A stretch of 64,000 bases of DNA from Agromyces salentinus. Its GTDB lineage: Bacteria > Actinomycetota > Actinomycetes > Actinomycetales > Microbacteriaceae. The notes beneath the pieces were generated by a model. The model ran no database searches. It was given only the letters and a program-made list of their open reading frames with translations, and had not been told where the DNA came from. The first letter of the stretch is position 1. Each line of letters opens with the position of its first letter. Positions 1-64,000 of the stretch are shown here, piece after piece. A program made the position numbers and the translations under genes. The DNA is taken from assembly GCF_009749395.1 (NCBI RefSeq), contig NZ_WBIR01000002.1, positions 62,001 through 126,000 on the forward strand. The letters run 5' to 3'.

Positions 1-5
1 GAACC

Positions 6-1082
6 ATGGCCCAGGACGACAACAGCGGCGCTGAGCTCGCCGCTGCCGACTCGTCGCATGCCGCGCACGCATCCGATGCCTCTCCGGGCACCGCACTGAT
101 CGTTCAGGACGCGTTCGAGAATCCGGGCTTCCCGGCACACCGGCCTCGCGTGACCGACGAGAATCCCCAGCGGGAGAAGCGCGCGCAGCGCACGGTCTAC
201 ACGCTCTTCTACCTCTCCATTCTCGGAAGCCTCTGGGCGGTCGCCGCCTACATGCTCTTCCCGATGGAGTCGAACAACCCCGGCGACGTCCGACTGAACA
301 ACCTGTTCATCGGCCTCGGTGCCGCCCTGGCGCTTCTTGCCCTGGGCATCGGCATCGTCCACTGGGGCAAGTCCGTCATGGAGGACGTCGAGCTCGTCGA
401 CGAACGCCACCCGATCGGCGGCTCCCCCGAGACGCAGGCTGCCGCGGTGAAGGTCTTCACCGACTCCGACCGCGAGTCCGGCTTCACGCGTCGAAGCGTG
501 ATCCGCAACAGCCTCATCGGTGCGATCGTCGTGTTCCCCCTGCCGGCACTCGTCCTGTTCCGCGGGCTTGCTCCTCAGGACCAGCTTCCCGTGCCGCTGC
601 TGAGCCACACGATGTGGCGCAAGGGCACGCGTCTCGCGCTCGATCCGAGCGGTGCGCCGATCAAGGCCTCCGACGTCACGATCGGCAGCGCGTTCCACGT
701 GATCCCCGAGGGCCTGAACGACCTCGAGCACGGCAAACTTGATGAGAAGGCCAAGGCCGCGGTGCTCCTCATGCGCCTCGAGCCGAGCGAACTGAACGAA
801 CTGCCCGAGCGCAAGGACTGGTCCTACGACGGCATCGTCGCGTACTCCAAGATCTGCACGCACGTCGGCTGCCCTGTCGCGCTCTACGAGCAGCACACGC
901 ACCACCTGCTCTGCCCCTGCCACCAGTCCCAGTTCGACGTGGCGAACCACTGCGAGGTCATCTTCGGCCCGGCCAAGCGTCCGCTGCCGCAGCTGCCCAT
1001 CGCGATCGACGATGAGGGCTACCTCATCGCGCAGAGCGACTTCACCGAACCCGTCGGCCCGAGCTTCTGGGAGCGCCATTGA
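6..1082 (+). CDS. qcrA: Menaquinol-cytochrome c reductase Rieske iron-sulfur subunit (QcrA)
   Basis: Carries the [2Fe-2S] cluster of the actinobacterial cytochrome bcc complex and passes electrons from menaquinol to cytochrome c. The 358-residue protein has three hydrophobic membrane segments (about residues 64-85, 100-118 and 168-185), the layout usual for actinobacterial QcrA, then a C-terminal Rieske fold. The cluster motif is clear: C284-T-H286 and C303-P-C305-H306, with C289 and C305 as the expected disulfide pair. Translation is probably coupled to qcrB, whose TTG start overlaps this stop by 4 nt. The gene begins 5 nt into the window, so its own promoter and the expected upstream qcrC lie outside. 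Confidence 0.96.
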   Translation: MAQDDNSGAELAAADSSHAAHASDASPGTALIVQDAFENPGFPAHRPRVTDENPQREKRAQRTVYTLFYLSILGSLWAVAAYMLFPMESNNPGDVRLNNLFIGLGAALALLALGIGIVHWGKSVMEDVELVDERHPIGGSPETQAAAVKVFTDSDRESGFTRRSVIRNSLIGAIVVFPLPALVLFRGLAPQDQLPVPLLSHTMWRKGTRLALDPSGAPIKASDVTIGSAFHVIPEGLNDLEHGKLDEKAKAAVLLMRLEPSELNELPERKDWSYDGIVAYSKICTHVGCPVALYEQHTHHLLCPCHQSQFDVANHCEVIFGPAKRPLPQLPIAIDDEGYLIAQSDFTEPVGPSFWERH

Positions 1083-2686
1083 GCACCGCATCGCCCACCA
1101 CCGGCACGCCGAAGCGGTCGTTCACGACGTCCGCGGCCGTCTATGTGAACGAGCGCACGAGCATCGCCGGCTTCGTCAAGGAGCTCGGCCGTAAGGCGTT
1201 CCCCGACCACTGGTCGTTCCTGCTCGGCGAGGTGGCCCTCTTCTCGTTCGTCGTCATCCTGATCTCGGGCACGTTCCTGACGTTCTTCTTCCAGGCGTCC
1301 ATGGCCGAGGTCCACTACGACGGGTCGTACGTCCCCCTCAAGGGCGTCGAGATGTCGGTCGCGATGGCATCGACGCTCGACATCTCGTTCGACATTCGCG
1401 GCGGCCTGTTCGTTCGGCAGATGCACCACTGGGCGGCCCTGCTCTTCGTCGCGGCCATCGGTCTGCACATGCTCCGCATCTACTTCACGGGTGCGTTCCG
1501 GAAGCCGCGCGAGTTCAACTGGGTGATCGGCTTCACGCTCTTCATCCTCGCGATGGCCGAAGGCTTCACGGGGTACTCGCTGCCCGACGACCTGCTCTCG
1601 GGCAACGGCCTGCGCATCATCGACGGCCTCGTCAAGGGCATCCCGGTCATCGGAACGTGGACCTCGTTCCTCATCTTCGGTGGTGAGTTCCCGGGCACGC
1701 AGATCGTCGGCCGCCTCTACTCGCTGCACATCATGATCCTGCCTGCGCTCGTGATCGCATTCATCGCCCTGCACCTCGTGTTCGTGGTCGTCCACAAGCA
1801 CACGCAGTACGCCGGGCCGGGCAAGACCCCGCAGAACGCGGTCGGTCCCCCCATCCTCCCGATCTACGCCGCGAAGGCCGGTGGGTTCTTCTTCATCATC
1901 TTCGGCGTGCTGGCGCTGATCGCCGCGCTCTTCACGATCAACCCGATCTGGAACTACGGCCCGTACGACCCATCGCCGGTGTCTGCAGGAACGCAGCCCG
2001 ACTGGTACATCGGCTTCGCGGATGGCGCGCTTCGACTCATTCCCCCGGGATGGGAGTTCGTGTGGCTCGACCGCACCTGGTCGTTCAACATCCTCGTCCC
2101 GCTGATCGCGATCGGCATCTTCATCGTCCTGGTGCTGATGTACCCGTTCATCGAGGCCTGGATCACCGGCGACAAGCGCGAGCACCACATCGCCGACCGT
2201 CCCCGCAACGCTCCGACCCGAACGGCCATCGGCGCAGCCGGCGTGACCTTCTACGCGGGCCTCTGGGCCGCGGCGAGCTCGGACATCCTGGCCACGCACT
2301 TCTGGCTCACGATGGAGGGCGTCATCCACGCGCTCCAGGCAGTGGTCATCATCGGCCCCTTCATCGCGTACTTCATCACGAAGCGCGTGTGCATCGCACT
2401 GCAGAAGAAGGACCGCGAGATCGTGCTCCACGGGTACGAGTCCGGGCGCATCGTTCGGCTGCCGGGCGGCGAGTACATCGAGGTGCACGAGCCCCTCGAC
2501 GAGTACGACCGCTGGCGGCTGGTGAGCTTCGAGTCGTACGCCCCGCTGATGATTCGTCCGAACGCGCGTGGCAAGATCACCGCGGGCCAGAAGTTCCGGG
2601 CCTCGCTCTCGCGCTGGTTCTTCGAGGACCGCATCGCGCCGGTCACGAAGGGCGAACTCGAGTCCGGTCACGGCGAACACCACTGA
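1079..2686 (+). CDS. qcrB: Menaquinol-cytochrome c reductase cytochrome b subunit (QcrB)
   Basis: Membrane cytochrome b of the bcc complex, holding hemes bL and bH and the quinol sites. At 535 residues it has the long C-terminal extension typical of actinobacteria. Candidate heme-ligand histidines sit in the second and fourth helices (H116/H117, H130, H217, H232), and the quinol-oxidation motif appears as PDWY in the segment GTQPDWYIGF, the actinobacterial version of PEWY. The start is TTG in a TTGA overlap with the end of qcrA, so it depends on coupling rather than on its own strong ribosome binding site. Confidence 0.96.
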   Translation: MSTASPTTGTPKRSFTTSAAVYVNERTSIAGFVKELGRKAFPDHWSFLLGEVALFSFVVILISGTFLTFFFQASMAEVHYDGSYVPLKGVEMSVAMASTLDISFDIRGGLFVRQMHHWAALLFVAAIGLHMLRIYFTGAFRKPREFNWVIGFTLFILAMAEGFTGYSLPDDLLSGNGLRIIDGLVKGIPVIGTWTSFLIFGGEFPGTQIVGRLYSLHIMILPALVIAFIALHLVFVVVHKHTQYAGPGKTPQNAVGPPILPIYAAKAGGFFFIIFGVLALIAALFTINPIWNYGPYDPSPVSAGTQPDWYIGFADGALRLIPPGWEFVWLDRTWSFNILVPLIAIGIFIVLVLMYPFIEAWITGDKREHHIADRPRNAPTRTAIGAAGVTFYAGLWAAASSDILATHFWLTMEGVIHALQAVVIIGPFIAYFITKRVCIALQKKDREIVLHGYESGRIVRLPGGEYIEVHEPLDEYDRWRLVSFESYAPLMIRPNARGKITAGQKFRASLSRWFFEDRIAPVTKGELESGHGEHH

Positions 2687-2727
2687 CCGCGCAGCTGAAC
2701 CGCACTGCAGATTCGGGCATCGGGACC

Positions 2728-3591
2728 ATGTCGTTCGACACGACGTGGCTCCGGTGCCCGAACTGCGTGGAGCCGCTCCACGAGGTCGGCCCACTCGTGA
2801 TCGGCTGCGCGACCGGTCACCGTTTCGATGTGTCCAAGTACGGAACCGTGACCCTGCTTCCGCCGAAGGCGCCTCGAACCACGGGCGATGATCGGGAGAT
2901 GCTCACGGCACGCTCGTCGTTGCTCGACAGCAGCGTCTACGCGCCGATCTCCGAGTCCGTCGTGGACGCGACGTTCCGCTGGCAGCCTGAGCCCGGCCGG
3001 CAGCGCATGTCGCCGCGTATCGCCGACTTCGGGTGCGGCACCGGCTACTACACGGCTGCGGTCGCGCGGGCGCATCCGGCTGCCGACGTCCTGGTGACCG
3101 ATCGGTCCCCGGTTGCGGCACGCATGGCAGTTCGCGCGGTCGAGGGGGCCACCGGTGTCGTCCTCGACATCTGGCGACCACTCCCCCTGCGAGATGGCGT
3201 CGTCGACATCGCCCTCAACATCTTCGCGCCCAGGAATCCATCGGAGTACGCTCGGGTCATCCGCGAGGCAGGCATCCTCGTCGTGGTCGTTCCCCGCGAG
3301 AACCACCTCGAGGAGCTCCAGCAGCGTGGCGACATGCTGTCCATACCCGAGGGCAAGGAACTCCAGGTCGCAACCGCCCTGGGCCAGGTCGGATTCGATG
3401 CCTTGGATCGAACCGGGCTCGAGTACGAAGCTCTCGTCGATGCTGCCCAGCGCCGTCTGCTCACGGCCATGGGGCCCACGGCCCATCACGCTCGCGAGGG
3501 CGAATCCGATCGACTCGACGAGTCCGTCGGCGCCATGAGCGTCACCGTCTCGGTCGAGGTCCTCACGTTCGAACGTCGACGCCCGGCCTGA
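2728..3591 (+). CDS. Putative RlmA-type 23S rRNA (guanine-N1)-methyltransferase
   Basis: SAM-dependent methyltransferase of the RlmA family, which modifies a guanine in a 23S rRNA hairpin. An N-terminal zinc finger is visible (C10-x2-C13, then C27-x3-H31), followed by the Rossmann SAM-binding motif DFGCGTGYY at residues 100-108. The length of 287 residues fits the family. The chosen ATG follows qcrB by 41 nt; the frame is open further upstream inside qcrB but the zinc finger starts right after this ATG. The exact target base (G745 or G748 type) cannot be told from sequence. A strong bidirectional hairpin lies downstream. Confidence 0.8.
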   Translation: MSFDTTWLRCPNCVEPLHEVGPLVIGCATGHRFDVSKYGTVTLLPPKAPRTTGDDREMLTARSSLLDSSVYAPISESVVDATFRWQPEPGRQRMSPRIADFGCGTGYYTAAVARAHPAADVLVTDRSPVAARMAVRAVEGATGVVLDIWRPLPLRDGVVDIALNIFAPRNPSEYARVIREAGILVVVVPRENHLEELQQRGDMLSIPEGKELQVATALGQVGFDALDRTGLEYEALVDAAQRRLLTAMGPTAHHAREGESDRLDESVGAMSVTVSVEVLTFERRRPA

Positions 3592-3712
3592 GCCCGCGCC
3601 GATACGACGCCGGCATGAGGACTGGCACGACACGGGCACCTGACATGGGTCGCGAGAACGCCCGGAGTCGGCTCGGGCACCCGCGGAACCCGCCGGAGTA
3701 CCTCCACACGCG

Positions 3713-3745
3713 AAACGGCCCTCACACCCGGTGTGAGGGCCGTTT
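3713..3745. terminator. Bidirectional hairpin terminator
   Basis: Perfect 15-bp inverted repeat AAACGGCCCTCACAC with a 3-nt loop, lying between the convergent methyltransferase gene and ctaF. T-rich ends on both strands suit termination in both directions. Confidence 0.85.
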
Positions 3746-3761
3746 CAGCGTAGGAGACCGG

Positions 3762-4184
3762 TCAGCGGGCGAAGTTCCCGCGGTAGTACTCGTAGACCCA
3801 GCCCACGAGGCTGATGACGCCGAGGCCGACGGCGATGAAGCTGATCCAGAACCCGACCGCCAGGCCGAGGAAGAGCAGAGCGGCCGAGGCCGCGAGCATG
3901 ATCGGCCACCAGCTCCACGGGCTGAAGAAGCCGAGCTCGGGGTCGCCGTCGTCGATGTTGGCATCCAGCCGGTCTTCGGGGAGCTCCGAACCCTGTGCCT
4001 TGTGCACACGCCCGAGGTAGAACGCGATGAAGGCGGCGAGCACGGCGCTCAACGAGATCGCCACGAGGCCGACCCACTCGACTCCGGGCTCGAGGTCGTC
4101 GACAGCCGTCCACGCGATGTAGATGGCCGCGGCGATCGCGAAGAATCCCGAGAGGATCCAGAAGAGAATCACATTCGCGCGCAC
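3762..4184 (-). CDS. ctaF: Cytochrome c oxidase subunit IV (CtaF), actinobacterial
   Basis: Small membrane subunit specific to the actinobacterial aa3-type oxidase and the bcc-aa3 supercomplex. The 140-residue protein is hydrophobic, with two N-terminal helices (starting NVILFWILSGFFAIAAAIYI) and a second pair after a central soluble linker. It starts with GTG immediately beside the ctaD stop codon (no gap), so the two are co-translated in a ctaC-ctaD-ctaF operon. Confidence 0.92.
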   Translation of the reverse strand: MRANVILFWILSGFFAIAAAIYIAWTAVDDLEPGVEWVGLVAISLSAVLAAFIAFYLGRVHKAQGSELPEDRLDANIDDGDPELGFFSPWSWWPIMLAASAALLFLGLAVGFWISFIAVGLGVISLVGWVYEYYRGNFAR

Positions 4185-5917
<1,733 letters not shown>

Positions 5918-5921
<4 letters not shown>

Positions 5922-6820
5922 TCGCCTTCGTGCTCCTCTTTCAGTTCGGGCGCGCCCGTGCCGGGCAGGTTCTGGTTGCGGTCGTACTCGTTGGAGAGCT
6001 GCCCCTCCTGGCCGAGGTCCCGCAGGGAGTCGATGTAGTCCTCGTACTCGCCCTCGGAGACGACCTTCACGTTGAAGAGCATCAACGAGTGGTACTCGCC
6101 GCAGAGCTCGGCGCACTTGCCCTCGTAGGTGCCTTCACGCTCGGGGACGAACGACATGTAGTTGGTCTTGCCGGGGAACATGTCCTTCTTGTAGAGGAAG
6201 TCCACGACCCAGAACGAGTGGATGACATCACGCGACTCGAGCTCGATCTCGATGTTCTTGCCGACCGGCAGGTAGAGGGTCGGCACCTCGGAGGCGACGA
6301 GCGAGCCCTTGGGCCCCTCGTTCGAGAGCTGGCCCTGGATGCCGGGCGAGTAGACGTCCTCGTTCACGTAGTTGAAGTCCCACGCCCACTGCTTGGCGAT
6401 GACCTCGACCTTGACGTCGATCTGGTCCTCGGCGAACCGCTGCTCGATGACCTGCTGATCACGGGCGGTGAAGGCGAAGAAGCCGAGCACCAGGATGAGC
6501 GGGACGATCGTGTAGAAGACCTCGATCGGCATGTTGTACCTGAGCTGGACCGGAAGACCGGTCTGCCCCTTGCGACGACGGTAGGCGATGACCGCCCAGA
6601 TCGTCAGGCCCCAGGTGATGACGCCGACGACGAGCAGCACGATCCACGACGTGACCCACAGGCCCGAGACGCGCTCGGTGTGGTTCGTGACGGGAGGCTG
6701 CCCCTCCTCGAAGCCCGGCAGGAACCCGTTGAGCTGAGCCTGCGTGCACCCTGCGAGGACGAGGCTGAGCGACGCTGCGATCGGGATAGCAGCCCATCGG
6801 AGACGGCGATTGTGGCGCAC
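5918..6820 (-). CDS. ctaC: Cytochrome c oxidase subunit II lipoprotein (CtaC)
   Basis: Subunit II receives electrons from cytochrome c through its CuA center. The 300-residue protein begins with a lipoprotein signal peptide ending in the lipobox LAGC (Cys25), followed by the two-helix hairpin and a periplasm-side cupredoxin domain. The CuA motif is present as [12 protein letters not shown], giving both Cys, the His and the Met ligands. It is the first gene of the ctaC-ctaD-ctaF operon, with its own promoter and a palindromic leader. Confidence 0.96.
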
Positions 6821-6845
6821 CGGTGACCTTTCGGGAGACTCGAAG

Positions 6846-6864
6846 GCGCTTCACAGTGAAGCGC
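6846..6864. repeat. Perfect 19-bp palindrome in the ctaC leader
   Basis: GCGCTTCAC-A-GTGAAGCGC, 9-bp arms around a single base, about 26 bp ahead of the ctaC start and just inside the predicted transcript. It could be an operator or a leader hairpin. Confidence 0.6.
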
Positions 6865-6877
6865 ATGATCGTTGGAC

Positions 6878-6883
6878 AGCCTA
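6878..6883 (-). promoter_or_regulatory. ctaC operon -10 element
   Basis: TAGGCT read on the minus strand, the -10 hexamer recurring through this window. It predicts transcription starting near 6871 and a leader of about 50 nt. No clear -35 is visible. Confidence 0.55.
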
Positions 6884-6970
6884 CTCCGACTCGACCGGGC
6901 TGGCGTGCAAGGGAGCCTCGTTTTCCGCGGATCCGGGTGCGTAATTCCGCGATCATCTGGAGAAACAAGA

Positions 6971-6999
6971 AAGGGAGGCTGCCGTCGGCAGCCTCCCTT
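6971..6999 (-). terminator. Terminator downstream of erpA
   Basis: Inverted repeat AAGGGAGGCTGCC with a 3-nt loop and its perfect complement, 20 bp past the erpA stop and upstream of the ctaC promoter, so it separates the two minus-strand units. Confidence 0.82.
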
Positions 7000-7019
7000 C
7001 CGGAGTCGGATCTCGGTGC

Positions 7020-7370
7020 TCAGTGGAACGAGTCACCACATGCACAGCTTCCCTGTGCATTGGGGTTGTCGATCGTGAAGCCCTGCTTCTGGATGGTGTC
7101 CTCGAAGTCGATCGAGGCTCCGTCGAGGTAGGGAACGCTCATCTTGTCGACGACGACCTCGACGCCCGAGTAGTCGACCACGGCATCGCCGTCGAGGAGC
7201 CGCTCGTCGAAGTAGAGCTGATAGATGAGGCCCGAGCATCCGCCGGGCTGGACCGCGACGCGCAGACGCAGGTCGTCACGGCCCTCCTGCGAAAGGAGGC
7301 TCCGCACCTTGTCGGCCGCGGGATCGCTCAGTTTCACACCGTGTGCGGTGTCGGTGATGGTGTCGCTCAT
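7020..7370 (-). CDS. erpA: Iron-sulfur cluster insertion protein ErpA (HesB/IscA family)
   Basis: A-type carrier that inserts Fe-S clusters into target proteins; LipA and QcrA encoded in this window are the kind of client it serves. The 116-residue length is typical. The three conserved cysteines are present: one in QPGGCSGLIY and two in the C-terminal CACGDSFH. It has a strong GAGGAGAG ribosome binding site and sits alone between terminator and promoter. Confidence 0.92.
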   Translation of the reverse strand: MSDTITDTAHGVKLSDPAADKVRSLLSQEGRDDLRLRVAVQPGGCSGLIYQLYFDERLLDGDAVVDYSGVEVVVDKMSVPYLDGASIDFEDTIQKQGFTIDNPNAQGSCACGDSFH

Positions 7371-7412
7371 GTCTCTCCTCGGTGCGTCGAAGAACGCCTC
7401 ATGTCTGATGGG

Positions 7413-7418
7413 ATTCTA
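7413..7418 (-). promoter_or_regulatory. erpA -10 element
   Basis: TAGAAT on the minus strand, about 42 bp ahead of the erpA ATG, leaving a short leader that carries the ribosome binding site. Confidence 0.5.
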
Positions 7419-7447
7419 CCCGGTGCGGCTGCGTGTCGGCCCGGAAG

Positions 7448-8878
7448 TCAGGATTCCGACGGGCCTCGCGCCTCGAGCCGCGCGAAGAGGAGCGCCTCGC
7501 TCAACAGGGCCCGCTTGAAGACTCCGAGGTGCAGCGACTCGTTCGGGCTGTGCGCCCGGGAGTCGGGGTCCTCCACGCCGGTCACGAGGATCTGCGCCTC
7601 CGGGAACTCCTCGACGAGCTCCGCGATGAACGGGATGGAGCCGCCCACGCCGATGTCGACGGGCGGCCGACCCCAAGCGTCCGACATCGCGGACCGCGTC
7701 TCCTCGACGGCCCACCCGCTCGTGTCGACGAGGAACGCCTGGCCCTTGTCGACGTCCTCGAAGCCGAGTTGCACGCCGAAGGGGGCGTTCTCGACGAGAT
7801 GCGCGCGGATCGCCTCGTAGGCCTCCCCCGCATCCTGCCCGGGCGCGATGCGCGCGCTGATGCGGACCCTGACCTCGGGAACCAGGGTGTTCGAGGCGTT
7901 CGCGACATCCGGTGCGTCGATGCCGGTGACGGTGACCGCGGGCTGCGCCCAGATGCGGGAGAGGATCGAGCCACGGCCGATGGGGCTCACGCCGTCGACG
8001 AGACCGGTCTCCTCTCGAAGCTGCGCCTCGTCGTAGGCCGGCGGCACGAGGTCGGCGCTCGTCAGGCCGGAGATGGCGACCGACCCGTCTTCGGCCCACA
8101 TCGTGTCGAGCACGCGGATGGCCGCGAGCATGGCATCCGGCACGGCACCGCCGTACATCCCCGAGTGCGAGGCATGCGACAGCGTGCGGATCCGGACGTT
8201 GAACGCCACCGCGCCACGGAGGGCGACCGTGATCGCCGGTGTCTCGAGGTCCCAGTTTCCGGAATCGGCGACGATGATCGCGTCGGCCGCCAGGTGGTCG
8301 CGGTTCTCGCGCAGGAAGTTCGCGAACGAGCGGGAGGCCCACTCCTCCTCGCCCTCGACGAACACGGCGAGGCCGAGGTCGAAGTCCCCCGCCGCATCCG
8401 CGAATGCCCGGATCGCGCCGACATGGGCCATGACGCCGGCCTTGTCGTCGGCGGCGCCGCGACCGTAGAGCCGGTCGCCGCGCTGGGTCGGCTCGAACGG
8501 CGGCGTGTCCCAGTCCTCGTCCTTTCCGGGCGGCTGCACGTCGTGGTGGGCGTAGAGCAGCACGGTCGGACGCCCGTTGCGCGCGGGCCGGCTCGCGACC
8601 ACGGCGGGATGACCGAGCTCGGAGCCGTCCTCGACCAGCGCACGCCGCACGTCGACCAGGTCGAAGACGCCGGTGTCACGGAGCAGCCCGGCCACGGCCT
8701 CGGCGCTCGTCGCGACATGCTCCGGGTCGAAGGCGGGCCAGGAGACGGACGGGATCCGGACGAGGTTCGCGAGATCGGCGACCGTCGACGGGAATCCGAC
8801 GTCGACGGCGTCGCGGATCGCGTCGACGAGGTCGCCGGTCGAAGGGGAAGCGGGGCCGGTGGGTGTGGGCTCGGTCAT
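7448..8878 (-). CDS. M20 family metallopeptidase (dipeptidase-like)
   Basis: Zinc dipeptidase or deacylase of the M20/CPG2 family. The 476-residue protein shows the metal motifs in order: YAHHDVQPPG (first His and Asp), GRGAADDKAG (bridging Asp) and FVEGEEEW (catalytic Glu), with a dimerization domain inserted between. Family members of this length with this order act on dipeptides or N-acyl amino acids; the substrate is not readable from sequence. The ATG lies 7 nt after a minus-strand TAAGAT, suggesting a leaderless mRNA. Confidence 0.85.
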   Translation of the reverse strand: MTEPTPTGPASPSTGDLVDAIRDAVDVGFPSTVADLANLVRIPSVSWPAFDPEHVATSAEAVAGLLRDTGVFDLVDVRRALVEDGSELGHPAVVASRPARNGRPTVLLYAHHDVQPPGKDEDWDTPPFEPTQRGDRLYGRGAADDKAGVMAHVGAIRAFADAAGDFDLGLAVFVEGEEEWASRSFANFLRENRDHLAADAIIVADSGNWDLETPAITVALRGAVAFNVRIRTLSHASHSGMYGGAVPDAMLAAIRVLDTMWAEDGSVAISGLTSADLVPPAYDEAQLREETGLVDGVSPIGRGSILSRIWAQPAVTVTGIDAPDVANASNTLVPEVRVRISARIAPGQDAGEAYEAIRAHLVENAPFGVQLGFEDVDKGQAFLVDTSGWAVEETRSAMSDAWGRPPVDIGVGGSIPFIAELVEEFPEAQILVTGVEDPDSRAHSPNESLHLGVFKRALLSEALLFARLEARGPSES

Positions 8879-8883
8879 GCCGG

Positions 8884-8891
8884 TAATCTTA
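8884..8891. promoter_or_regulatory. Overlapping divergent -10 elements
   Basis: The 8-bp TAATCTTA reads TAATCT on the plus strand (for the DUF3043 gene, leader about 20 nt) and TAAGAT on the minus strand (for the M20 peptidase, 7 nt from its ATG). Both would use the same melted bases. Confidence 0.45.
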
Positions 8892-8914
8892 AGGGAACCG
8901 ATTCGAGGGACCCC

Positions 8915-9496
8915 GTGGCAAAGCAACCCACCAACAGCGAAGACCCGAGCGCCGAGACGCTCGAAGAGACCCAGGCGCGACTGAAGGCCGGCAAGGGCGT
9001 TCCCACGCCGAGTCGCGCCGAGCAGGAGGCGGCCCGCAAGCGGCCGCTCGTGCCGAACGACCGCAAGGAGGCGGCGAAGGCGGCGAAGGCGAAGGAGGCC
9101 GAGGCGCGCGAACGCGCACGCGTCGGCATGGCCCTCGGCGATGAGCGTTACCTGCCGATGCGCGACCGCGGACCGCAGAAGAAGTTCGTCCGCGACTACG
9201 TCGACGCGCGCTTCAGCATCGGCGAGATCCTGATCCCGGTGATGTTCGCCGTGATCATCCTGACCTTCATCCCCAGCGCGCAGGTGCAGGCGATCGGCAT
9301 CCTCGCGCTCTGGTCGTTCTTCCTCATCGCGATCGTCGACGTCGTCATCCTCGGCCAGCTGCTCACCCGCAAGCTGCGCGCGAAGTACGGCGAGAACGCC
9401 GAGCGCGTGCGGTGGTACGCGGCGATGCGCGCCCTGCAGCTGCGCATGCTGCGGCTGCCCAAGCCCCAGGTGAAGCGCGGTCAGTACCCGAACTGA
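8915..9496 (+). CDS. DUF3043 domain membrane protein
   Basis: Conserved actinobacterial membrane protein of unknown function. The 193-residue product has a charged, Ala/Lys/Glu-rich N-terminal half (to about residue 85), the conserved stretch GDERYLPMRDRGPQKKFVRD, two transmembrane helices (about 107-125 and 132-150), and a basic C-terminus. It starts with GTG behind a GAGGGA ribosome binding site. It faces the M20 peptidase across a shared promoter region. Confidence 0.82.
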   Translation: MAKQPTNSEDPSAETLEETQARLKAGKGVPTPSRAEQEAARKRPLVPNDRKEAAKAAKAKEAEARERARVGMALGDERYLPMRDRGPQKKFVRDYVDARFSIGEILIPVMFAVIILTFIPSAQVQAIGILALWSFFLIAIVDVVILGQLLTRKLRAKYGENAERVRWYAAMRALQLRMLRLPKPQVKRGQYPN

Positions 9497-9515
9497 CACC
9501 CAGCAGCAGACCCGA

Positions 9516-9550
9516 GACGACGGCCGGTGGCGGATGCCCCGGCCGTCGTC
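9516..9550. terminator. Hairpin between convergent genes
   Basis: GACGACGGCCGG pairs with CCGGCCGTCGTC across an 11-nt loop, just after the DUF3043 stop. There is no T tract, so this is a weaker terminator candidate. Confidence 0.5.
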
Positions 9551-9609
9551 GTCCGCAGATGCAAGGGCACCGTCGTGAGGTTCGCTGCGGCATCCGCCGA
9601 GGGACGCGC

Positions 9610-10758
9610 TCAGGCGCGCCCGAACACCCCGCCGCGGATCAGGGGCACGCGCGTCTCCTCGTCGGTGAGCGACCCGTGCTGGCCGATCATGGCCTCCGCC
9701 TGCCGGTTCGCCTCGCGGCGGTCGTAGTACGCGATGCCGGCGCGCGCCGCGACGAGGATGTCGCCGATGCGCGGGCGGACCTCCTCGGCGACGGCCCCGT
9801 AGAGGCCCGCCTCGATCGCCTCGTCGCGGGAGAGGACCCACGCTCGATGCTCCTCGGCCGCCCGCCACCGCGCCAGCAGGGCGTCGCGCTCCCCCGCACC
9901 GAGTCCGGGCTCCACGTAGAGCGACAGGAATCGCGGCTCGCCGCCGACGTGCCGCACGCCCTCGACGAGCTCGGGCTTCGCGTCGATGAAGACATGGCGG
10001 TGCGAGGGAACGTCGACCACGCCGTGGTCGGCCGTGACGAGCAGCCCGGCGCCACGTGGCATCCGCCGCTCGAACGAGGCGACCTCGGCGTCGAGTTGCT
10101 CCAAGAGGCCGAGCCATCGGTCCGACTCCCACCCGTGCGCGTGCGCGGCCTGGTCGAGCTCGGGGACGTAGAGGTAGACGAGCGGCGCGGCGCGCGTCTG
10201 CAGGAGGTCGAGCGCTGCCGCGAACCGGTCGGGCATCGACGCGGCCACGCGGTACTCGGCGCCGCGCAGCACTGCGCGGGTGAACCCGGAGTCGGCGTAG
10301 CGAGCAGCACCGATCGCGATCGCGTCGACGCCCGCCAGCCCTGCACTCTCGAAGAGCGTCGGGCACCGCTGCCACGTCTCGGGCACCATCGCGGCGTCCC
10401 AGCCGCTCAGCTGATTCACGAGGCGATCGTTCCCGGCGTCGAGGGTTCGATAGCCCACCAGCCCGTGCGCGCCCGGGAGCCGGCCGGTCGTCAGGCTCGC
10501 GAGTGCGGCGGCCGTCGTCGAGGGAAGTACCGTGCGAATGACGTCGCGCTTGGCCATGCGTGGCGCGAGGAACCTGGCGTGACCGGCCCTCGCTTGCAGG
10601 TTGGCGGCACCGAGCCCGTCGACGAGCACGATCACGACGCCGGATGCCGCGGGCAGGCCGAACGCGTTCTCGCGGCCGGCGAGGCTGGCCGTCGAACTGG
10701 CCAGCACGTCGGTGAGGCGCGGGACCCCGTCGGCGGGCACCGGTAGCATGGCAGGCAT
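9610..10758 (-). CDS. Alkaline phosphatase superfamily phosphodiesterase (nucleotide pyrophosphatase-like)
   Basis: Metal-dependent phosphodiesterase of the type I phosphodiesterase/nucleotide pyrophosphatase family. The 382-residue protein has the metal Asp in VLVDGLGAAN (D47), the Thr nucleophile region LPSTTAAAL (T81/T82) and later metal residues in YVPELDQAAH and TADHGVVD. No signal peptide is evident, so it is probably cytoplasmic. The substrate is not predictable. The ATG is 7 nt from a minus-strand GAGACT, a leaderless arrangement. Confidence 0.83.
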   Translation of the reverse strand: MPAMLPVPADGVPRLTDVLASSTASLAGRENAFGLPAASGVVIVLVDGLGAANLQARAGHARFLAPRMAKRDVIRTVLPSTTAAALASLTTGRLPGAHGLVGYRTLDAGNDRLVNQLSGWDAAMVPETWQRCPTLFESAGLAGVDAIAIGAARYADSGFTRAVLRGAEYRVAASMPDRFAAALDLLQTRAAPLVYLYVPELDQAAHAHGWESDRWLGLLEQLDAEVASFERRMPRGAGLLVTADHGVVDVPSHRHVFIDAKPELVEGVRHVGGEPRFLSLYVEPGLGAGERDALLARWRAAEEHRAWVLSRDEAIEAGLYGAVAEEVRPRIGDILVAARAGIAYYDRREANRQAEAMIGQHGSLTDEETRVPLIRGGVFGRA

Positions 10759-10765
10759 CGCGCCC

Positions 10766-10771
10766 AGTCTC
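10766..10771 (-). promoter_or_regulatory. -10 element of phosphodiesterase gene (leaderless)
   Basis: GAGACT on the minus strand followed by 7 nt and then the ATG, so transcription should begin at or next to the start codon. Confidence 0.4.
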
Positions 10772-10830
10772 GCACAGGCAGGGCGCGCCCTTCATTCCCG
10801 GCGTGAGCCCACCAGCAGCAGAGAACACGG

Positions 10831-13305
10831 ATGACCCGAGCCAAGAACCCGCCCGCTGAAGAACCGATCGTCGAGCGCATCGAAGACGTCGACGTCGCCA
10901 CCGAGATGCAGGGCTCGTTCCTCGAATACGCGTACTCCGTGATCTACTCGCGCGCGCTCCCCGACGCCCGCGACGGCCTCAAGCCGGTGCAGCGACGAAT
11001 CCTGTTCGGCATGAACGAGATGGGCCTGCGCCCCGATCGAGGCCACGTGAAGTCCTCGAGGGTCGTCGGCGAGGTGATGGGCAAGTACCACCCCCACGGT
11101 GACACCGCCATCTACGACACCCTCGTCCGCATGGCGCAGGCCTTCACGCTGCGCGTTCCCCTCGTCGACGGGCATGGCAACTTCGGCTCCCTCGATGACG
11201 GCCCCGCGGCCTCCCGGTACACCGAGGCGCGACTGACCGCGGCCGCCATCGCCATGAACGACGGGCTCGACGAGGACGTCGTCGACTTCGTACCCAACTA
11301 CGACAACCAGTTCATGCAGCCCGCGGTCCTGCCCTCCGCCTATCCGAACCTGCTCGTGAACGGCGCCAGCGGCATCGCGGTCGGCATGGCGACGAACATG
11401 GCCCCGCACAACCTCATCGAGGTCATCGCGGCGGCCCGTCACCTCATCGCCAATCCCGACGCCACGCTCGACGACCTCATGGAGTTCGTGCCGGCACCCG
11501 ACCTGCCCTCGGGCGGCACGATCGTCGGACTCGCCGGCATCCGCGACGCCTACGCCACCGGCCGCGGAAGCTTCAAGACCCGCGCGAAGGTGCGCATCGA
11601 GCCGATCACGGCCCGCAAGACCGGCCTCGTGGTGACCGAACTCCCCTACCTCGTCGGGCCCGAGAAGGTCATCGAGAAGATCAAGGACGGCGTCAACGCC
11701 AAGAAGATCAGCGGCATCTCGGACGTCACCGACCTCACCGACCGCACGAACGGGCTCCGACTGGTCATCGGCATCAAGACCGGATTCAGCCCCGATGCCG
11801 TGCTCGAGCAGCTCTACCGCCTCACGCCGCTCGAGGACTCCTTCAACATCAACAACGTCGCCCTCGTCAACGGCGGGCCGCAGACGCTCGGACTGCGCGA
11901 GCTGCTGCAGGTCTACGTCGACCACCGCATCTCCGTCGTCACGCGCAGGTCCCAGTACCGGCTCGCGCGGCGCCGGGAGCGCCTGCATCTCGTCGACGGC
12001 CTGCTGATCGCGATCCTCGACATCGATGAGGTCATCCAGGTCATCCGGTCGAGCGACGACACCGCTGCGGCGCGAACGCGGCTGATGGAGGTCTTCGACC
12101 TCAGCCTCGTGCAGACCGACTACATCCTCGAACTCCAGTTGCGCCGCCTCACGAAGTTCTCGCGCATCGAGCTCGAGGCCGAGCGCGACAAGCTCCGAGC
12201 CGAGATCGAGGAGCTCGAGGCGATCCTCGCGAGTCGTCATCGCATCGAGGCCCTCGTCTCCGACGAGCTGGCCGAGGTCGCCGAGAAGTACGGCACCCCT
12301 CGTCGCACCCTCCTCACCGATGCCCGGCCCATCCCCACCGGCGCAGCTGCCAAGCGCGCCGCCGCCGTGCTGGAGGTGGCGGATGTGCCGTGTCGCGTGT
12401 TCCTCTCGGTGACCGGCCGCATCGCCCGCGTCGACCTGCAAGCCGGCGAGTCCGGGGCTCCCGCCGTCACCGTGCCGTCGCGACGGAGCAAGCACGACGC
12501 GATCCTGTCCACGCTCGACACCACGAGCCGCGCCGAGATCGGCGCGGTGACGAACCGCGGCCATCTCGTCCGCTTCACCGCGGTCGACGTCCCGATGCTG
12601 CCGCCGAGCTCGGTGCAGCTCGGTGCCGGCGTGAGGATCGGCGACTACCTCGCGCTGCCGGATCGCGACGAGAGGGTCCTCGCGCTGGTTTCGCTCACCT
12701 CCGATCGCTCGATCGCCATCGGCACCCGCCAGGGCATCGTCAAGCGGGTCTCGGCAGGGGGCTACCCGAACAAGCCCGACTTCGAGGTCATCGGTCTCAA
12801 GGCCGGCGACGAGGTCGTCGGCGCAGTGCAGGGCGAGGAGGGCGACGAGCTGGTGTTCGTGGCATCCGACGCCCAGCTCCTGCATTTCCCCGCCGCGACG
12901 GTTCGACCGCAGGGATGTCCCGCCGGAGGCATGGCGGGCATCAAGCTGGGCTCCGGCTCGCAGGTCATCCACTTCACGAGCCTGCCGGCCGAGGCCCTCG
13001 CCACCACCGTGGTGGTCACGATCGCGGCCGCCAGCGACACGCTCCTGGGCGTCGAGGCCGGCAGTGCCAAGGTCAGCGAGTTCTCGGAGTTCCCCGCCAA
13101 GGGCCGGGCGACCGGCGGCGTGCGGGCCCAGCGCTTCCTCAAGGGCGAGGACGCCCTTCAGCTCGCGTGGGCGGGCCCCGCCCCCGCGCTGGCCGTGGCC
13201 GCCGACGGCACCGCCAGGCAACTGCCGGACCCCGGTGCCAAGCGCGACGCGTCCGGTCAACCGCTCGAGGCCCACGTCGCCGCGGTCGGCACTCGCATCG
13301 CCTGA
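10831..13305 (+). CDS. parC: DNA topoisomerase IV subunit A (ParC)
   Basis: Breakage-reunion subunit of a type IIA topoisomerase. The 824-residue protein carries the catalytic tyrosine in [10 protein letters not shown] (Y130), the quinolone-resistance region [10 protein letters not shown] with Thr92 and Asp96 at the GyrA S83/D87 positions, and C-terminal beta-pinwheel repeats. The C-terminal domain lacks an obvious GyrA box, and the gene is next to parE and near sigA as in other actinobacteria, which favours topoisomerase IV over gyrase. Its partner parE is convergent, not co-transcribed. Confidence 0.88.
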
Positions 13306-13346
13306 CGTCGCGGTGCTCCCGCGCCACGCGCGCCGAGCACATGCAC

Positions 13347-13380
13347 GAGGACGCGGTGGCCTGTCGGCCGCCGCGTCCTC
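13347..13380. terminator. Terminator between parC and parE
   Basis: GAGGACGCGG pairs with CCGCGTCCTC around a loop that can extend the stem, in the 108-bp gap between the two convergent genes. Confidence 0.7.
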
Positions 13381-13413
13381 TCGGTCTGCAGCCCCGCTCA
13401 CCGGGGCGCTTCG

Positions 13414-15492
13414 TCAGGCGTCGATGCGCTCGCGCTCGAGGCCGTCGGCGCTGACCACGATGAACTCCTTGCGCGGTGCGACCTCGTTGCCCATGAGCAG
13501 TTCGAAGACGCGGCCGGCGTTCTCGGCATCGCCGAGGCCGACGCGGCGGAGGGTGCGTTGGCGACGGTCCATCGTGGTGGTCGCGAGTTGGTCGGCATCC
13601 ATCTCGCCGAGGCCCTTGTAACGCTGGATCGGATCCTGGTAGCGCTTGCCCTGCTTCTTCAGCGTGGCCAATACGCCGGCGAGTTCAGCCTCGGAGTACG
13701 TGTAGATCGTCTCGTTCGGCTTCGAGCCCGGGTTCATGACCACCACGCGGTGCAACGGCGGGACGGCGGCGAACACGCGGCCCTCCTCGATCATGGGCCG
13801 CATGTACCGGAAGAAGAGCGTGAGAAGGAGGGTGCGGATGTGAGCGCCGTCGACGTCGGCGTCGCTCATGATGATGACCTTGCCGTAGCGCGCCGCCGAG
13901 ATGTCGAAGCTCCGCCCGGAGCCGGCTCCGATGACCTGGATGATCGAGGCGCACTCCGCGTTGCCGAGCATGTCGGCGACGCTGGCCTTCTGCACGTTCA
14001 GGATCTTGCCTCGGATCGGCAGGAGCGCCTGATGCTCGCTGTCGCGCGCCAGCTTGGCCGTGCCGAGGGCGGAGTCGCCCTCGACGATGAACAGTTCGCT
14101 GTGTGCGACATCCGTCGATCGGCAATCGACGAGCTTCGCCGGAAGGGACGAGCTCTCGAGCGCGTTCTTGCGACGCTGCGTCTCTTTGTGCGCACGCGCC
14201 GAGATGCGGGACTTCATCTCGGCGACGACCTTGTCGAGTACCAGCGAGGACTGCGCCTTGTCGTCGCGCTTGGTCGAGGTGAAGCGGGCTCCCAGCTCCT
14301 TGGTGAGGACGTTGGCGACGATCGCCCGGACGGCGGGGGTTCCGAGCACCTCCTTCGTCTGGCCCTCGAACTGCGGCTCGGGCAGGCGCACGGTGATCAC
14401 GGCGGTGAGGCCCGCGAGGACGTCGTCCTTCTCGAGCTTGTCGCTGCCAGCCTTGAGGCGGCGTGCGTTCTGCTCGACCTGCTGGCGGAGGAACTTCAGG
14501 AGCCCCTGGTCGAAGCCGGCCTGATGCGTGCCGCCCTTCGGCGTGGCGATGATGTTGACGAAGGACTTGACCACCGTCTCGTAGCCGGTGCCCCAGCGCA
14601 GGGCGATGTCGACGGTGCACTCGCGCTTCAACTCGGTCGGAACCATCGCTCCGCCCTCGGTGAGGACGGGGACCGTCTCGGAGAAGGTGCCGCTGCCGGT
14701 GAGGCGCCAGATGTCGGTCAGCGGCGAGTCGACCGCGAGGTGCTCGGCGAACTCGGAGATGCCGCCCTCGAACTGGAAGGACGTGGTGCGCGGCTCATCG
14801 CCGCGCTCGTCGGTGACGTCGATCGCGAGCCCCGGCACGAGGAACGCCGTCTGACGGGCGCGGCCGATGAGGTCGTCGGTCTGGAACTCGGCGCCCTTGG
14901 TGAAGATCTGCCGGTCGGCCCAGTACCTGATGCGCGTGCCGGTGACGCCCTTGGCGACCTTGCCGACGACCCGGAGCTCGCTGCGGTCCTCGAAGGGCGT
15001 GAACGCGGCGTCGGGCGACGGCTCACCCGCATCGGCGAAGATGCCGGGCTCGCCGCGGTGGAACGACATGGCCCACGTCTTGCCGTCGCGGTCGACCTCG
15101 ACGTCGAGGCGCTCGGACAGGGCGTTGACCACGGAGGCGCCGACGCCGTGCAGGCCACCGGACGCGGCATACGAGCCCGACCCGAACTTGCCGCCGGCGT
15201 GGAGCTTCGTGAAGACGACCTCGACCCCCGAGAGCCCCGTCTTCGGCTCGATGTCGACGGGGATGCCGCGAGCCCGGTCGCGCACCTCGACGCTGCCGTC
15301 GGCGTGGAGCCGCACCCCGATCTCGCTGCCGTGACCAGCGAGCGCCTCGTCGACGGAGTTGTCGATGACCTCCCAGAGGCAGTGCATCAGCCCTCGGGAA
15401 TCGGTCGAGCCGATGTACATGCCTGGTCGCTTGCGGACGGCCTCGAGGCCCTCGAGCACGGAGAGATGGCGGGCGGAATAGTCGGAGCTCAC
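13414..15492 (-). CDS. parE: DNA topoisomerase IV subunit B (ParE)
   Basis: ATPase subunit of topoisomerase IV. The GHKL ATP-binding motifs are present (VLEGLEAVRKRPGMYIG, VDEALAG, GRGIPVD-like segment, GGLHGVGASVVN), then the transducer domain, and the TOPRIM domain with EGDSALG and the DADVDGAHIRTLLL metal site. The 692-residue version starts at GTG (protein MSSDYSARHL); an in-frame TTG lies 9 nt further upstream and is a possible alternative. TAGGCT sits 8 nt before this GTG on the same strand. Confidence 0.93.
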   Translation of the reverse strand: MSSDYSARHLSVLEGLEAVRKRPGMYIGSTDSRGLMHCLWEVIDNSVDEALAGHGSEIGVRLHADGSVEVRDRARGIPVDIEPKTGLSGVEVVFTKLHAGGKFGSGSYAASGGLHGVGASVVNALSERLDVEVDRDGKTWAMSFHRGEPGIFADAGEPSPDAAFTPFEDRSELRVVGKVAKGVTGTRIRYWADRQIFTKGAEFQTDDLIGRARQTAFLVPGLAIDVTDERGDEPRTTSFQFEGGISEFAEHLAVDSPLTDIWRLTGSGTFSETVPVLTEGGAMVPTELKRECTVDIALRWGTGYETVVKSFVNIIATPKGGTHQAGFDQGLLKFLRQQVEQNARRLKAGSDKLEKDDVLAGLTAVITVRLPEPQFEGQTKEVLGTPAVRAIVANVLTKELGARFTSTKRDDKAQSSLVLDKVVAEMKSRISARAHKETQRRKNALESSSLPAKLVDCRSTDVAHSELFIVEGDSALGTAKLARDSEHQALLPIRGKILNVQKASVADMLGNAECASIIQVIGAGSGRSFDISAARYGKVIIMSDADVDGAHIRTLLLTLFFRYMRPMIEEGRVFAAVPPLHRVVVMNPGSKPNETIYTYSEAELAGVLATLKKQGKRYQDPIQRYKGLGEMDADQLATTTMDRRQRTLRRVGLGDAENAGRVFELLMGNEVAPRKEFIVVSADGLERERIDA

Positions 15493-15500
15493 GTCGACCA

Positions 15501-15506
15501 AGCCTA
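15501..15506 (-). promoter_or_regulatory. parE -10 element (near-leaderless)
   Basis: TAGGCT on the minus strand, 8 nt ahead of the GTG start, so the predicted mRNA has essentially no leader. Confidence 0.45.
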
Positions 15507-15592
15507 CTGAGCGCCACCGACCCTCGAGCGCAGGCGCTACGCGCTGAGCGAAATGCCCGGTCCAACGGAAGGGCACGGGCTCAGGACGTGTT

Positions 15593-15598
15593 TACATT
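15593..15598 (+). promoter_or_regulatory. Possible -10 for DUF7455 gene
   Basis: TACATT about 40 bp ahead of the start codon; the resulting leader would contain the strong AGGAGGAGG ribosome binding site. Confidence 0.35.
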
Positions 15599-15638
15599 GA
15601 GGAACGGAATTCGCGAACGTGAGCCAGGAGGAGGAGCC

Positions 15639-15869
15639 ATGACGCAGTACACCGAAACCAACGGTGCGGTCGAGGAACTCGAGACCCCGTACGAGCTCAC
15701 TGCGCTCGATCGCTGTGACGCGTGCGGCGCCCAGGCGTACATCCGCGTGGCGGTCGGCAACGGAGAACTGCTGTTCTGCGCCCACCACGGTCGCAAGCAC
15801 CAGGAGAAGCTCTCCCAGATCGCGCACAGCTGGCACGACGAGTCGTCTCGTCTCAACGAGCGTCCCTGA
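15639..15869 (+). CDS. DUF7455 small zinc-binding protein
   Basis: Conserved actinobacterial protein of 76 residues with unknown function. A C-x2-C / C-x2-H zinc knuckle is visible: C25 and C28 in RCDACGAQAY, and C47/H50 in LFCAHHGRKH. The start is fixed by a very strong AGGAGGAGG ribosome binding site, which suggests high expression. It sits divergently from parE and upstream of a strong terminator, as an independent unit. Confidence 0.85.
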   Translation: MTQYTETNGAVEELETPYELTALDRCDACGAQAYIRVAVGNGELLFCAHHGRKHQEKLSQIAHSWHDESSRLNERP

Positions 15870-15909
15870 CGCCCGGCACGGCTCCCTGAGGGCCTCCACG
15901 AACGCAGCG

Positions 15910-15938
15910 AACGCCCCGAGATCCGATCTCGGGGCGTT
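15910..15938. terminator. Terminator after DUF7455 gene
   Basis: AACGCCCCGAGA pairs perfectly with TCTCGGGGCGTT around a 5-nt loop, ending in TTT. It lies between the DUF7455 gene and the convergent gatD-like gene. Confidence 0.85.
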
Positions 15939-16025
15939 TCGCATTCCCGGCGTGGTGCGGATGCCCCGGACTGCTCGACCGCCGATCGACGGGGACCCGA
16001 AGGTCCGGCGCACCCGTGCTCGGCC

Positions 16026-16769
16026 TCAGGCGACGGCGTCCTGGACGCCTGCCGCCGTGAGCTGCGCCCGGCGTGCGACATCCGCATACCCGTCGACGAC
16101 GCGTGCTCGTTCGCCCGCTTCGTAGGCCACTCCGGCCCGCTCGGCCATCGTCGCGAGGATGCGGTCCGCAAGTTCGGGGTTCTTGGCGAGCACCGGTCCG
16201 TGAAGATGCGTCCCGATCACCTCGCCCATGACGACACCCTCCTGACCGGAGCCCCGACCGTTGCCGTGGCCTGCCCGGACGCGGCCGAGCGGCGACGCCT
16301 CCGCCCCGACGTAGTCGCGGGCATGGTTCTCGAACCCGACGAGCGTCCGGCCCGTTCCGAGTTCGGTGACGACCAGGTCGTCGGTCACGCGACCGCCGGG
16401 CCGAGGCACGGCACGACCGGGCAGGATGCCGAGGCCCTCGATGCTGGAGCCGTCGGGGTGTTCGATGCCCCATGAGAGGAGCTCCCACCCCGTGCCGACG
16501 GCGAGGATCGGGACGCCCTCGGTGCCCCAACGGCGGAGCTCGTCGTGCAGCTCGAGCAGCAGGTCGCGACTGCGCTCGAGCGAGGCGTCGCTGCCCGAGC
16601 CGAGCACGACCGCATCGACGCGGTCGGGCAGGTCGGCTCGGGCCTCGACGGCGACCACGCGCGCGTCGATGCCGGCCCAGGCCGCGCGCCGGGCCAGCAC
16701 GGCGGCGTTCTCGGCGTCGCCGTTCGTGTTCTGCAACGACGGGACCAAGGTGATGATCGTGAAGGTCAT
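16026..16769 (-). CDS. GatD-like protein without the glutaminase nucleophile
   Basis: Homolog of GatD, the class I glutamine amidotransferase half of the lipid II isoglutaminyl synthase. The 247-residue protein keeps the family frame: NTNGDAEN near the N-terminus, FENHARDYVG, and the catalytic-His motif GTHLHGP (H190). But the nucleophile elbow, normally V-C-[AG]-G-[YF]-Q-L-L, reads AVGTGWELLSW, so Gly92 replaces the catalytic Cys and Glu replaces the Gln; the upstream GGGQD-type loop reads GSGSD. It therefore should not release ammonia from glutamine. It overlaps the MurT-like gene by 4 nt, so the two proteins probably still form a complex. Confidence 0.85.
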   Translation of the reverse strand: MTFTIITLVPSLQNTNGDAENAAVLARRAAWAGIDARVVAVEARADLPDRVDAVVLGSGSDASLERSRDLLLELHDELRRWGTEGVPILAVGTGWELLSWGIEHPDGSSIEGLGILPGRAVPRPGGRVTDDLVVTELGTGRTLVGFENHARDYVGAEASPLGRVRAGHGNGRGSGQEGVVMGEVIGTHLHGPVLAKNPELADRILATMAERAGVAYEAGERARVVDGYADVARRAQLTAAGVQDAVA

Positions 16770-18037
16770 TCCGCTCCCGTGAGTCCGAGGTGCGCGCGGG
16801 TGCGCCGCATGGAATCGGCCGAGAAGACGATGGTCTTCGTGCCCGATGCCGGCGCCGGCGCCGCGAGGAAGTCGTCGAGGGCGCGGCCGAGGTCGGGCTC
16901 GACCCGGTCGATCTCCACCCCGTCGTAGGCGAGCATCAGGGCGGCCTCCGCCGCCTTCGAGCCGGAGACGATCGCGACGCGGCCGAGGGAGGACGCATCG
17001 GTCGGCCAGAAGTACGACGGGTCGCGGACGTCGGAGCCGATGGCGAAGAGGACATCGGTGGTTCCGGGCTCGATGCTGTCGACGTTGAGCTGGTAGCTCG
17101 CCGGATTCTGCACGAGCACGAAATCGACCTCCTGCCCGCGCACGAGCACGCGCTCGCCACGGCCGAAGACCGCCGGAATCGCGCCGAGGGCGTCGGCCGC
17201 CGTCTGCCGATCGAACCGATCGCCGAGCACCGCCTTCGCGGTGGTGTACGCGGCCGTCGCGTCGACGCCGTAGTGGATGCCGCGGGCCGGAAGGCCGACG
17301 GCCACGACGGTGCCGTGATCCTCGATCACGGCTGAACGTCCGTCGACGCGCTCGAGGCGCACGCCGTCGCCCGCTTGCAGGCGTCCGGCGGCGGTCTGCG
17401 CATGGCCGAGGCCGCGCGGTGCCGCCGCGAGCACGGCCTCGGACACGCCGAACCGACGCACCGCGACATCCGGCCCGACCTTCAGGGCCAGCCGCTCGAG
17501 GTACGCGTCGTCGGCGTTCACCACCACCGTCTCCAGGGCGCGGGCGGCGATGCGTTCGAGCATGCCGGCGACCATCTCGGAATCGTGGAATCGGTCGATC
17601 TGGTCGACCATCACGTTCATGAGCGCGACGGCTCGGGCGTCCACGCCCTGCATGACCAGCGCGCCGTGGCCCTCGTCCATCTCGAGCACGGCCATCTCCC
17701 CCGGAACCCGACCACGCCAGTCGGCGCGCTCGAGGAGGGCGGAGGTCAACCCCTGGCTGATGTTCGCCGTCGACGGGTTGGTGAACACGTCGACGTGGTG
17801 CGCGCGCAGGATCGCCACGAGCATCTTCGTGGTCGTCGACTTGCCGCTCGAGCCCGAGACCACGACGAGCCCCTGGGGGAACCCGGAGAGCGTGCGCTTG
17901 AGGTAGTTCGGGGCGATGCGGTTGACGACGAGGCCCGGAACAGCCGATCCGCCGCCGGGCTTGCGCAGCCGGGCGGCGAATCGGGTGAGCCTGCCGACGA
18001 GGATCGCCGGCGCGTAGCGGAGGGCTCCAGCTGGCAC
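16766..18037 (-). CDS. MurT-like Mur ligase lacking the zinc ribbon
   Basis: Mur-ligase-family ATP enzyme resembling MurT, which activates the alpha-carboxyl of lipid II D-Glu. The 423-residue protein has a P-loop at residues 60-68 (VSGSSGKSTTTK, altered from the usual GTNGKTTT), the central-domain segment NVMVDQIDRF, and a C-terminal DUF1727-type domain (NPASYQLNVDSI, DVRDPSYFWPTD). It contains no cysteine at all, so the Cys4 zinc ribbon of typical MurT is absent, and the SWxWDxD-type segment that supplies the Asp of the GatD triad is changed to SYFWPTD. GTG start, 7 bp after the sigA stop. Specificity is probably changed; see findings. Confidence 0.85.
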   Translation of the reverse strand: MPAGALRYAPAILVGRLTRFAARLRKPGGGSAVPGLVVNRIAPNYLKRTLSGFPQGLVVVSGSSGKSTTTKMLVAILRAHHVDVFTNPSTANISQGLTSALLERADWRGRVPGEMAVLEMDEGHGALVMQGVDARAVALMNVMVDQIDRFHDSEMVAGMLERIAARALETVVVNADDAYLERLALKVGPDVAVRRFGVSEAVLAAAPRGLGHAQTAAGRLQAGDGVRLERVDGRSAVIEDHGTVVAVGLPARGIHYGVDATAAYTTAKAVLGDRFDRQTAADALGAIPAVFGRGERVLVRGQEVDFVLVQNPASYQLNVDSIEPGTTDVLFAIGSDVRDPSYFWPTDASSLGRVAIVSGSKAAEAALMLAYDGVEIDRVEPDLGRALDDFLAAPAPASGTKTIVFSADSMRRTRAHLGLTGAE

Positions 18038-18044
18038 CGCCGGC

Positions 18045-19355
18045 CTACTCGAGGTAGTCGCGCAGCGACTGCGACCGCGACGGGTGGCGGAGCTTGGCCA
18101 TCGTCTTCGACTCGATCTGGCGGATGCGCTCACGCGTGACGCCGAAGGTGTCGCCGATCTGGTCGAGCGTCTTCGGCATGCCGTCACCGAGACCGAAGCG
18201 CATGCGGATCACGCCCGCCTCACGCTCGCTCAGCGAGTCGAGGAGGGACTCGAGCTGCTTCTGCAGCATCGTGAAGCCCACCGCGTCGGCCGGGACGACC
18301 GCCTCGGTGTCCTCGATGAGGTCGCCGAACTCGCTGTCGCCGTCTTCACCGAGCGGGGTGTGCAGCGAGATGGGCTCGCGCCCGTACTTCTGGACCTCGA
18401 TGACCTTCTCAGGGGTCATGTCGAGCTCGCGGCTGAGCTCCTCGGGCGTGGGCTCGCGGCCCAGGTCCTGCAGCATCTGGCGCTGGACACGGGCGAGCTT
18501 GTTGATGACCTCGACCATGTGCACCGGGATGCGGATGGTACGGGCCTGGTCGGCCATGGCGCGCGTGATCGCCTGACGGATCCACCAGGTCGCGTACGTC
18601 GAGAACTTGAAGCCCTTGGTGTAGTCGAACTTCTCGACCGCACGGATGAGGCCGAGGTTGCCCTCCTGGATCAGGTCGAGGAACTGCATGCCGCGACCCG
18701 TGTAGCGCTTCGCGAGCGAGACCACGAGGCGGAGGTTCGCGCCGAGCAGGTGGCTCTTGGCACGCTGGCCGTCCTTCGCGACCCACTGCAGTTCGCGACC
18801 GAGCTGCGAGCGCTTCTCGGCATCGGTCATGTGCGAGAGCTTCTCCTCGGCGAACAGTCCCGCCTCGATGCGCATCGCCAGCTCGACCTCTTCGGCCGCG
18901 TTCAGCAGTGCGACCTTTCCGATCTGCTTCAGGTAGTCCTTGACCGGGTCCGCCGTGGCCCCCGTGATGGCGCTCGAGTAGACGGGCACATCGTCCTCGT
19001 CGTCGACCGCGCGCAGGACGAGGGCGCCGGTGGGGTGGGGCTCGACGGCGACGGGCTTCTCCTCCTCGTCCTCTTCGGTCGTCGCGGCATCCGCCTCGTC
19101 GACGACCACTGCCTCGACCTCGACCTCGACGTCTCCGGGCTCGGCGTCGTCCTCTTCGTCATCGCCGGACTTCGCGGCGCCGCGCGGCTTCGTCGTCGCC
19201 TTGGCGGTCGTCTTGCGCGGCGTCTTGCTCGCCGGGGTGGCCTTCGCGGCGGTCTTCGTCGCAGCCGCCTTCGTGGTCGACTTCGCGGCCGTCGTGCGGG
19301 CGGCAGGCGTCTCAGCCTCGGCCTTCGCCGGCGTCGCAGCTTTCGTCGTTGCCAT
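18045..19355 (-). CDS. sigA: Primary RNA polymerase sigma factor (SigA/RpoD/HrdB)
   Basis: Housekeeping sigma-70 factor. The 436-residue protein has an Ala/Lys/Thr-rich N-terminus (to about residue 70) and an acidic stretch, then regions 1.2 to 4.2: the core-binding and -10-recognition segments ([30 protein letters not shown]) and the region 4 helix-turn-helix near [10 protein letters not shown]. The ATG has an AGGAG ribosome binding site. Two promoter-like elements lie in the 328-bp upstream gap. The murT-like gene follows after 7 bp and may be read from the same transcript. Confidence 0.95.
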
Positions 19356-19421
19356 TGGTGAACCTCTCCTACATCGCACGTCGCGTGCCCGGTGGGGATC
19401 GCGGATCGTGGTGGTCCGAAG

Positions 19422-19450
19422 ATTTCGGACACTATGAGGACCCATGTCAA
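19422..19450 (-). promoter_or_regulatory. Second possible sigA promoter
   Basis: Consensus TTGACA (19445-19450 on the minus strand) with a poor hexamer CGAAAT 17 nt downstream. The -35 is perfect but the -10 is weak, so an alternative sigma factor or an activator may be involved. Confidence 0.35.
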
Positions 19451-19506
19451 GTCCGCGAGGTGTTCGCACGAAATCGTGCCCGCGGACCAGAACGGGTCCT
19501 TCCCTC

Positions 19507-19512
19507 ATTATA
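19507..19512 (-). promoter_or_regulatory. sigA promoter -10 (TATAAT)
   Basis: Exact TATAAT on the minus strand, rare in this GC-rich sequence, giving a leader of about 145 nt before sigA. No strong -35 is visible. The rest of the 328-bp gap (19356-19683) shows no further gene. Confidence 0.55.
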
Positions 19513-19683
19513 CAGGCGCAGCGCTCCACTGCCGTACACGTCCGGCAGCGCGCCGTCCGTGCCCGACCCGCGCACGCCCACCGGTATGAGTGATGCAACG
19601 ACTGGGGCAGGCCACGCATTCCCGATCGACGCACCCGCCAGCGCGATCGACCGGAGTCCCGGCCCTCGCCGGCGAGAGATTTC

Positions 19684-20610
19684 TCAGCTGCCGAGCGGCG
19701 ACTCGTCGTCGTGCCTGCGGCGCACGGCCAGGAACTTCTCCAGTTCGGCGGCGATCTCGTCCGCGGAGGGCAGCTCGCCGCCCTCGTCGGTGAGGGGCGA
19801 CCGGAGGGTCGTCTCCTCCATATAGGTATCGTGACGCTCCTCGAGCGTGCCGACGAGCCGGGCGAGCTCCGCATTGCCGGCGACCTGCTCGTCGATTCGC
19901 GCGACGAAGTCCCGGTTCTGCTCGCGCAGGCTGTCGGTCGGGAAGATGCGGCCGGTGGCCTTGCTCACGGCCTCGAGCGCGGCGACGGCCGCGGCGGGGT
20001 ACTCGGTGTCGCTCAGGTAGTGCGGGATGAGCAGGACGAACCCGACGATCGGCTGCCCGCTCTCGTACAGCCGGTACTCCACCAGGTGCAGCGCGTTCGC
20101 AGGCGCCTCGGTGGTCGGCCGCCAGACCGAGAGCGCCTCCACGAGCTCGCCACGGTTTCCGCTGACCGTCATGCTCACCGGACGGGTGTGGGGCACGGGC
20201 ATCGGGATGGCATTCAGCCAGGTGGTCGACGACACGCCGAGCCGATCGATCAGCTGGAGGACCGCCGCTCCGAAGCGCTCCCACTGGAAATCGGGCTCGT
20301 AGCCCGTGAGCAGGAGGAACTGCTGGCCGATCTCGTCCCGCGCGAGCGAGAGCATGAGGCGCGGCGGACGATAGTCGGTGATGTGGTCCTCCTCGAAGAG
20401 GATGACCGGACGGCGCGCGCGATAATCGAGCAGCTCGTCGGCGTCGAACGTCGCGACGACGACGTTCTCGAGGGTTGCGAGCAGGTAGTCGGTGGTCTGC
20501 GCGACGGCTCCCCCGGCGTCGGCGAACCCGGTCAACCCGGCGATGAGCGGCAGGCCGCGAGGCACCTCGACCTCGGGGCTGAGCTCGTACAGGGAACGTG
20601 GATCGCGCAT
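19684..20610 (-). CDS. PAC2 family protein (proteasome assembly chaperone-like)
   Basis: Conserved actinobacterial PAC2-family protein of 308 residues, related to archaeal and eukaryotic proteasome assembly chaperones; its actinobacterial role is not established. Typical family sequence is visible: [20 protein letters not shown] at the N-terminus and the [13 protein letters not shown] segment, with a helical C-terminal part. The ATG is 6 nt from a minus-strand TAGGCT. No proteasome gene is present in the window. Confidence 0.85.
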
Positions 20611-20616
20611 GGTTCC

Positions 20617-20622
20617 AGCCTA
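20617..20622 (-). promoter_or_regulatory. PAC2 gene -10 element (leaderless)
   Basis: TAGGCT on the minus strand, 6 nt from the ATG, so the transcript should start at the start codon. Confidence 0.5.
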
Positions 20623-20684
20623 CTGAGCGCACCGGCGAGCCCGGCCCTGATCGCCCGACCGGCGAGATGCTCAGAGCGAACACG

Positions 20685-20690
20685 TAGCAT
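20685..20690 (+). promoter_or_regulatory. pepA -10 element (leaderless)
   Basis: TAGCAT followed by 7 nt and the pepA ATG. No ribosome binding site lies between. Confidence 0.45.
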
Positions 20691-20697
20691 TCGCTGC

Positions 20698-22170
20698 ATG
20701 AGCTCTCCCGATCTTCGCCTCAGCGACCAGTCGCCCGCGACCTCCGACGCCGACGTCCTCGTCCTCACCGCGACGGCGGGCGACGACGGGGCCGTGCTCC
20801 TCGCCGTCGAAGGCTACGACTGGGTCGCTCCGTCGCTCACCCGGCTGGGGGCGAAGGGCTCCGTCGACGAACTCGTCCGGCTCCCCTCCCAGACCGATGG
20901 CCCGGCCGTCGTCGCGGTCGCCGGCCTCGGGAAGCACGCGGATGCCGCGTCGATGCGCCTCGCCCTCGGCGGCGCCCTGCGCAGGCTCGCCGGCCAGGGT
21001 CACGTCGCCGTCGCGGTGCCGATCGAGGTGGCCGGCCTCGCGGAGGCGATGCTCGAAGGCGCCGCGCTCGGCGCCTACGCCTTCACCGCGTATCGCACGG
21101 ACCCGACCGCGGCCGTCGAACGGATCACCCTGCACGTCGCGGCACCGTCGGCCGACGTCCGTCTCGACCGCGTCCGCGCCGTCGCCGATGCCGCGCGGCG
21201 GACGAAGGACCTCGTCAACACCGCGCCGGCCGATCTCTCCCCCGCTCGATTCGCCGAGATCGCCGTCGATGCAGCCGACGCGGTCGGCGTCACCACGACC
21301 GTGTGGGACGAGGAGGCGCTCGAGACCGACGGGTTCGGCGGGATCCTCGGGGTGGGACAGGGGTCGGTGCGAGGACCGCGACTCGTCCGACTCGAGTACG
21401 CACCGGAATCCGCGAGCACGCACCTCGCGCTCGTCGGCAAGGGCATCACGTTCGACTCGGGCGGACTCTCGCTGAAGCCGGCGGGCTCGATGGTCGGCAT
21501 GAAGTCCGACATGGCCGGCGCGGCGACCGTGCTCTCGGCCATCCTCGCCCTCGCCACGCTGGGCGTCCCCGTCCGCGTGACGGGCTGGCTGTGCCTCGCC
21601 GAGAACATGCCTTCCGGCACCGCCATGCGGCCGAACGACGTGTTGCGCATGCGGGGCGGCACGACGGTCGAGGTGATCAACACCGACGCCGAGGGGCGGC
21701 TGGTGCTGGCCGACGGGCTCGTCGCCGCGAGCGAGGAGCAGCCCGACGCGATCATCGACGTCGCCACGCTCACCGGTGCGCAGGTCGTCGCCCTCGGCCA
21801 TCGCATCGGCGGGCTGATGGGCGACGACGCGCTCGTCGAGCGCGTCCGCAGGGCGGCGGATGCCGCAGGCGAGGCCTTCTGGCCGATGCCGTTGCCCGGC
21901 GACCTGATCGCGTACCTGAAGTCGGACGTCGCCGACCTCGCGAACGCCAAGCTCGGCACGACCATCCCGGGAATGCTCGTCGCCGGCGTCTTCCTCCGCG
22001 AGTTCGTCGGCACGGACCCGGAGTCGGGCGACCGCATCCCCTGGGCCCACCTCGACATCGCCGGACCGGGATACAACACCAGCGCACCCTGGGGTTTCAC
22101 CGGCGCCGGCGGCACCGCCATGGCCGTCCGCACGCTCATCGGCCTGAGCGAGGAGCTCGCCGCGGAGTAG
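20698..22170 (+). CDS. pepA: Leucyl aminopeptidase (PepA, M17)
   Basis: Di-zinc cytosolic aminopeptidase that removes N-terminal residues from peptides. The 490-residue protein has the M17 metal and active-site motifs: GKGITFDSGGLSLKP with the following MKSDMAGAA (metal Lys and Asp), and the signature NTDAEGRLVLADGL. The N-terminal domain is the variable macro-like fold of the family. Transcription appears leaderless. Confidence 0.94.
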   Translation: MSSPDLRLSDQSPATSDADVLVLTATAGDDGAVLLAVEGYDWVAPSLTRLGAKGSVDELVRLPSQTDGPAVVAVAGLGKHADAASMRLALGGALRRLAGQGHVAVAVPIEVAGLAEAMLEGAALGAYAFTAYRTDPTAAVERITLHVAAPSADVRLDRVRAVADAARRTKDLVNTAPADLSPARFAEIAVDAADAVGVTTTVWDEEALETDGFGGILGVGQGSVRGPRLVRLEYAPESASTHLALVGKGITFDSGGLSLKPAGSMVGMKSDMAGAATVLSAILALATLGVPVRVTGWLCLAENMPSGTAMRPNDVLRMRGGTTVEVINTDAEGRLVLADGLVAASEEQPDAIIDVATLTGAQVVALGHRIGGLMGDDALVERVRRAADAAGEAFWPMPLPGDLIAYLKSDVADLANAKLGTTIPGMLVAGVFLREFVGTDPESGDRIPWAHLDIAGPGYNTSAPWGFTGAGGTAMAVRTLIGLSEELAAE

Positions 22171-22269
22171 TAGGGTCTTTGGGGGCGAGTTCTTCGTCCA
22201 TCACTCCGTCCTCGGTGACCCACCAACGGCGGTTCGTGCTGCAGAACAGTTGCGCAAGGGAGATTCCGG

Positions 22270-23643
22270 TTGTCCGAGCAGAACTTTGACATTGTCATCC
22301 TCGGTGGCGGCAGCGGAGGCTATGCGGCGGCGCTTCGCGCCGTCCAGCTCGGCTTCACCGTCGGCCTCGTCGAGAAGGACAAGCTCGGCGGCACCTGCCT
22401 GCACCGCGGCTGCATCCCCACCAAGGCACTGCTCCACGCCGCCGAGATCGCCGAGCACACCCGCGATGCCGCGAGGTTCGGTGTCCGGGCCACGTTCGAG
22501 GGCATCGACGTCCCCGCCGTCACCGCGTACCGCGAGGGCATCATCTCGAGCAAGTACAAGGGTCTCCAAGGCCTGATCAAGGCTCGCGGCATCACCGTCA
22601 TCGAGGGCGAGGGACGACTCGTCGCCCCCAACGCGGTCCAGGTGGGCGACCAGCGCATCGTCGGCAAGAACGTCATCCTCGCGACCGGCTCGTACTCGCG
22701 CTCGCTCCCGGGCCTCGAGATCGGCGGCCGCGTCATCACGAGCGAGCAGGCGCTCGAACTCGACTTCGTCCCGGGCAAGGTGGCCATCCTCGGCGGCGGC
22801 GTGATCGGCGTCGAGTTCGCGAGCGTCTGGAAGTCCTTCGGCGCCGAGGTCACGATCATCGAAGCGCTCCCCCACCTCGTTCCGAACGAGGAGGAGTCGA
22901 TCTCCAAGCAGCTCGAGCGAGCCTTCCGCAAGCGCGGCATCGAGTACAAGCTCGGCGTCCGATTCCAGTCCGTGAGCCAGCACGATGACGGTGTCGTCAT
23001 CACGCTCGAGAACGGAGACACGGTCGAGGCCGAGCTCCTGCTCGTCGCCGTCGGTCGAGGCCCGGTCACGCAGGGGCTCGGGTATGAAGAGGCGGGCGTC
23101 ACGGTCGACCGCGGCTTCGTGATCACCGACGAGCGCCTCTCGACCGGCGTCCCCGGCCTGTACGCCGTCGGCGACATTGTTCCGGGCCTCCAGCTCGCCC
23201 ACCGCGGATTCCAGCAGGGCATCTTCGTCGCCGAGGAGATCGCGGGCCTCAACCCGATCATCGTCGAGGACGTCAACATCCCGAAGATCACGTACTGCGA
23301 GCCCGAGATCGCCTCCATCGGCTACTCCGAGGCGAAGGCGGCCGAGAAGTTCGGTGCCGACCAGGTCTCCTCGTACGAGTACAACCTCGCCGGCAACGGC
23401 AAGAGCCACATCCTCGAGACGAGCGGATCCATCAAGGTCGTCCGCGTCAACGACGGTCCGGTGGTCGGCGTGCACATGATCGGCGGCCGGGTCGGCGAGC
23501 TGATCGGCGAAGCACAGCTCGCCGTGAACTGGGAGGCCTACCCGGAGGACATCGCACCGTTCCTCCACGCGCACCCCACGCAGAACGAGGCCCTCGGCGA
23601 GGCGTTCCTGAAGCTCGCCGACAAGCCGCTGCACGCCCTCTGA
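22270..23643 (+). CDS. lpdA: Dihydrolipoyl dehydrogenase (E3)
   Basis: FAD enzyme that reoxidizes dihydrolipoyl groups of 2-oxoacid dehydrogenase complexes. The FAD motif GGGSGGYAA is at residues 12-20, the redox-active disulfide GGTCLHRGC uses C43 and C48, the NAD-binding motif is GGGVIGVEFAS, and the C-terminal catalytic His-Glu pair is in HAHPTQNEALGE. The length of 457 is standard. The start is TTG; no better in-frame start is apparent. sucB follows after 67 bp with a promoter-like TAGAAA/TAAGCT region, so it may be read both with and without lpdA. Confidence 0.95.
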   Translation: MSEQNFDIVILGGGSGGYAAALRAVQLGFTVGLVEKDKLGGTCLHRGCIPTKALLHAAEIAEHTRDAARFGVRATFEGIDVPAVTAYREGIISSKYKGLQGLIKARGITVIEGEGRLVAPNAVQVGDQRIVGKNVILATGSYSRSLPGLEIGGRVITSEQALELDFVPGKVAILGGGVIGVEFASVWKSFGAEVTIIEALPHLVPNEEESISKQLERAFRKRGIEYKLGVRFQSVSQHDDGVVITLENGDTVEAELLLVAVGRGPVTQGLGYEEAGVTVDRGFVITDERLSTGVPGLYAVGDIVPGLQLAHRGFQQGIFVAEEIAGLNPIIVEDVNIPKITYCEPEIASIGYSEAKAAEKFGADQVSSYEYNLAGNGKSHILETSGSIKVVRVNDGPVVGVHMIGGRVGELIGEAQLAVNWEAYPEDIAPFLHAHPTQNEALGEAFLKLADKPLHAL

Positions 23644-23710
23644 TCCACGCAACCCCCATTCGACTGCAATAAGCTAGAAAGCGTCCCAACGCTGTGAAGG
23701 AGACAAGCGC

Positions 23711-25228
23711 ATGAGCGAATCCGTCAGCCTCCCGGCACTCGGTGAGAGTGTCACAGAGGGCACGGTCACCCGATGGCTGAAGAACGTCGGCGACCGTGTC
23801 GAGGTCGACGAGCCGCTGCTCGAGGTCTCGACCGACAAGGTCGACACCGAGATCCCGTCGCCGGTCGCCGGTGTCATCGAGGCGATCCTCGTCCAGGAGG
23901 ACGAGACCGTCGAGGTCGGCACCGCACTCGTGACGATCGGTGACGGCTCTGCCGCGCCGGCCGAGGAGGCACCGGCTCCTGCCGCCGAGGCTCCCGCAGC
24001 ACCGGCTCCCGCCGCCGAGGCCCCCGCAGCACCGGCTCCCGCACCCGAGGCCCCCGCGGCACCGGCCGCCGAAGCTCCGGCAGCACCGGCGCCCGAGGCT
24101 CCCGCTGCACCGGCCCCGGCCGCCGAAGCGCCCGCAGCACCGGCGCCGGAAGCTCCTGCTGCCCCCGCACCCGAAGCTCCCGCTGCGCCCGCCGCCGAAG
24201 CGCCCGCCGCGCCGGCGGCACCGGCAGCTCCGGCCGCACCTGCGCCCACGGCTGCGGCACCCGCCGCGCCGGCCGCACCCGCACCCGCCGCTGAAGCACC
24301 GGCCGCGGCTCCCGCCGCATCCGGTTCGCACGCCGGCGCTCCCGGATACGTCACCCCGATCGTGCGCAAGCTCGCGAACGACCAGGGCGTCGACCTCTCC
24401 AGCGTGACCGGCACGGGCGTCGGCGGACGCATCCGCAAGCAGGACGTCATCTCGGCGCAGACCGCGCCGAAGGCGGAGGCCGCCCCGGCGCGCACCCCGC
24501 TCGAGACGTCGCCGCTGCGCGGCACCACCGTCCCGATGACCCGGCTCCGCAAGGTCGTCGCAGAACGAGCCGTGGTCTCGATGCAGTCCACCGCCCAGCT
24601 CACCTCGGTGGTCGAGGTGGACGTGACGAAGGTCGCCCGCCTCCGCGACAAGGTCAAGGGCGACTTCCTCGCCAAGACCGGCAACAAGCTCAGCTTCCTG
24701 CCGTTCTTCGCACTCGCCACGGCCGAGGCGCTCCGCGCCTTCCCGATCATCAACTCCACGGTCGACGGCGACACCATCGTCTACCCGGCTCAGGAGAACG
24801 TGAGCATCGCCGTCGACACCGAGCGCGGCCTGCTCACCCCGGTGATCCGCAACGCGGGCGAACTCGACATCGCCGGCCTCGCAGCGCAGATCGCCGACCT
24901 CGCCGACCGCACGCGCAACAACCAGCTGAAGCCCGACGAGCTCTCGGGCGGCACGTTCACGCTGACCAACACGGGTTCGCGCGGCGCGCTGTTCGACACC
25001 CCGGTCGTGTTCCTGCCGCAGTCGGCCATCCTCGGCACGGGCATCGTCGTGAAGCGCCCGGTCGTCGTCACGACCGACGGCTCCGAGGCCATCGCGGTCC
25101 GCTCCATGGTCTACCTCGCGCTGTCGTACGACCACCGGATCATCGACGGCGCCGACGCGGCCCGCTTCCTCACGGCCGTCAAGGATCGCCTCGAGTCGGG
25201 CGACTTCGAGGCGGATCTCGGCATCTAG
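23711..25228 (+). CDS. sucB: 2-oxoacid dehydrogenase E2 (dihydrolipoamide acyltransferase)
   Basis: Acyltransferase core of the pyruvate and/or 2-oxoglutarate dehydrogenase complex. Domains in order: one lipoyl domain with the lipoylated Lys43 in STDKVDTE, an Ala/Pro/Glu linker of about 125 residues (80-203), an E3-binding domain ([15 protein letters not shown] to GGRIRKQDV), and the catalytic domain ending in [15 protein letters not shown] (H475, D479). In actinobacteria one such E2 often serves both complexes, so the symbol sucB is conventional. Its terminator lies inside the convergent neighbouring gene, with which it overlaps by 4 bp. Confidence 0.92.
23948..24322 (+). repeat. Ala-Pro-Glu linker repeat within E2 gene
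   Basis: Coding repeat of irregular units such as EAPAAPAP, about 375 bp, forming the mobile arm between lipoyl and E3-binding domains. Repeat-number variation between strains is expected here. Confidence 0.85.
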
Positions 25229-26802
25229 TCGAACATCTCGCGAAGACGCCAACCGGCCTCGCTCCTCACCATGAGGAGCGAGGCCGGTTCCGTCTGACCG
25301 GCAGCAGCAACTCGCACGAGGACCGCCGCGCCCATCTCCGCGACGACCTCGACGTACTCGGGGTCCAGTTCCGGAACCTCGGGACCGCCATCGCGCGCCG
25401 CGATCATCGAATGCCAGTCGGACGCCTCGATGGCGGACCCCGGCTGAACGAGCGGACGGAGGCACTCGGGGTCGAGATCCGCGAAGCATGCTGCGCGTCG
25501 GCGGATGAGCAGCGCTGCGGCATCGGCCGGAGCGACCGAGCCCGAGAGGCCGTCCGGCTCGCCGGTCTGCTCCACGGCTCCCGCTGTCGGCGACGGGGGC
25601 CGGTCGGGCGCTTCGGCGGCCTCGGACGGCACGGTGACGATCGCGTCCGGCTTCGTCCCGCCGCCGCCCGGTGCGGGCGGCACGGCGGTCAGGAGGACCA
25701 CGAGCGCTCCAGCGCCGACGAGCGCCGCCACGACGAACGTTCGGCGGTGGCGACGCATCCACGCCGAGACGGCGACGCGGGGCCGCGCGAATCGCGCACC
25801 GTCCACCGAGTCGGCGAGGCGTTCCAGAAGCGGGGCGGGCATCTCGGCCACGTCGAGCAGGCCGCCGCCGGCCGTCATGAGGCCGGCCCCCCGGCGAGAA
25901 CGCACCGGGTGCTCGCCGGCCCCAGGTGCGGCGTCGGGCTCGGTGCTCGGCAGTGGCGGGACCATCCGGGTCGGCACCCGCGGTGCGCGCGCGACGACGG
26001 CGCCGCTGATCGGCACCGCTGCGGCCGCCGCGAACATGGCTCGCTCGAGTTCGCGCTCGAAGGGCTCGAACGGCCGCGCCTCGAGTGGACGGCCCATGAG
26101 ACGGCGCGCATCCTCGAAGACCCCCGCCGGGCGGACCGCGGCGATCACCGCCTCGACGTAGCCCGACATCGCGAGCAGCGCATCGCGCCTCATGGCGGTT
26201 CGCTCCGCCCCGCTGGATGGCATCCGTCGGATTCCGTCCAGCCCGAGCAGCCTCGGCCGGCCGGCCGCGTCGAGACGCACGTCGAACGCCGTGAGGTCCA
26301 CGTGCGCGAAATCCCGGTCGGCAAGCCTCGCCACGGCGTCGACGACGGGCGCGACCAGCGTGACCGCCTCTCCGGGCTCGATCGCCCGGTCGATGAGGAG
26401 CTGTCCGACCGTCGGCCCCGCAATCCGCTCCACGACGAGCACCCGGGCGCCGTCGGTCGAGGTCGCGACGTCGATCAGCGCGGGCACACCCGCGCCCGCC
26501 GCCTCCTCCATGACGGCGAGCTCGGTCGCGATGCTCACGTCGTCCACGTCGTCCCGGTACACGCGCAACGCGACCAGCGGTGCGGAGCCCGCGTCGACCG
26601 ACTCGCCCGATCGGGTGGGCGGCCCCCAGCCGCCCTCGCCTGCTCCACGCGCCGCCACCGCGAGGAAGACGTCCGCGCGCTGGCCCGACGAGATACGACG
26701 GACCACGCGATAGCCGGCGATCCGCGTGCCGGAGTCGGCCCGTGGGTCCTCCGGCGCCGGGTCGGGCTGGCGAGCGGAACGTCGTCGGGTGCGTCGCGTC
26801 AT
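25225..26802 (-). CDS. Membrane-anchored protein-kinase-like protein (pseudokinase)
   Basis: The 525-residue protein resembles a bacterial Ser/Thr kinase but key residues are gone. The Gly loop reads [12 protein letters not shown] (37-48), the VAIK lysine is Arg80 in LVALRVY, the catalytic loop is HVDLTAFDV (H167, D169; Asn replaced by Asp) and the DFG motif is LDG (188-190). After a Pro-rich juxtamembrane region there is one transmembrane helix (about 355-374) and an outside domain of about 150 residues containing two Cys. It is therefore likely a signalling scaffold, not an active kinase. I do not recognise a named family. Its last codons carry the terminator of sucB. Confidence 0.7.
25251..25289. 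terminator. Terminator embedded in a coding region
   Basis: Perfect 18-bp stem (AACCGGCCTCGCTCCTCA and its complement) with a 3-nt loop, 23 bp past the sucB stop and inside the C-terminal codons of the convergent pseudokinase gene. Confidence 0.8.
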
Positions 26803-26940
26803 CCGATCAGCGTGGCCGACCGACACCACGCGCCACGCTGATCGCGGTCGTGCCGGGCGCAAGGCGACACGTGCGCTCCTGTCGAGGACGGGATGGGGTG
26901 CTTCCATCAGGTCGCGCCGCCGTCCGCGCCATCCGCTGTC

Positions 26941-26946
26941 TAGACT
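26941..26946 (+). promoter_or_regulatory. lipB -10 element (leaderless)
   Basis: TAGACT, then 7 nt, then the lipB ATG; transcript start coincides with the start codon. Confidence 0.5.
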
Positions 26947-26953
26947 GGGCGAC

Positions 26954-27595
26954 ATGCTCGACTTCGTCGTCGCGGGGCTAAGCGCCAACTCCGTGCCGTA
27001 CTTCGAGGGTCTCGACCTTCAGCGCGCCGTCCATCGCGCGGTCGTCAGGGGCGAACGCCCCGACACCGTCCTCCTCCTGGAGCACCCACCCGTCTACACC
27101 GCCGGAAAGCGGACCGCGCACGACGAGCGGCCCACCGACGGGACCCCGGTCATCGACGTCGACCGAGGCGGCAAGATCACCTGGCACGGTCCTGGCCAGC
27201 TCGTCGGGTACCCGATCATCCGCCTCTCCGAACCCGTCGACGTCGTCGCCTACGTCCGGCGGCTGGAGGGCGTCCTCATCGACGTCCTCACCGGGTTCGG
27301 CGTCGAGGGCCGCCGGGTCGACGGCAGATCCGGTGTCTGGGTCGGCTCCCACGGCCACGAGAGCAAGATCGCCGCGATCGGCATCCGGGTCGCCGACGGC
27401 GTCACGATGCACGGGTTCGCCCTCAACTGCTCGAACTCGACCGCCCCCTACGAGAAGATCGTCGCCTGCGGCATCCGTGATGCCGGAATCACGACCATCT
27501 CGCAGGTGACCGGACTCGAGACGACGCCGGAGGATGTCATCGAGCCGGTCATCGCGCAGTTCCGCGCCGCGTTCGAGGGTGCGGTCGCCGCGTGA
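26954..27595 (+). CDS. lipB: Octanoyltransferase (LipB)
   Basis: Transfers octanoyl groups from acyl carrier protein to the lipoyl domains of E2 proteins and the glycine cleavage H protein, forming an acyl-thioester intermediate. The 213-residue protein has the [18 protein letters not shown] signature and the catalytic Lys138 and Cys172 (in VACGI). Its stop overlaps the lipA GTG start by 4 nt, a coupled two-gene lipoate operon close to the lpdA-sucB pair it serves. Confidence 0.95.
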
Positions 27596-28581
27596 GCGCC
27601 GAACCGCAGGGGCGCCGGATGCTGCGCCTCGAGGTCCGCAACGCCCAGACGCCGATCGAACGCAAGCCCGAGTGGATCAAGACCCGGGCCAAGATGGGGC
27701 CGGAGTACCGCCAGTTGCAGAGCCTCGTGAAGAGCGAGGACCTGCACACCGTCTGCCAGGAGGCCGGCTGCCCGAACATCTACGAGTGCTGGGAGGACCG
27801 GGAGGCCACCTTCCTCATCGGCGGCTCCCAGTGCACGAGACGCTGCGACTTCTGCCAGATCGACACCGGAAAGCCGGCCGACTACGACGTGGACGAGCCA
27901 CGCCGGGTCGCGGAATCGGTGCTGCGGATGAACCTGAGGTACTCGACGGTCACGGGCGTCGCCCGCGACGACCTGCCCGACGAGGGCGCATGGCTCTACG
28001 CCGAGACCATCCGCGAGATCCATCGGCAGTCGCCAGGGACCGGCGTGGAGATCCTCGTGCCCGACTTCTCCGGGAACCCGGTGCACCTCGCAGAGGTCTT
28101 CTCGGCGAGGCCGGAGGTCTTCGCCCACAACGTCGAGACGGTGCCCCGCATCTTCAAGCGGATCCGACCGGCCTTCCGGTACGAACGCTCGCTCGACGTG
28201 ATCACGCAGGGCCGGGCGGCCGGCCTCATCACGAAGTCGAACCTCATCCTGGGCATGGGCGAGGAGCGAGGCGAGGTGTCGCAAGCGCTCCAGGACCTGC
28301 ACGACGCCGGCACGGACATCATCACGATCACCCAGTACCTCAGGCCGAGCCCGCGGCATCTGCCGGTCGACCGCTGGGTGAGGCCGGAGGAGTTCGTCGA
28401 ACTCAAGGAGGAGGCCGAGCAGATCGGATTCCTCGGCGTGCTCGCCGGCCCACTCGTCCGCTCCTCGTATCGAGCAGGCCGTCTCTGGGCGCAGTCGATG
28501 CATGCCAAGGGCCGCGCGCTGCCCCCCGAACTCGCTCATCTCGCAGACACGACGGCAGGCTTCGCGCAGGCCGTCGGCTGA
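27592..28581 (+). CDS. lipA: Lipoyl synthase (LipA)
   Basis: Radical-SAM enzyme that inserts two sulfurs into protein-bound octanoyl groups. Both [4Fe-4S] sites are visible: the auxiliary cluster cysteines C55, C60 and C66 (CQEAGC, IYEC) and the radical-SAM motif C81-x3-C85-x2-C88 (CTRRCDFC). Length 329 is typical. The start is GTG in a GTGA overlap with lipB, which makes translation dependent on lipB. Confidence 0.96.
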
Positions 28582-28592
28582 GGCATCCGCAA

Positions 28593-28631
28593 GACCGCCT
28601 TCGCCCGTCGAGAACACGGTCGGAGGCGGTC
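28593..28631 (+). terminator. Weak hairpin after lipA
   Basis: GACCGCCT pairs with AGGCGGTC across 23 nt. It ends just before the promoter of the next gene; termination is uncertain. Confidence 0.35.
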
Positions 28632-28642
28632 GCGCGCGCCGC

Positions 28643-28648
28643 TATCCT
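28643..28648 (+). promoter_or_regulatory. DUF4191 gene -10 element (leaderless)
   Basis: TATCCT followed by 7 nt and the ATG. Confidence 0.45.
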
Positions 28649-28655
28649 TGTGTGC

Positions 28656-29369
28656 ATGGCACGCACCAAGGACTCGTCGTCTGCTCCGAAGGAACCCGGC
28701 CGTCTGAAGCAGATGTGGCAGGTCTTCCAGATGACCCGCCGCTACGACCCGACGGCCCAGTGGTTCATGCTCCTGGTGTTCCTCGCACCCGTCATCGTCG
28801 GCCTCGGCCTGGCGCTCTGGCTCAGCGAGGGCAACGGCTTCACGATCGCGCTGTGGATCGTGGCGGGCGTGCTCGCCGGTCTGCTGCTGGCGCTCATCGT
28901 GCTCGGCCGTCGCGCCGAGCGTGCCGCGTACTCGCAGATCGAGGGCCAGCCCGGAGCCGTCGGCGCCGTCCTCCGCAGCGGCCTGCGCGGCGGCTGGATC
29001 GGCAACGAGATGCCGGTCGCCGTCAACGGCAAGACGCAGGATGCCGTCTACCGCTCGGTCGGTCGGGGCGGCGTCGCCCTCATCAGCGAGGGCCCGCTCT
29101 CGCGCACCCAGCGCATGCTCGACGACGAGAAGCGCAAGGTCGCGCGCATCCTTCCGAACGTGCCGATCACGCTGCTCTCGGTCGGCACCGATGACGACTC
29201 GATCGCCTTGCACCGGCTCCCGTCCGCGCTGCGCAAGATCAAGCGCACCCTGACCAAGCCCGAGGTCCTCGCGGTCTCGAACCGTCTCAACTCGCTGCAG
29301 AACTCCCTGCCGATCCCGAAGGGCATCGACCCGATGAAGGCGCGCCCGCAGCGCGGGAAGATGCGCTGA
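28656..29369 (+). CDS. DUF4191 domain membrane protein
   Basis: Actinobacterial membrane protein of unknown function that commonly follows lipA. The 237-residue product has a conserved N-terminus (KQMWQVFQMTRRYDPTAQWF), two transmembrane helices (about 34-55 and 60-80), and a cytosolic C-terminal domain with repeated basic segments ending in KARPQRGKMR. Nothing in the sequence indicates a catalytic role. It sits between the lipoate genes and glnA, the order seen across actinobacteria. Confidence 0.85.
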   Translation: MARTKDSSSAPKEPGRLKQMWQVFQMTRRYDPTAQWFMLLVFLAPVIVGLGLALWLSEGNGFTIALWIVAGVLAGLLLALIVLGRRAERAAYSQIEGQPGAVGAVLRSGLRGGWIGNEMPVAVNGKTQDAVYRSVGRGGVALISEGPLSRTQRMLDDEKRKVARILPNVPITLLSVGTDDDSIALHRLPSALRKIKRTLTKPEVLAVSNRLNSLQNSLPIPKGIDPMKARPQRGKMR

Positions 29370-29391
29370 GACCCGCACGACCAGTCCGGAG

Positions 29392-29419
29392 GCGGCATTC
29401 GACACGAGTCGGATGCCGC
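29392..29419. terminator. Hairpin between DUF4191 and RDD genes
   Basis: GCGGCATTCGAC and GTCGGATGCCGC pair over 12 bp with one G-T wobble and a 4-nt loop, in the gap between convergent genes. Confidence 0.7.
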
Positions 29420-29483
29420 TTCCGTCGTTCCGCCGCGGGAACGGTCGGCTCCACCAGCATGAGCCGCGGCCGAGGAACAGCCG

Positions 29484-29918
29484 TCAGGCGCGGATGAGCA
29501 CCGTGCCCGCGACCTTGTCGTGGAACCCGCGCTGGTCGGAGTCCCAGACCAGGGCCGGCACGACGATCGCGAGCAGCAGCGTCCGCACGACGGGGCGCCA
29601 AGGTCCGACCCAGCCGCCGGTGAGCGGAACGATGCGCAGGCCGAGCAGCCGATGTCCGAGGCTCCCGCCGATGGTCGGGATGAAGACGGCCTGCATCAGG
29701 ACGAAGAGTCCGAGCGTCAGCCAAGAGTGCAGCACCGAACTATAGGGCGCGAACAGCAGGGCGATGACGAGCGCTGCGGCCCAGTCGACGGCGATCGCGA
29801 CGATGCGGCGTCCGATGCGCGCCACGGATCCCCGGCCCTCCTCGGGAAGTCCGAGCCGCTGGCCCGGCCACCGGCTGGGTTCGAGCTGGCCGAAGGTGGT
29901 CCGTGTAGAGTCAGGCAC
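29484..29918 (-). CDS. RDD family membrane protein
   Basis: Small membrane protein of the RDD family, function mostly unknown (some members affect ion transport). The 144-residue product has three hydrophobic segments (about 41-60, 66-85, 109-126) and the family motifs: an Arg near the first helix ([12 protein letters not shown]), [14 protein letters not shown] and [10 protein letters not shown] at the end. It starts with GTG 6 nt from a minus-strand TAGAAT and is divergent from glnA. Confidence 0.82.
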
Positions 29919-29924
29919 CCATGG

Positions 29925-29930
29925 ATTCTA
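29925..29930 (-). promoter_or_regulatory. RDD gene -10 element (leaderless)
   Basis: TAGAAT on the minus strand, 6 nt from the GTG start. It lies only 16 bp from the GlnR box of glnA, so GlnR binding might also affect this gene. Confidence 0.45.
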
Positions 29931-29945
29931 CCGGCGGCACCCTGC

Positions 29946-29983
29946 GTAACATGCCGGAAACAACTGCGTCACGGTAGAGAAAC
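29946..29983 (+). promoter_or_regulatory. GlnR box upstream of glnA
   Basis: Four half-sites spaced by exactly 6 nt: GTAAC, GAAAC, GTCAC, GAAAC. This matches the actinobacterial GlnR consensus gTnAc-n6-GaAAc repeated twice. It lies 83 bp ahead of the glnA ATG, so glnA should respond to nitrogen limitation through GlnR. Confidence 0.88.
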
Positions 29984-30065
29984 CCTCCCTCTGTACGGTC
30001 GACAATGGCTGTGCACGTCCGTCCGGCCCCGCCGGTTCAACTCGCCCCCTTGGAGATTCCAACCC

Positions 30066-31490
30066 ATGTTCAGTGATTCCTCTGAAGTGCTCAAGTTCAT
30101 CAAGGAGACGGATGTCAAGTTCCTCGACATCCGCTTCACCGACCTCCCGGGTGTGCAGCAGCACTTCAACATCCCGGCGTCGACCGTCGACGAGGAGTTC
30201 TTCACGGTGGGGCAGCTGTTCGACGGCTCCTCGATCCGTGGATTCGCGAACATCCACGAGTCCGACATGCAGCTCATCCCCGACGTGACGACGGCGTACA
30301 TCGACCAGTTCCGCGTCGAGCGCACGCTCATCATGGTCTTCGACATCTACAACCCGCGCAACGGCGAGATCTACTCGAAGGACCCGCGCCAGGTCGCCAA
30401 GAAGGCCGAGAAGTACCTCGCCTCGACGGGCATCGCCGACACCGCGTTCTTCGCCCCCGAGGCCGAGTTCTACATCTTCGACGACGTGCGCTACGAGGTC
30501 AACCAGCACTCGAGCTTCTACTCGGTCGACTCCGAGGAGGGCGCCTGGAACTCGGGCCGCAAGGAAGAGGGCGGCAACCTCGGCAACAAGACGCCGTACA
30601 AGGGCGGGTACTTCCCGGTCAGCCCCGTCGACAAGACCGCCGACCTTCGCGATGACATCACGCTCAAGCTCATCGACGCCGGCTTCGTGCTCGAGCGCTC
30701 GCACCACGAGGTCGGCACGGGCGGTCAGCAGGAGATCAACTACCGCTTCGACACGATGGTGCACGCGGCCGACGACATCCTGAAGTTCAAGTACATCGTC
30801 AAGAACACGGCCGACCAGTGGGGCAAGAGCGCGACGTTCATGCCGAAGCCGCTCTTCGGCGACAACGGCTCGGGCATGCACACCCACCAGTCGCTCTGGA
30901 GCGACGGCAAGCCGCTCTTCTACGACGAGGCCGGCTACGGCGGGCTCTCCGACCTGGCCCGCTGGTACATCGGTGGCCTCCTCAAGCACGCCCCTGCGGT
31001 GCTGGCGTTCACGAACCCGACGGTGAACTCGTACCACCGCCTCGTTCCTGGCTTCGAGGCCCCCGTCAACCTGGTCTACTCGGCGGGCAACCGCTCGGCG
31101 TCCATCCGCATCCCGATCACGGGCACGAACCCCAAGGCCAAGCGCATCGAGTTCCGCGCGCCTGATGCCTCCGGGAACCCGTACCTCGCGTTCGCCGCGC
31201 AGCTCATGGCCGGGCTCGACGGGATCAAGAACCGCATCGAACCGCACGAGCCGGTCGACAAGGACCTCTACGAGCTTCCGCCCGAGGAGGCCAAGGCGAT
31301 CCCCCAGGTCCCCGGCTCCCTCGGTGAGGCGCTCGACGCGCTCGAGGCCGACCACGACTTCCTCCTCGAGGGCGGCGTGTTCACCAAGGAGCTCATCGAG
31401 ACCTGGATCGACTACAAGCGCGAGAAGGAGCTGAAGCCCCTGGCCCAGCGTCCGCACCCGTTCGAGTTCGAGCTGTACTACGGCGTCTGA
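30066..31490 (+). CDS. glnA: Glutamine synthetase type I (GlnA)
   Basis: Makes glutamine from glutamate and ammonia. The 474-residue GSI-beta-type enzyme has [10 protein letters not shown] (metal site), the ATP-binding segment [18 protein letters not shown], the NRSASIRIP active-site loop and the adenylylation site Tyr402 in [10 protein letters not shown]. That Tyr is the target of GlnE, encoded just downstream on the other strand. The ATG was chosen over upstream in-frame codons because it starts the conserved N-terminus and lies behind the GlnR box. Confidence 0.97.
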
Positions 31491-31514
31491 TTCGAGCGCT
31501 CCCCGCAGTCCCGG

Positions 31515-31550
31515 AAGGGCCCGCGTCGCTTCGGCGGCACGGGCCCTTTT
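31515..31550 (+). terminator. glnA terminator
   Basis: AAGGGCCCG pairs with CGGGCCCTT across a 16-nt loop that can itself fold, followed by a T tract. Placed 25 bp after the glnA stop. Confidence 0.8.
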
Positions 31551-31594
31551 CGCGTTCAGCGGGATGATCCGGCCCCGGTCAACGGGTCGGCGCG

Positions 31595-34500
31595 TCAGCG
31601 GGTCGACGGCTCGCGCCGCTCCTCTTCGCCGTAGAACCCGCGCTCGAAGACCGCACGAGAGCGCCGCGTGACCGCGAGGTAGTCGTCCTCGAGCTGCGTC
31701 GCCGAGCCGGGCGGGTAGCCCATGATCCTGGCAACGCCCTCGAGCTGCGTACGCTCGACCGGCAGCACGTCGGTGGTGCGCTGGAGCCAGAGCGTCAGCG
31801 CCGAACGGGCGCGTGAGGCGAGCACCCATGCAGTGCGCAGAGTCTCCGCGTCGGGCGCCGGAATGAGGTCGTGCTCGACGCTGGCGCCGAGCGCGTCGAG
31901 AGTCGAGGTCGTCCGCAGCGCAGGGATCGCGGCGGCGTGCTCGAGCTGGACGAGCTGCACGTACCATTCGACGTCGCTCAACGACCCCCGCCCGAGCTTC
32001 AGGTGCCGCGTGGGGTCCGCCCCCTGCGGGAGTCGCTCGTTCTCGACACGCGCCTTGATGCGCTTCACCTCGCGGATGTCGCGATCGGAGATCTCCGCCG
32101 GGTACCGGACGGTGTCGGCGAGCGTGGTGAAGTCCTCGATCAGCGCGTGGTCGCCGGCCACCCCGCGCGCGCGCAACAGCGCCTGGGCCTCCCACGTGAG
32201 CGACCACCGGGCGTAGTAGGCGCGATAGGCGTCGAGCGAACGCGCCACGACACCGTTCCGCCCCTCGGGGCGGAGGTCGGCGTCGAGCTCGAACGGGAGT
32301 CGCGCATCCTCGCTCAGGCGCACGAGTTCCGCGACGATGCGGAGCGCCTGCGAGTGGGCCACGTCGGGCGCGGCATCCGCGGGGCGATACACGTAGATGA
32401 TGTCGGCGTCGCTGCTGATGCCGAGCTCGCGACCACCGAACCGCCCCATGCCGATCACGGCGAACTCGATGCCGTCGGGAGCTGCGCCGCGGATGGCGGC
32501 GAGCAACGCGGCGATGTGGTTCTCCGTGACGTCGCTGAGCGCACGGCCGAGGTCCTCCACGGTCACGACGTCGAGGATCGCGGCCAGGGCGAGCCGCAGG
32601 ACCTCGCGACGGCGAATGGCGCGGAAGATGTTCGCGGCGGCATCGGGCTCGGTATGGCGCGCCAGGACCGCGCGCCCCTCCTCCTCGAGCGCCGCCAGGC
32701 TCCGCGGCCGGAGTTCCTCGAGGTCCTCGAGCCATGCGACCGCCTCGGGACTGCGCTCGAGGAGCGCGGCGGCGAATCGTGACCCGGAGAGGACCCTGGT
32801 CAGGTTCAGCGCGGCATCCGAGGAGTCGCGGAGCAGCCGGAGGTACCAGTGCGTCGTGCCGAGGGTGTCGCTCAGACGCCGGAAGGAGAGCAGACCGAAG
32901 TCGGGATCGGTGCCGTCGGCGAACCAGGAGATGAGCACCGGCATGAGATGGCGTTGGATCTGCGCCCGTCGTGACACCCCGGCCGTCAGCGCGCCGATGT
33001 GGGCGAGCGCGCCGCGGGGGTCGCGGAACCCGATGGCCGCGAGGCGCGCCTCGGCCTGCGCACTCGTGAGTTCGAGGCCGGATGCAGGCAGTGCCGCGAC
33101 GGCGGAGAGGAGCGGACGGTAGAACAGGCGTTCGTGAAGGCCGCGGACACGCTGGCGCACGGTCTGCCACACCTCGCCCAGGCGTTCGGCGTCGGGTGCC
33201 AGGCCCGACGCGCGTGCGAGCCGCCGCATGCCGGCCTGGTCGCGCGGCATGAGGTGCGTGCGACGGAGTCGTTCGAGCTGCAGCCGATGCTCGAGCACTC
33301 GCAGCAGCCGGTAGTCGCGGGAGAACTCCGCGGCCTCCTCACGGCCGACGTAGCCCGCGTCCGCGAGGGCCTGGAGGGCGGGCAGGGTGCCCCGCTGGTG
33401 GATCGCCTCGTCCGTCGACCCGTGCACGAGCTGCAGGAGCTGCACGGTGAACTCGATGTCGCGCAGCCCGCCCGGCCCGAGCTTCACCTGGTAGGCGACC
33501 TCGTCTGCCGGGATGAACTCGGTGACCCGTTCGCGCATGCGCTGCACCGACTCGACGAAGCCGTCGCGTCCGGAACTGGTCCACACCTTCGGACCGACGC
33601 CCGCGGCGTACCGGGCGCCGAGCTCGGCATCGCCGGCGATCGGTCGTGCCTTCAGCAGCGCCTGGAACTCCCAGCTCTTGGCCCACCGGTCGTAGTACTG
33701 CAGGTGCGATTCGAGCGTCCGGACGAGCGCACCGTCCTTGCCCTCCGGTCGGAGGTTCGCGTCGACCTCCCAGAGCAGCGGCTCGATGCCGGACTCCGAG
33801 ATGACGCGCGCGAGGACCATCGCCAGGCGAGTGGCGATCTCGAGTGCACGAGCGGTGGAGACGACTGATTCGTCCGCCGACTCCCCCACGTAGATGACGT
33901 CGACGTCGCTCACGTAGTTGAGTTCCCTGGCGCCCGCCTTGCCCATGCCGATGATCGCGAGCCTCGTCGCCTCGACCTCGGCCGCCGGGAACAGGCCCGG
34001 CGCGGCCGGTGCGCCATCGACGCGGGAACTCGCGAGCCTGGCAACACGCAGCGCGGCGTCGAGCGTGGCGCCGGCGAGGTCGGCGAGCCCCGCGGCGACG
34101 GATTCGACCGCGTCGACCGCGTCGAGACGGGTGAGGTCGTAGACCGCGATCCGTGCGAGCAGGCTCCGGTATCGCACCCGGAGCGCGGCGGACGCCGTGT
34201 CGAGCGACGATCCCGGTGCAGCCCACGCGCGGTCGACGGCGTCGAGCAGCAACACCCGAGCCTCTGCCGAGGTGAAGGGCGGCGCCGGCACCTCCTGGAA
34301 GAGCGCGAGCTCCGACGGATGCCGCAGGAGGAACTCCGCGAACCCACGGGATGCTCCGACCAGGCCGGCGTATCGTTCAGCCGAGGCCGGCTGCTCGAGC
34401 GTGACGGTCACCTCCTGCGGCGCACGCGCGTAGAGCCGTTCCGTCGCGATCAGCGCCTCGTCTGGATCCGCAGCGTGGGCGAACGCCGTGAGCAGGTGCT

Positions 34501-34612
34501 CCTCGTCGAGGGAGGTCGACTCCGCGAGGGCTCCGAGCCTCGCGGAGGCCGCCGACAGGTCGTCGAAGCCGGCCCTCGCGAGGCGTCCGAGCGTCGGTGT
34601 CTGGCGTGACAT
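31595..34612 (-). CDS. glnE: Glutamine synthetase adenylyltransferase/deadenylase (GlnE)
   Basis: Bifunctional enzyme that adds and removes AMP on the conserved Tyr of GlnA. The 1005-residue protein has two nucleotidyltransferase domains, each with its metal-binding motif: GMGKAGARELNYVSDVDVIY in the N-terminal half and GMGRFGGRELGISSDADIIY in the C-terminal half. It follows glnA2 by 10 bp on the same strand, so glnA2-glnE are an operon, convergent with glnA. Confidence 0.95.
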   Translation of the reverse strand: MSRQTPTLGRLARAGFDDLSAASARLGALAESTSLDEEHLLTAFAHAADPDEALIATERLYARAPQEVTVTLEQPASAERYAGLVGASRGFAEFLLRHPSELALFQEVPAPPFTSAEARVLLLDAVDRAWAAPGSSLDTASAALRVRYRSLLARIAVYDLTRLDAVDAVESVAAGLADLAGATLDAALRVARLASSRVDGAPAAPGLFPAAEVEATRLAIIGMGKAGARELNYVSDVDVIYVGESADESVVSTARALEIATRLAMVLARVISESGIEPLLWEVDANLRPEGKDGALVRTLESHLQYYDRWAKSWEFQALLKARPIAGDAELGARYAAGVGPKVWTSSGRDGFVESVQRMRERVTEFIPADEVAYQVKLGPGGLRDIEFTVQLLQLVHGSTDEAIHQRGTLPALQALADAGYVGREEAAEFSRDYRLLRVLEHRLQLERLRRTHLMPRDQAGMRRLARASGLAPDAERLGEVWQTVRQRVRGLHERLFYRPLLSAVAALPASGLELTSAQAEARLAAIGFRDPRGALAHIGALTAGVSRRAQIQRHLMPVLISWFADGTDPDFGLLSFRRLSDTLGTTHWYLRLLRDSSDAALNLTRVLSGSRFAAALLERSPEAVAWLEDLEELRPRSLAALEEEGRAVLARHTEPDAAANIFRAIRRREVLRLALAAILDVVTVEDLGRALSDVTENHIAALLAAIRGAAPDGIEFAVIGMGRFGGRELGISSDADIIYVYRPADAAPDVAHSQALRIVAELVRLSEDARLPFELDADLRPEGRNGVVARSLDAYRAYYARWSLTWEAQALLRARGVAGDHALIEDFTTLADTVRYPAEISDRDIREVKRIKARVENERLPQGADPTRHLKLGRGSLSDVEWYVQLVQLEHAAAIPALRTTSTLDALGASVEHDLIPAPDAETLRTAWVLASRARSALTLWLQRTTDVLPVERTQLEGVARIMGYPPGSATQLEDDYLAVTRRSRAVFERGFYGEEERREPSTR

Positions 34613-34622
34613 CCGGCGCGGG

Positions 34623-35960
34623 TCAGAGGATCTCGAGGTTGCGCTGCAGTTCGAAGGGCGTCACCTGCGTCCGGTAGTCCCGCCACTCGGCGCGCTTGTT
34701 CGCCAGCACGTAGTTGAAGACCTGCTCGCCGAGCGTCTCGGCGACGAGTTCGGAGTTCTCCATGTACTCGATCGCGTGATCGAGGCTGGCGGGCAGCGGG
34801 TGGTAGCCGAGCGCGCGGCGTTCGCTGTCGGTCAGCGCCCAGACGTCGTCCTCCGCCTCTGCGGGAAGCTCGTACTCCTCTTCGATGCCCTTCATGCCAG
34901 CTGCGAGCAGCAGCGAGAAGGCCAGGTAGGGGTTCGCGGCCGAGTCGATCGCGCGGTACTCGACGCGTGCGCTCTGGCCCTTGTTGGGCTTGTAGAGCGG
35001 CACCCGCACCAGGGCGGAGCGGTTGTTGTGGCCCCAGCAGATGAAGCTGGGCGCCTCGTCACCGCCCCAGAGGCGCTTGTACGAGTTGACGAACTGGTTC
35101 GTCACGGCCGAGATCTCGTGTGCGTGGCGCAGGAGGCCCGCGATGAAGTGCCGGCCGATCTTCGAGAGCTGGTACTGCGACCCGGCCTCGTAGAACGCGT
35201 TGGCGTCACCCTCGAAGAGCGAGAGATGCGTGTGCATGCCGCTGCCGGGGAACTGCGAGAACGGCTTGGGCATGAAGGTCGCGTACACGCCCTGCTCGAT
35301 CGCGACCTCCTTGATGACCGTGCGGAAGGTCATGATGTTGTCGGCGGTCGTGAGCGCGTCGGCGTACCGCAGGTCGATCTCGTTCTGGCCGGGGCCGGCC
35401 TCGTGGTGGCTGAACTCGACCGAGATGCCGAGGTCCTCGAGCATGCGCACCGATCGCCGGCGGAAGTCGTGGGCCGTGCCTCCCGGCACGTTGTCGAAGT
35501 ACCCGGCCGAGTCCACGGGTTGAGGCCCCTCGGGGCCGAACTTCGAGGACTTGAGCAGGTAGAACTCGATCTCGGGATGCGTGTAGAACGTGAAGCCCCG
35601 GTCGGCGGCGCGCGCGAGCGTGCGCTTGAGGACGTTGCGCGGGTCGGCCACGGCCGGTTCGCCGTCAGGGGTGGTGATGTCGCAGAACATCCGGGCGGTC
35701 GGGTCGATGTCGCCCCGCCACGGCAGCGTCTGGAACGTCGTGGGGTCGGGGTAGGCCAACAGGTCGGACTCGTAGGTCCGGGTGAGCCCCTCGATCGCGG
35801 ATCCGTCGAAGCCGATGCCCTCCGTGAAGGCGCCCTCCACCTCGGCCGGGGCGATCGCCACCGACTTGAGCGTCCCGACGACGTCGGTGAACCAGAGCCT
35901 GACGAACTTGACTCCCCGCTCCTCGATCGTGCGAAGAACGAAGTCGCGCTGCTTATCCAT
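34623..35960 (-). CDS. glnA2: Glutamine synthetase type I paralog (GlnA2)
   Basis: Second GSI-type enzyme of 445 residues, shorter than GlnA and lacking the insertion and the adenylylation tyrosine segment. Active-site motifs remain: HPEIEFYLLK, HHEAGPGQNEIDLR, FPGSGMHTHLSLF and NNRSALVRVP. In other actinobacteria GlnA2 is a second, not GlnE-controlled, synthetase or a polyamine-related enzyme; substrate here is open. The ATG (protein MDKQRDFVLR) has an AGAGGGTG ribosome binding site; an upstream in-frame TTG is less likely. Confidence 0.9.
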   Translation of the reverse strand: MDKQRDFVLRTIEERGVKFVRLWFTDVVGTLKSVAIAPAEVEGAFTEGIGFDGSAIEGLTRTYESDLLAYPDPTTFQTLPWRGDIDPTARMFCDITTPDGEPAVADPRNVLKRTLARAADRGFTFYTHPEIEFYLLKSSKFGPEGPQPVDSAGYFDNVPGGTAHDFRRRSVRMLEDLGISVEFSHHEAGPGQNEIDLRYADALTTADNIMTFRTVIKEVAIEQGVYATFMPKPFSQFPGSGMHTHLSLFEGDANAFYEAGSQYQLSKIGRHFIAGLLRHAHEISAVTNQFVNSYKRLWGGDEAPSFICWGHNNRSALVRVPLYKPNKGQSARVEYRAIDSAANPYLAFSLLLAAGMKGIEEEYELPAEAEDDVWALTDSERRALGYHPLPASLDHAIEYMENSELVAETLGEQVFNYVLANKRAEWRDYRTQVTPFELQRNLEIL

Positions 35961-36034
35961 CCACACCCTCTCTCGCAACTCTCAGGGTAGCGGTTCCGGC
36001 GGGGACGAGCCGCCGCATGGCCGATCCCGTGTGG

Positions 36035-36040
36035 AAGACT
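36035..36040 (+). promoter_or_regulatory. panB -10 element (leaderless)
   Basis: AAGACT followed by 6 nt and the ATG at 36047; this supports the downstream start for panB. Confidence 0.4.
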
Positions 36041-36046
36041 GGCGGC

Positions 36047-36973
36047 ATGTCCGACCAGTCCGAGACCACGTCCGCCGCCGACCCGTCGTCAACAGCACCG
36101 TCGGGCGAATCCTCGCCCGGTGGCGAGACGGTCGTCGAGGCGACGCCGTACGGCGGCGCGGCGGCATCCGGCGGACCGAGGCGGGTCCGCACGCGTCACT
36201 TCCAGAACGCCAAGCGCGACGGCATCAAGATCACGGGCCTCACGAGCTACGACCAGCTGACGGCCCGCATCTTCGACGAGGCGGGCATCGACTTCCTCCT
36301 CGTCGGCGACTCCTCCGGCAACAACGTGTTCGGCTACGAGACGACCCTCCCGGTCACGGTCGACGAGCTCATCCCGCTGACCCGCGCCGTCGCCGGGGCG
36401 GTCAAGCGGGCGTTCGTCGTCGCCGACATGCCGTTCGGGTCGTACGAGGTGGGCGCCGAGGAGGCCCTGCACACCGCCATCCGGTTCATGAAGGAGACCG
36501 GGGCGCACGCGGTCAAGCTCGAGGGCGGAACGCGCAGCGCCGAGCAGATCCGCCGCATCGTCCAGGCAGGCATCCCCGTCATGGCGCACATCGGCTACAC
36601 GCCGCAGAGCGAGCACGGCCTCGGCGGGCACATCATCCAGGGCCGCGGCGACGCCGTCGAGCGGCTCCTCGCCGACGCGAAGGCGGTCGAGGAGGCCGGA
36701 GCGTTCGCCGTCGTGCTCGAGATGGTCCCGTCCGACGCCGCCCGGCAGGTCACCGAACTGCTCGAGATCCCCACGATCAGCGTGGGCGCGGGCGCGCACA
36801 CCGACGGACAACTCCTCGTCTGGACCGACTGGGCCGGGCTCACCACGGGGCGTGTGCCGAAGTTCGTGAAGCAGTACGCCGACCTCGCCGGCATCCTCGG
36901 CCGAGCGGCGGCCGAGTGGCGCACCGACGTCGCGAACGGCACCTACCCGAGCCCCGAGCACAGCTACGAGTGA
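36047..36973 (+). CDS. panB: 3-Methyl-2-oxobutanoate hydroxymethyltransferase (PanB)
   Basis: First enzyme of pantothenate synthesis, making ketopantoate from 2-oxoisovalerate and methylene-tetrahydrofolate. The family sequence is clear after an Ala/Ser/Gly-rich N-terminal tail of about 40 residues: the metal-binding DSSGNNVFGYETTLPVT segment, KLEGG, MAHIGYTPQS and the LEMVPSD catalytic-Glu segment. I chose the ATG at 36047 (308 residues) because of the -10-like hexamer 6 nt upstream; an in-frame ATG at 36017 would add 10 residues. Confidence 0.92.
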   Translation: MSDQSETTSAADPSSTAPSGESSPGGETVVEATPYGGAAASGGPRRVRTRHFQNAKRDGIKITGLTSYDQLTARIFDEAGIDFLLVGDSSGNNVFGYETTLPVTVDELIPLTRAVAGAVKRAFVVADMPFGSYEVGAEEALHTAIRFMKETGAHAVKLEGGTRSAEQIRRIVQAGIPVMAHIGYTPQSEHGLGGHIIQGRGDAVERLLADAKAVEEAGAFAVVLEMVPSDAARQVTELLEIPTISVGAGAHTDGQLLVWTDWAGLTTGRVPKFVKQYADLAGILGRAAAEWRTDVANGTYPSPEHSYE

Positions 36974-36988
36974 GCGGGAGCCGCGGAC

Positions 36989-37174
36989 TCAGTCCTCGGC
37001 GGCCTCTTCCTCGGCCCACTTCGCGCTGTTCGCGCGAAGGATCTCGAGGGCACGACCGGCCTCCTCGCGCGTGTCGAACGGACCGACGCGATCGACGGAG
37101 GGCGACTGGAAGCCCTGCTCGACCTCGCCCGTGTTGAGGTTGTACCAGTACCGGTGCTCGATATCCTCGGCCAT
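36989..37174 (-). CDS. Small SPOR-like protein
   Basis: Conserved actinobacterial protein of 61 residues, in databases usually labelled SPOR-domain-like. It opens with an aromatic stretch (EHRYWYNLNTGEVEQG) and contains the VGPFDTREEAGRALE pattern found in SPOR repeats, then an acidic end. No signal peptide or membrane helix, so the peptidoglycan-binding role of true SPOR domains is doubtful here. It is convergent with panB and divergent from map. Confidence 0.75.
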   Translation of the reverse strand: MAEDIEHRYWYNLNTGEVEQGFQSPSVDRVGPFDTREEAGRALEILRANSAKWAEEEAAED

Positions 37175-37179
37175 AGGCT
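37174..37179 (+). promoter_or_regulatory. map -10 element (leaderless)
   Basis: TAGGCT, then 6 nt, then the map ATG. It touches the start codon of the divergent small SPOR-like gene. Confidence 0.5.
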
Positions 37180-37185
37180 GATCCT

Positions 37186-38049
37186 ATGCCGAAGGATGCC
37201 GCTGGCCACCTGATTGCCGGACGCCTGTCGCCGATGCGATCCGTGCCCGATTCGATCGCCCGGCCCGAGTACGTCGGTCGGGCCGCGCCGGCGGCGTACA
37301 CCGCCGGGGACCGGTACACGCCCGACGAGGTCGAGCGGGTCAGGGCCGCCGGACGCATCGCCGCGCAGGCGATCGCGGCCGCCGCATCCGCGATCCGTCC
37401 CGGCGTGACGACCGATGAACTCGATCGCATCGCGCACGAGTTCGTCGTCGGCCATGGCGCGTATCCGTCGACGCTCGGCTATCGCGGATACCCGAAGTCC
37501 TCGTGCACCTCGGTGAACGAGGTCATCTGCCACGGGATCCCCGACGACACCGTGCTCGCCGACGGCGACCTCGTGAACATCGACGTCACCGCCTACCTCG
37601 ACGGCTACCACGGCGACCTCAACCACACGTTCCTGGTCGGCGACGCGTCGGAGGAGGCGTCGCTGCTCGTCGAGCGCACGCGCGAGGCGCTCGCGCGCGG
37701 CATCCGCGCGGTCGCTCCCGGTCGGCAGGTGAACGTGATCGGCCGGGCCATCGAGGCCTACGCGAAGCGCTTCGGCTACGGCGTCGTGCGCGACTACACC
37801 GGGCACGGCGTGGGCCGGGCGTTCCACACGGGGCTGATCATCCCCCACTACGACGCGCCCCAGTTCGACACCGTCATGGAGCCCGGCATGATCTTCACGA
37901 TCGAGCCGATGCTCACCCTCGGCTCGGTCGAGTGGGACCTCTGGGCCGACGACTGGACGGTCGTCACCAGGGACCGGTCGCTCACCGCCCAGTTCGAGCA
38001 CACGCTCGTGGTCACCGAGCGCGGCGCCGAGATCCTCACCCTTCCCTGA
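37186..38049 (+). CDS. map: Methionine aminopeptidase type I (Map)
   Basis: Removes the initiator methionine from new proteins. The 287-residue enzyme has an N-terminal extension of about 40 residues, as in mycobacterial MetAP-1c. All five metal ligands are in family motifs: the two Asp in [19 protein letters not shown], the His in [11 protein letters not shown], and Glu in MIFTIEPM and QFEHTLVV. Leaderless transcription is predicted from the upstream TAGGCT. Confidence 0.95.
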
Positions 38050-38099
38050 GCGTGGGCCCGAGCCCAGCACCCGAGGCAGATCGCCATCCTGCGCCGCGA

Positions 38100-38105
38100 T
38101 AGTCT
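38100..38105 (+). promoter_or_regulatory. ppgK -10 element (leaderless)
   Basis: TAGTCT followed by 6 nt and the ppgK ATG. Confidence 0.5.
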
Positions 38106-38111
38106 GACGGC

Positions 38112-38867
38112 ATGGCGACTCAGCACGCGATCGGGATCGACGTCGGCGGCACGGGAATCAAGGGGGCGATCGTCGATCTCGCGACCGGCGCACTCCTCAG
38201 CGAGCGCCGCAAGGTGCGGACGCCCGACGGCGGCAAGCCGGCCGACATCCTGACCGCTGCGACCGAGCTGCTTGAGACGATCGGCGGCGACGGCGACATC
38301 GAGGGCCTCGTGCTCGGCGTCTGCTTCCCGGCCATCGTGAAGCGCGGGCGCACGCTGTCCGCCGCGAACATCTCCGACGAATGGATCGGGCTGCCCGCCG
38401 AGGAGCTCTTCGAGCAGTCGCTCGGTCGTGACATCCACTTCGTCAATGACGCGGATGCCGCCGGCATCGCCGAGATGCGCTTCGGCGCGGCGAAGGACGT
38501 CGACGGGCTCGTCATCCTCACCACGCTCGGCACGGGCATCGGGTCGGCGTTCCTCTACGACGGCGTGCTCATCCCCAACACCGAGCTCGGCCACCTGGAG
38601 CTCGACGGCGACGACGCCGAGCACCGGGCCGCCTACTCCGCAATGGAGCGGGAGGAACTCAGCTGGGAGCAGTGGTCGGAGCGACTGCAGCGCTACTACG
38701 CGCACGTCGAGTTCCTGTTCTCCCCCGACCTCTTCGTGGTCGGCGGCGGCGTCTCCAAGCATCAGGAGCACTTCCTGCCCCGACTCGACATGAAGACCCC
38801 GATCGTCCCGGCCGTGCACCGCAACAACGCGGGCATCATCGGCGCGGCGGCGCTCGCTTTGGACTGA
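38112..38867 (+). CDS. ppgK: Polyphosphate glucokinase (PpgK)
   Basis: Phosphorylates glucose using inorganic polyphosphate (and often ATP). The 251-residue ROK-family protein shows the phosphate-1 motif GIDVGGTGIKGAIVD, the catalytic Asp in FVNDADAAG, the phosphate-2 motif TTLGTGIGSA and the glucose-contact segment NTELGHLELDG, which matches actinobacterial PpgK rather than ATP-only glucokinases. It lies immediately upstream of the RNase P RNA gene, which is transcribed toward it. Confidence 0.92.
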   Translation: MATQHAIGIDVGGTGIKGAIVDLATGALLSERRKVRTPDGGKPADILTAATELLETIGGDGDIEGLVLGVCFPAIVKRGRTLSAANISDEWIGLPAEELFEQSLGRDIHFVNDADAAGIAEMRFGAAKDVDGLVILTTLGTGIGSAFLYDGVLIPNTELGHLELDGDDAEHRAAYSAMEREELSWEQWSERLQRYYAHVEFLFSPDLFVVGGGVSKHQEHFLPRLDMKTPIVPAVHRNNAGIIGAAALALD

Positions 38868-38906
38868 CCGTCGGCCCGCGCCCGCGCGGAACGCGGACGT
38901 CGCGAG

Positions 38907-39291
<385 letters not shown>

Positions 39292-39296
39292 GTTGC

Positions 39297-39302
39297 AGCC
39301 TA
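39297..39302 (-). promoter_or_regulatory. rnpB -10 element
   Basis: TAGGCT on the minus strand, about 6 nt from the predicted RNA 5' end. Because rnpB is non-coding, this supports TAGGCT as a true -10 in this genome. Confidence 0.6.
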
Positions 39303-39364
39303 CAGGTCGAAGCTGGCAGGACCCGCCGCCCGAGCCCGGTCGCCGCACGGCGCGGTCGACCCGT

Positions 39365-40102
39365 TCAGATGCCGGATTCCTCGGTGCGGACGAGGATGCG
39401 GTCGCACTCGGGGCAGAGCAGCACCTCGTCGGGCGCGGCCTTGCGGACGGTCTCGAGGTCGGACCCGGTGAGCGTGATCGTGCACCCTCCGCAGGTGCGC
39501 TGGCGCAGGAGCGCGGCGCCGATGCCGCCGCCGCGGGTGCGGCGCTGCTCGAAGTACGCCAGGAGCTCGGCCGGAACCTCGCCGGCCACGACGGCGCGGT
39601 CCCGCTCGGCGCCGTCGCGCTCCACCACGAGCCCCGCGGATGCCTCGTCGCGGGCGCTCTCGAGCACCGCCGTCTCCTCGGCGATCACGGCACGTTCCGC
39701 GTCGATCGCGGCGACCGCGCGCTCGGCCTCCTCGACGCGCTCCATGACGACGAGCTCCTGGTCCTCGAGGTCTGAGAGCCGCTTCTTCAGCGACACGATC
39801 TCGGATTCGAGCGCGGCGACGTCCTTGGTCGAGGACGTGTGCTGCAGTCGGTCGGCATCGCGTGCGATGCGCGCCTCGACGACCGCGACATCCGACTCGA
39901 TGCGCTTCAGCTCGGTGCGCGCGTCCTCGAAGGTGCCGAGCGCTTCGGCCCTGCGCGAGCGGACCGCGGTGTCGCGCGACGCGAGCTCGGCGATCGGAGC
40001 GGTCTGCGGCAGGGTCCCGAGCCGATGCGCGATCTGCTGGAGGCGCGTGTCGACGGCCTGGAGGCGCAGAAGTTGCTGCTGGTCGGCTGGGCTGGCCTTC
40101 AC
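39365..40102 (-). CDS. Coiled-coil protein with C4 zinc ribbon
   Basis: Conserved actinobacterial protein of 245 residues with a C4-type zinc ribbon, of unknown function; it is regularly found next to Nif3 homologs. Residues 5-170 are a long coiled coil rich in Glu, Arg and Ala, followed by the zinc ribbon: RTCGGCTITL and LLCPECDRIL (two C-x2-C knuckles). The start is GTG with a well-placed AAGGAG ribosome binding site. It follows the Nif3 gene by 37 bp on the same strand and probably shares its transcript. Confidence 0.85.
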   Translation of the reverse strand: MKASPADQQQLLRLQAVDTRLQQIAHRLGTLPQTAPIAELASRDTAVRSRRAEALGTFEDARTELKRIESDVAVVEARIARDADRLQHTSSTKDVAALESEIVSLKKRLSDLEDQELVVMERVEEAERAVAAIDAERAVIAEETAVLESARDEASAGLVVERDGAERDRAVVAGEVPAELLAYFEQRRTRGGGIGAALLRQRTCGGCTITLTGSDLETVRKAAPDEVLLCPECDRILVRTEESGI

Positions 40103-40139
40103 GTGGTGCTCCTTGTGGGATTCGCGGTGGGAATGGTCA

Positions 40140-40967
40140 TCATTGCACGACCTGGAAGTCCCAGGGGTCGGTGCGCAGGTCGCTGACCCGGATCTCGAGC
40201 TCGGGATGGGCCGCCGCCAACTGCGCAGCCGCGGCGTCGAGCCACAGCCATTCGCTGGCCCAGTGCGAGACGTCGATGAGGGCGGGGCCGCCGCCCAGCC
40301 GCGACTGCTCGCGCGACTCGGAGACGGGGTGGTGGCGGAGGTCCGCGGTGATGTAGACGTCGGCCGCGCGCACGGCCGGATCGCCGAGCAGGGAGTCGCC
40401 CGCTCCCCCGCACAGCGCGACGGTCTCGACCACGTCGTCGAAGCCGCCCGCCACGCGCACGCCCGTGGCGGTCGGGGGGAGGATCTCGGCGAGGTGCCGC
40501 GCGAGACGCCCGAGCGTCGTCGGCTCTGCGAGGCGCCCGACCCGCCCGAGGCCGTGCCCCAGGTCGGCGCCCGGGCCGCTGCTCGCCACGATGGGGACGG
40601 ATCCGACGAGCCCGAGCCGCTCGGCGAGCACCGCCGAGGTCCCGCTCTCGACGACGTCGGCGTTCGTGTGCGCCGCGACGAGTGCGCAGTCGCCACGGAT
40701 GAGCCGAGCGAGGAGCGAGCCCTTGTAGCGGTCTTCGGCGACGGTCGTCACGCCGCGGAGGAGCAGCGGATGATGCGCGACGACGAGATCGGCGTTCCAG
40801 TCGAGTGCCTCGTCGACGGTCTCGCCGACGGCGTCGACGGTGAGCAGGACCCGCTGGACCGCGGCATCCGGATGACCCGTGACGAGGCCGACGGAGTCCC
40901 AGGCCTCCGCGCCCGCGGCGGGCCAGAGCCGCTCGATCGTGGAGAGGACGTCCAGGAGAGCGGGCAT
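40140..40967 (-). CDS. Nif3-like dinuclear metal center protein
   Basis: Member of the Nif3/YbgI/YqfO family, which forms hexameric rings with a two-metal site; often proposed as GTP cyclohydrolase I type 2 or a metal chaperone, not settled. The 275-residue protein has the metal-binding segments AHHPLLLRGV and AHTNAD, and the C-terminal DVSHWASEW. The ATG is 6 nt from a minus-strand TAGGCT. Confidence 0.88.
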   Translation of the reverse strand: MPALLDVLSTIERLWPAAGAEAWDSVGLVTGHPDAAVQRVLLTVDAVGETVDEALDWNADLVVAHHPLLLRGVTTVAEDRYKGSLLARLIRGDCALVAAHTNADVVESGTSAVLAERLGLVGSVPIVASSGPGADLGHGLGRVGRLAEPTTLGRLARHLAEILPPTATGVRVAGGFDDVVETVALCGGAGDSLLGDPAVRAADVYITADLRHHPVSESREQSRLGGGPALIDVSHWASEWLWLDAAAAQLAAAHPELEIRVSDLRTDPWDFQVVQ

Positions 40968-40973
40968 GCGCCC

Positions 40974-40979
40974 AGCCTA
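40974..40979 (-). promoter_or_regulatory. Nif3 gene -10 element (leaderless)
   Basis: TAGGCT on the minus strand with a 6-nt gap to the ATG. Confidence 0.5.
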
Positions 40980-41002
40980 GCGCCGGGCCGGTCATCGACT
41001 CG

Positions 41003-41075
41003 TGGGCCCTGCCGGGCTCGAACCGACGACATCCACGGTGTAAACGTGGCGCTCTACCAACTGAGCTAAAGGCCC
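41003..41075 (-). tRNA. tRNA-Val (anticodon UAC)
   Basis: Seventy-three bases folding as a standard cloverleaf on the minus strand: acceptor GGGCCTT with AGGGCCC, D arm AGCTCAGTTGGTAGAGC, anticodon stem CCACG/CGTGG with loop TTTACAC (anticodon TAC), and T arm with GGTTCGAGCC. The 3' CCA is not encoded. Confidence 0.95.
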
Positions 41076-41150
41076 GTCGCGGTGCGACGCATCGCCATGC
41101 TACCCCGAGTGCCGGATGCCGCGACGCGCACGGTTCACGCGGGGACGACC

Positions 41151-41621
41151 TCAGGCCTGCGGCAGGGCCTCGAGCGCGAGGCGGTACTGCGCGATGCTGC
41201 GGGATTCGCCCGGGCCGGTCGCGAAGCTCGCCCTGATCGTGCCGGCGTCGTCGATCACGAAGGTCGCGCGCGCCGCATGCCCGCGCTGCTCGAGGAAGGC
41301 GCCGTATGCCGCCGCGACCTCGCCGTGCGGCCAGAAGTCCGCCAGCAGTGGGAACGCGTATCCCTGCTCCTCCGCCCACGCGCGGAGCGCGAACTTCGAG
41401 TCGACCGAGACGCAGAGCACCTGCGCGCCGAACGCGGCGAAGAGGTCGGACGCGTCGCGGAGGGCTGCGAGCTCGCCCTCGCACGTGCGGGAGAACGCGA
41501 GCGGGAAGAAGACGAGCACGACCGGAGCGGACCCGCGGAAGTCGTCGAGCGCGACCGTGCGACCGTGCTGATCCTGCAGCTCGAACCGAGGGGCTCGCGT
41601 GCCATGGGGAAGGATCGTCAT
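41151..41621 (-). CDS. Peroxiredoxin (AhpE/Bcp type)
   Basis: Thiol peroxidase that reduces hydroperoxides. The 156-residue protein has the peroxidatic motif [11 protein letters not shown] with Cys46-region catalytic cysteine, and lacks a clear resolving Cys close behind it; its only other Cys is in QVLCVSVD. That points to the one-Cys AhpE-like group of actinobacteria. The gene has a leader with an AGGAGAG ribosome binding site and is divergent from aceE. Confidence 0.88.
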
Positions 41622-41660
41622 CGTCTCGCAACTCTCCTCTGGGCGGGGTGTGCGGCGCCA

Positions 41661-41666
41661 AGCCTA
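41661..41666 (-). promoter_or_regulatory. Peroxiredoxin gene -10 element
   Basis: TAGGCT on the minus strand, giving a leader of about 35 nt, in contrast to the leaderless genes. Confidence 0.5.
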
Positions 41667-41684
41667 GCCCCCGCGATACGGTCG

Positions 41685-41690
41685 TAGAAT
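41685..41690 (+). promoter_or_regulatory. aceE promoter -10
   Basis: TAGAAT, followed by 7 nt and an ATG that opens a 14-codon reading frame; aceE itself begins about 100 nt further on. Confidence 0.5.
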
Positions 41691-41697
41691 CACTAGG

Positions 41698-41742
41698 ATG
41701 GCGTGGTGCCATGCGACCGCGAGGCGGTTCGCCTCGACGTGA
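41698..41742 (+). CDS. Possible 14-codon leader peptide before aceE
   Basis: ATG to TGA frame encoding [14 protein letters not shown]. Its ATG sits where a leaderless transcript from the TAGAAT promoter would begin. A 7-bp hairpin (CGAGGCG/CGCCTCG, 41720-41736) lies within it. Function, if any, would be translational control of aceE. No homology can be judged at this length. Confidence 0.3.
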
Positions 41743-41791
41743 GCACCCCCACACCCCAGCGGTCACGAGCCGCAGAAGAGAGAGGTCGAGT

Positions 41792-44518
41792 GTGACTGTC
41801 AACGACCAGGACCCCTACTCCGTCGAGGCATTGGACTCCGACCCGGATGAGACATCCGAGTGGGCGGAGTCCCTTGACGCCCTCGTCGCGCAGAAGGGTC
41901 ATCAGCGTGGCCGCGAGATCATGCTGAGCCTGCTCAAGCGCTCGAAGGAGCTCCACCTCGGCGTGCCGATGGTTCCCACGACGGACTACCTGAACACGAT
42001 CGCGCCCGAGAACGAGCCCGAATTCCCCGGCGATGAAGACGTCGAGCGCCGCTACCGCGCCTGGCTGCGCTGGAACGCCGCGGTGCTCGTGCACCGCTCG
42101 CAGCGCCCGGACATCGCCGTCGGCGGTCACATCTCCACGTATGCCGGCGCCGCCTCGCTCTACGAGGTCGGCCTCAACCACTTCTTCCGCGGCCAGGACC
42201 ACCCCGGCGGCGGCGACCAGGTCTTCTTCCAGGGCCACGCCTCCCCCGGCATGTACGCCCGCGCCTTCCTCGAGGGCCGCCTCAGCGACGCCGACCTCGA
42301 CGGGTTCCGCCAGGAGAAGTCGCGTGCCCCGCACGGGCTGTCCTCCTACCCGCACCCCCGCCTCATGCCGGAGTTCTGGCAGTTCCCGACGGTGTCGATG
42401 GGTCTCGGCCCGATCAACGCGATCTACCAGGCCCAGCTGAACCGCTACCTCACCAACCGCGGCATCAAGGACGCATCCGACCAGCAGGTCTGGGCGTTCC
42501 TCGGCGACGGCGAGATGGACGAGGTCGAGAGCCGCGGCCAGCTCCAGGTCGCCGCGAACGAGGGCCTGGACAACCTCAACTTCGTCATCAACTGCAACCT
42601 CCAGCGCCTCGACGGACCGGTGCGCGGCAACGGCAAGATCATCCAGGAGCTCGAGAGCTTCTTCCGGGGTGCCGGCTGGAACGTCATCAAGGTCGTCTGG
42701 GGCCGCGAGTGGGACGACCTGCTCGCCCGCGACCACGACGGTGCGCTCCGCAACCTCATGAACGTCACGCCCGACGGCGACTACCAGACGTACAAGACCG
42801 AGTCGGGCGCCTACGTGCGCGAGAACTTCTTCGGCCGCGACCCGCGTGCCCTCGAGCTCGTGTCGCACCTCAGCGACGACGAGGTGTGGGGCCTCAAGCG
42901 CGGCGGCCACGACTACCGCAAGATCTACGCGGCGTTCAAGGCGGCCACCGAGCACAAGGGCCAGCCCACCGTCATCCTGGCGAAGACCATCAAGGGCTAC
43001 GGCCTCGGCAAGGCCTTCGAGGGGCGCAACGCGACCCACCAGATGAAGAAGATGACCCTCGACAACCTCAAGACCTTCCGCGACGAGATGCGCATCCCCA
43101 TCGCGGATGCGCAGCTCGAGGAGAACCCGTACCTGCCGCCGTACTACCACCCCGGACAGGGCGACGAGGCGATCCAGTACCTGCAGGAGCGACGTCGCGC
43201 GCTCGGCGGCTACGTTCCCGAGCGTCGCAACAACCCGGTCACCATCTCCCTTCCCGACGACTCCGCGTATGCGATCTCGAAGAAGGGCTCCGGAACGCAG
43301 GAGATCGCCACGACCATGGCGTTCGTGCGACTGCTGAAGGACCTCATCCGCTCCAAGGACTTCGGCCACCGGATCGTGCCGATCATCCCCGATGAGGCCC
43401 GCACCTTCGGCATCGACGCGTTCTTCCCGACCGCGAAGATCTACAACCCGAACGGCCAGCACTACACCTCGGTCGACCGCGAACTGCTCCTGGCGTACAA
43501 GGAGAGCCCGCAGGGCCAGATCGTGCACGTCGGCATCAACGAGGCCGGCGCGTTCGCGGCGTTCACCAACATCGGCACCTCGTACGCCACGCAGGGCGAG
43601 CCCCTCATCCCGGTGTACGTCTTCTACTCGATGTTCGGCTTCCAGCGCACCGGCGACGCGATGTGGGCAGCGGGCGACCAGATGGCACGCGGCTTCATCA
43701 TCGGCGCGACCGCGGGTCGCACGACCCTGACGGGCGAAGGACTCCAGCACGCCGACGGCCACTCGCCGCTCCTCGCGTCGACGAACCCCGCCGTGGTCAG
43801 CTACGACCCCGCCTACGGCTACGAGATCGGCCACATCATGCGCGCCGGACTCGAGCGCATGTACGGCGGCTCGCACTCCGACCCGAACGTCATGTACTAC
43901 CTGACGGTGTACAACGAGCCGATCGTGCAGCCGGCCGAGCCCGAGGGCGCCGATGTCGACGGCATCCTCCGCGGCATCCACAAGGTCGCGGCCGGCAACG
44001 GCAACGGTCCCACGGCCCAGCTCCTGGCATCCGGCGTCGCGGTTCCGTGGGCGCTCGAGGCACAGCAGCTCCTCGCGAACGACTGGGGCGTGTCGGCGGA
44101 CGTCTGGTCGGTCACGAGCTGGTCCGAGCTGCGGCGCGACGGACTCGCGGCCGACGAGCACAACTTCCTGAACCCCGATGCCGAGCCCCGCGTGCCGTAC
44201 GTGACGTCGAAGCTCTCGGGCGCAACGGGTCCGTTCGTCGCCGTGTCCGACTACATGCACGCCGTGCCCGACCAGATCCGCGCCTATGTGCCCGGTGACT
44301 TCGCGACCCTCGGAGCCGACGACTTCGGCTTCTCGGACACGCGCGCCGCAGCCCGACGGTTCTTCAAGATCGACGGACCGTCGATCGTGGTCCGTGCGCT
44401 CGAACAGCTCGTCGCGCGCGGCGAGCTCGACCGTTCGGTGCCCGCCCAGGCGATCGAGAAGTACCGCCTGCACGACGTGAGCGCCGGAACGACCGGCTCG
44501 GCCGGCGGCGAGAGCTAG
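41792..44518 (+). CDS. aceE: Pyruvate dehydrogenase E1, homodimeric (AceE)
   Basis: Thiamine-diphosphate enzyme that decarboxylates pyruvate and acetylates the E2 lipoyl groups. The 908-residue length is that of the homodimeric E1. The ThDP motif begins at GDGEMDE and ends with [24 protein letters not shown] and [17 protein letters not shown] are typical E1 segments. GTG start with an AGAGAGG ribosome binding site. fasR follows after 5 bp, linking acetyl-CoA supply with control of fatty-acid synthesis. Confidence 0.96.
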
Positions 44519-44523
44519 CGGAG

Positions 44524-45729
44524 GTGGCGAAGCCCCGTACCAAGGATGAGACCCTCGCATGGTTGCGAACCATCGCGGGTGAACTGTCGACCCAGACGCT
44601 GAAGCGCCTGGAGGACACGCTGCCCTGGTACGGGGACATGCCCCCGAGCCGTCGCTCCGCCGTCGGGCTGGTCGCGCAGGCCGGCATCTCCTCGTTCATC
44701 GCGTGGTTCGAGGATCCTCGTTCCACACCGTGGATCGCGGCCGACGTCTTCGGCGCCGCGCCCCGCGAACTGCTCCGATCGGTGAGCCTGCAGCAGACGC
44801 TCCAGCTCATCCGCGTCACGGTCGAGGTCGTCGAGGACCGTGTGAAGGACGGCGGCGAACCGCTGCGCGAGGCGATCCTGCTCTACTCGCGTGAGATCGC
44901 CTTCGCCGCGGCCGACGTCTACGCGCGAGCGGCCGAGGCCCGCGGCCTCTGGGACGCTCGCCTGGAGGCGCTGGTCGTGGACTCGATCCTCTCGGGCGAG
45001 TACGACGACGAGCTGCCGAGCCGCATCGCGGCGCTCGGCTGGCACGGGCACGGCGAGGTCGCGGTGCTCGTCGGTACGGCGCCCAAGCAGCTCGACGTCG
45101 ACCACGTCCGCCGCGTCGCCCGGCACATGCAGGCCGACGTGCTCATCGGCGTGCAGGGCAACCGGCTGGTGCTCGTCATCGGCAGGTCGGAGCATCTCGG
45201 CCGCCAGCCCGACGAGGTCGGCACCTCCCCCGCCATGTCGTTCATGGAGTTCGCGACGGCCCTCGAGGGCCACTTCGGGCCGGGGCACCTCGTGCTGGGT
45301 CACGAGGTGCCGAACCTCGTCGACGCCTCGAAGAGCGCGAAGGCGGCCCTCGCCGGCTTCGCGGTCGCCCGCTCCTGGCGCCACGCACCCCGTCCCGTGC
45401 ACGCCGACGATTTGCTCCCCGAGCGCGCGCTCGCGGGCGATCCCCTCGCACGGGCCACCCTCGTGCACCGGATCTACCGGCCGCTGCAGGCGCACTCCAC
45501 CGAGTTGCTGACCACGCTGTGGAGCTACCTCGACAACGGGCGCTCGCTCGAGGCAACGGCGCGCGAGCTCTTCGTGCACCCGAACACCGTGCGCTACCGC
45601 CTGAAGCGGGTTTCCGACGTGATCGGCTGGGACGCGACCGGTGCGCGCGAGGCCCTCATCCTCCAGTCCGCGCTCATCATCGGCTCGATGAGCGATCATG
45701 AACACGCTCCGCGCCGACGGCCCAACTGA
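44524..45729 (+). CDS. fasR: FasR-type transcriptional regulator (PucR/CdaR family)
   Basis: DNA-binding regulator of the fab operon. The 401-residue protein has a GGDEF-like PucR middle region and a C-terminal helix-turn-helix (ELFVHPNTVRYRLKRV). Its place between aceE and fabD-fabH-acpP-fabF is the same as that of Streptomyces FasR, an activator of this operon, so the name rests on both domain and order. GTG start 5 bp after aceE, hence co-transcribed. Confidence 0.88.
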   Translation: MAKPRTKDETLAWLRTIAGELSTQTLKRLEDTLPWYGDMPPSRRSAVGLVAQAGISSFIAWFEDPRSTPWIAADVFGAAPRELLRSVSLQQTLQLIRVTVEVVEDRVKDGGEPLREAILLYSREIAFAAADVYARAAEARGLWDARLEALVVDSILSGEYDDELPSRIAALGWHGHGEVAVLVGTAPKQLDVDHVRRVARHMQADVLIGVQGNRLVLVIGRSEHLGRQPDEVGTSPAMSFMEFATALEGHFGPGHLVLGHEVPNLVDASKSAKAALAGFAVARSWRHAPRPVHADDLLPERALAGDPLARATLVHRIYRPLQAHSTELLTTLWSYLDNGRSLEATARELFVHPNTVRYRLKRVSDVIGWDATGAREALILQSALIIGSMSDHEHAPRRRPN

Positions 45730-45759
45730 CCGAGCGCAACCGCTCGATCGACACGCCAC

Positions 45760-45774
45760 TGTGTGACGCGCACA
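45760..45774. promoter_or_regulatory. Possible operator ahead of fabD
   Basis: TGTGTG-ACG-CGCACA, an imperfect inverted repeat about 55 bp upstream of the fabD -10; the position suits an activator such as FasR. Confidence 0.3.
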
Positions 45775-45829
45775 AAGGTTTCTGCGAGAGCTTGTCGCAC
45801 CGGCACACACATGGCGCCGTGGTCGTTGG

Positions 45830-45835
45830 CAGACT
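45830..45835 (+). promoter_or_regulatory. fabD -10 element (leaderless)
   Basis: CAGACT followed by 6 nt and the fabD GTG. The poor match at the first base and no -35 fit a promoter that needs an activator. Confidence 0.4.
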
Positions 45836-45841
45836 AGGGAC

Positions 45842-46762
45842 GTGATCGTCGTCGTCTGCCCTGGTCAGGGCTCGCAGACCCCCGGATTCCTCTCCCCCTG
45901 GATCCCCGACCCCGCGCGGGCCGAGCGTCTGGCGGCCTACTCGGAGGCGGCCGGCGTCGACCTCTCCCTGCACGGCACCGAGAGCGATGCGGACACCATC
46001 CGCGACACCTCGATCGCCCAGCCGCTCATCGTCGCAGCCGGCCTGCTCACGCTCGAGGCCCTCCTCGACGACGGCCGTGCCGAGCGCATTGGCGGCATCG
46101 CCGGCCACTCCGTGGGCGAGATCACGGCGGCCGCAGGTGCCGGCGTGCTCGATGCCGCTGATGCCATGCGGTTCGTCGGCGAGCGTGGACGAGCGATGGC
46201 GGATGCCGCGGCACAGACCCCGACGGGCATGAGCGCCGTCCTCGGCGGTGACGAGACCGCGCTGCTGGCGCGCCTCGACGACCTCGGCCTCGAACCCGCG
46301 AACTTCAACGGCGGCGGCCAGATCGTGGTCGCGGGCGCCAGCGACGCGCTCGAAGCCCTGAAGGCCGAGCCGCCCGCCGGCTCCCGCGTGATCCCGCTGC
46401 AGGTCGCCGGGGCCTTCCACACCCGCTACATGCGTCCCGCAGTCGAGCATCTCGCGTCGGTCGCGGCGACCCTCTCTCCCACCGACCCCGCGCAGACGCT
46501 CTGGACGAACCGCGACGGCAGCACCGTGGCATCCGGCGCAGCATTCGTCGACCTGCTGGTCGGCCAGGTCTCCTCGCCCGTGCGATGGGACCGCTGCATG
46601 ACCTCGTTCGCCGACGCCGGCGTCACGGGCATCATCGAACTCGCGCCCGCCGGCGCGCTCGTCGGCCTCGCGAAGCGCGCGCTGAAGGGCGTGCCGACGG
46701 TCGCGGTCAAGACGCCCGACGACCTTCCGGCCGCGATCGAGCTCATCGAGCAGGCCGCCTGA
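45842..46762 (+). CDS. fabD: Malonyl-CoA:ACP transacylase (FabD)
   Basis: Loads malonate onto acyl carrier protein for fatty-acid elongation. The 306-residue protein has the N-terminal PGQGSQTPGFL segment, the nucleophilic Ser in GHSVGEITAAAGAG and the catalytic His in AGAFHTRYM. GTG start. First gene of the type II fatty-acid cluster; fabH follows after 23 bp. Confidence 0.95.
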   Translation: MIVVVCPGQGSQTPGFLSPWIPDPARAERLAAYSEAAGVDLSLHGTESDADTIRDTSIAQPLIVAAGLLTLEALLDDGRAERIGGIAGHSVGEITAAAGAGVLDAADAMRFVGERGRAMADAAAQTPTGMSAVLGGDETALLARLDDLGLEPANFNGGGQIVVAGASDALEALKAEPPAGSRVIPLQVAGAFHTRYMRPAVEHLASVAATLSPTDPAQTLWTNRDGSTVASGAAFVDLLVGQVSSPVRWDRCMTSFADAGVTGIIELAPAGALVGLAKRALKGVPTVAVKTPDDLPAAIELIEQAA

Positions 46763-46785
46763 GGCGCGGCCCCGTCCACGAGAGA

Positions 46786-47799
46786 ATGTCGAACATGACC
46801 AAGCCCACCCTGCAGCAGTCGCACGGACCCGCCTACACCCGCATCTACGCGGTCGGCGCCGCCCGAGGCGAGAACGCCGTGCCGAACGAGGACCTCATCG
46901 GCCCGATCGACTCCTCCGACGAGTGGATCCAGCAGCGCACGGGCATCATCACCCGGACCCGCGCGGGTGCGGACGTCTCGGCGCTCGACCTGGCCACGGA
47001 TGCCGCGCGCGAGGCGATCGAGAAGTCGGGAGTCGCCCCCGAGCTAATCGACCTCGTGATCGTCGCGACGATCTCGAACGTGCAGCAGACCCCCTCGATG
47101 TCCGCCGTCGTCGCCGACCGCGTCGGCGCGAGCCCGGCAGCGGCCTACGACACGAACGCCGCCTGCGCGGGATACGCCTACGCGGTCGCGCAGGCCGATG
47201 CGCTCATCCGCACGGGCGTGGCCCACTACGCGCTCGTCATCGGCGCCGAGAAGCTCTCCGACGTGGTTGATCCGACCGACCGCTCCATCTCCTTCCTCCT
47301 CGGCGACGGCGCGGGCGCCGTCGTCATCGGCCCCAGCGATTTCCCGGGCATCGCCCGCACGATCTGGGGCTCCGACGGCTCCAAGGCGGGCGCGGTCGGC
47401 ATGAACGGCACGCTCACCGAGTTCCGCGACGGCGCCGCCGAGTGGCCGACCCTCCGCCAGGAGGGCCAGACGGTCTTCCGCTGGGCCGTCTGGGACATGG
47501 CGAAGGTCGCCAAGCAGGCGCTCGACGCCGCCGGCGTGACCGCCGCCGACCTCGCGGCCTTCATCCCCCATCAGGCGAACATGCGCATCATCGACGAGTT
47601 CGCCAAGCAGCTGAAGCTGCCGGAGTCGGTCGTCATCGCGCGCGACATTGCCACGACGGGCAACACGTCCGCGGCCTCGATCCCGCTCGCGACGCATCGA
47701 CTGCTCGACGAGCACCCTGAACTTTCCGGGGGCCTCGCCCTCCAGATCGGCTTCGGCGCCGGCCTCGTATTCGGCGCCCAAGTGGTGGTTCTGCCCTGA
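46786..47799 (+). CDS. fabH: 3-Oxoacyl-ACP synthase III (FabH)
   Basis: Initiates fatty-acid synthesis by condensing a branched or short acyl-CoA with malonyl-ACP. The catalytic triad is visible: Cys in NAACAGYAYA, His in IPHQANMRI and Asn in GNTSAASIP. 337 residues from the first ATG; a second ATG 9 nt downstream (MTKPTLQQSH) has a slightly better-spaced ribosome binding site. Branched-chain primers would fit actinobacterial membranes but are not readable here. Confidence 0.94.
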   Translation: MSNMTKPTLQQSHGPAYTRIYAVGAARGENAVPNEDLIGPIDSSDEWIQQRTGIITRTRAGADVSALDLATDAAREAIEKSGVAPELIDLVIVATISNVQQTPSMSAVVADRVGASPAAAYDTNAACAGYAYAVAQADALIRTGVAHYALVIGAEKLSDVVDPTDRSISFLLGDGAGAVVIGPSDFPGIARTIWGSDGSKAGAVGMNGTLTEFRDGAAEWPTLRQEGQTVFRWAVWDMAKVAKQALDAAGVTAADLAAFIPHQANMRIIDEFAKQLKLPESVVIARDIATTGNTSAASIPLATHRLLDEHPELSGGLALQIGFGAGLVFGAQVVVLP

Positions 47800-47819
47800 A
47801 CCGCCGACCCCTGTCCATC

Positions 47820-47825
47820 TAGACT
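47820..47825 (+). promoter_or_regulatory. Possible internal promoter for acpP
   Basis: TAGACT about 41 bp ahead of acpP, between fabH and acpP. Extra transcription would help produce the large amounts of carrier protein needed. Confidence 0.45.
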
Positions 47826-47865
47826 GGCTCTCGGTCAAACGAGACACCATCAAGGAGAAGAACCC

Positions 47866-48114
47866 ATGGCATTGTCCACCGAAGAAGTGCTTGCCGGCCT
47901 GGCCGAGCTCATCAACGACGAGACCGGCATCGCGACCGACACGGTTGAGCTGGACAAGTCGTTCACCGACGACCTCGACATCGACTCGATCTCGATGATG
48001 ACCATCGTGGTCAACGCCGAAGAGAAGTTCGACGTCAAGATCCCCGACGAAGAGGTCAAGAACCTCAAGACCGTCGGCGACGCCGTCGACTTCATCGTCA
48101 AGGCCCAGGCCTAG
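47866..48114 (+). CDS. acpP: Acyl carrier protein (AcpP)
   Basis: Carries growing fatty acids on a phosphopantetheine arm. The 82-residue acidic protein has the attachment Ser41 in DLDIDSISMM. An AAGGAG ribosome binding site precedes the ATG. It is also the octanoyl donor for LipB. Confidence 0.96.
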   Translation: MALSTEEVLAGLAELINDETGIATDTVELDKSFTDDLDIDSISMMTIVVNAEEKFDVKIPDEEVKNLKTVGDAVDFIVKAQA

Positions 48115-48124
48115 CCGCTGCGTG

Positions 48125-48154
48125 GAGCGGGCCGCGGCGTAGCCCGGCCCGCTC
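48125..48154 (+). terminator. Hairpin between acpP and fabF
   Basis: GAGCGGGCCG pairs with CGGCCCGCTC across 10 nt, directly after the acpP stop and without a T tract. It may act as a partial terminator or an mRNA stabilizer giving more acpP than fabF. Confidence 0.45.
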
Positions 48155-48193
48155 GATCAGCTCGATCGTTCCTCCCATCGGAGTGTTTCTCGT

Positions 48194-49429
48194 ATGACCA
48201 AGAAGATCGTGATCACGGGCATCGGCGCGTCCTCGCCGCTCGGCGGCACCGCCCGTGACAGTTGGAAAGCCCTGCTCGCCGGCGAGTCCGGCGCGCGCAC
48301 CCTCGAGCACGAGTGGGTCGGCACGTACGACCTTCCCGTCCACTTCGCCGCCGAGGCGAAGGTGCGTCCCGAGGAGGTGCTCGAGCGTCCGGTCGCCAAG
48401 CGACTCGACCCGTCGAGCCAGTTCGCCCTCATCTCCGCGATGGAGGCCTGGGCCGACGCGGGCGCTCCCGCCGTCGCCCCCGAGCGGCTCGGCGTCGACT
48501 ACGCCACGGGCATCGGCGGCATCTGGACCCTCCTCGACGCCTGGGACACCCTGCGCGATCGCGGACCCCGGCGCGTGCTGCCCATGACCGTGCCGATGCT
48601 CATGCCGAACGCGGCATCCGCGGCGATCTCGATGCACTTCGAGGCGCGTGCGTTCGCACGCACGGTCGCTTCCGCCTGCGCATCGAGCACCGAATCCATC
48701 GCCAACGCCTACGAGCACCTCCAGCTCGGGCTCGCCGACGTCGTGATCGCCGGCGGCTCGGAGTCCGCGATCCACCCGATCACCCTCGCGTCGTTCTCCT
48801 CGATGCAGGCCCTCTCCCGGCGCAACGACGACCCGGCCCACGCCTCGCGTCCCTACAGCGTCGACCGCGACGGCTTCGTCATGGGCGAGGGCGCCGCGAG
48901 CCTGGTCATCGAGACCGAGGAGCACGCGCTCGCCCGCGGTGCGCGCATCTACGCCGAGCTGGCCGGCGGCGCCGTGAGCGCCGACTCGTACCACATCACG
49001 GCCAACGACCCCGAGGGACGGGGTGCGAGCCGCGCAGTGCTCGATGCCCTCGCCCAGGCGGGCGCCGCGCCGGACGAGGTCACGCACATCAACGCGCACG
49101 CCACGAGCACGCCCGTCGGCGACATCGCCGAGTACACGGCGCTGCGCAACGTCTTCGGCGACCGGGTGCACGAGATCCCCGTGTCCGCGACCAAGGCGTC
49201 GACCGGCCACCTCCTGGGCGGTACCGGCGCACTCGAGGCGGTCTTCACCGTGCTCGCCCTGCAGGACCGCCTCGCCCCGCCGACGATCAACCTCACCGAG
49301 CAGGACCCGGCCATCCCGCTGCGGGTCTCGGGTGAGGCCCAGCCGCTCGGCAACGGACCCCAGGTGGCCATCTCGAACTCCTTCGGCTTCGGCGGCCACA
49401 ACGCCGTCGCGGTGTTCCGGTCGGCGTAG
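48194..49429 (+). CDS. fabF: 3-Oxoacyl-ACP synthase II (FabF)
   Basis: Elongating condensing enzyme of type II fatty-acid synthesis. The 411-residue protein has the nucleophilic Cys in ASACASSTES and the two His in NAHATSTPVGD and GHLLGGTGALE, the C-H-H set of FabF. It starts 79 bp after acpP. The strong terminator after it closes the fab cluster. Confidence 0.95.
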   Translation: MTKKIVITGIGASSPLGGTARDSWKALLAGESGARTLEHEWVGTYDLPVHFAAEAKVRPEEVLERPVAKRLDPSSQFALISAMEAWADAGAPAVAPERLGVDYATGIGGIWTLLDAWDTLRDRGPRRVLPMTVPMLMPNAASAAISMHFEARAFARTVASACASSTESIANAYEHLQLGLADVVIAGGSESAIHPITLASFSSMQALSRRNDDPAHASRPYSVDRDGFVMGEGAASLVIETEEHALARGARIYAELAGGAVSADSYHITANDPEGRGASRAVLDALAQAGAAPDEVTHINAHATSTPVGDIAEYTALRNVFGDRVHEIPVSATKASTGHLLGGTGALEAVFTVLALQDRLAPPTINLTEQDPAIPLRVSGEAQPLGNGPQVAISNSFGFGGHNAVAVFRSA

Positions 49430-49463
49430 TCCCCGAAGCGGATGCCGCGGCATCCGCTCAGGC

Positions 49464-49500
49464 GAAGACCCCGGTGCCGATCTCGGCACCGGGGTCTTCT
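49464..49500. terminator. Terminator of the fab cluster
   Basis: Perfect 17-bp stem GAAGACCCCGGTGCCGA with a 2-nt loop and T-rich end; also serves the convergent DUF3145 gene. Confidence 0.88.
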
Positions 49501-49588
49501 CGTCGACGGCCCGCGAGTTTCGTCCGTGCGCCCGCCGGGAACATCTCACCGACGGCGCGGGGCGCCAGCACGCGGGCCGAGGCCCTGC

Positions 49589-50110
49589 TCACCCCACCTG
49601 GTGCAACCAGACGACCGGGGCGAAGTCGCTCGCATGACGGAACGGTTCGAGTTCGTCGTCCCACGCCTGCCCGAGCGCGAGCCTGAGCTCCCGCTGCAAC
49701 TCGACGGGGTCGGCACCGGCGACCTCCATGGCGTACCGGATGCGGTCCTCGCCGATGACCGTGTTGCCCGCGACATCCGTCTGGGCGAAGTAGACGCCGA
49801 GCTCGGGGGTGTGCATCCAGCGGGCGCCGTCTGCGCCTGGGGTCGGATCCTCGCTCACCTCGTAGCGCAACTGCTCCCAGCCGCGCAGGGCCGACGCGAT
49901 GCGGGCCCCACTCCCGGCGTCGCCCTCCCAGTGGAACTCCGCGCGCATCAGGCCGCGATAGACCGGCTGGTCGGTCCAGTCGAAGTTCACCGCCGTGCCG
50001 AGGGCGCGACCGGCCGCCCACTCGACATGCGGGCACAGCGCGCGCGGTGCCGAGTGCACGAACAGCACTCCCTGCGCGGGGCGCACGACCCGCGACAACG
50101 TCTCTGCCAT
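49589..50110 (-). CDS. DUF3145 family protein
   Basis: Conserved actinobacterial protein of 173 residues, regularly found beside the fab cluster; function unknown. Typical family features are the start RPAQGVLFVHSAPRALCPHV and a Trp-rich core (WTDQPVYRG, EWAAGRALG), ending in DFAPVVWLHQVG. It is soluble with no signal peptide. A GGAGACGGAG ribosome binding site precedes the ATG. Neighbourhood hints at a link with lipid synthesis, but this is inference only. Confidence 0.85.
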   Translation of the reverse strand: MAETLSRVVRPAQGVLFVHSAPRALCPHVEWAAGRALGTAVNFDWTDQPVYRGLMRAEFHWEGDAGSGARIASALRGWEQLRYEVSEDPTPGADGARWMHTPELGVYFAQTDVAGNTVIGEDRIRYAMEVAGADPVELQRELRLALGQAWDDELEPFRHASDFAPVVWLHQVG

Positions 50111-50279
50111 CTCCGTCTCCGTTCTCGAGGTGCGTCTTCCCCTACGACCTCGGAACTGCGGCTGGCGATGTGTTCGATTGTGGACGGCGAGCCGTCTCCC
50201 GCGATTATGCCCCGGATCGGGCGGTCTGACAAGGTTCGCCGCACCACGGCGAGGATCCCGGCATCCCGCGGAAGAACAC

Positions 50280-50285
50280 TATGCT
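50280..50285 (+). promoter_or_regulatory. PadR gene -10 element
   Basis: TATGCT about 40 bp ahead of the GTG start, leaving a leader that carries a GAAGGAG ribosome binding site. Confidence 0.45.
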
Positions 50286-50324
50286 CGGTGAAGAGTTCCG
50301 GTTTCCCGATTCGAAGGAGCCCCA

Positions 50325-50948
50325 GTGGCCGTTCGCGACTCGCTCCTCGTCCTGCTCACGATGGGGCCCGCCTACGGGTTCGCCCTGCACGGCGGCCTCG
50401 CCGAGCGCACCGGCGGCCGTCGGTCGGTCAACGTGGGCCAGACCTACGCCACCCTCGACCGCCTCACCAAGCAGGGCCTCATCGAACCGGCCGGCAACAC
50501 GGCCGACGGCCTGCCCCTGCACCGACTGACCGCCGCGGGCAGGACGGCATCGGCACGGTGGCTGGACGGCGCGGATGCCGCGGGCGCGGACCCGTGGGAC
50601 GAGACCGTCGATCGCGTGCTGATCGCGTCCTCGCTCCCGCGCTTCGACGCGACGACCGTCATCGATGCGGAACTCGCGCGCTGGACCGCGCGTCGCGACG
50701 ATTCCGCCATCCGCGCCGACGCCGCGCACGCAGCGGATGCCCCGCCCGCGCGTCTCGCGGTGCTCGGTGCGGCCGCGGAGATGGCCCGCGCCGAGAGCGC
50801 GATCAACTGGCTCGAGGGCGCCCGCCGCGCGAGCGGGCTCGGATTCGAGCCGAGTACGGAGCGCCCGCGGCGAGGACGTCGACCGGGCGGGAGCGCCGGC
50901 CCCGCGGCATCCGCGGATCTCATCGCTCAGGGCTCGACGGCTCCATAG
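50325..50948 (+). CDS. PadR family transcriptional regulator
   Basis: Winged-helix repressor-type regulator. The 207-residue protein has the PadR N-terminal domain (residues 1-75: LLTMGPAYGFALHGGL, VNVGQTYATLDRL, GLIEP), then a helical C-terminal domain of the Vir type. GTG start with a GAAGGAG ribosome binding site. Its 3' end overlaps the convergent polymerase gene by 22 bp. No transporter gene is adjacent, so its target is unclear. Confidence 0.85.
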   Translation: MAVRDSLLVLLTMGPAYGFALHGGLAERTGGRRSVNVGQTYATLDRLTKQGLIEPAGNTADGLPLHRLTAAGRTASARWLDGADAAGADPWDETVDRVLIASSLPRFDATTVIDAELARWTARRDDSAIRADAAHAADAPPARLAVLGAAAEMARAESAINWLEGARRASGLGFEPSTERPRRGRRPGGSAGPAASADLIAQGSTAP

Positions 50949-52744
50949 CTGTCGACCACCGCGAGGTCGAGCGGGAACCGGATCGGGAACTCGCCGAACA
51001 GCAGCCGGCCCGCCCTCACGGCCGAGTCTCGCACCGCCTCTGCCACGGCATCGGCGAGCAGTTTCGGGGTGTGCACGATGATCTCGTCGTGCAGGAAGTA
51101 GACGAGGTGCGGCTCGGTCGCGAACACCGGTCCGGATGCGGCGGCCGGCTCGAGCTCGCCGGCGTGATCCGCGCCGAGCCGATGAAGCGTCGCCCGCAGA
51201 TCGGCCATCCAGCAGAGCGCCCACTCGGCCGCGCTGCCCTGGACGACGAAGTTCCGCGTGAACCGCCCCCAGTCGCGGGCCGCAGATCGCGCCCGGCGCT
51301 CGTCGACCGCGGTGGCCTCGGGTTGGCTCGCCCGCGACTGGGTCTCCCGCCACTCGGGCGGCGGCACCGGAGAGGAGCGGCCGAGGAGCGTGGTGACCGG
51401 CATGCCGCGCTCACCGTCGAGCGCCGCACGGTCGACGAGTCGCATCGCCTTCGGGAACGCGCGCGACAGTCGCGGGACGAGACGCCCGCTGTCGCCCGTG
51501 GTCGCGCCGTACATCGCCCCGAGGATCGCGATCTTGGCCTCATCGCGCGTCGCGACCACGCCCGCGTCGACGAGACCCCGGTAGAGATCGCGACCGTGGC
51601 CGGCGCGCTCCATCGCCTCGTCGTGGGCCATGCCGGTGAGCACGCGGGGCTCGAGCTGTGCCGCATCGGCGACGACGAGGGTCCAACCGGGATCGGCGAC
51701 CACCGCGCTGCGGACCAGTTTCGGCAGCTGCAACGCACCGCCCCCGGAGGTCGCCCAGCGGCCGGTCGCGGTGCCGCCCGGCACGTACTCGGGACGGAAG
51801 CGTCCGTCGCGGACCCACTCGTCGAGCCAGGTCCAGGCGTTGGCGCTGAGCAGTCGGGCGAGCTTCTTGTAGGCGATGAGGGGCTCGATGGCCGGGTGCT
51901 CGTGCTCGCGGAGTTCCCACCTCGAGGTCGACGACGTCGCCACCCCGGCCGCACGCAGGGCGCGGAGCACGTCGACCTGCGAGTCGAGGTTGAGCGCCGG
52001 GGCGCCGAGCTCCGATCGCACGACCGTCGCGACCTCCTCCATGCGGGCGGGCTTGCGCCCGGGCGCGGGACGCGAACCGAGTTCGGCCTCGAGCACCGCC
52101 TCGTGCACCTCGCGACTCCAGGGCAACCCGGCGGCCCGCATCTCGGCGCCGATGAGGGCACCTGCCGACTCGGCGGCCAGGAGCAACCGCAGCGCCGCGG
52201 GCGAGGTGCTCCCCTCGACCAGGCGCTCCTGCCTGCCGAGCTCGCCGGCGACGGATGCCGCTGACGGCGACCGACCTCGGACGGGTTCCGGGACTCCCCC
52301 TGGGCCCCGCCTCGGGGCGGTCGGTCGCCCGGTGGAGCCGGGATCGCCGCCCGAGGCGAACTCCTCGAGCTCGAAGAGGGTCTCGTGGGCAGAGGGCGCC
52401 GGGAGCGGAGCGGCCTCGCCGGCTTCGGTGGGCCCCGGCGGCAGCCAGGCGGGCGGCGCCTCGCCGGCCCGGGCCCGCACGTCGGCCGTCAGCGTCGAGT
52501 GCTCGAGGATCGCGCCCGCCAGCCGCAGGTCGTGGCACCGCCCGAGCCGAACGCCCTGCTCAAGGAGCGACGGATACCAGCGCCGCGTGTCGACCCAGAC
52601 CCAGCGTGGACCGTACTCGGCCTCGAGCCGGTCGAACGTGGCCGCCGCCGACCCGACAGCGCAGCGCGACAGCGGCTCCTCGGGCGACGCGACGTCGAGG
52701 AACTCCACGCGACCGTCGTCGCCGACGCCCACGGCGATCTGCAC
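50927..52744 (-). CDS. PolA-family DNA polymerase with degenerate exonuclease domain
   Basis: Family A DNA polymerase of 605 residues, shorter than Pol I because the 5' nuclease is absent. Polymerase motifs are present: motif A VVADAAQLEPRVL, motif B RDEAKIAILGAMYG and motif C FLHDEIIVH. The N-terminal part resembles a 3'-5' exonuclease but opens with IAVGVGDDGRVEFLD, without the D-x-E metal pair, so proofreading is unlikely. Actinobacterial homologs are usually annotated bifunctional 3'-5' exonuclease/DNA polymerase. GTG start 6 nt from a minus-strand GAGAAT. Confidence 0.85.
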   Translation of the reverse strand: MQIAVGVGDDGRVEFLDVASPEEPLSRCAVGSAAATFDRLEAEYGPRWVWVDTRRWYPSLLEQGVRLGRCHDLRLAGAILEHSTLTADVRARAGEAPPAWLPPGPTEAGEAAPLPAPSAHETLFELEEFASGGDPGSTGRPTAPRRGPGGVPEPVRGRSPSAASVAGELGRQERLVEGSTSPAALRLLLAAESAGALIGAEMRAAGLPWSREVHEAVLEAELGSRPAPGRKPARMEEVATVVRSELGAPALNLDSQVDVLRALRAAGVATSSTSRWELREHEHPAIEPLIAYKKLARLLSANAWTWLDEWVRDGRFRPEYVPGGTATGRWATSGGGALQLPKLVRSAVVADPGWTLVVADAAQLEPRVLTGMAHDEAMERAGHGRDLYRGLVDAGVVATRDEAKIAILGAMYGATTGDSGRLVPRLSRAFPKAMRLVDRAALDGERGMPVTTLLGRSSPVPPPEWRETQSRASQPEATAVDERRARSAARDWGRFTRNFVVQGSAAEWALCWMADLRATLHRLGADHAGELEPAAASGPVFATEPHLVYFLHDEIIVHTPKLLADAVAEAVRDSAVRAGRLLFGEFPIRFPLDLAVVDSYGAVEP

Positions 52745-52750
52745 GTCCTC

Positions 52751-52756
52751 ATTCTC
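52751..52756 (-). promoter_or_regulatory. Polymerase gene -10 element (leaderless)
   Basis: GAGAAT on the minus strand, 6 nt from the GTG start. Confidence 0.4.
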
Positions 52757-52829
52757 GCGGGTGGCACCGACACGCGGATGTCAGTGGGCGCGGGCAGGAT
52801 CCAGGCATGCCCGAGCAGAGGAGACGACG

Positions 52830-53591
52830 ATGGTCGCAGTGAGCTTCCGGTGCGGACACGGCGCCGCGCCCGACGACCCGGGCGTCCTGAGCCTTCGCCG
52901 GGCGTGTCCGCTGTGCATGCTCATCGACGAGACGCATCGCACGCGGGCCGAACTCCTCCGCAAGGTCGCACCCGGCCAGCGATCGGCACTCGCCGCCGAG
53001 ACGCGCATCGGCACGTCGTACCACTGGCGCTGCTCCCGCGGACACGACCGGTACGAGGCCACCGTGAGCGACGTGCTCACCGGAACCGGCTGCGCGAAGT
53101 GCCGAGCCGGCGCCGTCGCCCCGGCGGCCCTCCGCGAGGCGGGTCTCCCCTTCATGAAGCCCGGTCTGCGCACCGCCACGTCGATGACCGAGCAACGGTT
53201 GCGCACTCTGCTCGCGGAGCGCATCCGCCTCCACCACCGCGTGAACGCCGTGCACATCGCACGCACGTTCTTCGGTCGACGAGAGGTCTGGCCCGACGTC
53301 ATCGTTCCCCAGTTGCGCATCGCCGTCGAGTACGACGATCCCGGTCGCTCCCGTCGCGCCCACCTCGGGCTCAAGGAGGCTTCAGACCTCGAGAAGGACG
53401 AGGCGCTCAACGAGGTCGGCTGGGAGGTCATCCGAATCCGGGCGGGCGGCCTGGAATCCCTCGGCTCGAACAGCATCGTGTGCCGATCGCTCACTCCGGC
53501 CGTCGTCGACGCGGTCGTCGACCGCATGCGCGTCCTGCGGGGCCACGCCGCCGTCGAGGCGATCACGGTGGCGGCACCCGCGGTGTCGTGA
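52830..53591 (+). CDS. Zinc-ribbon protein with PD-(D/E)XK/DUF559-like nuclease domain
   Basis: Protein of 253 residues that I cannot name. The N-terminal 95 residues hold two putative zinc modules: C8/H10 with C26-x2-C29, and C68-x3-H72 (WRCSRGHDRY) with C88-x2-C91. The C-terminal half resembles Vsr/DUF559 endonucleases: PDVIVPQLRIAVEYDD (D156, E167, D169), then K182, D186 and K189 in LKEASDLEKDE, and GWEVIRIRAGG. It is probably a DNA-binding nuclease or repair protein. The ATG follows a GAGGAGA ribosome binding site. It is divergent from the PolA-like gene. Confidence 0.6.
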   Translation: MVAVSFRCGHGAAPDDPGVLSLRRACPLCMLIDETHRTRAELLRKVAPGQRSALAAETRIGTSYHWRCSRGHDRYEATVSDVLTGTGCAKCRAGAVAPAALREAGLPFMKPGLRTATSMTEQRLRTLLAERIRLHHRVNAVHIARTFFGRREVWPDVIVPQLRIAVEYDDPGRSRRAHLGLKEASDLEKDEALNEVGWEVIRIRAGGLESLGSNSIVCRSLTPAVVDAVVDRMRVLRGHAAVEAITVAAPAVS

Positions 53592-53644
53592 CCACCTGCG
53601 TCGAGCGATGTGGAGAACCGCTCCGCGGCCGCCCCGCATCCCGA

Positions 53645-53650
53645 TAGAGT
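53645..53650 (+). promoter_or_regulatory. Possible nfeD -10 element
   Basis: TAGAGT about 56 bp upstream of the nfeD start. Confidence 0.35.
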
Positions 53651-53705
53651 TGCTCGACCCGCGCCCTGTCCTGCGCGATTCTCCGGTGCGCAGAAAGGCC
53701 TGTGG

Positions 53706-54176
53706 ATGCTCCTCCCGTTCCTCATCGTCGGCGGTCTCGGCCTCGTGTTGCTCGTCATCTCGCTGGTCCTCGGGGACATCCTCGATCACTTCGACATCGG
53801 CGACGGCGCCATCTCCGGAACCGCGCTCTCGGTGGGGCTCGTCGTGTTCGGCGCATCCGGCGCCCTGATCACGACCACCGGGCTCGACCTCATCTGGGCC
53901 TACGTCCTCGCGATCGTGCTCGGGGTGGTGGCCTACGCACTCTCCGCGCTCGCCGTCCGCAACCTCACGAACTCGTCCGACGGCGTGCCGGCCTCCGCCG
54001 TCGGACTCTCCGGCGTCGCCCGCTCGCGGATCACCACCGCGGGCGGCGAGGTCAGCCTCGAGGGGCCCGGCGAGATCGAACGGCGGCTTGCCTACTCCGA
54101 CGAGCCCATCGGCGAGGGTTCCCGCGTCACCGTGATCGAGCACCTCGGCAGTCGCGTGAAGGTCATTCCGGGCTGA
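53706..54176 (+). CDS. NfeD-like membrane protein
   Basis: Partner of flotillin in many bacteria, thought to work in membrane microdomain organisation. The 156-residue protein has three hydrophobic helices (about 3-22, 38-55, 61-79) and a C-terminal OB-fold domain (LSGVARSRITTAGGEV to GSRVTVIEHLGSRVKV). An ATG with a GAAAGG element is chosen. The flotillin gene follows after 94 bp. Confidence 0.83.
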   Translation: MLLPFLIVGGLGLVLLVISLVLGDILDHFDIGDGAISGTALSVGLVVFGASGALITTTGLDLIWAYVLAIVLGVVAYALSALAVRNLTNSSDGVPASAVGLSGVARSRITTAGGEVSLEGPGEIERRLAYSDEPIGEGSRVTVIEHLGSRVKVIPG

Positions 54177-54270
54177 CCCGCCCGGATCCGCTCGACCACC
54201 GGCACCCGTCGAACTCGCCCGCGGGATCCCCGAAGCCCGACCCCCACCACCCCACCCGAAAGGCCCCACC

Positions 54271-55728
54271 GTGCTGGACACGACCATGATCCAGGTGATC
54301 TCGATCCTCGCGATCGCCGTCGCCCTCCTCTCCCTGCTGGTCTTCATCGCGCGCCGCATCCGCCGCGTGCCGCCCAACGAGGCGCTCGTGATCGTCGGCC
54401 GCGGTGCCGGGAGGCGGGCCGCCGACACCTCGTCGGGGCAGCGCGTCGTGATCGGCGGCCGCACGTTCGTCTGGCCGATCCTGCAACAGGGCTTCTCGAT
54501 CTCGCTCGAGCAGCGTCAGATCGGCATCACCGTCGAGGGCGTCGACAAGCACCGCATCAAGATCGCCATCAAGGCGTCGATCAACTTCAAGGTCAGCGGA
54601 ACCGAGGACGGCGTCCGCCGGGCCGCACAACGATTCCTCTCGCAGCAGGAACTGCTCACCGAGATCATCAAGGAGTCCCTCGAAGGCTCCCTCCGCTCGA
54701 TCGTGGGCGACATGACCATCGAGCAGATCATCTCGGACCGCAAGAGCCTGTCAGACCGGGTCGTCGCCGAGACCAAGACCGACCTGGTCGAGCAGGGCCT
54801 GCAGGTCGACCTGCTGAACATCTCGGACATCTCCACCCCCGGAAGCGACTACCTCGCGAACCTCGGTCGCGCCGAGGCCGCCCGCGCCCGCCAGGTCGCC
54901 GAGGTGAGTGAGGCCGAGGCGGCTCGCGCGAGCGAGTTCGCGCGCATCGACGCCGCCGAGCAGATCGCCGAGCGCCAGAAGGCGCTGAGCCTCAAGCAGG
55001 CCGGCATCAAGGCCGAGACCGACCGGGCGAACGCCGAGGCGCAGGCCGCCGGCCAACTCGCAACGGCCGAACAGGACAAGCTCGTCGCCGTGCAGGAGCG
55101 CGACGCCCTCCAGGAGCAGGCGCTCGTGACGCAGGAGCGCCTCGACATCGAGATCCGCAAGCCCGCCGAGGCCGAGGCCTACGCCGAGGTGCAACGCGCC
55201 ACGGCGAAGCGAGACGCCGCGAACGCCAGTACCGAGGCCGAGGCCTTCAAGCGCACGAAGATCGCCGAGGCGAACAAGGTCGCCGCCGTGCAGGATGCCG
55301 AAGCGGCGGCCACGTCGGTTCGTTTCGCCGGTGAGGCCGAGCGCGACCGCAAGGTCGCCCTCGCGGCCGGTGTCCGCGCCGAGGGCGACGCACGCGCGTC
55401 CGCGATCGAGGCTGAGGGCCTCGCCGAGGCATCCGCCACCGATGCCAAGGCCCTGGCGCTCCAGAAGTACGGTGAGGCCGCCCTCGCGCAGGAGATCATT
55501 TCGCGGCTGCCCGAGATCGTGCGCGCCGCGGCGGAGCCCATCTCCAACATCGACAAGCTCACCGTCGTCTCGACCGACGGCGCGAGCGCCGTCACGAAGA
55601 CCGTCGGGCAGGTGCTCGGCGAGGGCACCGAGGTCGTGAAGTCCCTCACCGGACTCGACATCAGTTCGATCCTCTCGGGCCTCGCCGGCGGACAGCTCGT
55701 CAAGGGCTCCGAGGTCGCGACGAAGTAG
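54271..55728 (+). CDS. Flotillin family (SPFH/band 7) protein
   Basis: Membrane-microdomain scaffold protein. The 485-residue product has one N-terminal transmembrane helix (about 6-26), an SPFH domain (from VPPNEALVIVGRGAG to about residue 190, with QQGFSISLEQRQIGI), then a long Ala/Glu-rich coiled coil (about 200-390, AEAARARQVAEVSEAEAARA) and a Gly-rich C-terminus. GTG start. Paired with the NfeD gene upstream, as in yuaF-yuaG of Bacillus. Confidence 0.92.
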   Translation: MLDTTMIQVISILAIAVALLSLLVFIARRIRRVPPNEALVIVGRGAGRRAADTSSGQRVVIGGRTFVWPILQQGFSISLEQRQIGITVEGVDKHRIKIAIKASINFKVSGTEDGVRRAAQRFLSQQELLTEIIKESLEGSLRSIVGDMTIEQIISDRKSLSDRVVAETKTDLVEQGLQVDLLNISDISTPGSDYLANLGRAEAARARQVAEVSEAEAARASEFARIDAAEQIAERQKALSLKQAGIKAETDRANAEAQAAGQLATAEQDKLVAVQERDALQEQALVTQERLDIEIRKPAEAEAYAEVQRATAKRDAANASTEAEAFKRTKIAEANKVAAVQDAEAAATSVRFAGEAERDRKVALAAGVRAEGDARASAIEAEGLAEASATDAKALALQKYGEAALAQEIISRLPEIVRAAAEPISNIDKLTVVSTDGASAVTKTVGQVLGEGTEVVKSLTGLDISSILSGLAGGQLVKGSEVATK

Positions 55729-55743
55729 TCGCCGCCCTCCATC

Positions 55744-55777
55744 ACGAAGCGCCGGGTGCCCGCACCCGGCGCTTCGT
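55744..55777. terminator. Terminator after flotillin gene
   Basis: Perfect 16-bp stem ACGAAGCGCCGGGTGC with a 2-nt loop, between the flotillin gene and the convergent SulP gene. Confidence 0.85.
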
Positions 55778-55856
55778 CGTCCGGGTGGACGACCTGCCCT
55801 CCCGGACCGCCGACCGGCCGTTGCAGACGACGGCAGGACACGCCGCGGGCGGCGAG

Positions 55857-57320
55857 TCAGCCTCCTGCGCCGAGGTTCCCGGCGAGCCGCGCGTGCATGG
55901 CCGCGCTCGGGTCGTTCAGCCCCACGATGTCCACGTGCTTGCCATGGCGGGCGTACGCGACGATGACCGCATCGAGCACGGCGACCGTCGACGCATCCCA
56001 GATGTGCGACTTCGACATGTCGATCACGACGCGATCGGGGTCATCCGCGACCTGGAACCGAGTCGAGAGGTCGTTGGACGACGCGAAGAAGAGCTCGCCC
56101 TCCACGGCGTAGTTCGCCGTCGGCACTCCGCCTTCCGTGTCGATGGTCCGCACGACACCGGCGAACTCGGCGACGCGGCGCGCGAACGCGACGAGCGCGA
56201 CGAGGACCCCGACGAGGACGCCGATCGCCAGGTTGTGCGTCAGCACGACGACCACGACGGTCGCGACCATGACCGCGGTCTCGCTCCTCGGCATCCGCCT
56301 GAGCGTCGACCAGCGGATCGAGTGCCAGTCGAAGGTCGCGACGCACACCATGACCATCACGGCGACGAGGGCCGCCATCGGGATGACGGCGACGAGGTCC
56401 CCGAACACGAGGACGAGAACGAGGAGGAAGACACCGGCCAGGAACGTGGAGATGCGCGTGCGGGCACCGGAGACCTTCACGTTGATCATCGTCTGGCCGA
56501 TCATCGCGCAGCCGCCCATGCCGCCGAAGAGTCCGGAGAGCACGTTCGCCGCACCCTGCCCGAGCGCCTCCCGGGTCTTCGGCGAGGGGGTCTCGGTCAC
56601 CTCGTCGACGAGCATGGCCGTCATGAGCGACTCGAGGAGCCCTACGAGCGCCATGGCGAGGGCGTACGGCGCGATGGTGGCGAAGGTCGCCCACGTCAGG
56701 GGCACATTCGGGATGAACAGTTCGGGCAGGCTCTCGGGCAGGTCGCCCTGGTCGCCGACCGTCGGGACGTGCACCCCCGTGATGAGGACCGCGGACGTGA
56801 TGAGGACGATCGCGACGAGCGGCGCCGGGACCACGCGCGTCAACTTGGGGAGGAACACGAGGATCAGGATGCCGGCGGCCACGAGCGGATAGACCGCCCA
56901 GGGCACGTCGATCAGCTGAGGCAGCTGTGCCGTGAAGATGAGGATCGCGAGGGCGTTGACGAAGCCCACCATGACGCTTCGCGGGATGAAGCGCATCAGC
57001 CTCGCGACGCCGAGGAGGCCCATGACGAGCTGGAAGATCCCGGCGAGGATGACCGTGGCGATGAGGTAGTCCATGCCGAGTTCACGCGCCACCGGCGCGA
57101 TGACCAGCGCGACCGCCCCGGTGGCGGCCGTGATCATCGCGGGCCGCCCACCGAGGAAGGCGATGGTGACCGCCATCACGAAGGACGAGAACAACCCCAC
57201 CCGAGGGTCGACGCCGGGCGGAGGTCGTCCGTCGTTCGCGCGCCTGGGTCTCTGGATGTCGGAGGGTGGCCACGTGGAGCTCCTGTCGGCCGGCTCGGCG
57301 GAGTCGGCAAATGCGGTCAT
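55857..57320 (-). CDS. SulP family anion transporter, N-terminal helix missing
   Basis: SulP/SLC26-type transporter of 487 residues with a C-terminal STAS domain (RVVIDMSKSHIWDASTVAVLDAVI). The family body is clear from residue 36 on (GVDPRVGLFSSFVMAVTIAF, GGRPAMITAATGAVALV, GGMGGCAMIGQTMIN). The first helix, normally a hydrophobic stretch with a PEAIAFS-like motif just before GVDPRVGL, is absent: residues 1-35 are polar and Pro/Arg-rich, and no other frame nearby encodes it. That helix forms part of the substrate site, so transport may be lost. Possibly a deletion allele or pseudogene. Confidence 0.75.
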   Translation of the reverse strand: MTAFADSAEPADRSSTWPPSDIQRPRRANDGRPPPGVDPRVGLFSSFVMAVTIAFLGGRPAMITAATGAVALVIAPVARELGMDYLIATVILAGIFQLVMGLLGVARLMRFIPRSVMVGFVNALAILIFTAQLPQLIDVPWAVYPLVAAGILILVFLPKLTRVVPAPLVAIVLITSAVLITGVHVPTVGDQGDLPESLPELFIPNVPLTWATFATIAPYALAMALVGLLESLMTAMLVDEVTETPSPKTREALGQGAANVLSGLFGGMGGCAMIGQTMINVKVSGARTRISTFLAGVFLLVLVLVFGDLVAVIPMAALVAVMVMVCVATFDWHSIRWSTLRRMPRSETAVMVATVVVVVLTHNLAIGVLVGVLVALVAFARRVAEFAGVVRTIDTEGGVPTANYAVEGELFFASSNDLSTRFQVADDPDRVVIDMSKSHIWDASTVAVLDAVIVAYARHGKHVDIVGLNDPSAAMHARLAGNLGAGG

Positions 57321-57439
57321 GGAGCGCGACGGTGCGCAGCGGAACGTCGGGCCGCGTGCTGCCGGCCTGGCATCACGAGCGTCCCGACGACCGTGAAAAC
57401 TGTACCCCACGGGGCGGGCCGGGCCTTCGCCTCAGCGCC

Positions 57440-60430
57440 CTACGGTCGCGCCGTGCGTCGTCTCGACGCGACCACCAGCACACCCGCTCCGAGCAGGGCG
57501 AGGATCACGGCGGCCGTCAGGGGAAGACCGGTGTCGGCTCCGGCTGACGGCAGCACGCTCACCCCTGCCGCCGAGTCCGCCGTGTTGACGAGGGCGACGG
57601 ACACGACGCGGCCCGCGCCGATCGTGACGCTCGGCTCGCTCACCTCGACCCCGTCGACCTGCCAGACCGGCTCACCCCACGTCACGCCGGGCACCTCGGG
57701 GATCACGGGCTCGGCGAACGTGACGACGGCCCCCGGCGGAAGGTCGGATACCGTCGCGGCCTCGCCCGCCCGCAGCTCGAGCATCTGCTCCGGCTGGTCA
57801 TCGACGCGATATCCGATCGTGAACGTCGTCTCGGGCGGGACGGCCGACGCGCCATCGCCGGCGACCGACTTCGTCACGGTGAAGCCGCCGGGCGCGAGTT
57901 GCGCGATGTTCTCGAGCGAGAGGGCGACCGTCGTGCCCGTCGCCGACATGAACGACACCCAGCCGTCGTCGTCGGGGGCCACCGGTGTGCCGTCGATGCT
58001 CCACTGGGGCTCGCCCCACTGCACGCCGGGGACCTCCGGCAGCGCGGCTTCCCGGACCGAGACGTCGACTCCGGTCGGGAAATCGGATGCCTCGAACACC
58101 TCTCCGGCCACCACGTCGGCCGTCTGGATCGGCCCTTCGGAGACGCGGTACTCGATGGGGTAGGTCGTGTCTGGGGGAACGAGGTCGGACGCTGCCCCAC
58201 TGACCGTCTTGACGAATGAGAGCGAGCCGATGCCGTTCGCGGTGTTGACGAGCGACAGCGCGACGGTCGCGCCGGGCTGGACGACGAACGTGATGTCGCC
58301 CTCGGCATCGGGCGTCTGCGGCACGCCGTCGATCGTCCAGCCGGGAGTCCCCCACTCGACACCGGGGATCTCGGGCAGCTCCCCCTCGCGAACCGTCACG
58401 ACGGTGCCGGCGGGCAGCTCGTCGAAGGTGATCACCTCATCGGCCGGAACCACCACGGTCTCTTCGGGCCCGCCGTCGAGCGTGTAGACGAGCGGGAACT
58501 CGAGATCATCGGGAAGCGCGCCGATGCCATCGCCGATGACGGTCTTCGAGACCGAGATCCAACCGACGGCCTCGGCCTGGTTGACGAGGTCGAGCGCGAT
58601 CGTCTCGCCGCCGACGAGGGTGAACTCGACGGCGCCGCTCGCGTCGGGAGTGAGCGGCTCACCGTCGATCGTCCAGGTCGGGGTCCCCCACGCGATGCCG
58701 TCGACCTCGGGGAGGCCGACCTCGGTGATCGTCACGACATCGCCGGCCGCCAGGTCGTCGACGACGGCGGTTTCCCCCGGCGTCACGACGAGTTCGTTCG
58801 GTGCACCGCCGTCGACCTCGTACTCGAGCGTGAACTCCTCGCCGGAGGGTACGGCCGTGGCCCCTGAGCCGGCCAACGTCTTCGTGACGCTGAATCCGGC
58901 CGGGATCGGTGCCGCGGTGTCGGTGACCACGAGGCTGACGGTCGGATGCGTGGAATCGATGGTGAAGACCGTCTCGCCGTCCCAGGAGACGTCGCTCCAG
59001 GCGAGTTCGGGGGGAAGGAGCGCATCGTCCGGCTGGATCTCGAACACCGCGATGCTGGTGCCGAACGGGAAGTCGGCTTCGGGCGAGACGGGGGTGCCGT
59101 CGGGGTCGAGTGCCAGGATGCCCGTCGAGATCGTCCCGTCAGGTTCGAGGGCGAGATACCCCACCTCGAAGACGGTGCCCGGCGCGAGCCCGCCGGCCTC
59201 GACGCCGCTCAGCGCCTTCGCCACCGAGAAGTTCCCGGCGTCGACGGGGGCCGCGCACGGCAGCGCGCCCGCGAAGAGGTACGAGTGCACCTCGCCGCCC
59301 GTGATGTCCACGGAGTTCGCGATGATCTGGCCGTCCCAGGGCTGCGCGGTGATGCTCAGGTCGGCGTTCGGTGCGTAGATGGAACCGTCGCCCCGGCCGT
59401 CGGTGGCGATCGTGACCGAGCCGCTGACCTGGGAGAGGTCCCAGATGACGTACGGCGAGTAGGTGCCCTCGGGGTCGATGGAGGGCGGGAGGATCGACGT
59501 CGTACCGGGTTCGACGTGGATGACGAGCGGATTGGCCGGACCCGGGGTGCCATCGGAGAACTGCAGGAGTCGGGCGCCCTCGATGTCGGCGTACTGGACG
59601 ACGTTCGGCTGGTCGGGCGAGAGCGTCCCGAGCACGACCCGGTCGCCCGCATCCTCGGCGATCTCGACCGGGTATCCGATCAGGTTGTCAGGATCGACGA
59701 CATCGATGAGGCACTGGTCGATCTCACCCTCGTCCGCCTGGGCGTTCGCCTCCACGTAGCTCGCCACGATCGAGGCCGTGTCCTCGCCCGTCGCGTACGT
59801 GTAGATGCTGCCGTCGCCGTCGGCGCTCGTCGGGGGGACGGAATCCGCGGGGTGGACCTGGTCGCGCGCATCGATGAGCGGCGGGGTGTCGGTGCCCTGC
59901 TCCAGCGCGTATCGAAGCCACGACGCACGGGTGAAGGTGACGAAGGGAGTCGTTCGGTCGACGATCTTCAGGTCGCCGAACTGGGACGGTTGCGTCGCCC
60001 CCGCATTCGTGATCTCGACCCGACCGGAGTTCGTGGCAGGGTCGGGATCGTAGGAGCCCGCCAGCACCCGCGTCGGGTCCGAGTCGATCGTCGGGAGGAC
60101 GTAGCTCCCGGTTCCCGCGATGACATGGGCGAACTGGTATCCGGCCGTCTGCGTGACCCGGAGCTGGTCGCCGACCGCGATGCTGCCCTCGAACTCCGTG
60201 TTGCCGAGGACCGCGTCGTCCTTCGCGTAGACGGTGAAGCCGCCCGCGAGCGTGAACGGGTTGACGCCGATCAGGCCGGCCGGCAGGGCCGCCGGCGCGA
60301 CTGCGGGCAGGGTGACGGATGATACCGGCTCAGCCGTGGCGGACGATGCCGCGACGCCGAGCGCTGAACCGCCCGCGACGGCGAGGACGCCCAAGGCCGC
60401 GACGAACCTGCGCAATGAACCGTGCCGCAT
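57440..60430 (-). CDS. Cell-surface protein with choice-of-anchor A domain and five DUF5979-like repeats
   Basis: Secreted, cell-wall-anchored protein of 996 residues. A signal peptide covers about residues 1-33 (RRFVAALGVLAVAGGSALG, cleavage near ATA). Residues about 50-390 form a choice-of-anchor A type domain (VNPFTLAGGFTVYAKDDAVL, EGSIAVGDQL). Five repeats of about 112 residues start at 398, 511, 623, 735 and 848 with F-x-V-x-K-x-[VL], of DUF5979 type. The C-terminus has LPSAGADTG, a hydrophobic helix and RRRTARP, a non-canonical sortase signal. ATG behind AAGGAG. Likely an adhesin or surface-layer component. Confidence 0.83.
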   Translation of the reverse strand: MRHGSLRRFVAALGVLAVAGGSALGVAASSATAEPVSSVTLPAVAPAALPAGLIGVNPFTLAGGFTVYAKDDAVLGNTEFEGSIAVGDQLRVTQTAGYQFAHVIAGTGSYVLPTIDSDPTRVLAGSYDPDPATNSGRVEITNAGATQPSQFGDLKIVDRTTPFVTFTRASWLRYALEQGTDTPPLIDARDQVHPADSVPPTSADGDGSIYTYATGEDTASIVASYVEANAQADEGEIDQCLIDVVDPDNLIGYPVEIAEDAGDRVVLGTLSPDQPNVVQYADIEGARLLQFSDGTPGPANPLVIHVEPGTTSILPPSIDPEGTYSPYVIWDLSQVSGSVTIATDGRGDGSIYAPNADLSITAQPWDGQIIANSVDITGGEVHSYLFAGALPCAAPVDAGNFSVAKALSGVEAGGLAPGTVFEVGYLALEPDGTISTGILALDPDGTPVSPEADFPFGTSIAVFEIQPDDALLPPELAWSDVSWDGETVFTIDSTHPTVSLVVTDTAAPIPAGFSVTKTLAGSGATAVPSGEEFTLEYEVDGGAPNELVVTPGETAVVDDLAAGDVVTITEVGLPEVDGIAWGTPTWTIDGEPLTPDASGAVEFTLVGGETIALDLVNQAEAVGWISVSKTVIGDGIGALPDDLEFPLVYTLDGGPEETVVVPADEVITFDELPAGTVVTVREGELPEIPGVEWGTPGWTIDGVPQTPDAEGDITFVVQPGATVALSLVNTANGIGSLSFVKTVSGAASDLVPPDTTYPIEYRVSEGPIQTADVVAGEVFEASDFPTGVDVSVREAALPEVPGVQWGEPQWSIDGTPVAPDDDGWVSFMSATGTTVALSLENIAQLAPGGFTVTKSVAGDGASAVPPETTFTIGYRVDDQPEQMLELRAGEAATVSDLPPGAVVTFAEPVIPEVPGVTWGEPVWQVDGVEVSEPSVTIGAGRVVSVALVNTADSAAGVSVLPSAGADTGLPLTAAVILALLGAGVLVVASRRRTARP
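57575..59239 (-). repeat. Five tandem ~112-residue domain repeats
   Basis: Coding repeats of about 336 bp beginning at 59239, 58900, 58564, 58228 and 57889 (minus strand). Each ends in a motif like WTIDG followed by VALSLVN. Units 2 to 5 are most alike; the first is diverged. Confidence 0.8.
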
Positions 60431-60638
60431 GATGCTCCTTCGGGTACCACCGAGGTGCATCGCCCTCGCGCACTGCCGGGTGCATGGTGCGCTGCCGGTG
60501 CTCCCCCACCCGCCAGCAAACCATATTCGGCTCGAATCTCCTATGGCGGGCGTCGGGATCGGCTGGGTGGACAGCCGGTCGATGTCAAGCCCCTCGGCTC
60601 CGGCATCGCACGATTCTCTCCCTGGCGCCCCGGCCCGC

Positions 60639-60644
60639 TACCGT
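60639..60644 (+). promoter_or_regulatory. Hydrolase gene -10 element (leaderless)
   Basis: TACCGT followed by 6 nt and the GTG start at 60651. The rest of the 220-bp gap holds no gene. Confidence 0.4.
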
Positions 60645-60650
60645 TGGGTG

Positions 60651-61823
60651 GTGCATCCCTCTGTGAACGCCGTTGTCGCCGGCAACCTCGGCCACCTGTC
60701 GCTCAACCGTCCCGACTCGATCAACGCGATCGACCTCGAGATGATGCGCGGCCTCACCGAGGCGCTCGACGCGTGGGCCGACGACGAGGCCGTCACCGCG
60801 ATCCTGCTCGACGGCACCGGCGACTACGGCTTCTGCGCCGGTGGCGACTTCCGCGAGATCCTGGCGCGGGCCGCCGAGGGCATGACGATCGGATCCGTGT
60901 TCTTCCGCAACGAGTACCGACTGATCGCCAAGCTCGCCGAATACCCGAAGCCGATCATCTCGATCATGCACGGCATGACGATGGGCAGCGGCATCTCGCT
61001 CGCAGGGCACGTGTCCACGCGGGTGGTGACCGATCGGGTGAAGCTCGGCCAGCCCGAGACCGGGTACGGATTCGTGCCCGACGGCGGGGCCAGCTGGCGA
61101 CTTGCGCGGACTCCCGGGGAGATCGGCACCTACCTCGCGCTGAACTCCGTCGACCTCAGCCCCGCGGACGCGATCGAGCTCGGCTTCGCCGACGTGATGG
61201 TTCCGGCGGAGCGGGTCGGCGACCTCACGGCGGCGCTCCTGGACGCCGACGACGCGGCCTCCCCCGACGAGAAGGCTCGACGCTTCGCCACGGAGGCCGG
61301 CCCCTCCGCAGTGCTCGCGCGTCGCGACTGGATCGACGCCTGCTACTCGGCCGACACGGTCGAGGCGATCCTCGAGCGGCTCTGGGCGTTCTCGAACGGC
61401 GACGTCGTCGAAGGACTCGCCGCCGCGGACTCGAACGATCCCGACGCGGCGTCGAACGCGGCATCCGCTGCCGACGCGCTGCTGCGACTCTCACCCACGG
61501 CCCTGGTCGCGACCCTTCGATCGGTGCGCGCCGCAAGCGACAGCGAGACCCTGCGCGACGCGCTCGAGCGCGAACTGCGACTCGCCCGCTGGTTCACCAC
61601 GCAGCCCGACCTGTTCACGGGCGTGCAGGCGCTCGTGGCGCAGAACACCGAGACGCTGCACCAGGACGAGGTCCCGGAATGGAAGCCCGCAGAGCTCGCC
61701 GACGTGGATGTCGCGGACATCGTCGCCGCGATGCAGACGCAGCTCCGCCACAGCGTGTTCTCCCGCGGCTTGGGCATCCCGGAGGAAGAGCCCGCCGCAG
61801 CGCCCGAGTCCGCGTCCGCGTAG
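60651..61823 (+). CDS. Enoyl-CoA hydratase/isomerase family, 3-hydroxyisobutyryl-CoA hydrolase-like
   Basis: Crotonase-fold enzyme of 390 residues, longer than simple enoyl-CoA hydratases and matching the HIBYL-CoA hydrolase group of valine breakdown. Motifs are the oxyanion-hole segments GFCAGGDFREI and MHGMTMGSGISLA, and the PETGYGFVPDGGASW catalytic-Glu segment; a C-terminal helical extension follows. GTG start inferred from the -10-like hexamer 6 nt upstream and from where family similarity begins. No other valine-degradation gene is nearby. Confidence 0.82.
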   Translation: MHPSVNAVVAGNLGHLSLNRPDSINAIDLEMMRGLTEALDAWADDEAVTAILLDGTGDYGFCAGGDFREILARAAEGMTIGSVFFRNEYRLIAKLAEYPKPIISIMHGMTMGSGISLAGHVSTRVVTDRVKLGQPETGYGFVPDGGASWRLARTPGEIGTYLALNSVDLSPADAIELGFADVMVPAERVGDLTAALLDADDAASPDEKARRFATEAGPSAVLARRDWIDACYSADTVEAILERLWAFSNGDVVEGLAAADSNDPDAASNAASAADALLRLSPTALVATLRSVRAASDSETLRDALERELRLARWFTTQPDLFTGVQALVAQNTETLHQDEVPEWKPAELADVDVADIVAAMQTQLRHSVFSRGLGIPEEEPAAAPESASA

Positions 61824-61863
61824 CGGGCGGAGGCTCGCGAGGGCAAGCGCGCCGCGCGCCCGC

Positions 61864-63102
61864 TCACCAGTCGTGGACGGTGCCGTCGAGGAGTCGGTTG
61901 TAGGGAAGGTAGGCCTGTTCGTACGGGTACGTGCCCGCCTCATCGACGTCGAGCTCGACGCCGAGTCCGGGCTTGTCGCCGGGGTGGAGGTAGCCGTCGG
62001 TCCAGGTGAAGGACTGCTCGAAGACCCGGTCGGTCTTCGCACCGTGGCGCATGTACTCCTGGATGCCGAAGTTGTGGATCGACAGTCCGAGGTGCATGGC
62101 GGCCGCCATCCCGACCGGGCTGATGTCGGTCGGACCGTGCATGCCCGACTTGATCTGGTACATCGCCGCGTAGTCCAGCGTCTTCTTCAGCGGTGAGATG
62201 CCGCCCATGTGCGTGACCGCGCCGCGCACGTAGTCGATGAGCTGGTCGCGGATGATGTCCTTGAAGTCCCAGACCGTGTTGAAGATCTCGCCGATCGCGA
62301 GCGGTGTCGTGGTGTGCTGGCGCACCAAGCGCAGGGCCTCCTGGTTCTCGGCCGGCGTGCAATCCTCGAGCCAGAACAGGTCGTACGGCTCGAGGTCCTT
62401 GCCGAGGCGGGCGGCCTGGATCGGCGTCATCCGGTGATGCCCGTCGTGCAACAGTGGCAGATCGGGCCCGAACTCGTTGCGCACCGCTTCGAACACGCCG
62501 GGCAGGTGGTTCAGGTAGGCACGCGTGTCCCAATCCTCCTCGACCGGCTTCGCTCCGCGGCGTGCGGGTTCGTGGTCGTAGCGAACGGATGCGTCGCCGA
62601 CCTCGGCGCCCTGTGCTGCGATGCCGTAGATCGCCTTGAGGGTCGGTACGCCGGTCTGCACCCGGATCGCCTTGTATCCCTGCTCCTGGTGGGAGCGGAT
62701 CGAGTCGAAGAGTTCGGGCAGCTCCTTGCCCGATGCGTGCCCGTAGGCCATCAGGCCGTTCCGGGACGCCCCGCCGAGCAGCTGGTACACGGGCATCCCG
62801 GCCGCCTTGCCCTTGATGTCCCAGAGCGCCATGTCGACCGCCGCGATCGCGGCCATCGTGACCGGCCCGCGACGCCAGTACGCCGACCGGTACAGGAACT
62901 GCCACGTGTCCTCGATCCTCCCGGCATCCGCGCCGATCAGCAGCGGCACGACATGCTCGGTCAGGTACGCGACCACGGCGAGCTCGCGCCCGTTCAGGGT
63001 CGCATCCCCGAGCCCCGTGAGCCCGTCGTCGGTCGTCAGCTTCAGCGTGACGAAGTTGCGGTCGGGGCTGGTCACGATGACCTCAGCCTTGTCGATGATC
63101 AT
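61864..63102 (-). CDS. D-mannonate dehydratase-type enolase superfamily enzyme (ManD/RspA)
   Basis: Enolase-superfamily acid-sugar dehydratase of 412 residues. Family features in order: [21 protein letters not shown] at the N-terminal capping domain, [36 protein letters not shown] (metal and general-base region), [18 protein letters not shown], and the C-terminal [15 protein letters not shown]. These match the ManD subgroup that converts D-mannonate to 2-keto-3-deoxygluconate. The neighbouring mannitol-dehydrogenase-family gene supports a hexuronate pathway. ATG with a GGAAAGAG site. Confidence 0.85.
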
Positions 63103-63155
63103 GGTGCTCTTTCCGTGGGTGGTCGTGGTTCGACGATGGAGGGATGCGCGCGCGC

Positions 63156-64000
63156 TCAGGACGGCTCGAGCACGGCGAACTCGGATGCCACGCGTGCCGC
63201 GAACGGCTCGTCGGCGGCCAGCCGCTCGTCCAGCGCGCAGAGCAGGGCATGACGGGCGGATGCCTCGAGCGACGCGATCGCGGCCGCCTCGAGGCCGCGC
63301 GGGGTCGGCGCGAACCCCTGGCCGACGCCGAGCATCCAGGCTGCGATCGCGGAGGCGCATCCGCCCGCCGATCGCCCGGCGGCGCGTTCGCCGAGCGCGA
63401 CGGGGACGATGCGGAGCCGCACCTTGGTGGTCGAGTCCTGGGCGATCTGCGACAGGCGGTGCTCGATCCTGGGGTTGCGGAAGCGTTCGAGCAGGGAGGC
63501 CCGATACTCGGCGAGATCGAGGCCGGGCAGTTGGCGCGCGTCATCGTCCCAGAGCGCCTCGACAAGGCGGCGACAGGCCTGGTCCTCGATGGCGGTGCTC
63601 ACGAGTGCGTGCCCGCGTGTTTGCCCGAACGCGGCGAGCACCGTGTGGGCGCCGTTCAGCATCCAGAGTTTGCGGTTCTCCCACGGCTCGAGGTCGTCGA
63701 CGAACCGGGCACCGGCTGCTTCCCACTCCGGGCGACCCGCGGGGAACGCTCCCGAGAGCACCCAGTCCGAGAACGGCTCGGTCACGACGGGCGCGGCGTC
63801 GCGCCATCCGCTCGCCTCGGTGACGGGAGCCGACTCGGACTCGACGTCGATCGCCGGAGTGATCCGGTCGACCGACGTCGAGACGACGGCGACCGACTCC
63901 GCGAACCAACTCCCCAGCTCCGACGAGACCAGGCCCGCGAGCTCCGCCAGCGCGCGCCGCAGCAGCCCGCCGTTGTCGGGAAGGTTGTCGCACGAGACGA
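63156..64000 (-). CDS. Mannitol dehydrogenase family protein (fructuronate reductase-like), partial
   Basis: C-terminal 280 residues of an NAD-dependent long-chain polyol dehydrogenase; the N-terminal part lies beyond the right edge. Visible features are [20 protein letters not shown], and the catalytic segment [16 protein letters not shown] with the active-site Lys and His. Next to a ManD-type dehydratase, the likely role is reduction of fructuronate to mannonate (UxuB-like); mannitol or another polyol is possible. It lies upstream of the dehydratase on the same strand, 53 bp away, so the two are probably one operon. Confidence 0.82.

Follow-up and report, generated by a model that had tools for sequence, protein, structure and literature searches.

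Known MurT/GatD and related ligases

The closest described systems are the MurT/GatD lipid II isoglutaminyl synthases of S. aureus (6gs2/7q8e) and S. pneumoniae (6fqb). The pair described here shares with them the two-gene order, the Mur ligase middle and MurT_C domains, and the GATase_3 fold. It also has the P-loop, the Mg-binding Glu, the triad Asp, the glutamine-sequestering Arg and, in the window, the triad His. Pairs of its kind differ in lacking the nucleophile Cys, the gate Tyr, and the Cys4 ribbon and in having an altered oxyanion Gly. We call them class III (Cys-less pairs), as opposed to class II (Cys-bearing pairs); the labels were set in the present analysis. The class II pairs of other families and of Leucobacter and its allies are the nearest Cys-bearing relatives of class III in the tree. 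Unlike class III, they keep the Cys, the His, the Tyr, and a DGRD segment with three extra residues, and sigA does not adjoin them in the long loci checked.

The Mur amino-acid ligases (MurC to MurF) have the middle domain in common with class III MurT. The acyl-phosphate chemistry is presumably common to both, with the amine of an amino acid as the proposed nucleophile. Class III MurT lacks the UDP-binding first domain and works with a GatD partner. The ATP-grasp D-aspartate ligase of Enterococcus faecium shows that bridge synthesis can have a ligase dedicated to a D-amino acid. It is not homologous, and its target is the lysine side chain rather than the D-Glu carboxyl.

The gene pair in Agromyces salentinus

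The window is the whole 64,000-nucleotide stretch of DNA from the soil bacterium A. salentinus that was analyzed. Its features are listed in Table 1. MurT is an open frame of 423 aa that starts with GTG at 18037, 7 bases past the sigA stop. GatD is an open frame of 247 aa that starts with ATG at 16769, with a 4-base overlap between this start and the MurT stop. The two frames are intact and coupled, as the initial annotation had stated. Neither protein contains a cysteine.

The pair has the architecture of MurT/GatD, with Mur ligase middle and MurT_C domains, a GATase_3 partner, and adjoining genes. The Pfam scores were 67 bits for GATase_3 and 41 bits for Mur_ligase_M. MurT_C was borderline, with 24.1 bits in one search and 27.3 in another (cutoff, 25). 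Scores for the NCBIfam equivalogs were far below both cutoffs (MurT, 80 bits against 800; GatD, 106 bits against 450). Taken together, these matches show that the pair is a real homolog of MurT/GatD. The window MurT was the sole MurT_C match of its genome in a profile search. No second canonical MurT/GatD pair was found in this genome, which has one pair only, in line with the initial reading. No match to the locus racemase was found within the window.

Table 1. Features of the MurT/GatD-like locus in the window
Feature	Position	Strand	Remarks
parE/gyrB-type topoisomerase subunit, opposite locus boundary	13414..15576	-	
GatD-like class I amidotransferase homologue, nucleophile missing (predicted pseudo-glutaminase)	16026..16769	-	ATG start, no Cys
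H190 of GatD, triad His	16200..16202	-	Retained in the window
R127 of GatD, aligned with S. aureus R128	16389..16391	-	
G92 of GatD, at the catalytic Cys position (S. aureus C94)	16494..16496	-	Within AVGTGWELLSW
N16 of GatD, at the capping/channel-gate Tyr position	16722..16724	-	
MurT-like Mur ligase, class III	16766..18037	-	GTG start, no Cys, no zinc ribbon
D339 of MurT, in RDPSYFW, aligned with the S. aureus triad Asp D349	17021..17023	-	
P-loop GSSGKS of MurT, residue 62, ATP site	17837..17854	-	
sigA (principal sigma factor), locus boundary	18045..19874	-	ORF extends beyond the gene at the 5' end

Active-site residues of GatD

The translated frame bears out the initial description of GatD, with Gly92 in place of the nucleophile, a GSGSD loop, and His190 kept. 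The cysteine-free MurT with its GSSGKS P-loop was also confirmed. Across the 70 class III GatDs, the nucleophile position holds Gly in 53, Ala in 12, Ser in 2, Asn in 2, and Thr in 1; none has Cys. Gly was found there in 120/120 listed proteins (the best 120 of 621, the window's included), so G92 is not a sequencing error. One further listing contained Cys in 2/41 proteins (P0276 and P0278). The C94S and C94G variants of S. aureus GatD are inactive, according to the accessible part of PMC6113224.

Other active-site positions differ as well. The oxyanion Gly has a share of 0.04 in class III GatDs and is kept by all 45 Cys-bearing GatDs read. The capping or channel-gate Tyr, whose role is described in the available portions of PMC6085368 and PMC5871853, is present in 0/70 class III GatDs versus 45/45 Cys-bearing GatDs read. 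The triad His is absent from 20/70 class III rows. The Arg at the R127 position is present in 65/70 rows; its S. aureus counterpart, R128, sequesters glutamine (PMC5871853, available text). Class III GatDs are predicted to have lost the glutaminase function, and glutamine presumably cannot be hydrolyzed by them through the known mechanism.

MurT residues and the zinc ribbon

The P-loop Lys is kept in 69/69 class III MurT rows with the column filled, and the Mg-binding Glu is kept in 69/69. The initial annotation had named SYFWPTD as the segment that supplies the triad Asp. By alignment, the Asp is D339 in RDPSYFW, outside SYFWPTD itself. In S. aureus MurT, the triad Asp is D349 in DGRDTSW (PMC6113224, accessible part).

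Loss of the zinc ribbon had been taken as a special feature of the pair, and this did not hold. The Cys4 ribbon was present in 0/12 Cys-bearing class II pairs read from Microbacteriaceae and in 6/31 pairs read outside this family but within the order. A Cys tetrad is already stated for "some Actinobacteria" in the available text of PMC6085368. Ribbonless Cys-bearing pairs occur in other families, and we rejected the idea that ribbon loss and Cys loss were one change. It is ordinary within the order.

Origin and distribution of class III

In a tree of 114 MurTs, from which class IV and fragments were left out, the 69 class III MurTs group as a single clade, and Cys was lost once. Class III contains 70 GatDs but 69 MurTs because the MurT of L065 is an 84-residue piece only. 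Class IV consists of 5 distant pairs (L072, L075, L076, L078, and L128). These are outside the class III counts and tree and are counted as MurT positive among the 80/100 genomes. The dN/dS values in 10 class III pairs were 0.09 to 0.32 for GatD and 0.06 to 0.24 for MurT. They were similar in 4 Cys-bearing pairs (GatD, 0.11 to 0.35; MurT, 0.07 to 0.30). Decay of the pair was rejected on the basis of the single clade and of dN/dS well below 1.

Outside Microbacteriaceae, Cys is kept in 31/31 pairs read; these span nine further family codes within the order and represent 31 of 91 matching nonfamily genomes. Within the order, Cys loss is seen only in Microbacteriaceae. Cys-bearing GatDs also occur within this family, in Leucobacter, Canibacter, and Lysinibacter. 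Leucobacter and its allies, where named, have Cys in 120/120 listed GatDs (the best 120 of 7852). MurT is missing from 20/100 Microbacteriaceae genomes. In the window's genus code, the pair is missing from 1 of the 7 genomes listed, and GatD is split over two frames in another.

The initial annotation had expected Cys loss to track type-B taxa. The restriction of Cys-less pairs to Microbacteriaceae agrees with this; the Cys-bearing members and the genomes without MurT do not. The type-B status of all 100 family genomes is assumed. Because of these two groups, the pair is not a universal type-B bridge ligase and serves at most part of the type.

The sigA-parE locus

sigA is present in 38/38 long class III loci versus 0/12 long class I/II loci of the family, and in 0/29 long MurT/GatD loci from outside the family. 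The class III pair adjoins sigA and mostly lies between sigA and parE. The same sigA-adjacent place in MurT-less genomes is mostly occupied by a CofE-like gene, usually together with an ATP-grasp gene. The 100 family genomes include 79 with MurT only, 15 with the CofE-like gene only, 1 with both, and 5 with neither (Fisher, 9e-13; MurT of any class). The ATP-grasp gene is present in 13/20 MurT-less versus 4/80 MurT-positive genomes (2e-8). ParE was located in 14 MurT-less genomes, and in all 14 the CofE-like gene is no more than 7 kb away. The gene order is sigA-MurT-GatD-(racemase)-parE in 10 named stretches and sigA-CofE-like-ATPgrasp-(racemase)-parE in 8. The racemase, which sometimes stands beside either system, is present in 13/38 long class III loci.

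Named genomes include 36 carriers of the pair, none with a close CofE-like gene (1 distant match; E, 1e-36). The CofE-like gene is present in 11/12 noncarriers. Both states coexist within genus codes g7 and g9 and also within Lacisediminihabitans and Salinibacterium. The exclusion is not peculiar to class III, since it also holds for the 12 family genomes whose pairs are all of class I or II. Independent pairs were all in the expected direction but too few (4:0, P = 0.125; 2:0, P = 0.5). A CofE-like swap within Leifsonia was dropped; the MAG labeled Leifsonia that has the CofE-like gene groups with Salinibacterium on the tree. Mutual exclusion shows at most that the systems are equivalent, not which reaction they perform.

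Exactly five Mur-ligase domains were found in 15/17 MurT-less genomes searched; the other two have seven (G020) and six (G023). Substitution of MurT by an extra Mur ligase was rejected for those 15/17 (weakest matches unlisted). No diverged MurT/GatD was found near sigA-parE in 15 stretches read from MurT-less genomes. The CofE-like gene belongs to PF01996, F420_ligase. It scored 35 bits against a 181-bit cutoff for true CofE and matched solved CofE at an E value of only 0.018. The Pfam name for the ATP-grasp family is "sugar-transfer associated." The CofE-like and ATP-grasp superfamilies both include amino-acid ligases.

Wall chemistry

The pair is carried by Cryobacterium, Glaciihabitans, Compostimonas, Herbiconiux, and Lacisediminihabitans profunda, which have diaminobutyrate (DAB) walls according to the available parts of PMC7033078 and PMC10011130. 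The CofE-like gene is present in 6/7 Salinibacterium (a genus listed with Lys and Orn) and in 2/2 Homoserinimonas MAGs (a genus with D-Orn), according to the same papers. Among named genomes, class III goes with DAB walls and the CofE-like gene goes with lysine/ornithine walls, with exceptions. Five DAB genera or species and two Lys/Orn genera agree; Leucobacter, Mycetocola, and S. soli disagree. Mycetocola reblochoni (P0245) carries a Cys-less pair, and we take its wall diamino acid to be lysine. Salinibacterium soli carries the pair, though its genus is listed with Lys/Orn. Contrary to the association, Leucobacter has a DAB wall yet a Cys-bearing GatD; DAB is given for the wall of Leucobacter salsicius in the accessible part of PMC4148977.

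Only Cryobacterium and Herbiconiux are listed as B2gamma among the carriers. The other listed subtypes are B1alpha for L. profunda, B1 for Compostimonas, and B10 for Glaciihabitans (PMC7033078 and PMC10011130, available parts). A single D-DAB reaction for all carriers is doubtful because these subtypes differ. The dat transaminase (TIGR00709) was tried as a proxy for DAB walls and rejected. It matches in 100/100 genomes via paralogues, and 5 of the 18 genomes above the cutoff are MurT-less. It does not track class III.

Proposed function and alternatives

We give about an even chance that the pair is an ATP-dependent ligase that joins a bridge amino acid to D-Glu and is one of two interchangeable systems. 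MurT would phosphorylate the D-Glu alpha-carboxyl of the lipid-linked stem peptide, as canonical MurT does. The acyl-phosphate would then be attacked by the amine of the bridge amino acid in place of ammonia. For the DAB walls of most named carriers, the likeliest candidate would be a diamino acid, for instance (D-)diaminobutyrate. GatD would be a structural partner that still holds an amino acid via the conserved Arg. The CofE-like and ATP-grasp cassette would perform equivalent chemistry for lysine/ornithine-type bridges. Repurposing of the pair had been proposed in the initial annotation. The predicted loss of the glutaminase, the intact and selected ligase, the exclusion by other amide-ligase genes, and the DAB association speak for it; its universality and its link to the ribbon fell away.

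The complex may still amidate D-Glu with free ammonia, with GatD as a scaffold. Mammalian CPS1, whose own Cys is missing, uses free ammonia. The fold family and partner are unchanged, and the MurT ATP-site residues and triad Asp are retained. However, the ammonia-gate Tyr is gone in every class III row, and the Arg that binds the amino acid is kept in most. The genes that alternate at the locus come from superfamilies with amino-acid ligases, and an amidated alpha-carboxyl would no longer be open to the type-B bridge. We consider this reading rather unlikely. It is also unlikely that what the pair attaches to D-Glu is a capping residue or another side-chain decoration, such as glycine, and not a bridging diamino acid. 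The patchy presence, with losses within genus codes, would fit a decoration, as would the variation in listed wall subtype among carriers. The alternative cassette has two genes, which hints that it is possible to add more than one residue. Against this, the near-complete exclusion with the second system suggests a needed function, and the association with a diamino acid and the racemase neighbors in part of the loci favor a bridge.

CofE and the ATP-grasp CofF are ligases of the F420 tail, and the Mur-like ligases include folylpolyglutamate synthase. The cassette could serve another pathway, such as synthesis of the polyglutamate tail of coenzyme F420, as the Pfam family of the alternative gene and the ATP-grasp gene that usually follows it suggest. 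We regard this as improbable: the CofE-like gene is remote from true CofE by both score and E value, MurT/GatD is a cell-wall pair, and the wall diamino acid tracks the cassette. We consider it very improbable that the pair is undergoing decay or represents a nonenzymatic relic in the course of loss after a switch to type-B walls. The 20 genomes without MurT and the split GatD in the window's genus code point that way, but the single clade, the dN/dS of 0.06 to 0.32 over both genes, and the invariant P-loop Lys and Mg-Glu do not. A replacement gene is also present in 15/20 MurT-less genomes.

Significance

No earlier report of such a pair in Microbacteriaceae was found in the open literature; most subscription papers were beyond reach. 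Our searches turned up no description of the enzymes that attach the type-B cross-bridge to D-Glu. A frequent database name of the pair is "Lipid II isoglutaminyl synthase (glutamine-hydrolyzing)." The place of class III beside sigA and its alternation there with unrelated genes from amide-ligase superfamilies are new.

At somewhat below even chance, the sigA-parE interval of Microbacteriaceae may be the long-missing type-B bridge locus, in which two unrelated ligase systems swap. A glutaminase-dead MurT/GatD would attach DAB directly to D-Glu, and the CofE-like and ATP-grasp system would serve lysine/ornithine-type bridges. If this is true, a dedicated racemase may flank either system, and the wall chemotype would be readable from the genome. 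The locus would narrow type-B bridge synthesis to a few genes that can be tested and would offer a route to wall-chemotype prediction from genomes. The pair may be a natural case of an amidotransferase turned amino-acid ligase.

The MurT/GatD pair of the window

The window encodes a MurT/GatD pair between sigA and parE.

Coordinates of the window pair
Gene	Positions	Strand	Start and boundaries
MurT	18037-16766	-	GTG start, seven bases past the sigA stop
GatD	16769-16026	-	ATG start, 4-base overlap with the MurT stop

Both proteins were assigned to MurT and GatD by Pfam and NCBIfam, and their NCBIfam scores are far under the curated scores for the glutamine-hydrolysing enzyme. Neither contains a cysteine. 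The Cys-free pair described in the initial annotation is real. It is a variant of a known enzyme type. The MurT retains the triad Asp. A second, canonical MurT/GatD in the same genome had been named as a possible objection. The A. salentinus genome contained none; it gave a single MurT_C match and a single GatD of the window kind. The top-scoring named relative of the window GatD, among the matches listed, was from Agromyces terreus (84 percent identity). Within the window's genus code, one genome contains a GatD split across two reading frames (L150; frameshift or sequencing error), and another gave no GatD profile match in the order sample search.

Survey of the family and order

We searched 100 Microbacteriaceae genomes with GatD alone, a GatD profile and a MurT profile. 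GatD alone matched 76. The MurT profile (E < 1e-20) found MurT in 80 and none in 20. In an order sample of 297 genomes that includes the family, the GatD profile matched 104 at 1e-20, 13 of them from the family. The genus code with the most family genomes there (g85) had a match at this threshold in 4 of 12 listed genomes.

We read 78 family stretches and further ones, including 31 of the 91 nonfamily matches. Pairs were classed by the GatD nucleophile residue and the MurT ribbon state.

Classes of MurT/GatD pairs
Class	Description	Rows
I	Canonical, Cys4 ribbon	2
II	Cys, no ribbon	12
III	Cys-less (includes the window pair)	70
IV	Very diverged	5
Outside family	Cys and His in 31/31, ribbon in 6/31	31

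By the loci read, the 80 MurT carriers comprised 63 with class III (2 of them classed on MurT alone), 12 with only class I or II, and 5 with class IV. A class II pair was also present in 2 of the 63. Two genomes (L020/L052 and L048/L030) each held a Cys-less and a Cys-bearing pair. In a quick tree of 114 MurTs, which excluded class IV and short pieces and had some long branches flagged, a branch with full support set class III apart from the rest, and the Cys state changed once.

Database GatDs of the class III type had Gly and an Asn gate in 120/120 (best 120 of 621). Those of Leucobacter, Canibacter and Lysinibacter (where named) had Cys and Tyr in 120/120 (best 120 of 7852). A further listing had 39 of 41 proteins without Cys among the matches listed. 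Several Cys-less GatDs are labeled "Lipid II isoglutaminyl synthase (glutamine-hydrolyzing)," "cobyric acid synthase" or "type 1 glutamine amidotransferase" in databases. By the known mechanism, the first label cannot be right.

Residues and selection

Class III GatDs had neither the Cys (0/70) nor the gate Tyr (0/70) of the canonical enzyme. The oxyanion Gly was present at a share of 0.04 and Gln98 at 0.29. The His was present in 50/70. The equivalent of the Staphylococcus aureus glutamine-sequestering Arg was kept in 65/70, and several structural residues were also retained. Class III MurTs had the P-loop Lys and the Mg-binding Glu in 69/69 each. According to excerpts of PMC6113224, S. aureus GatD C94S and C94G are inactive, and MurT D349N is said to have lost its activity or most of it. 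Excerpts of PMC5871853 give no glutamine deamidation for R128A, C94A and H189A.

Nei-Gojobori dN/dS was 0.09 to 0.32 (GatD) and 0.06 to 0.24 (MurT) in ten class III pairs, and 0.11 to 0.35 and 0.07 to 0.30 in four Cys-bearing pairs. Some pairs of this analysis had partly saturated synonymous sites. Together, the altered glutaminase residues, the kept ATP-site residues and the low dN/dS predict a ligase under selection without a glutaminase.

The sigA-parE locus

Among family loci of at least 5,400 bases, sigA was present in 38/38 with class III, 3/4 with class IV and 0/12 with class I or II. It was present in 0/29 outside the family. In six ParE loci, from lineages that have class I or class II pairs or no MurT, sigA lay close to parE and the pair was absent there. 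In genome G006, the pair adjoins sigA and parE is elsewhere (L110 and L050), so the constant neighbor of class III is sigA, not parE. A racemase-like gene was found in 13 of the 38 long class III loci.

Fifteen stretches read from MurT-less genomes contained no hidden MurT/GatD. They hold CofE-like (PF01996) and ATP-grasp (PF14397) genes, and several hold an alanine-racemase-like gene. Two MurT-less genomes with an ATP-grasp gene in the sigA-parE gap also encode an EctB-type diaminobutyrate-2-oxoglutarate transaminase there (L120:1705-2982) or its homologue (L124 near 2696-3928).

Class IV pairs, which are MurT/GatD-like, occur at five loci (L072, L075, L076, L078 and L128), and in three of them the nucleophile is replaced by His. 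The pairs of L075 and L078 adjoin an ATP-grasp gene and that of L076 a CofE-like gene of distant similarity, which shows that there are intermediate cassettes.

Mutual exclusion

CofE-like and ATP-grasp profiles were run over the same 100 genomes. The CofE-like gene was found in 16: 15 without MurT and 1 with it (G053; class IV, distant match). MurT alone was present in 79 and neither in 5 (Fisher 9e-13, kinship ignored). ATP-grasp (E < 1e-100) was found in 17, 13 MurT-less and 4 with MurT (Fisher 2e-8, kinship ignored), and two more genomes had weaker matches. The distribution of MurT requires 10 changes on a tree built from the ParE of 30 genomes, and independent pairs ran 4:0 in the expected direction (p 0.125). 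Both states occur within two genus codes (G006/G089 and G008/G091). Where a MurT-less genome had the CofE-like gene and its ParE could be placed, the two lay within 7 kb of each other (14/14). Five Mur-ligase domains were found in 15 of 17 MurT-less genomes searched (G020 had seven and G023 six); the carriers listed had six or more.

The named sample comprised 80 loci from a scan with a neutral neighbor protein. Of these, 48 genomes, mostly isolates, were searched for GatD, and the 48 plus 2 more for the CofE-like gene. The pair was present in 36/48, and Cys was absent from GatD in all 33 of the 36 that were read. A close CofE-like gene was found in 11 of 12 noncarriers and 0 of 36 carriers; Marisediminicola senii has a distant one. 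Independent pairs on the tree of the 48 ran 2:0 in the expected direction. Twenty stretches were read for gene order. ATP-grasp adjoins the CofE-like gene in 8/8; two of the eight also contain a racemase, as do 5 of the 10 named stretches where the pair lies at sigA-parE. Two genera show swaps. Lacisediminihabitans profunda has the pair and L. changchengi the CofE-like gene (sister rows, starred). Salinibacterium soli has the pair and six other Salinibacterium the CofE-like gene. The pair was present in 24/24 Cryobacterium records of the Cryobacterium clade; two other records so labeled group with Terrimesophilobacter and lack it. Glaciihabitans tibetensis has a second Cys-less pair (L312:5539-7655), and the stretch read around it contains neither sigA nor parE.

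Wall chemistry

The whole family is taken to have type B peptidoglycan, as the initial annotation stated. Agromyces is B2gamma with diaminobutyrate (DAB), and the wall diamino acid of Mycetocola is Lys. Excerpts of PMC7033078 give DAB for L. profunda (B1alpha), Glaciihabitans (B10), Cryobacterium (B2gamma) and Compostimonas (B1), Lys and Orn for Salinibacterium (B), and D-Orn for Homoserinimonas (B2beta). Herbiconiux is B2gamma with D- and L-DAB (PMC10011130, in part), and Subtercola and Agreia are B2gamma and Frondihabitans B2beta (PMC5945732, in part). As far as these excerpts go, type B status matches for the genera cited, and the DAB groups searched (L. profunda, Glaciihabitans, Cryobacterium, Compostimonas and Herbiconiux) carry class III, with one of two Glaciihabitans GatDs read. 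The CofE-like gene was found in 6/7 Salinibacterium and in 2/2 Homoserinimonas MAGs, which were covered by the CofE-like search only. Against an equation of DAB with class III, Leucobacter GatDs retain Cys (best 120 of 7852), although the L. salsicius wall contains DAB (PMC4148977, in part).

Interpretation

The class III pairs are predicted ligases without a glutaminase. They have a single origin, are under selection, and are excluded at one locus by other genes from amide-ligase superfamilies. To our knowledge, this locus-level exclusion by CofE-like and ATP-grasp genes is unreported in the open literature.

We give about an even chance that the class III pair is a bridge ligase. Its MurT would act on the D-Glu alpha-carboxyl, with a bridge amino acid, probably DAB, as the nucleophile. 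GatD may serve as a scaffold and amino-acid holder. It is unlikely that the complex instead carries out ammonia-dependent amidation, and a shade more unlikely that it does capping or decoration. A cassette serving another pathway, such as F420, is quite improbable, and a relic is very unlikely. If the pair is a bridge ligase, we speculate that a one-ligase cassette with DAB walls, versus a two-ligase cassette with Lys or Orn walls, would fit the attachment of one versus two residues.
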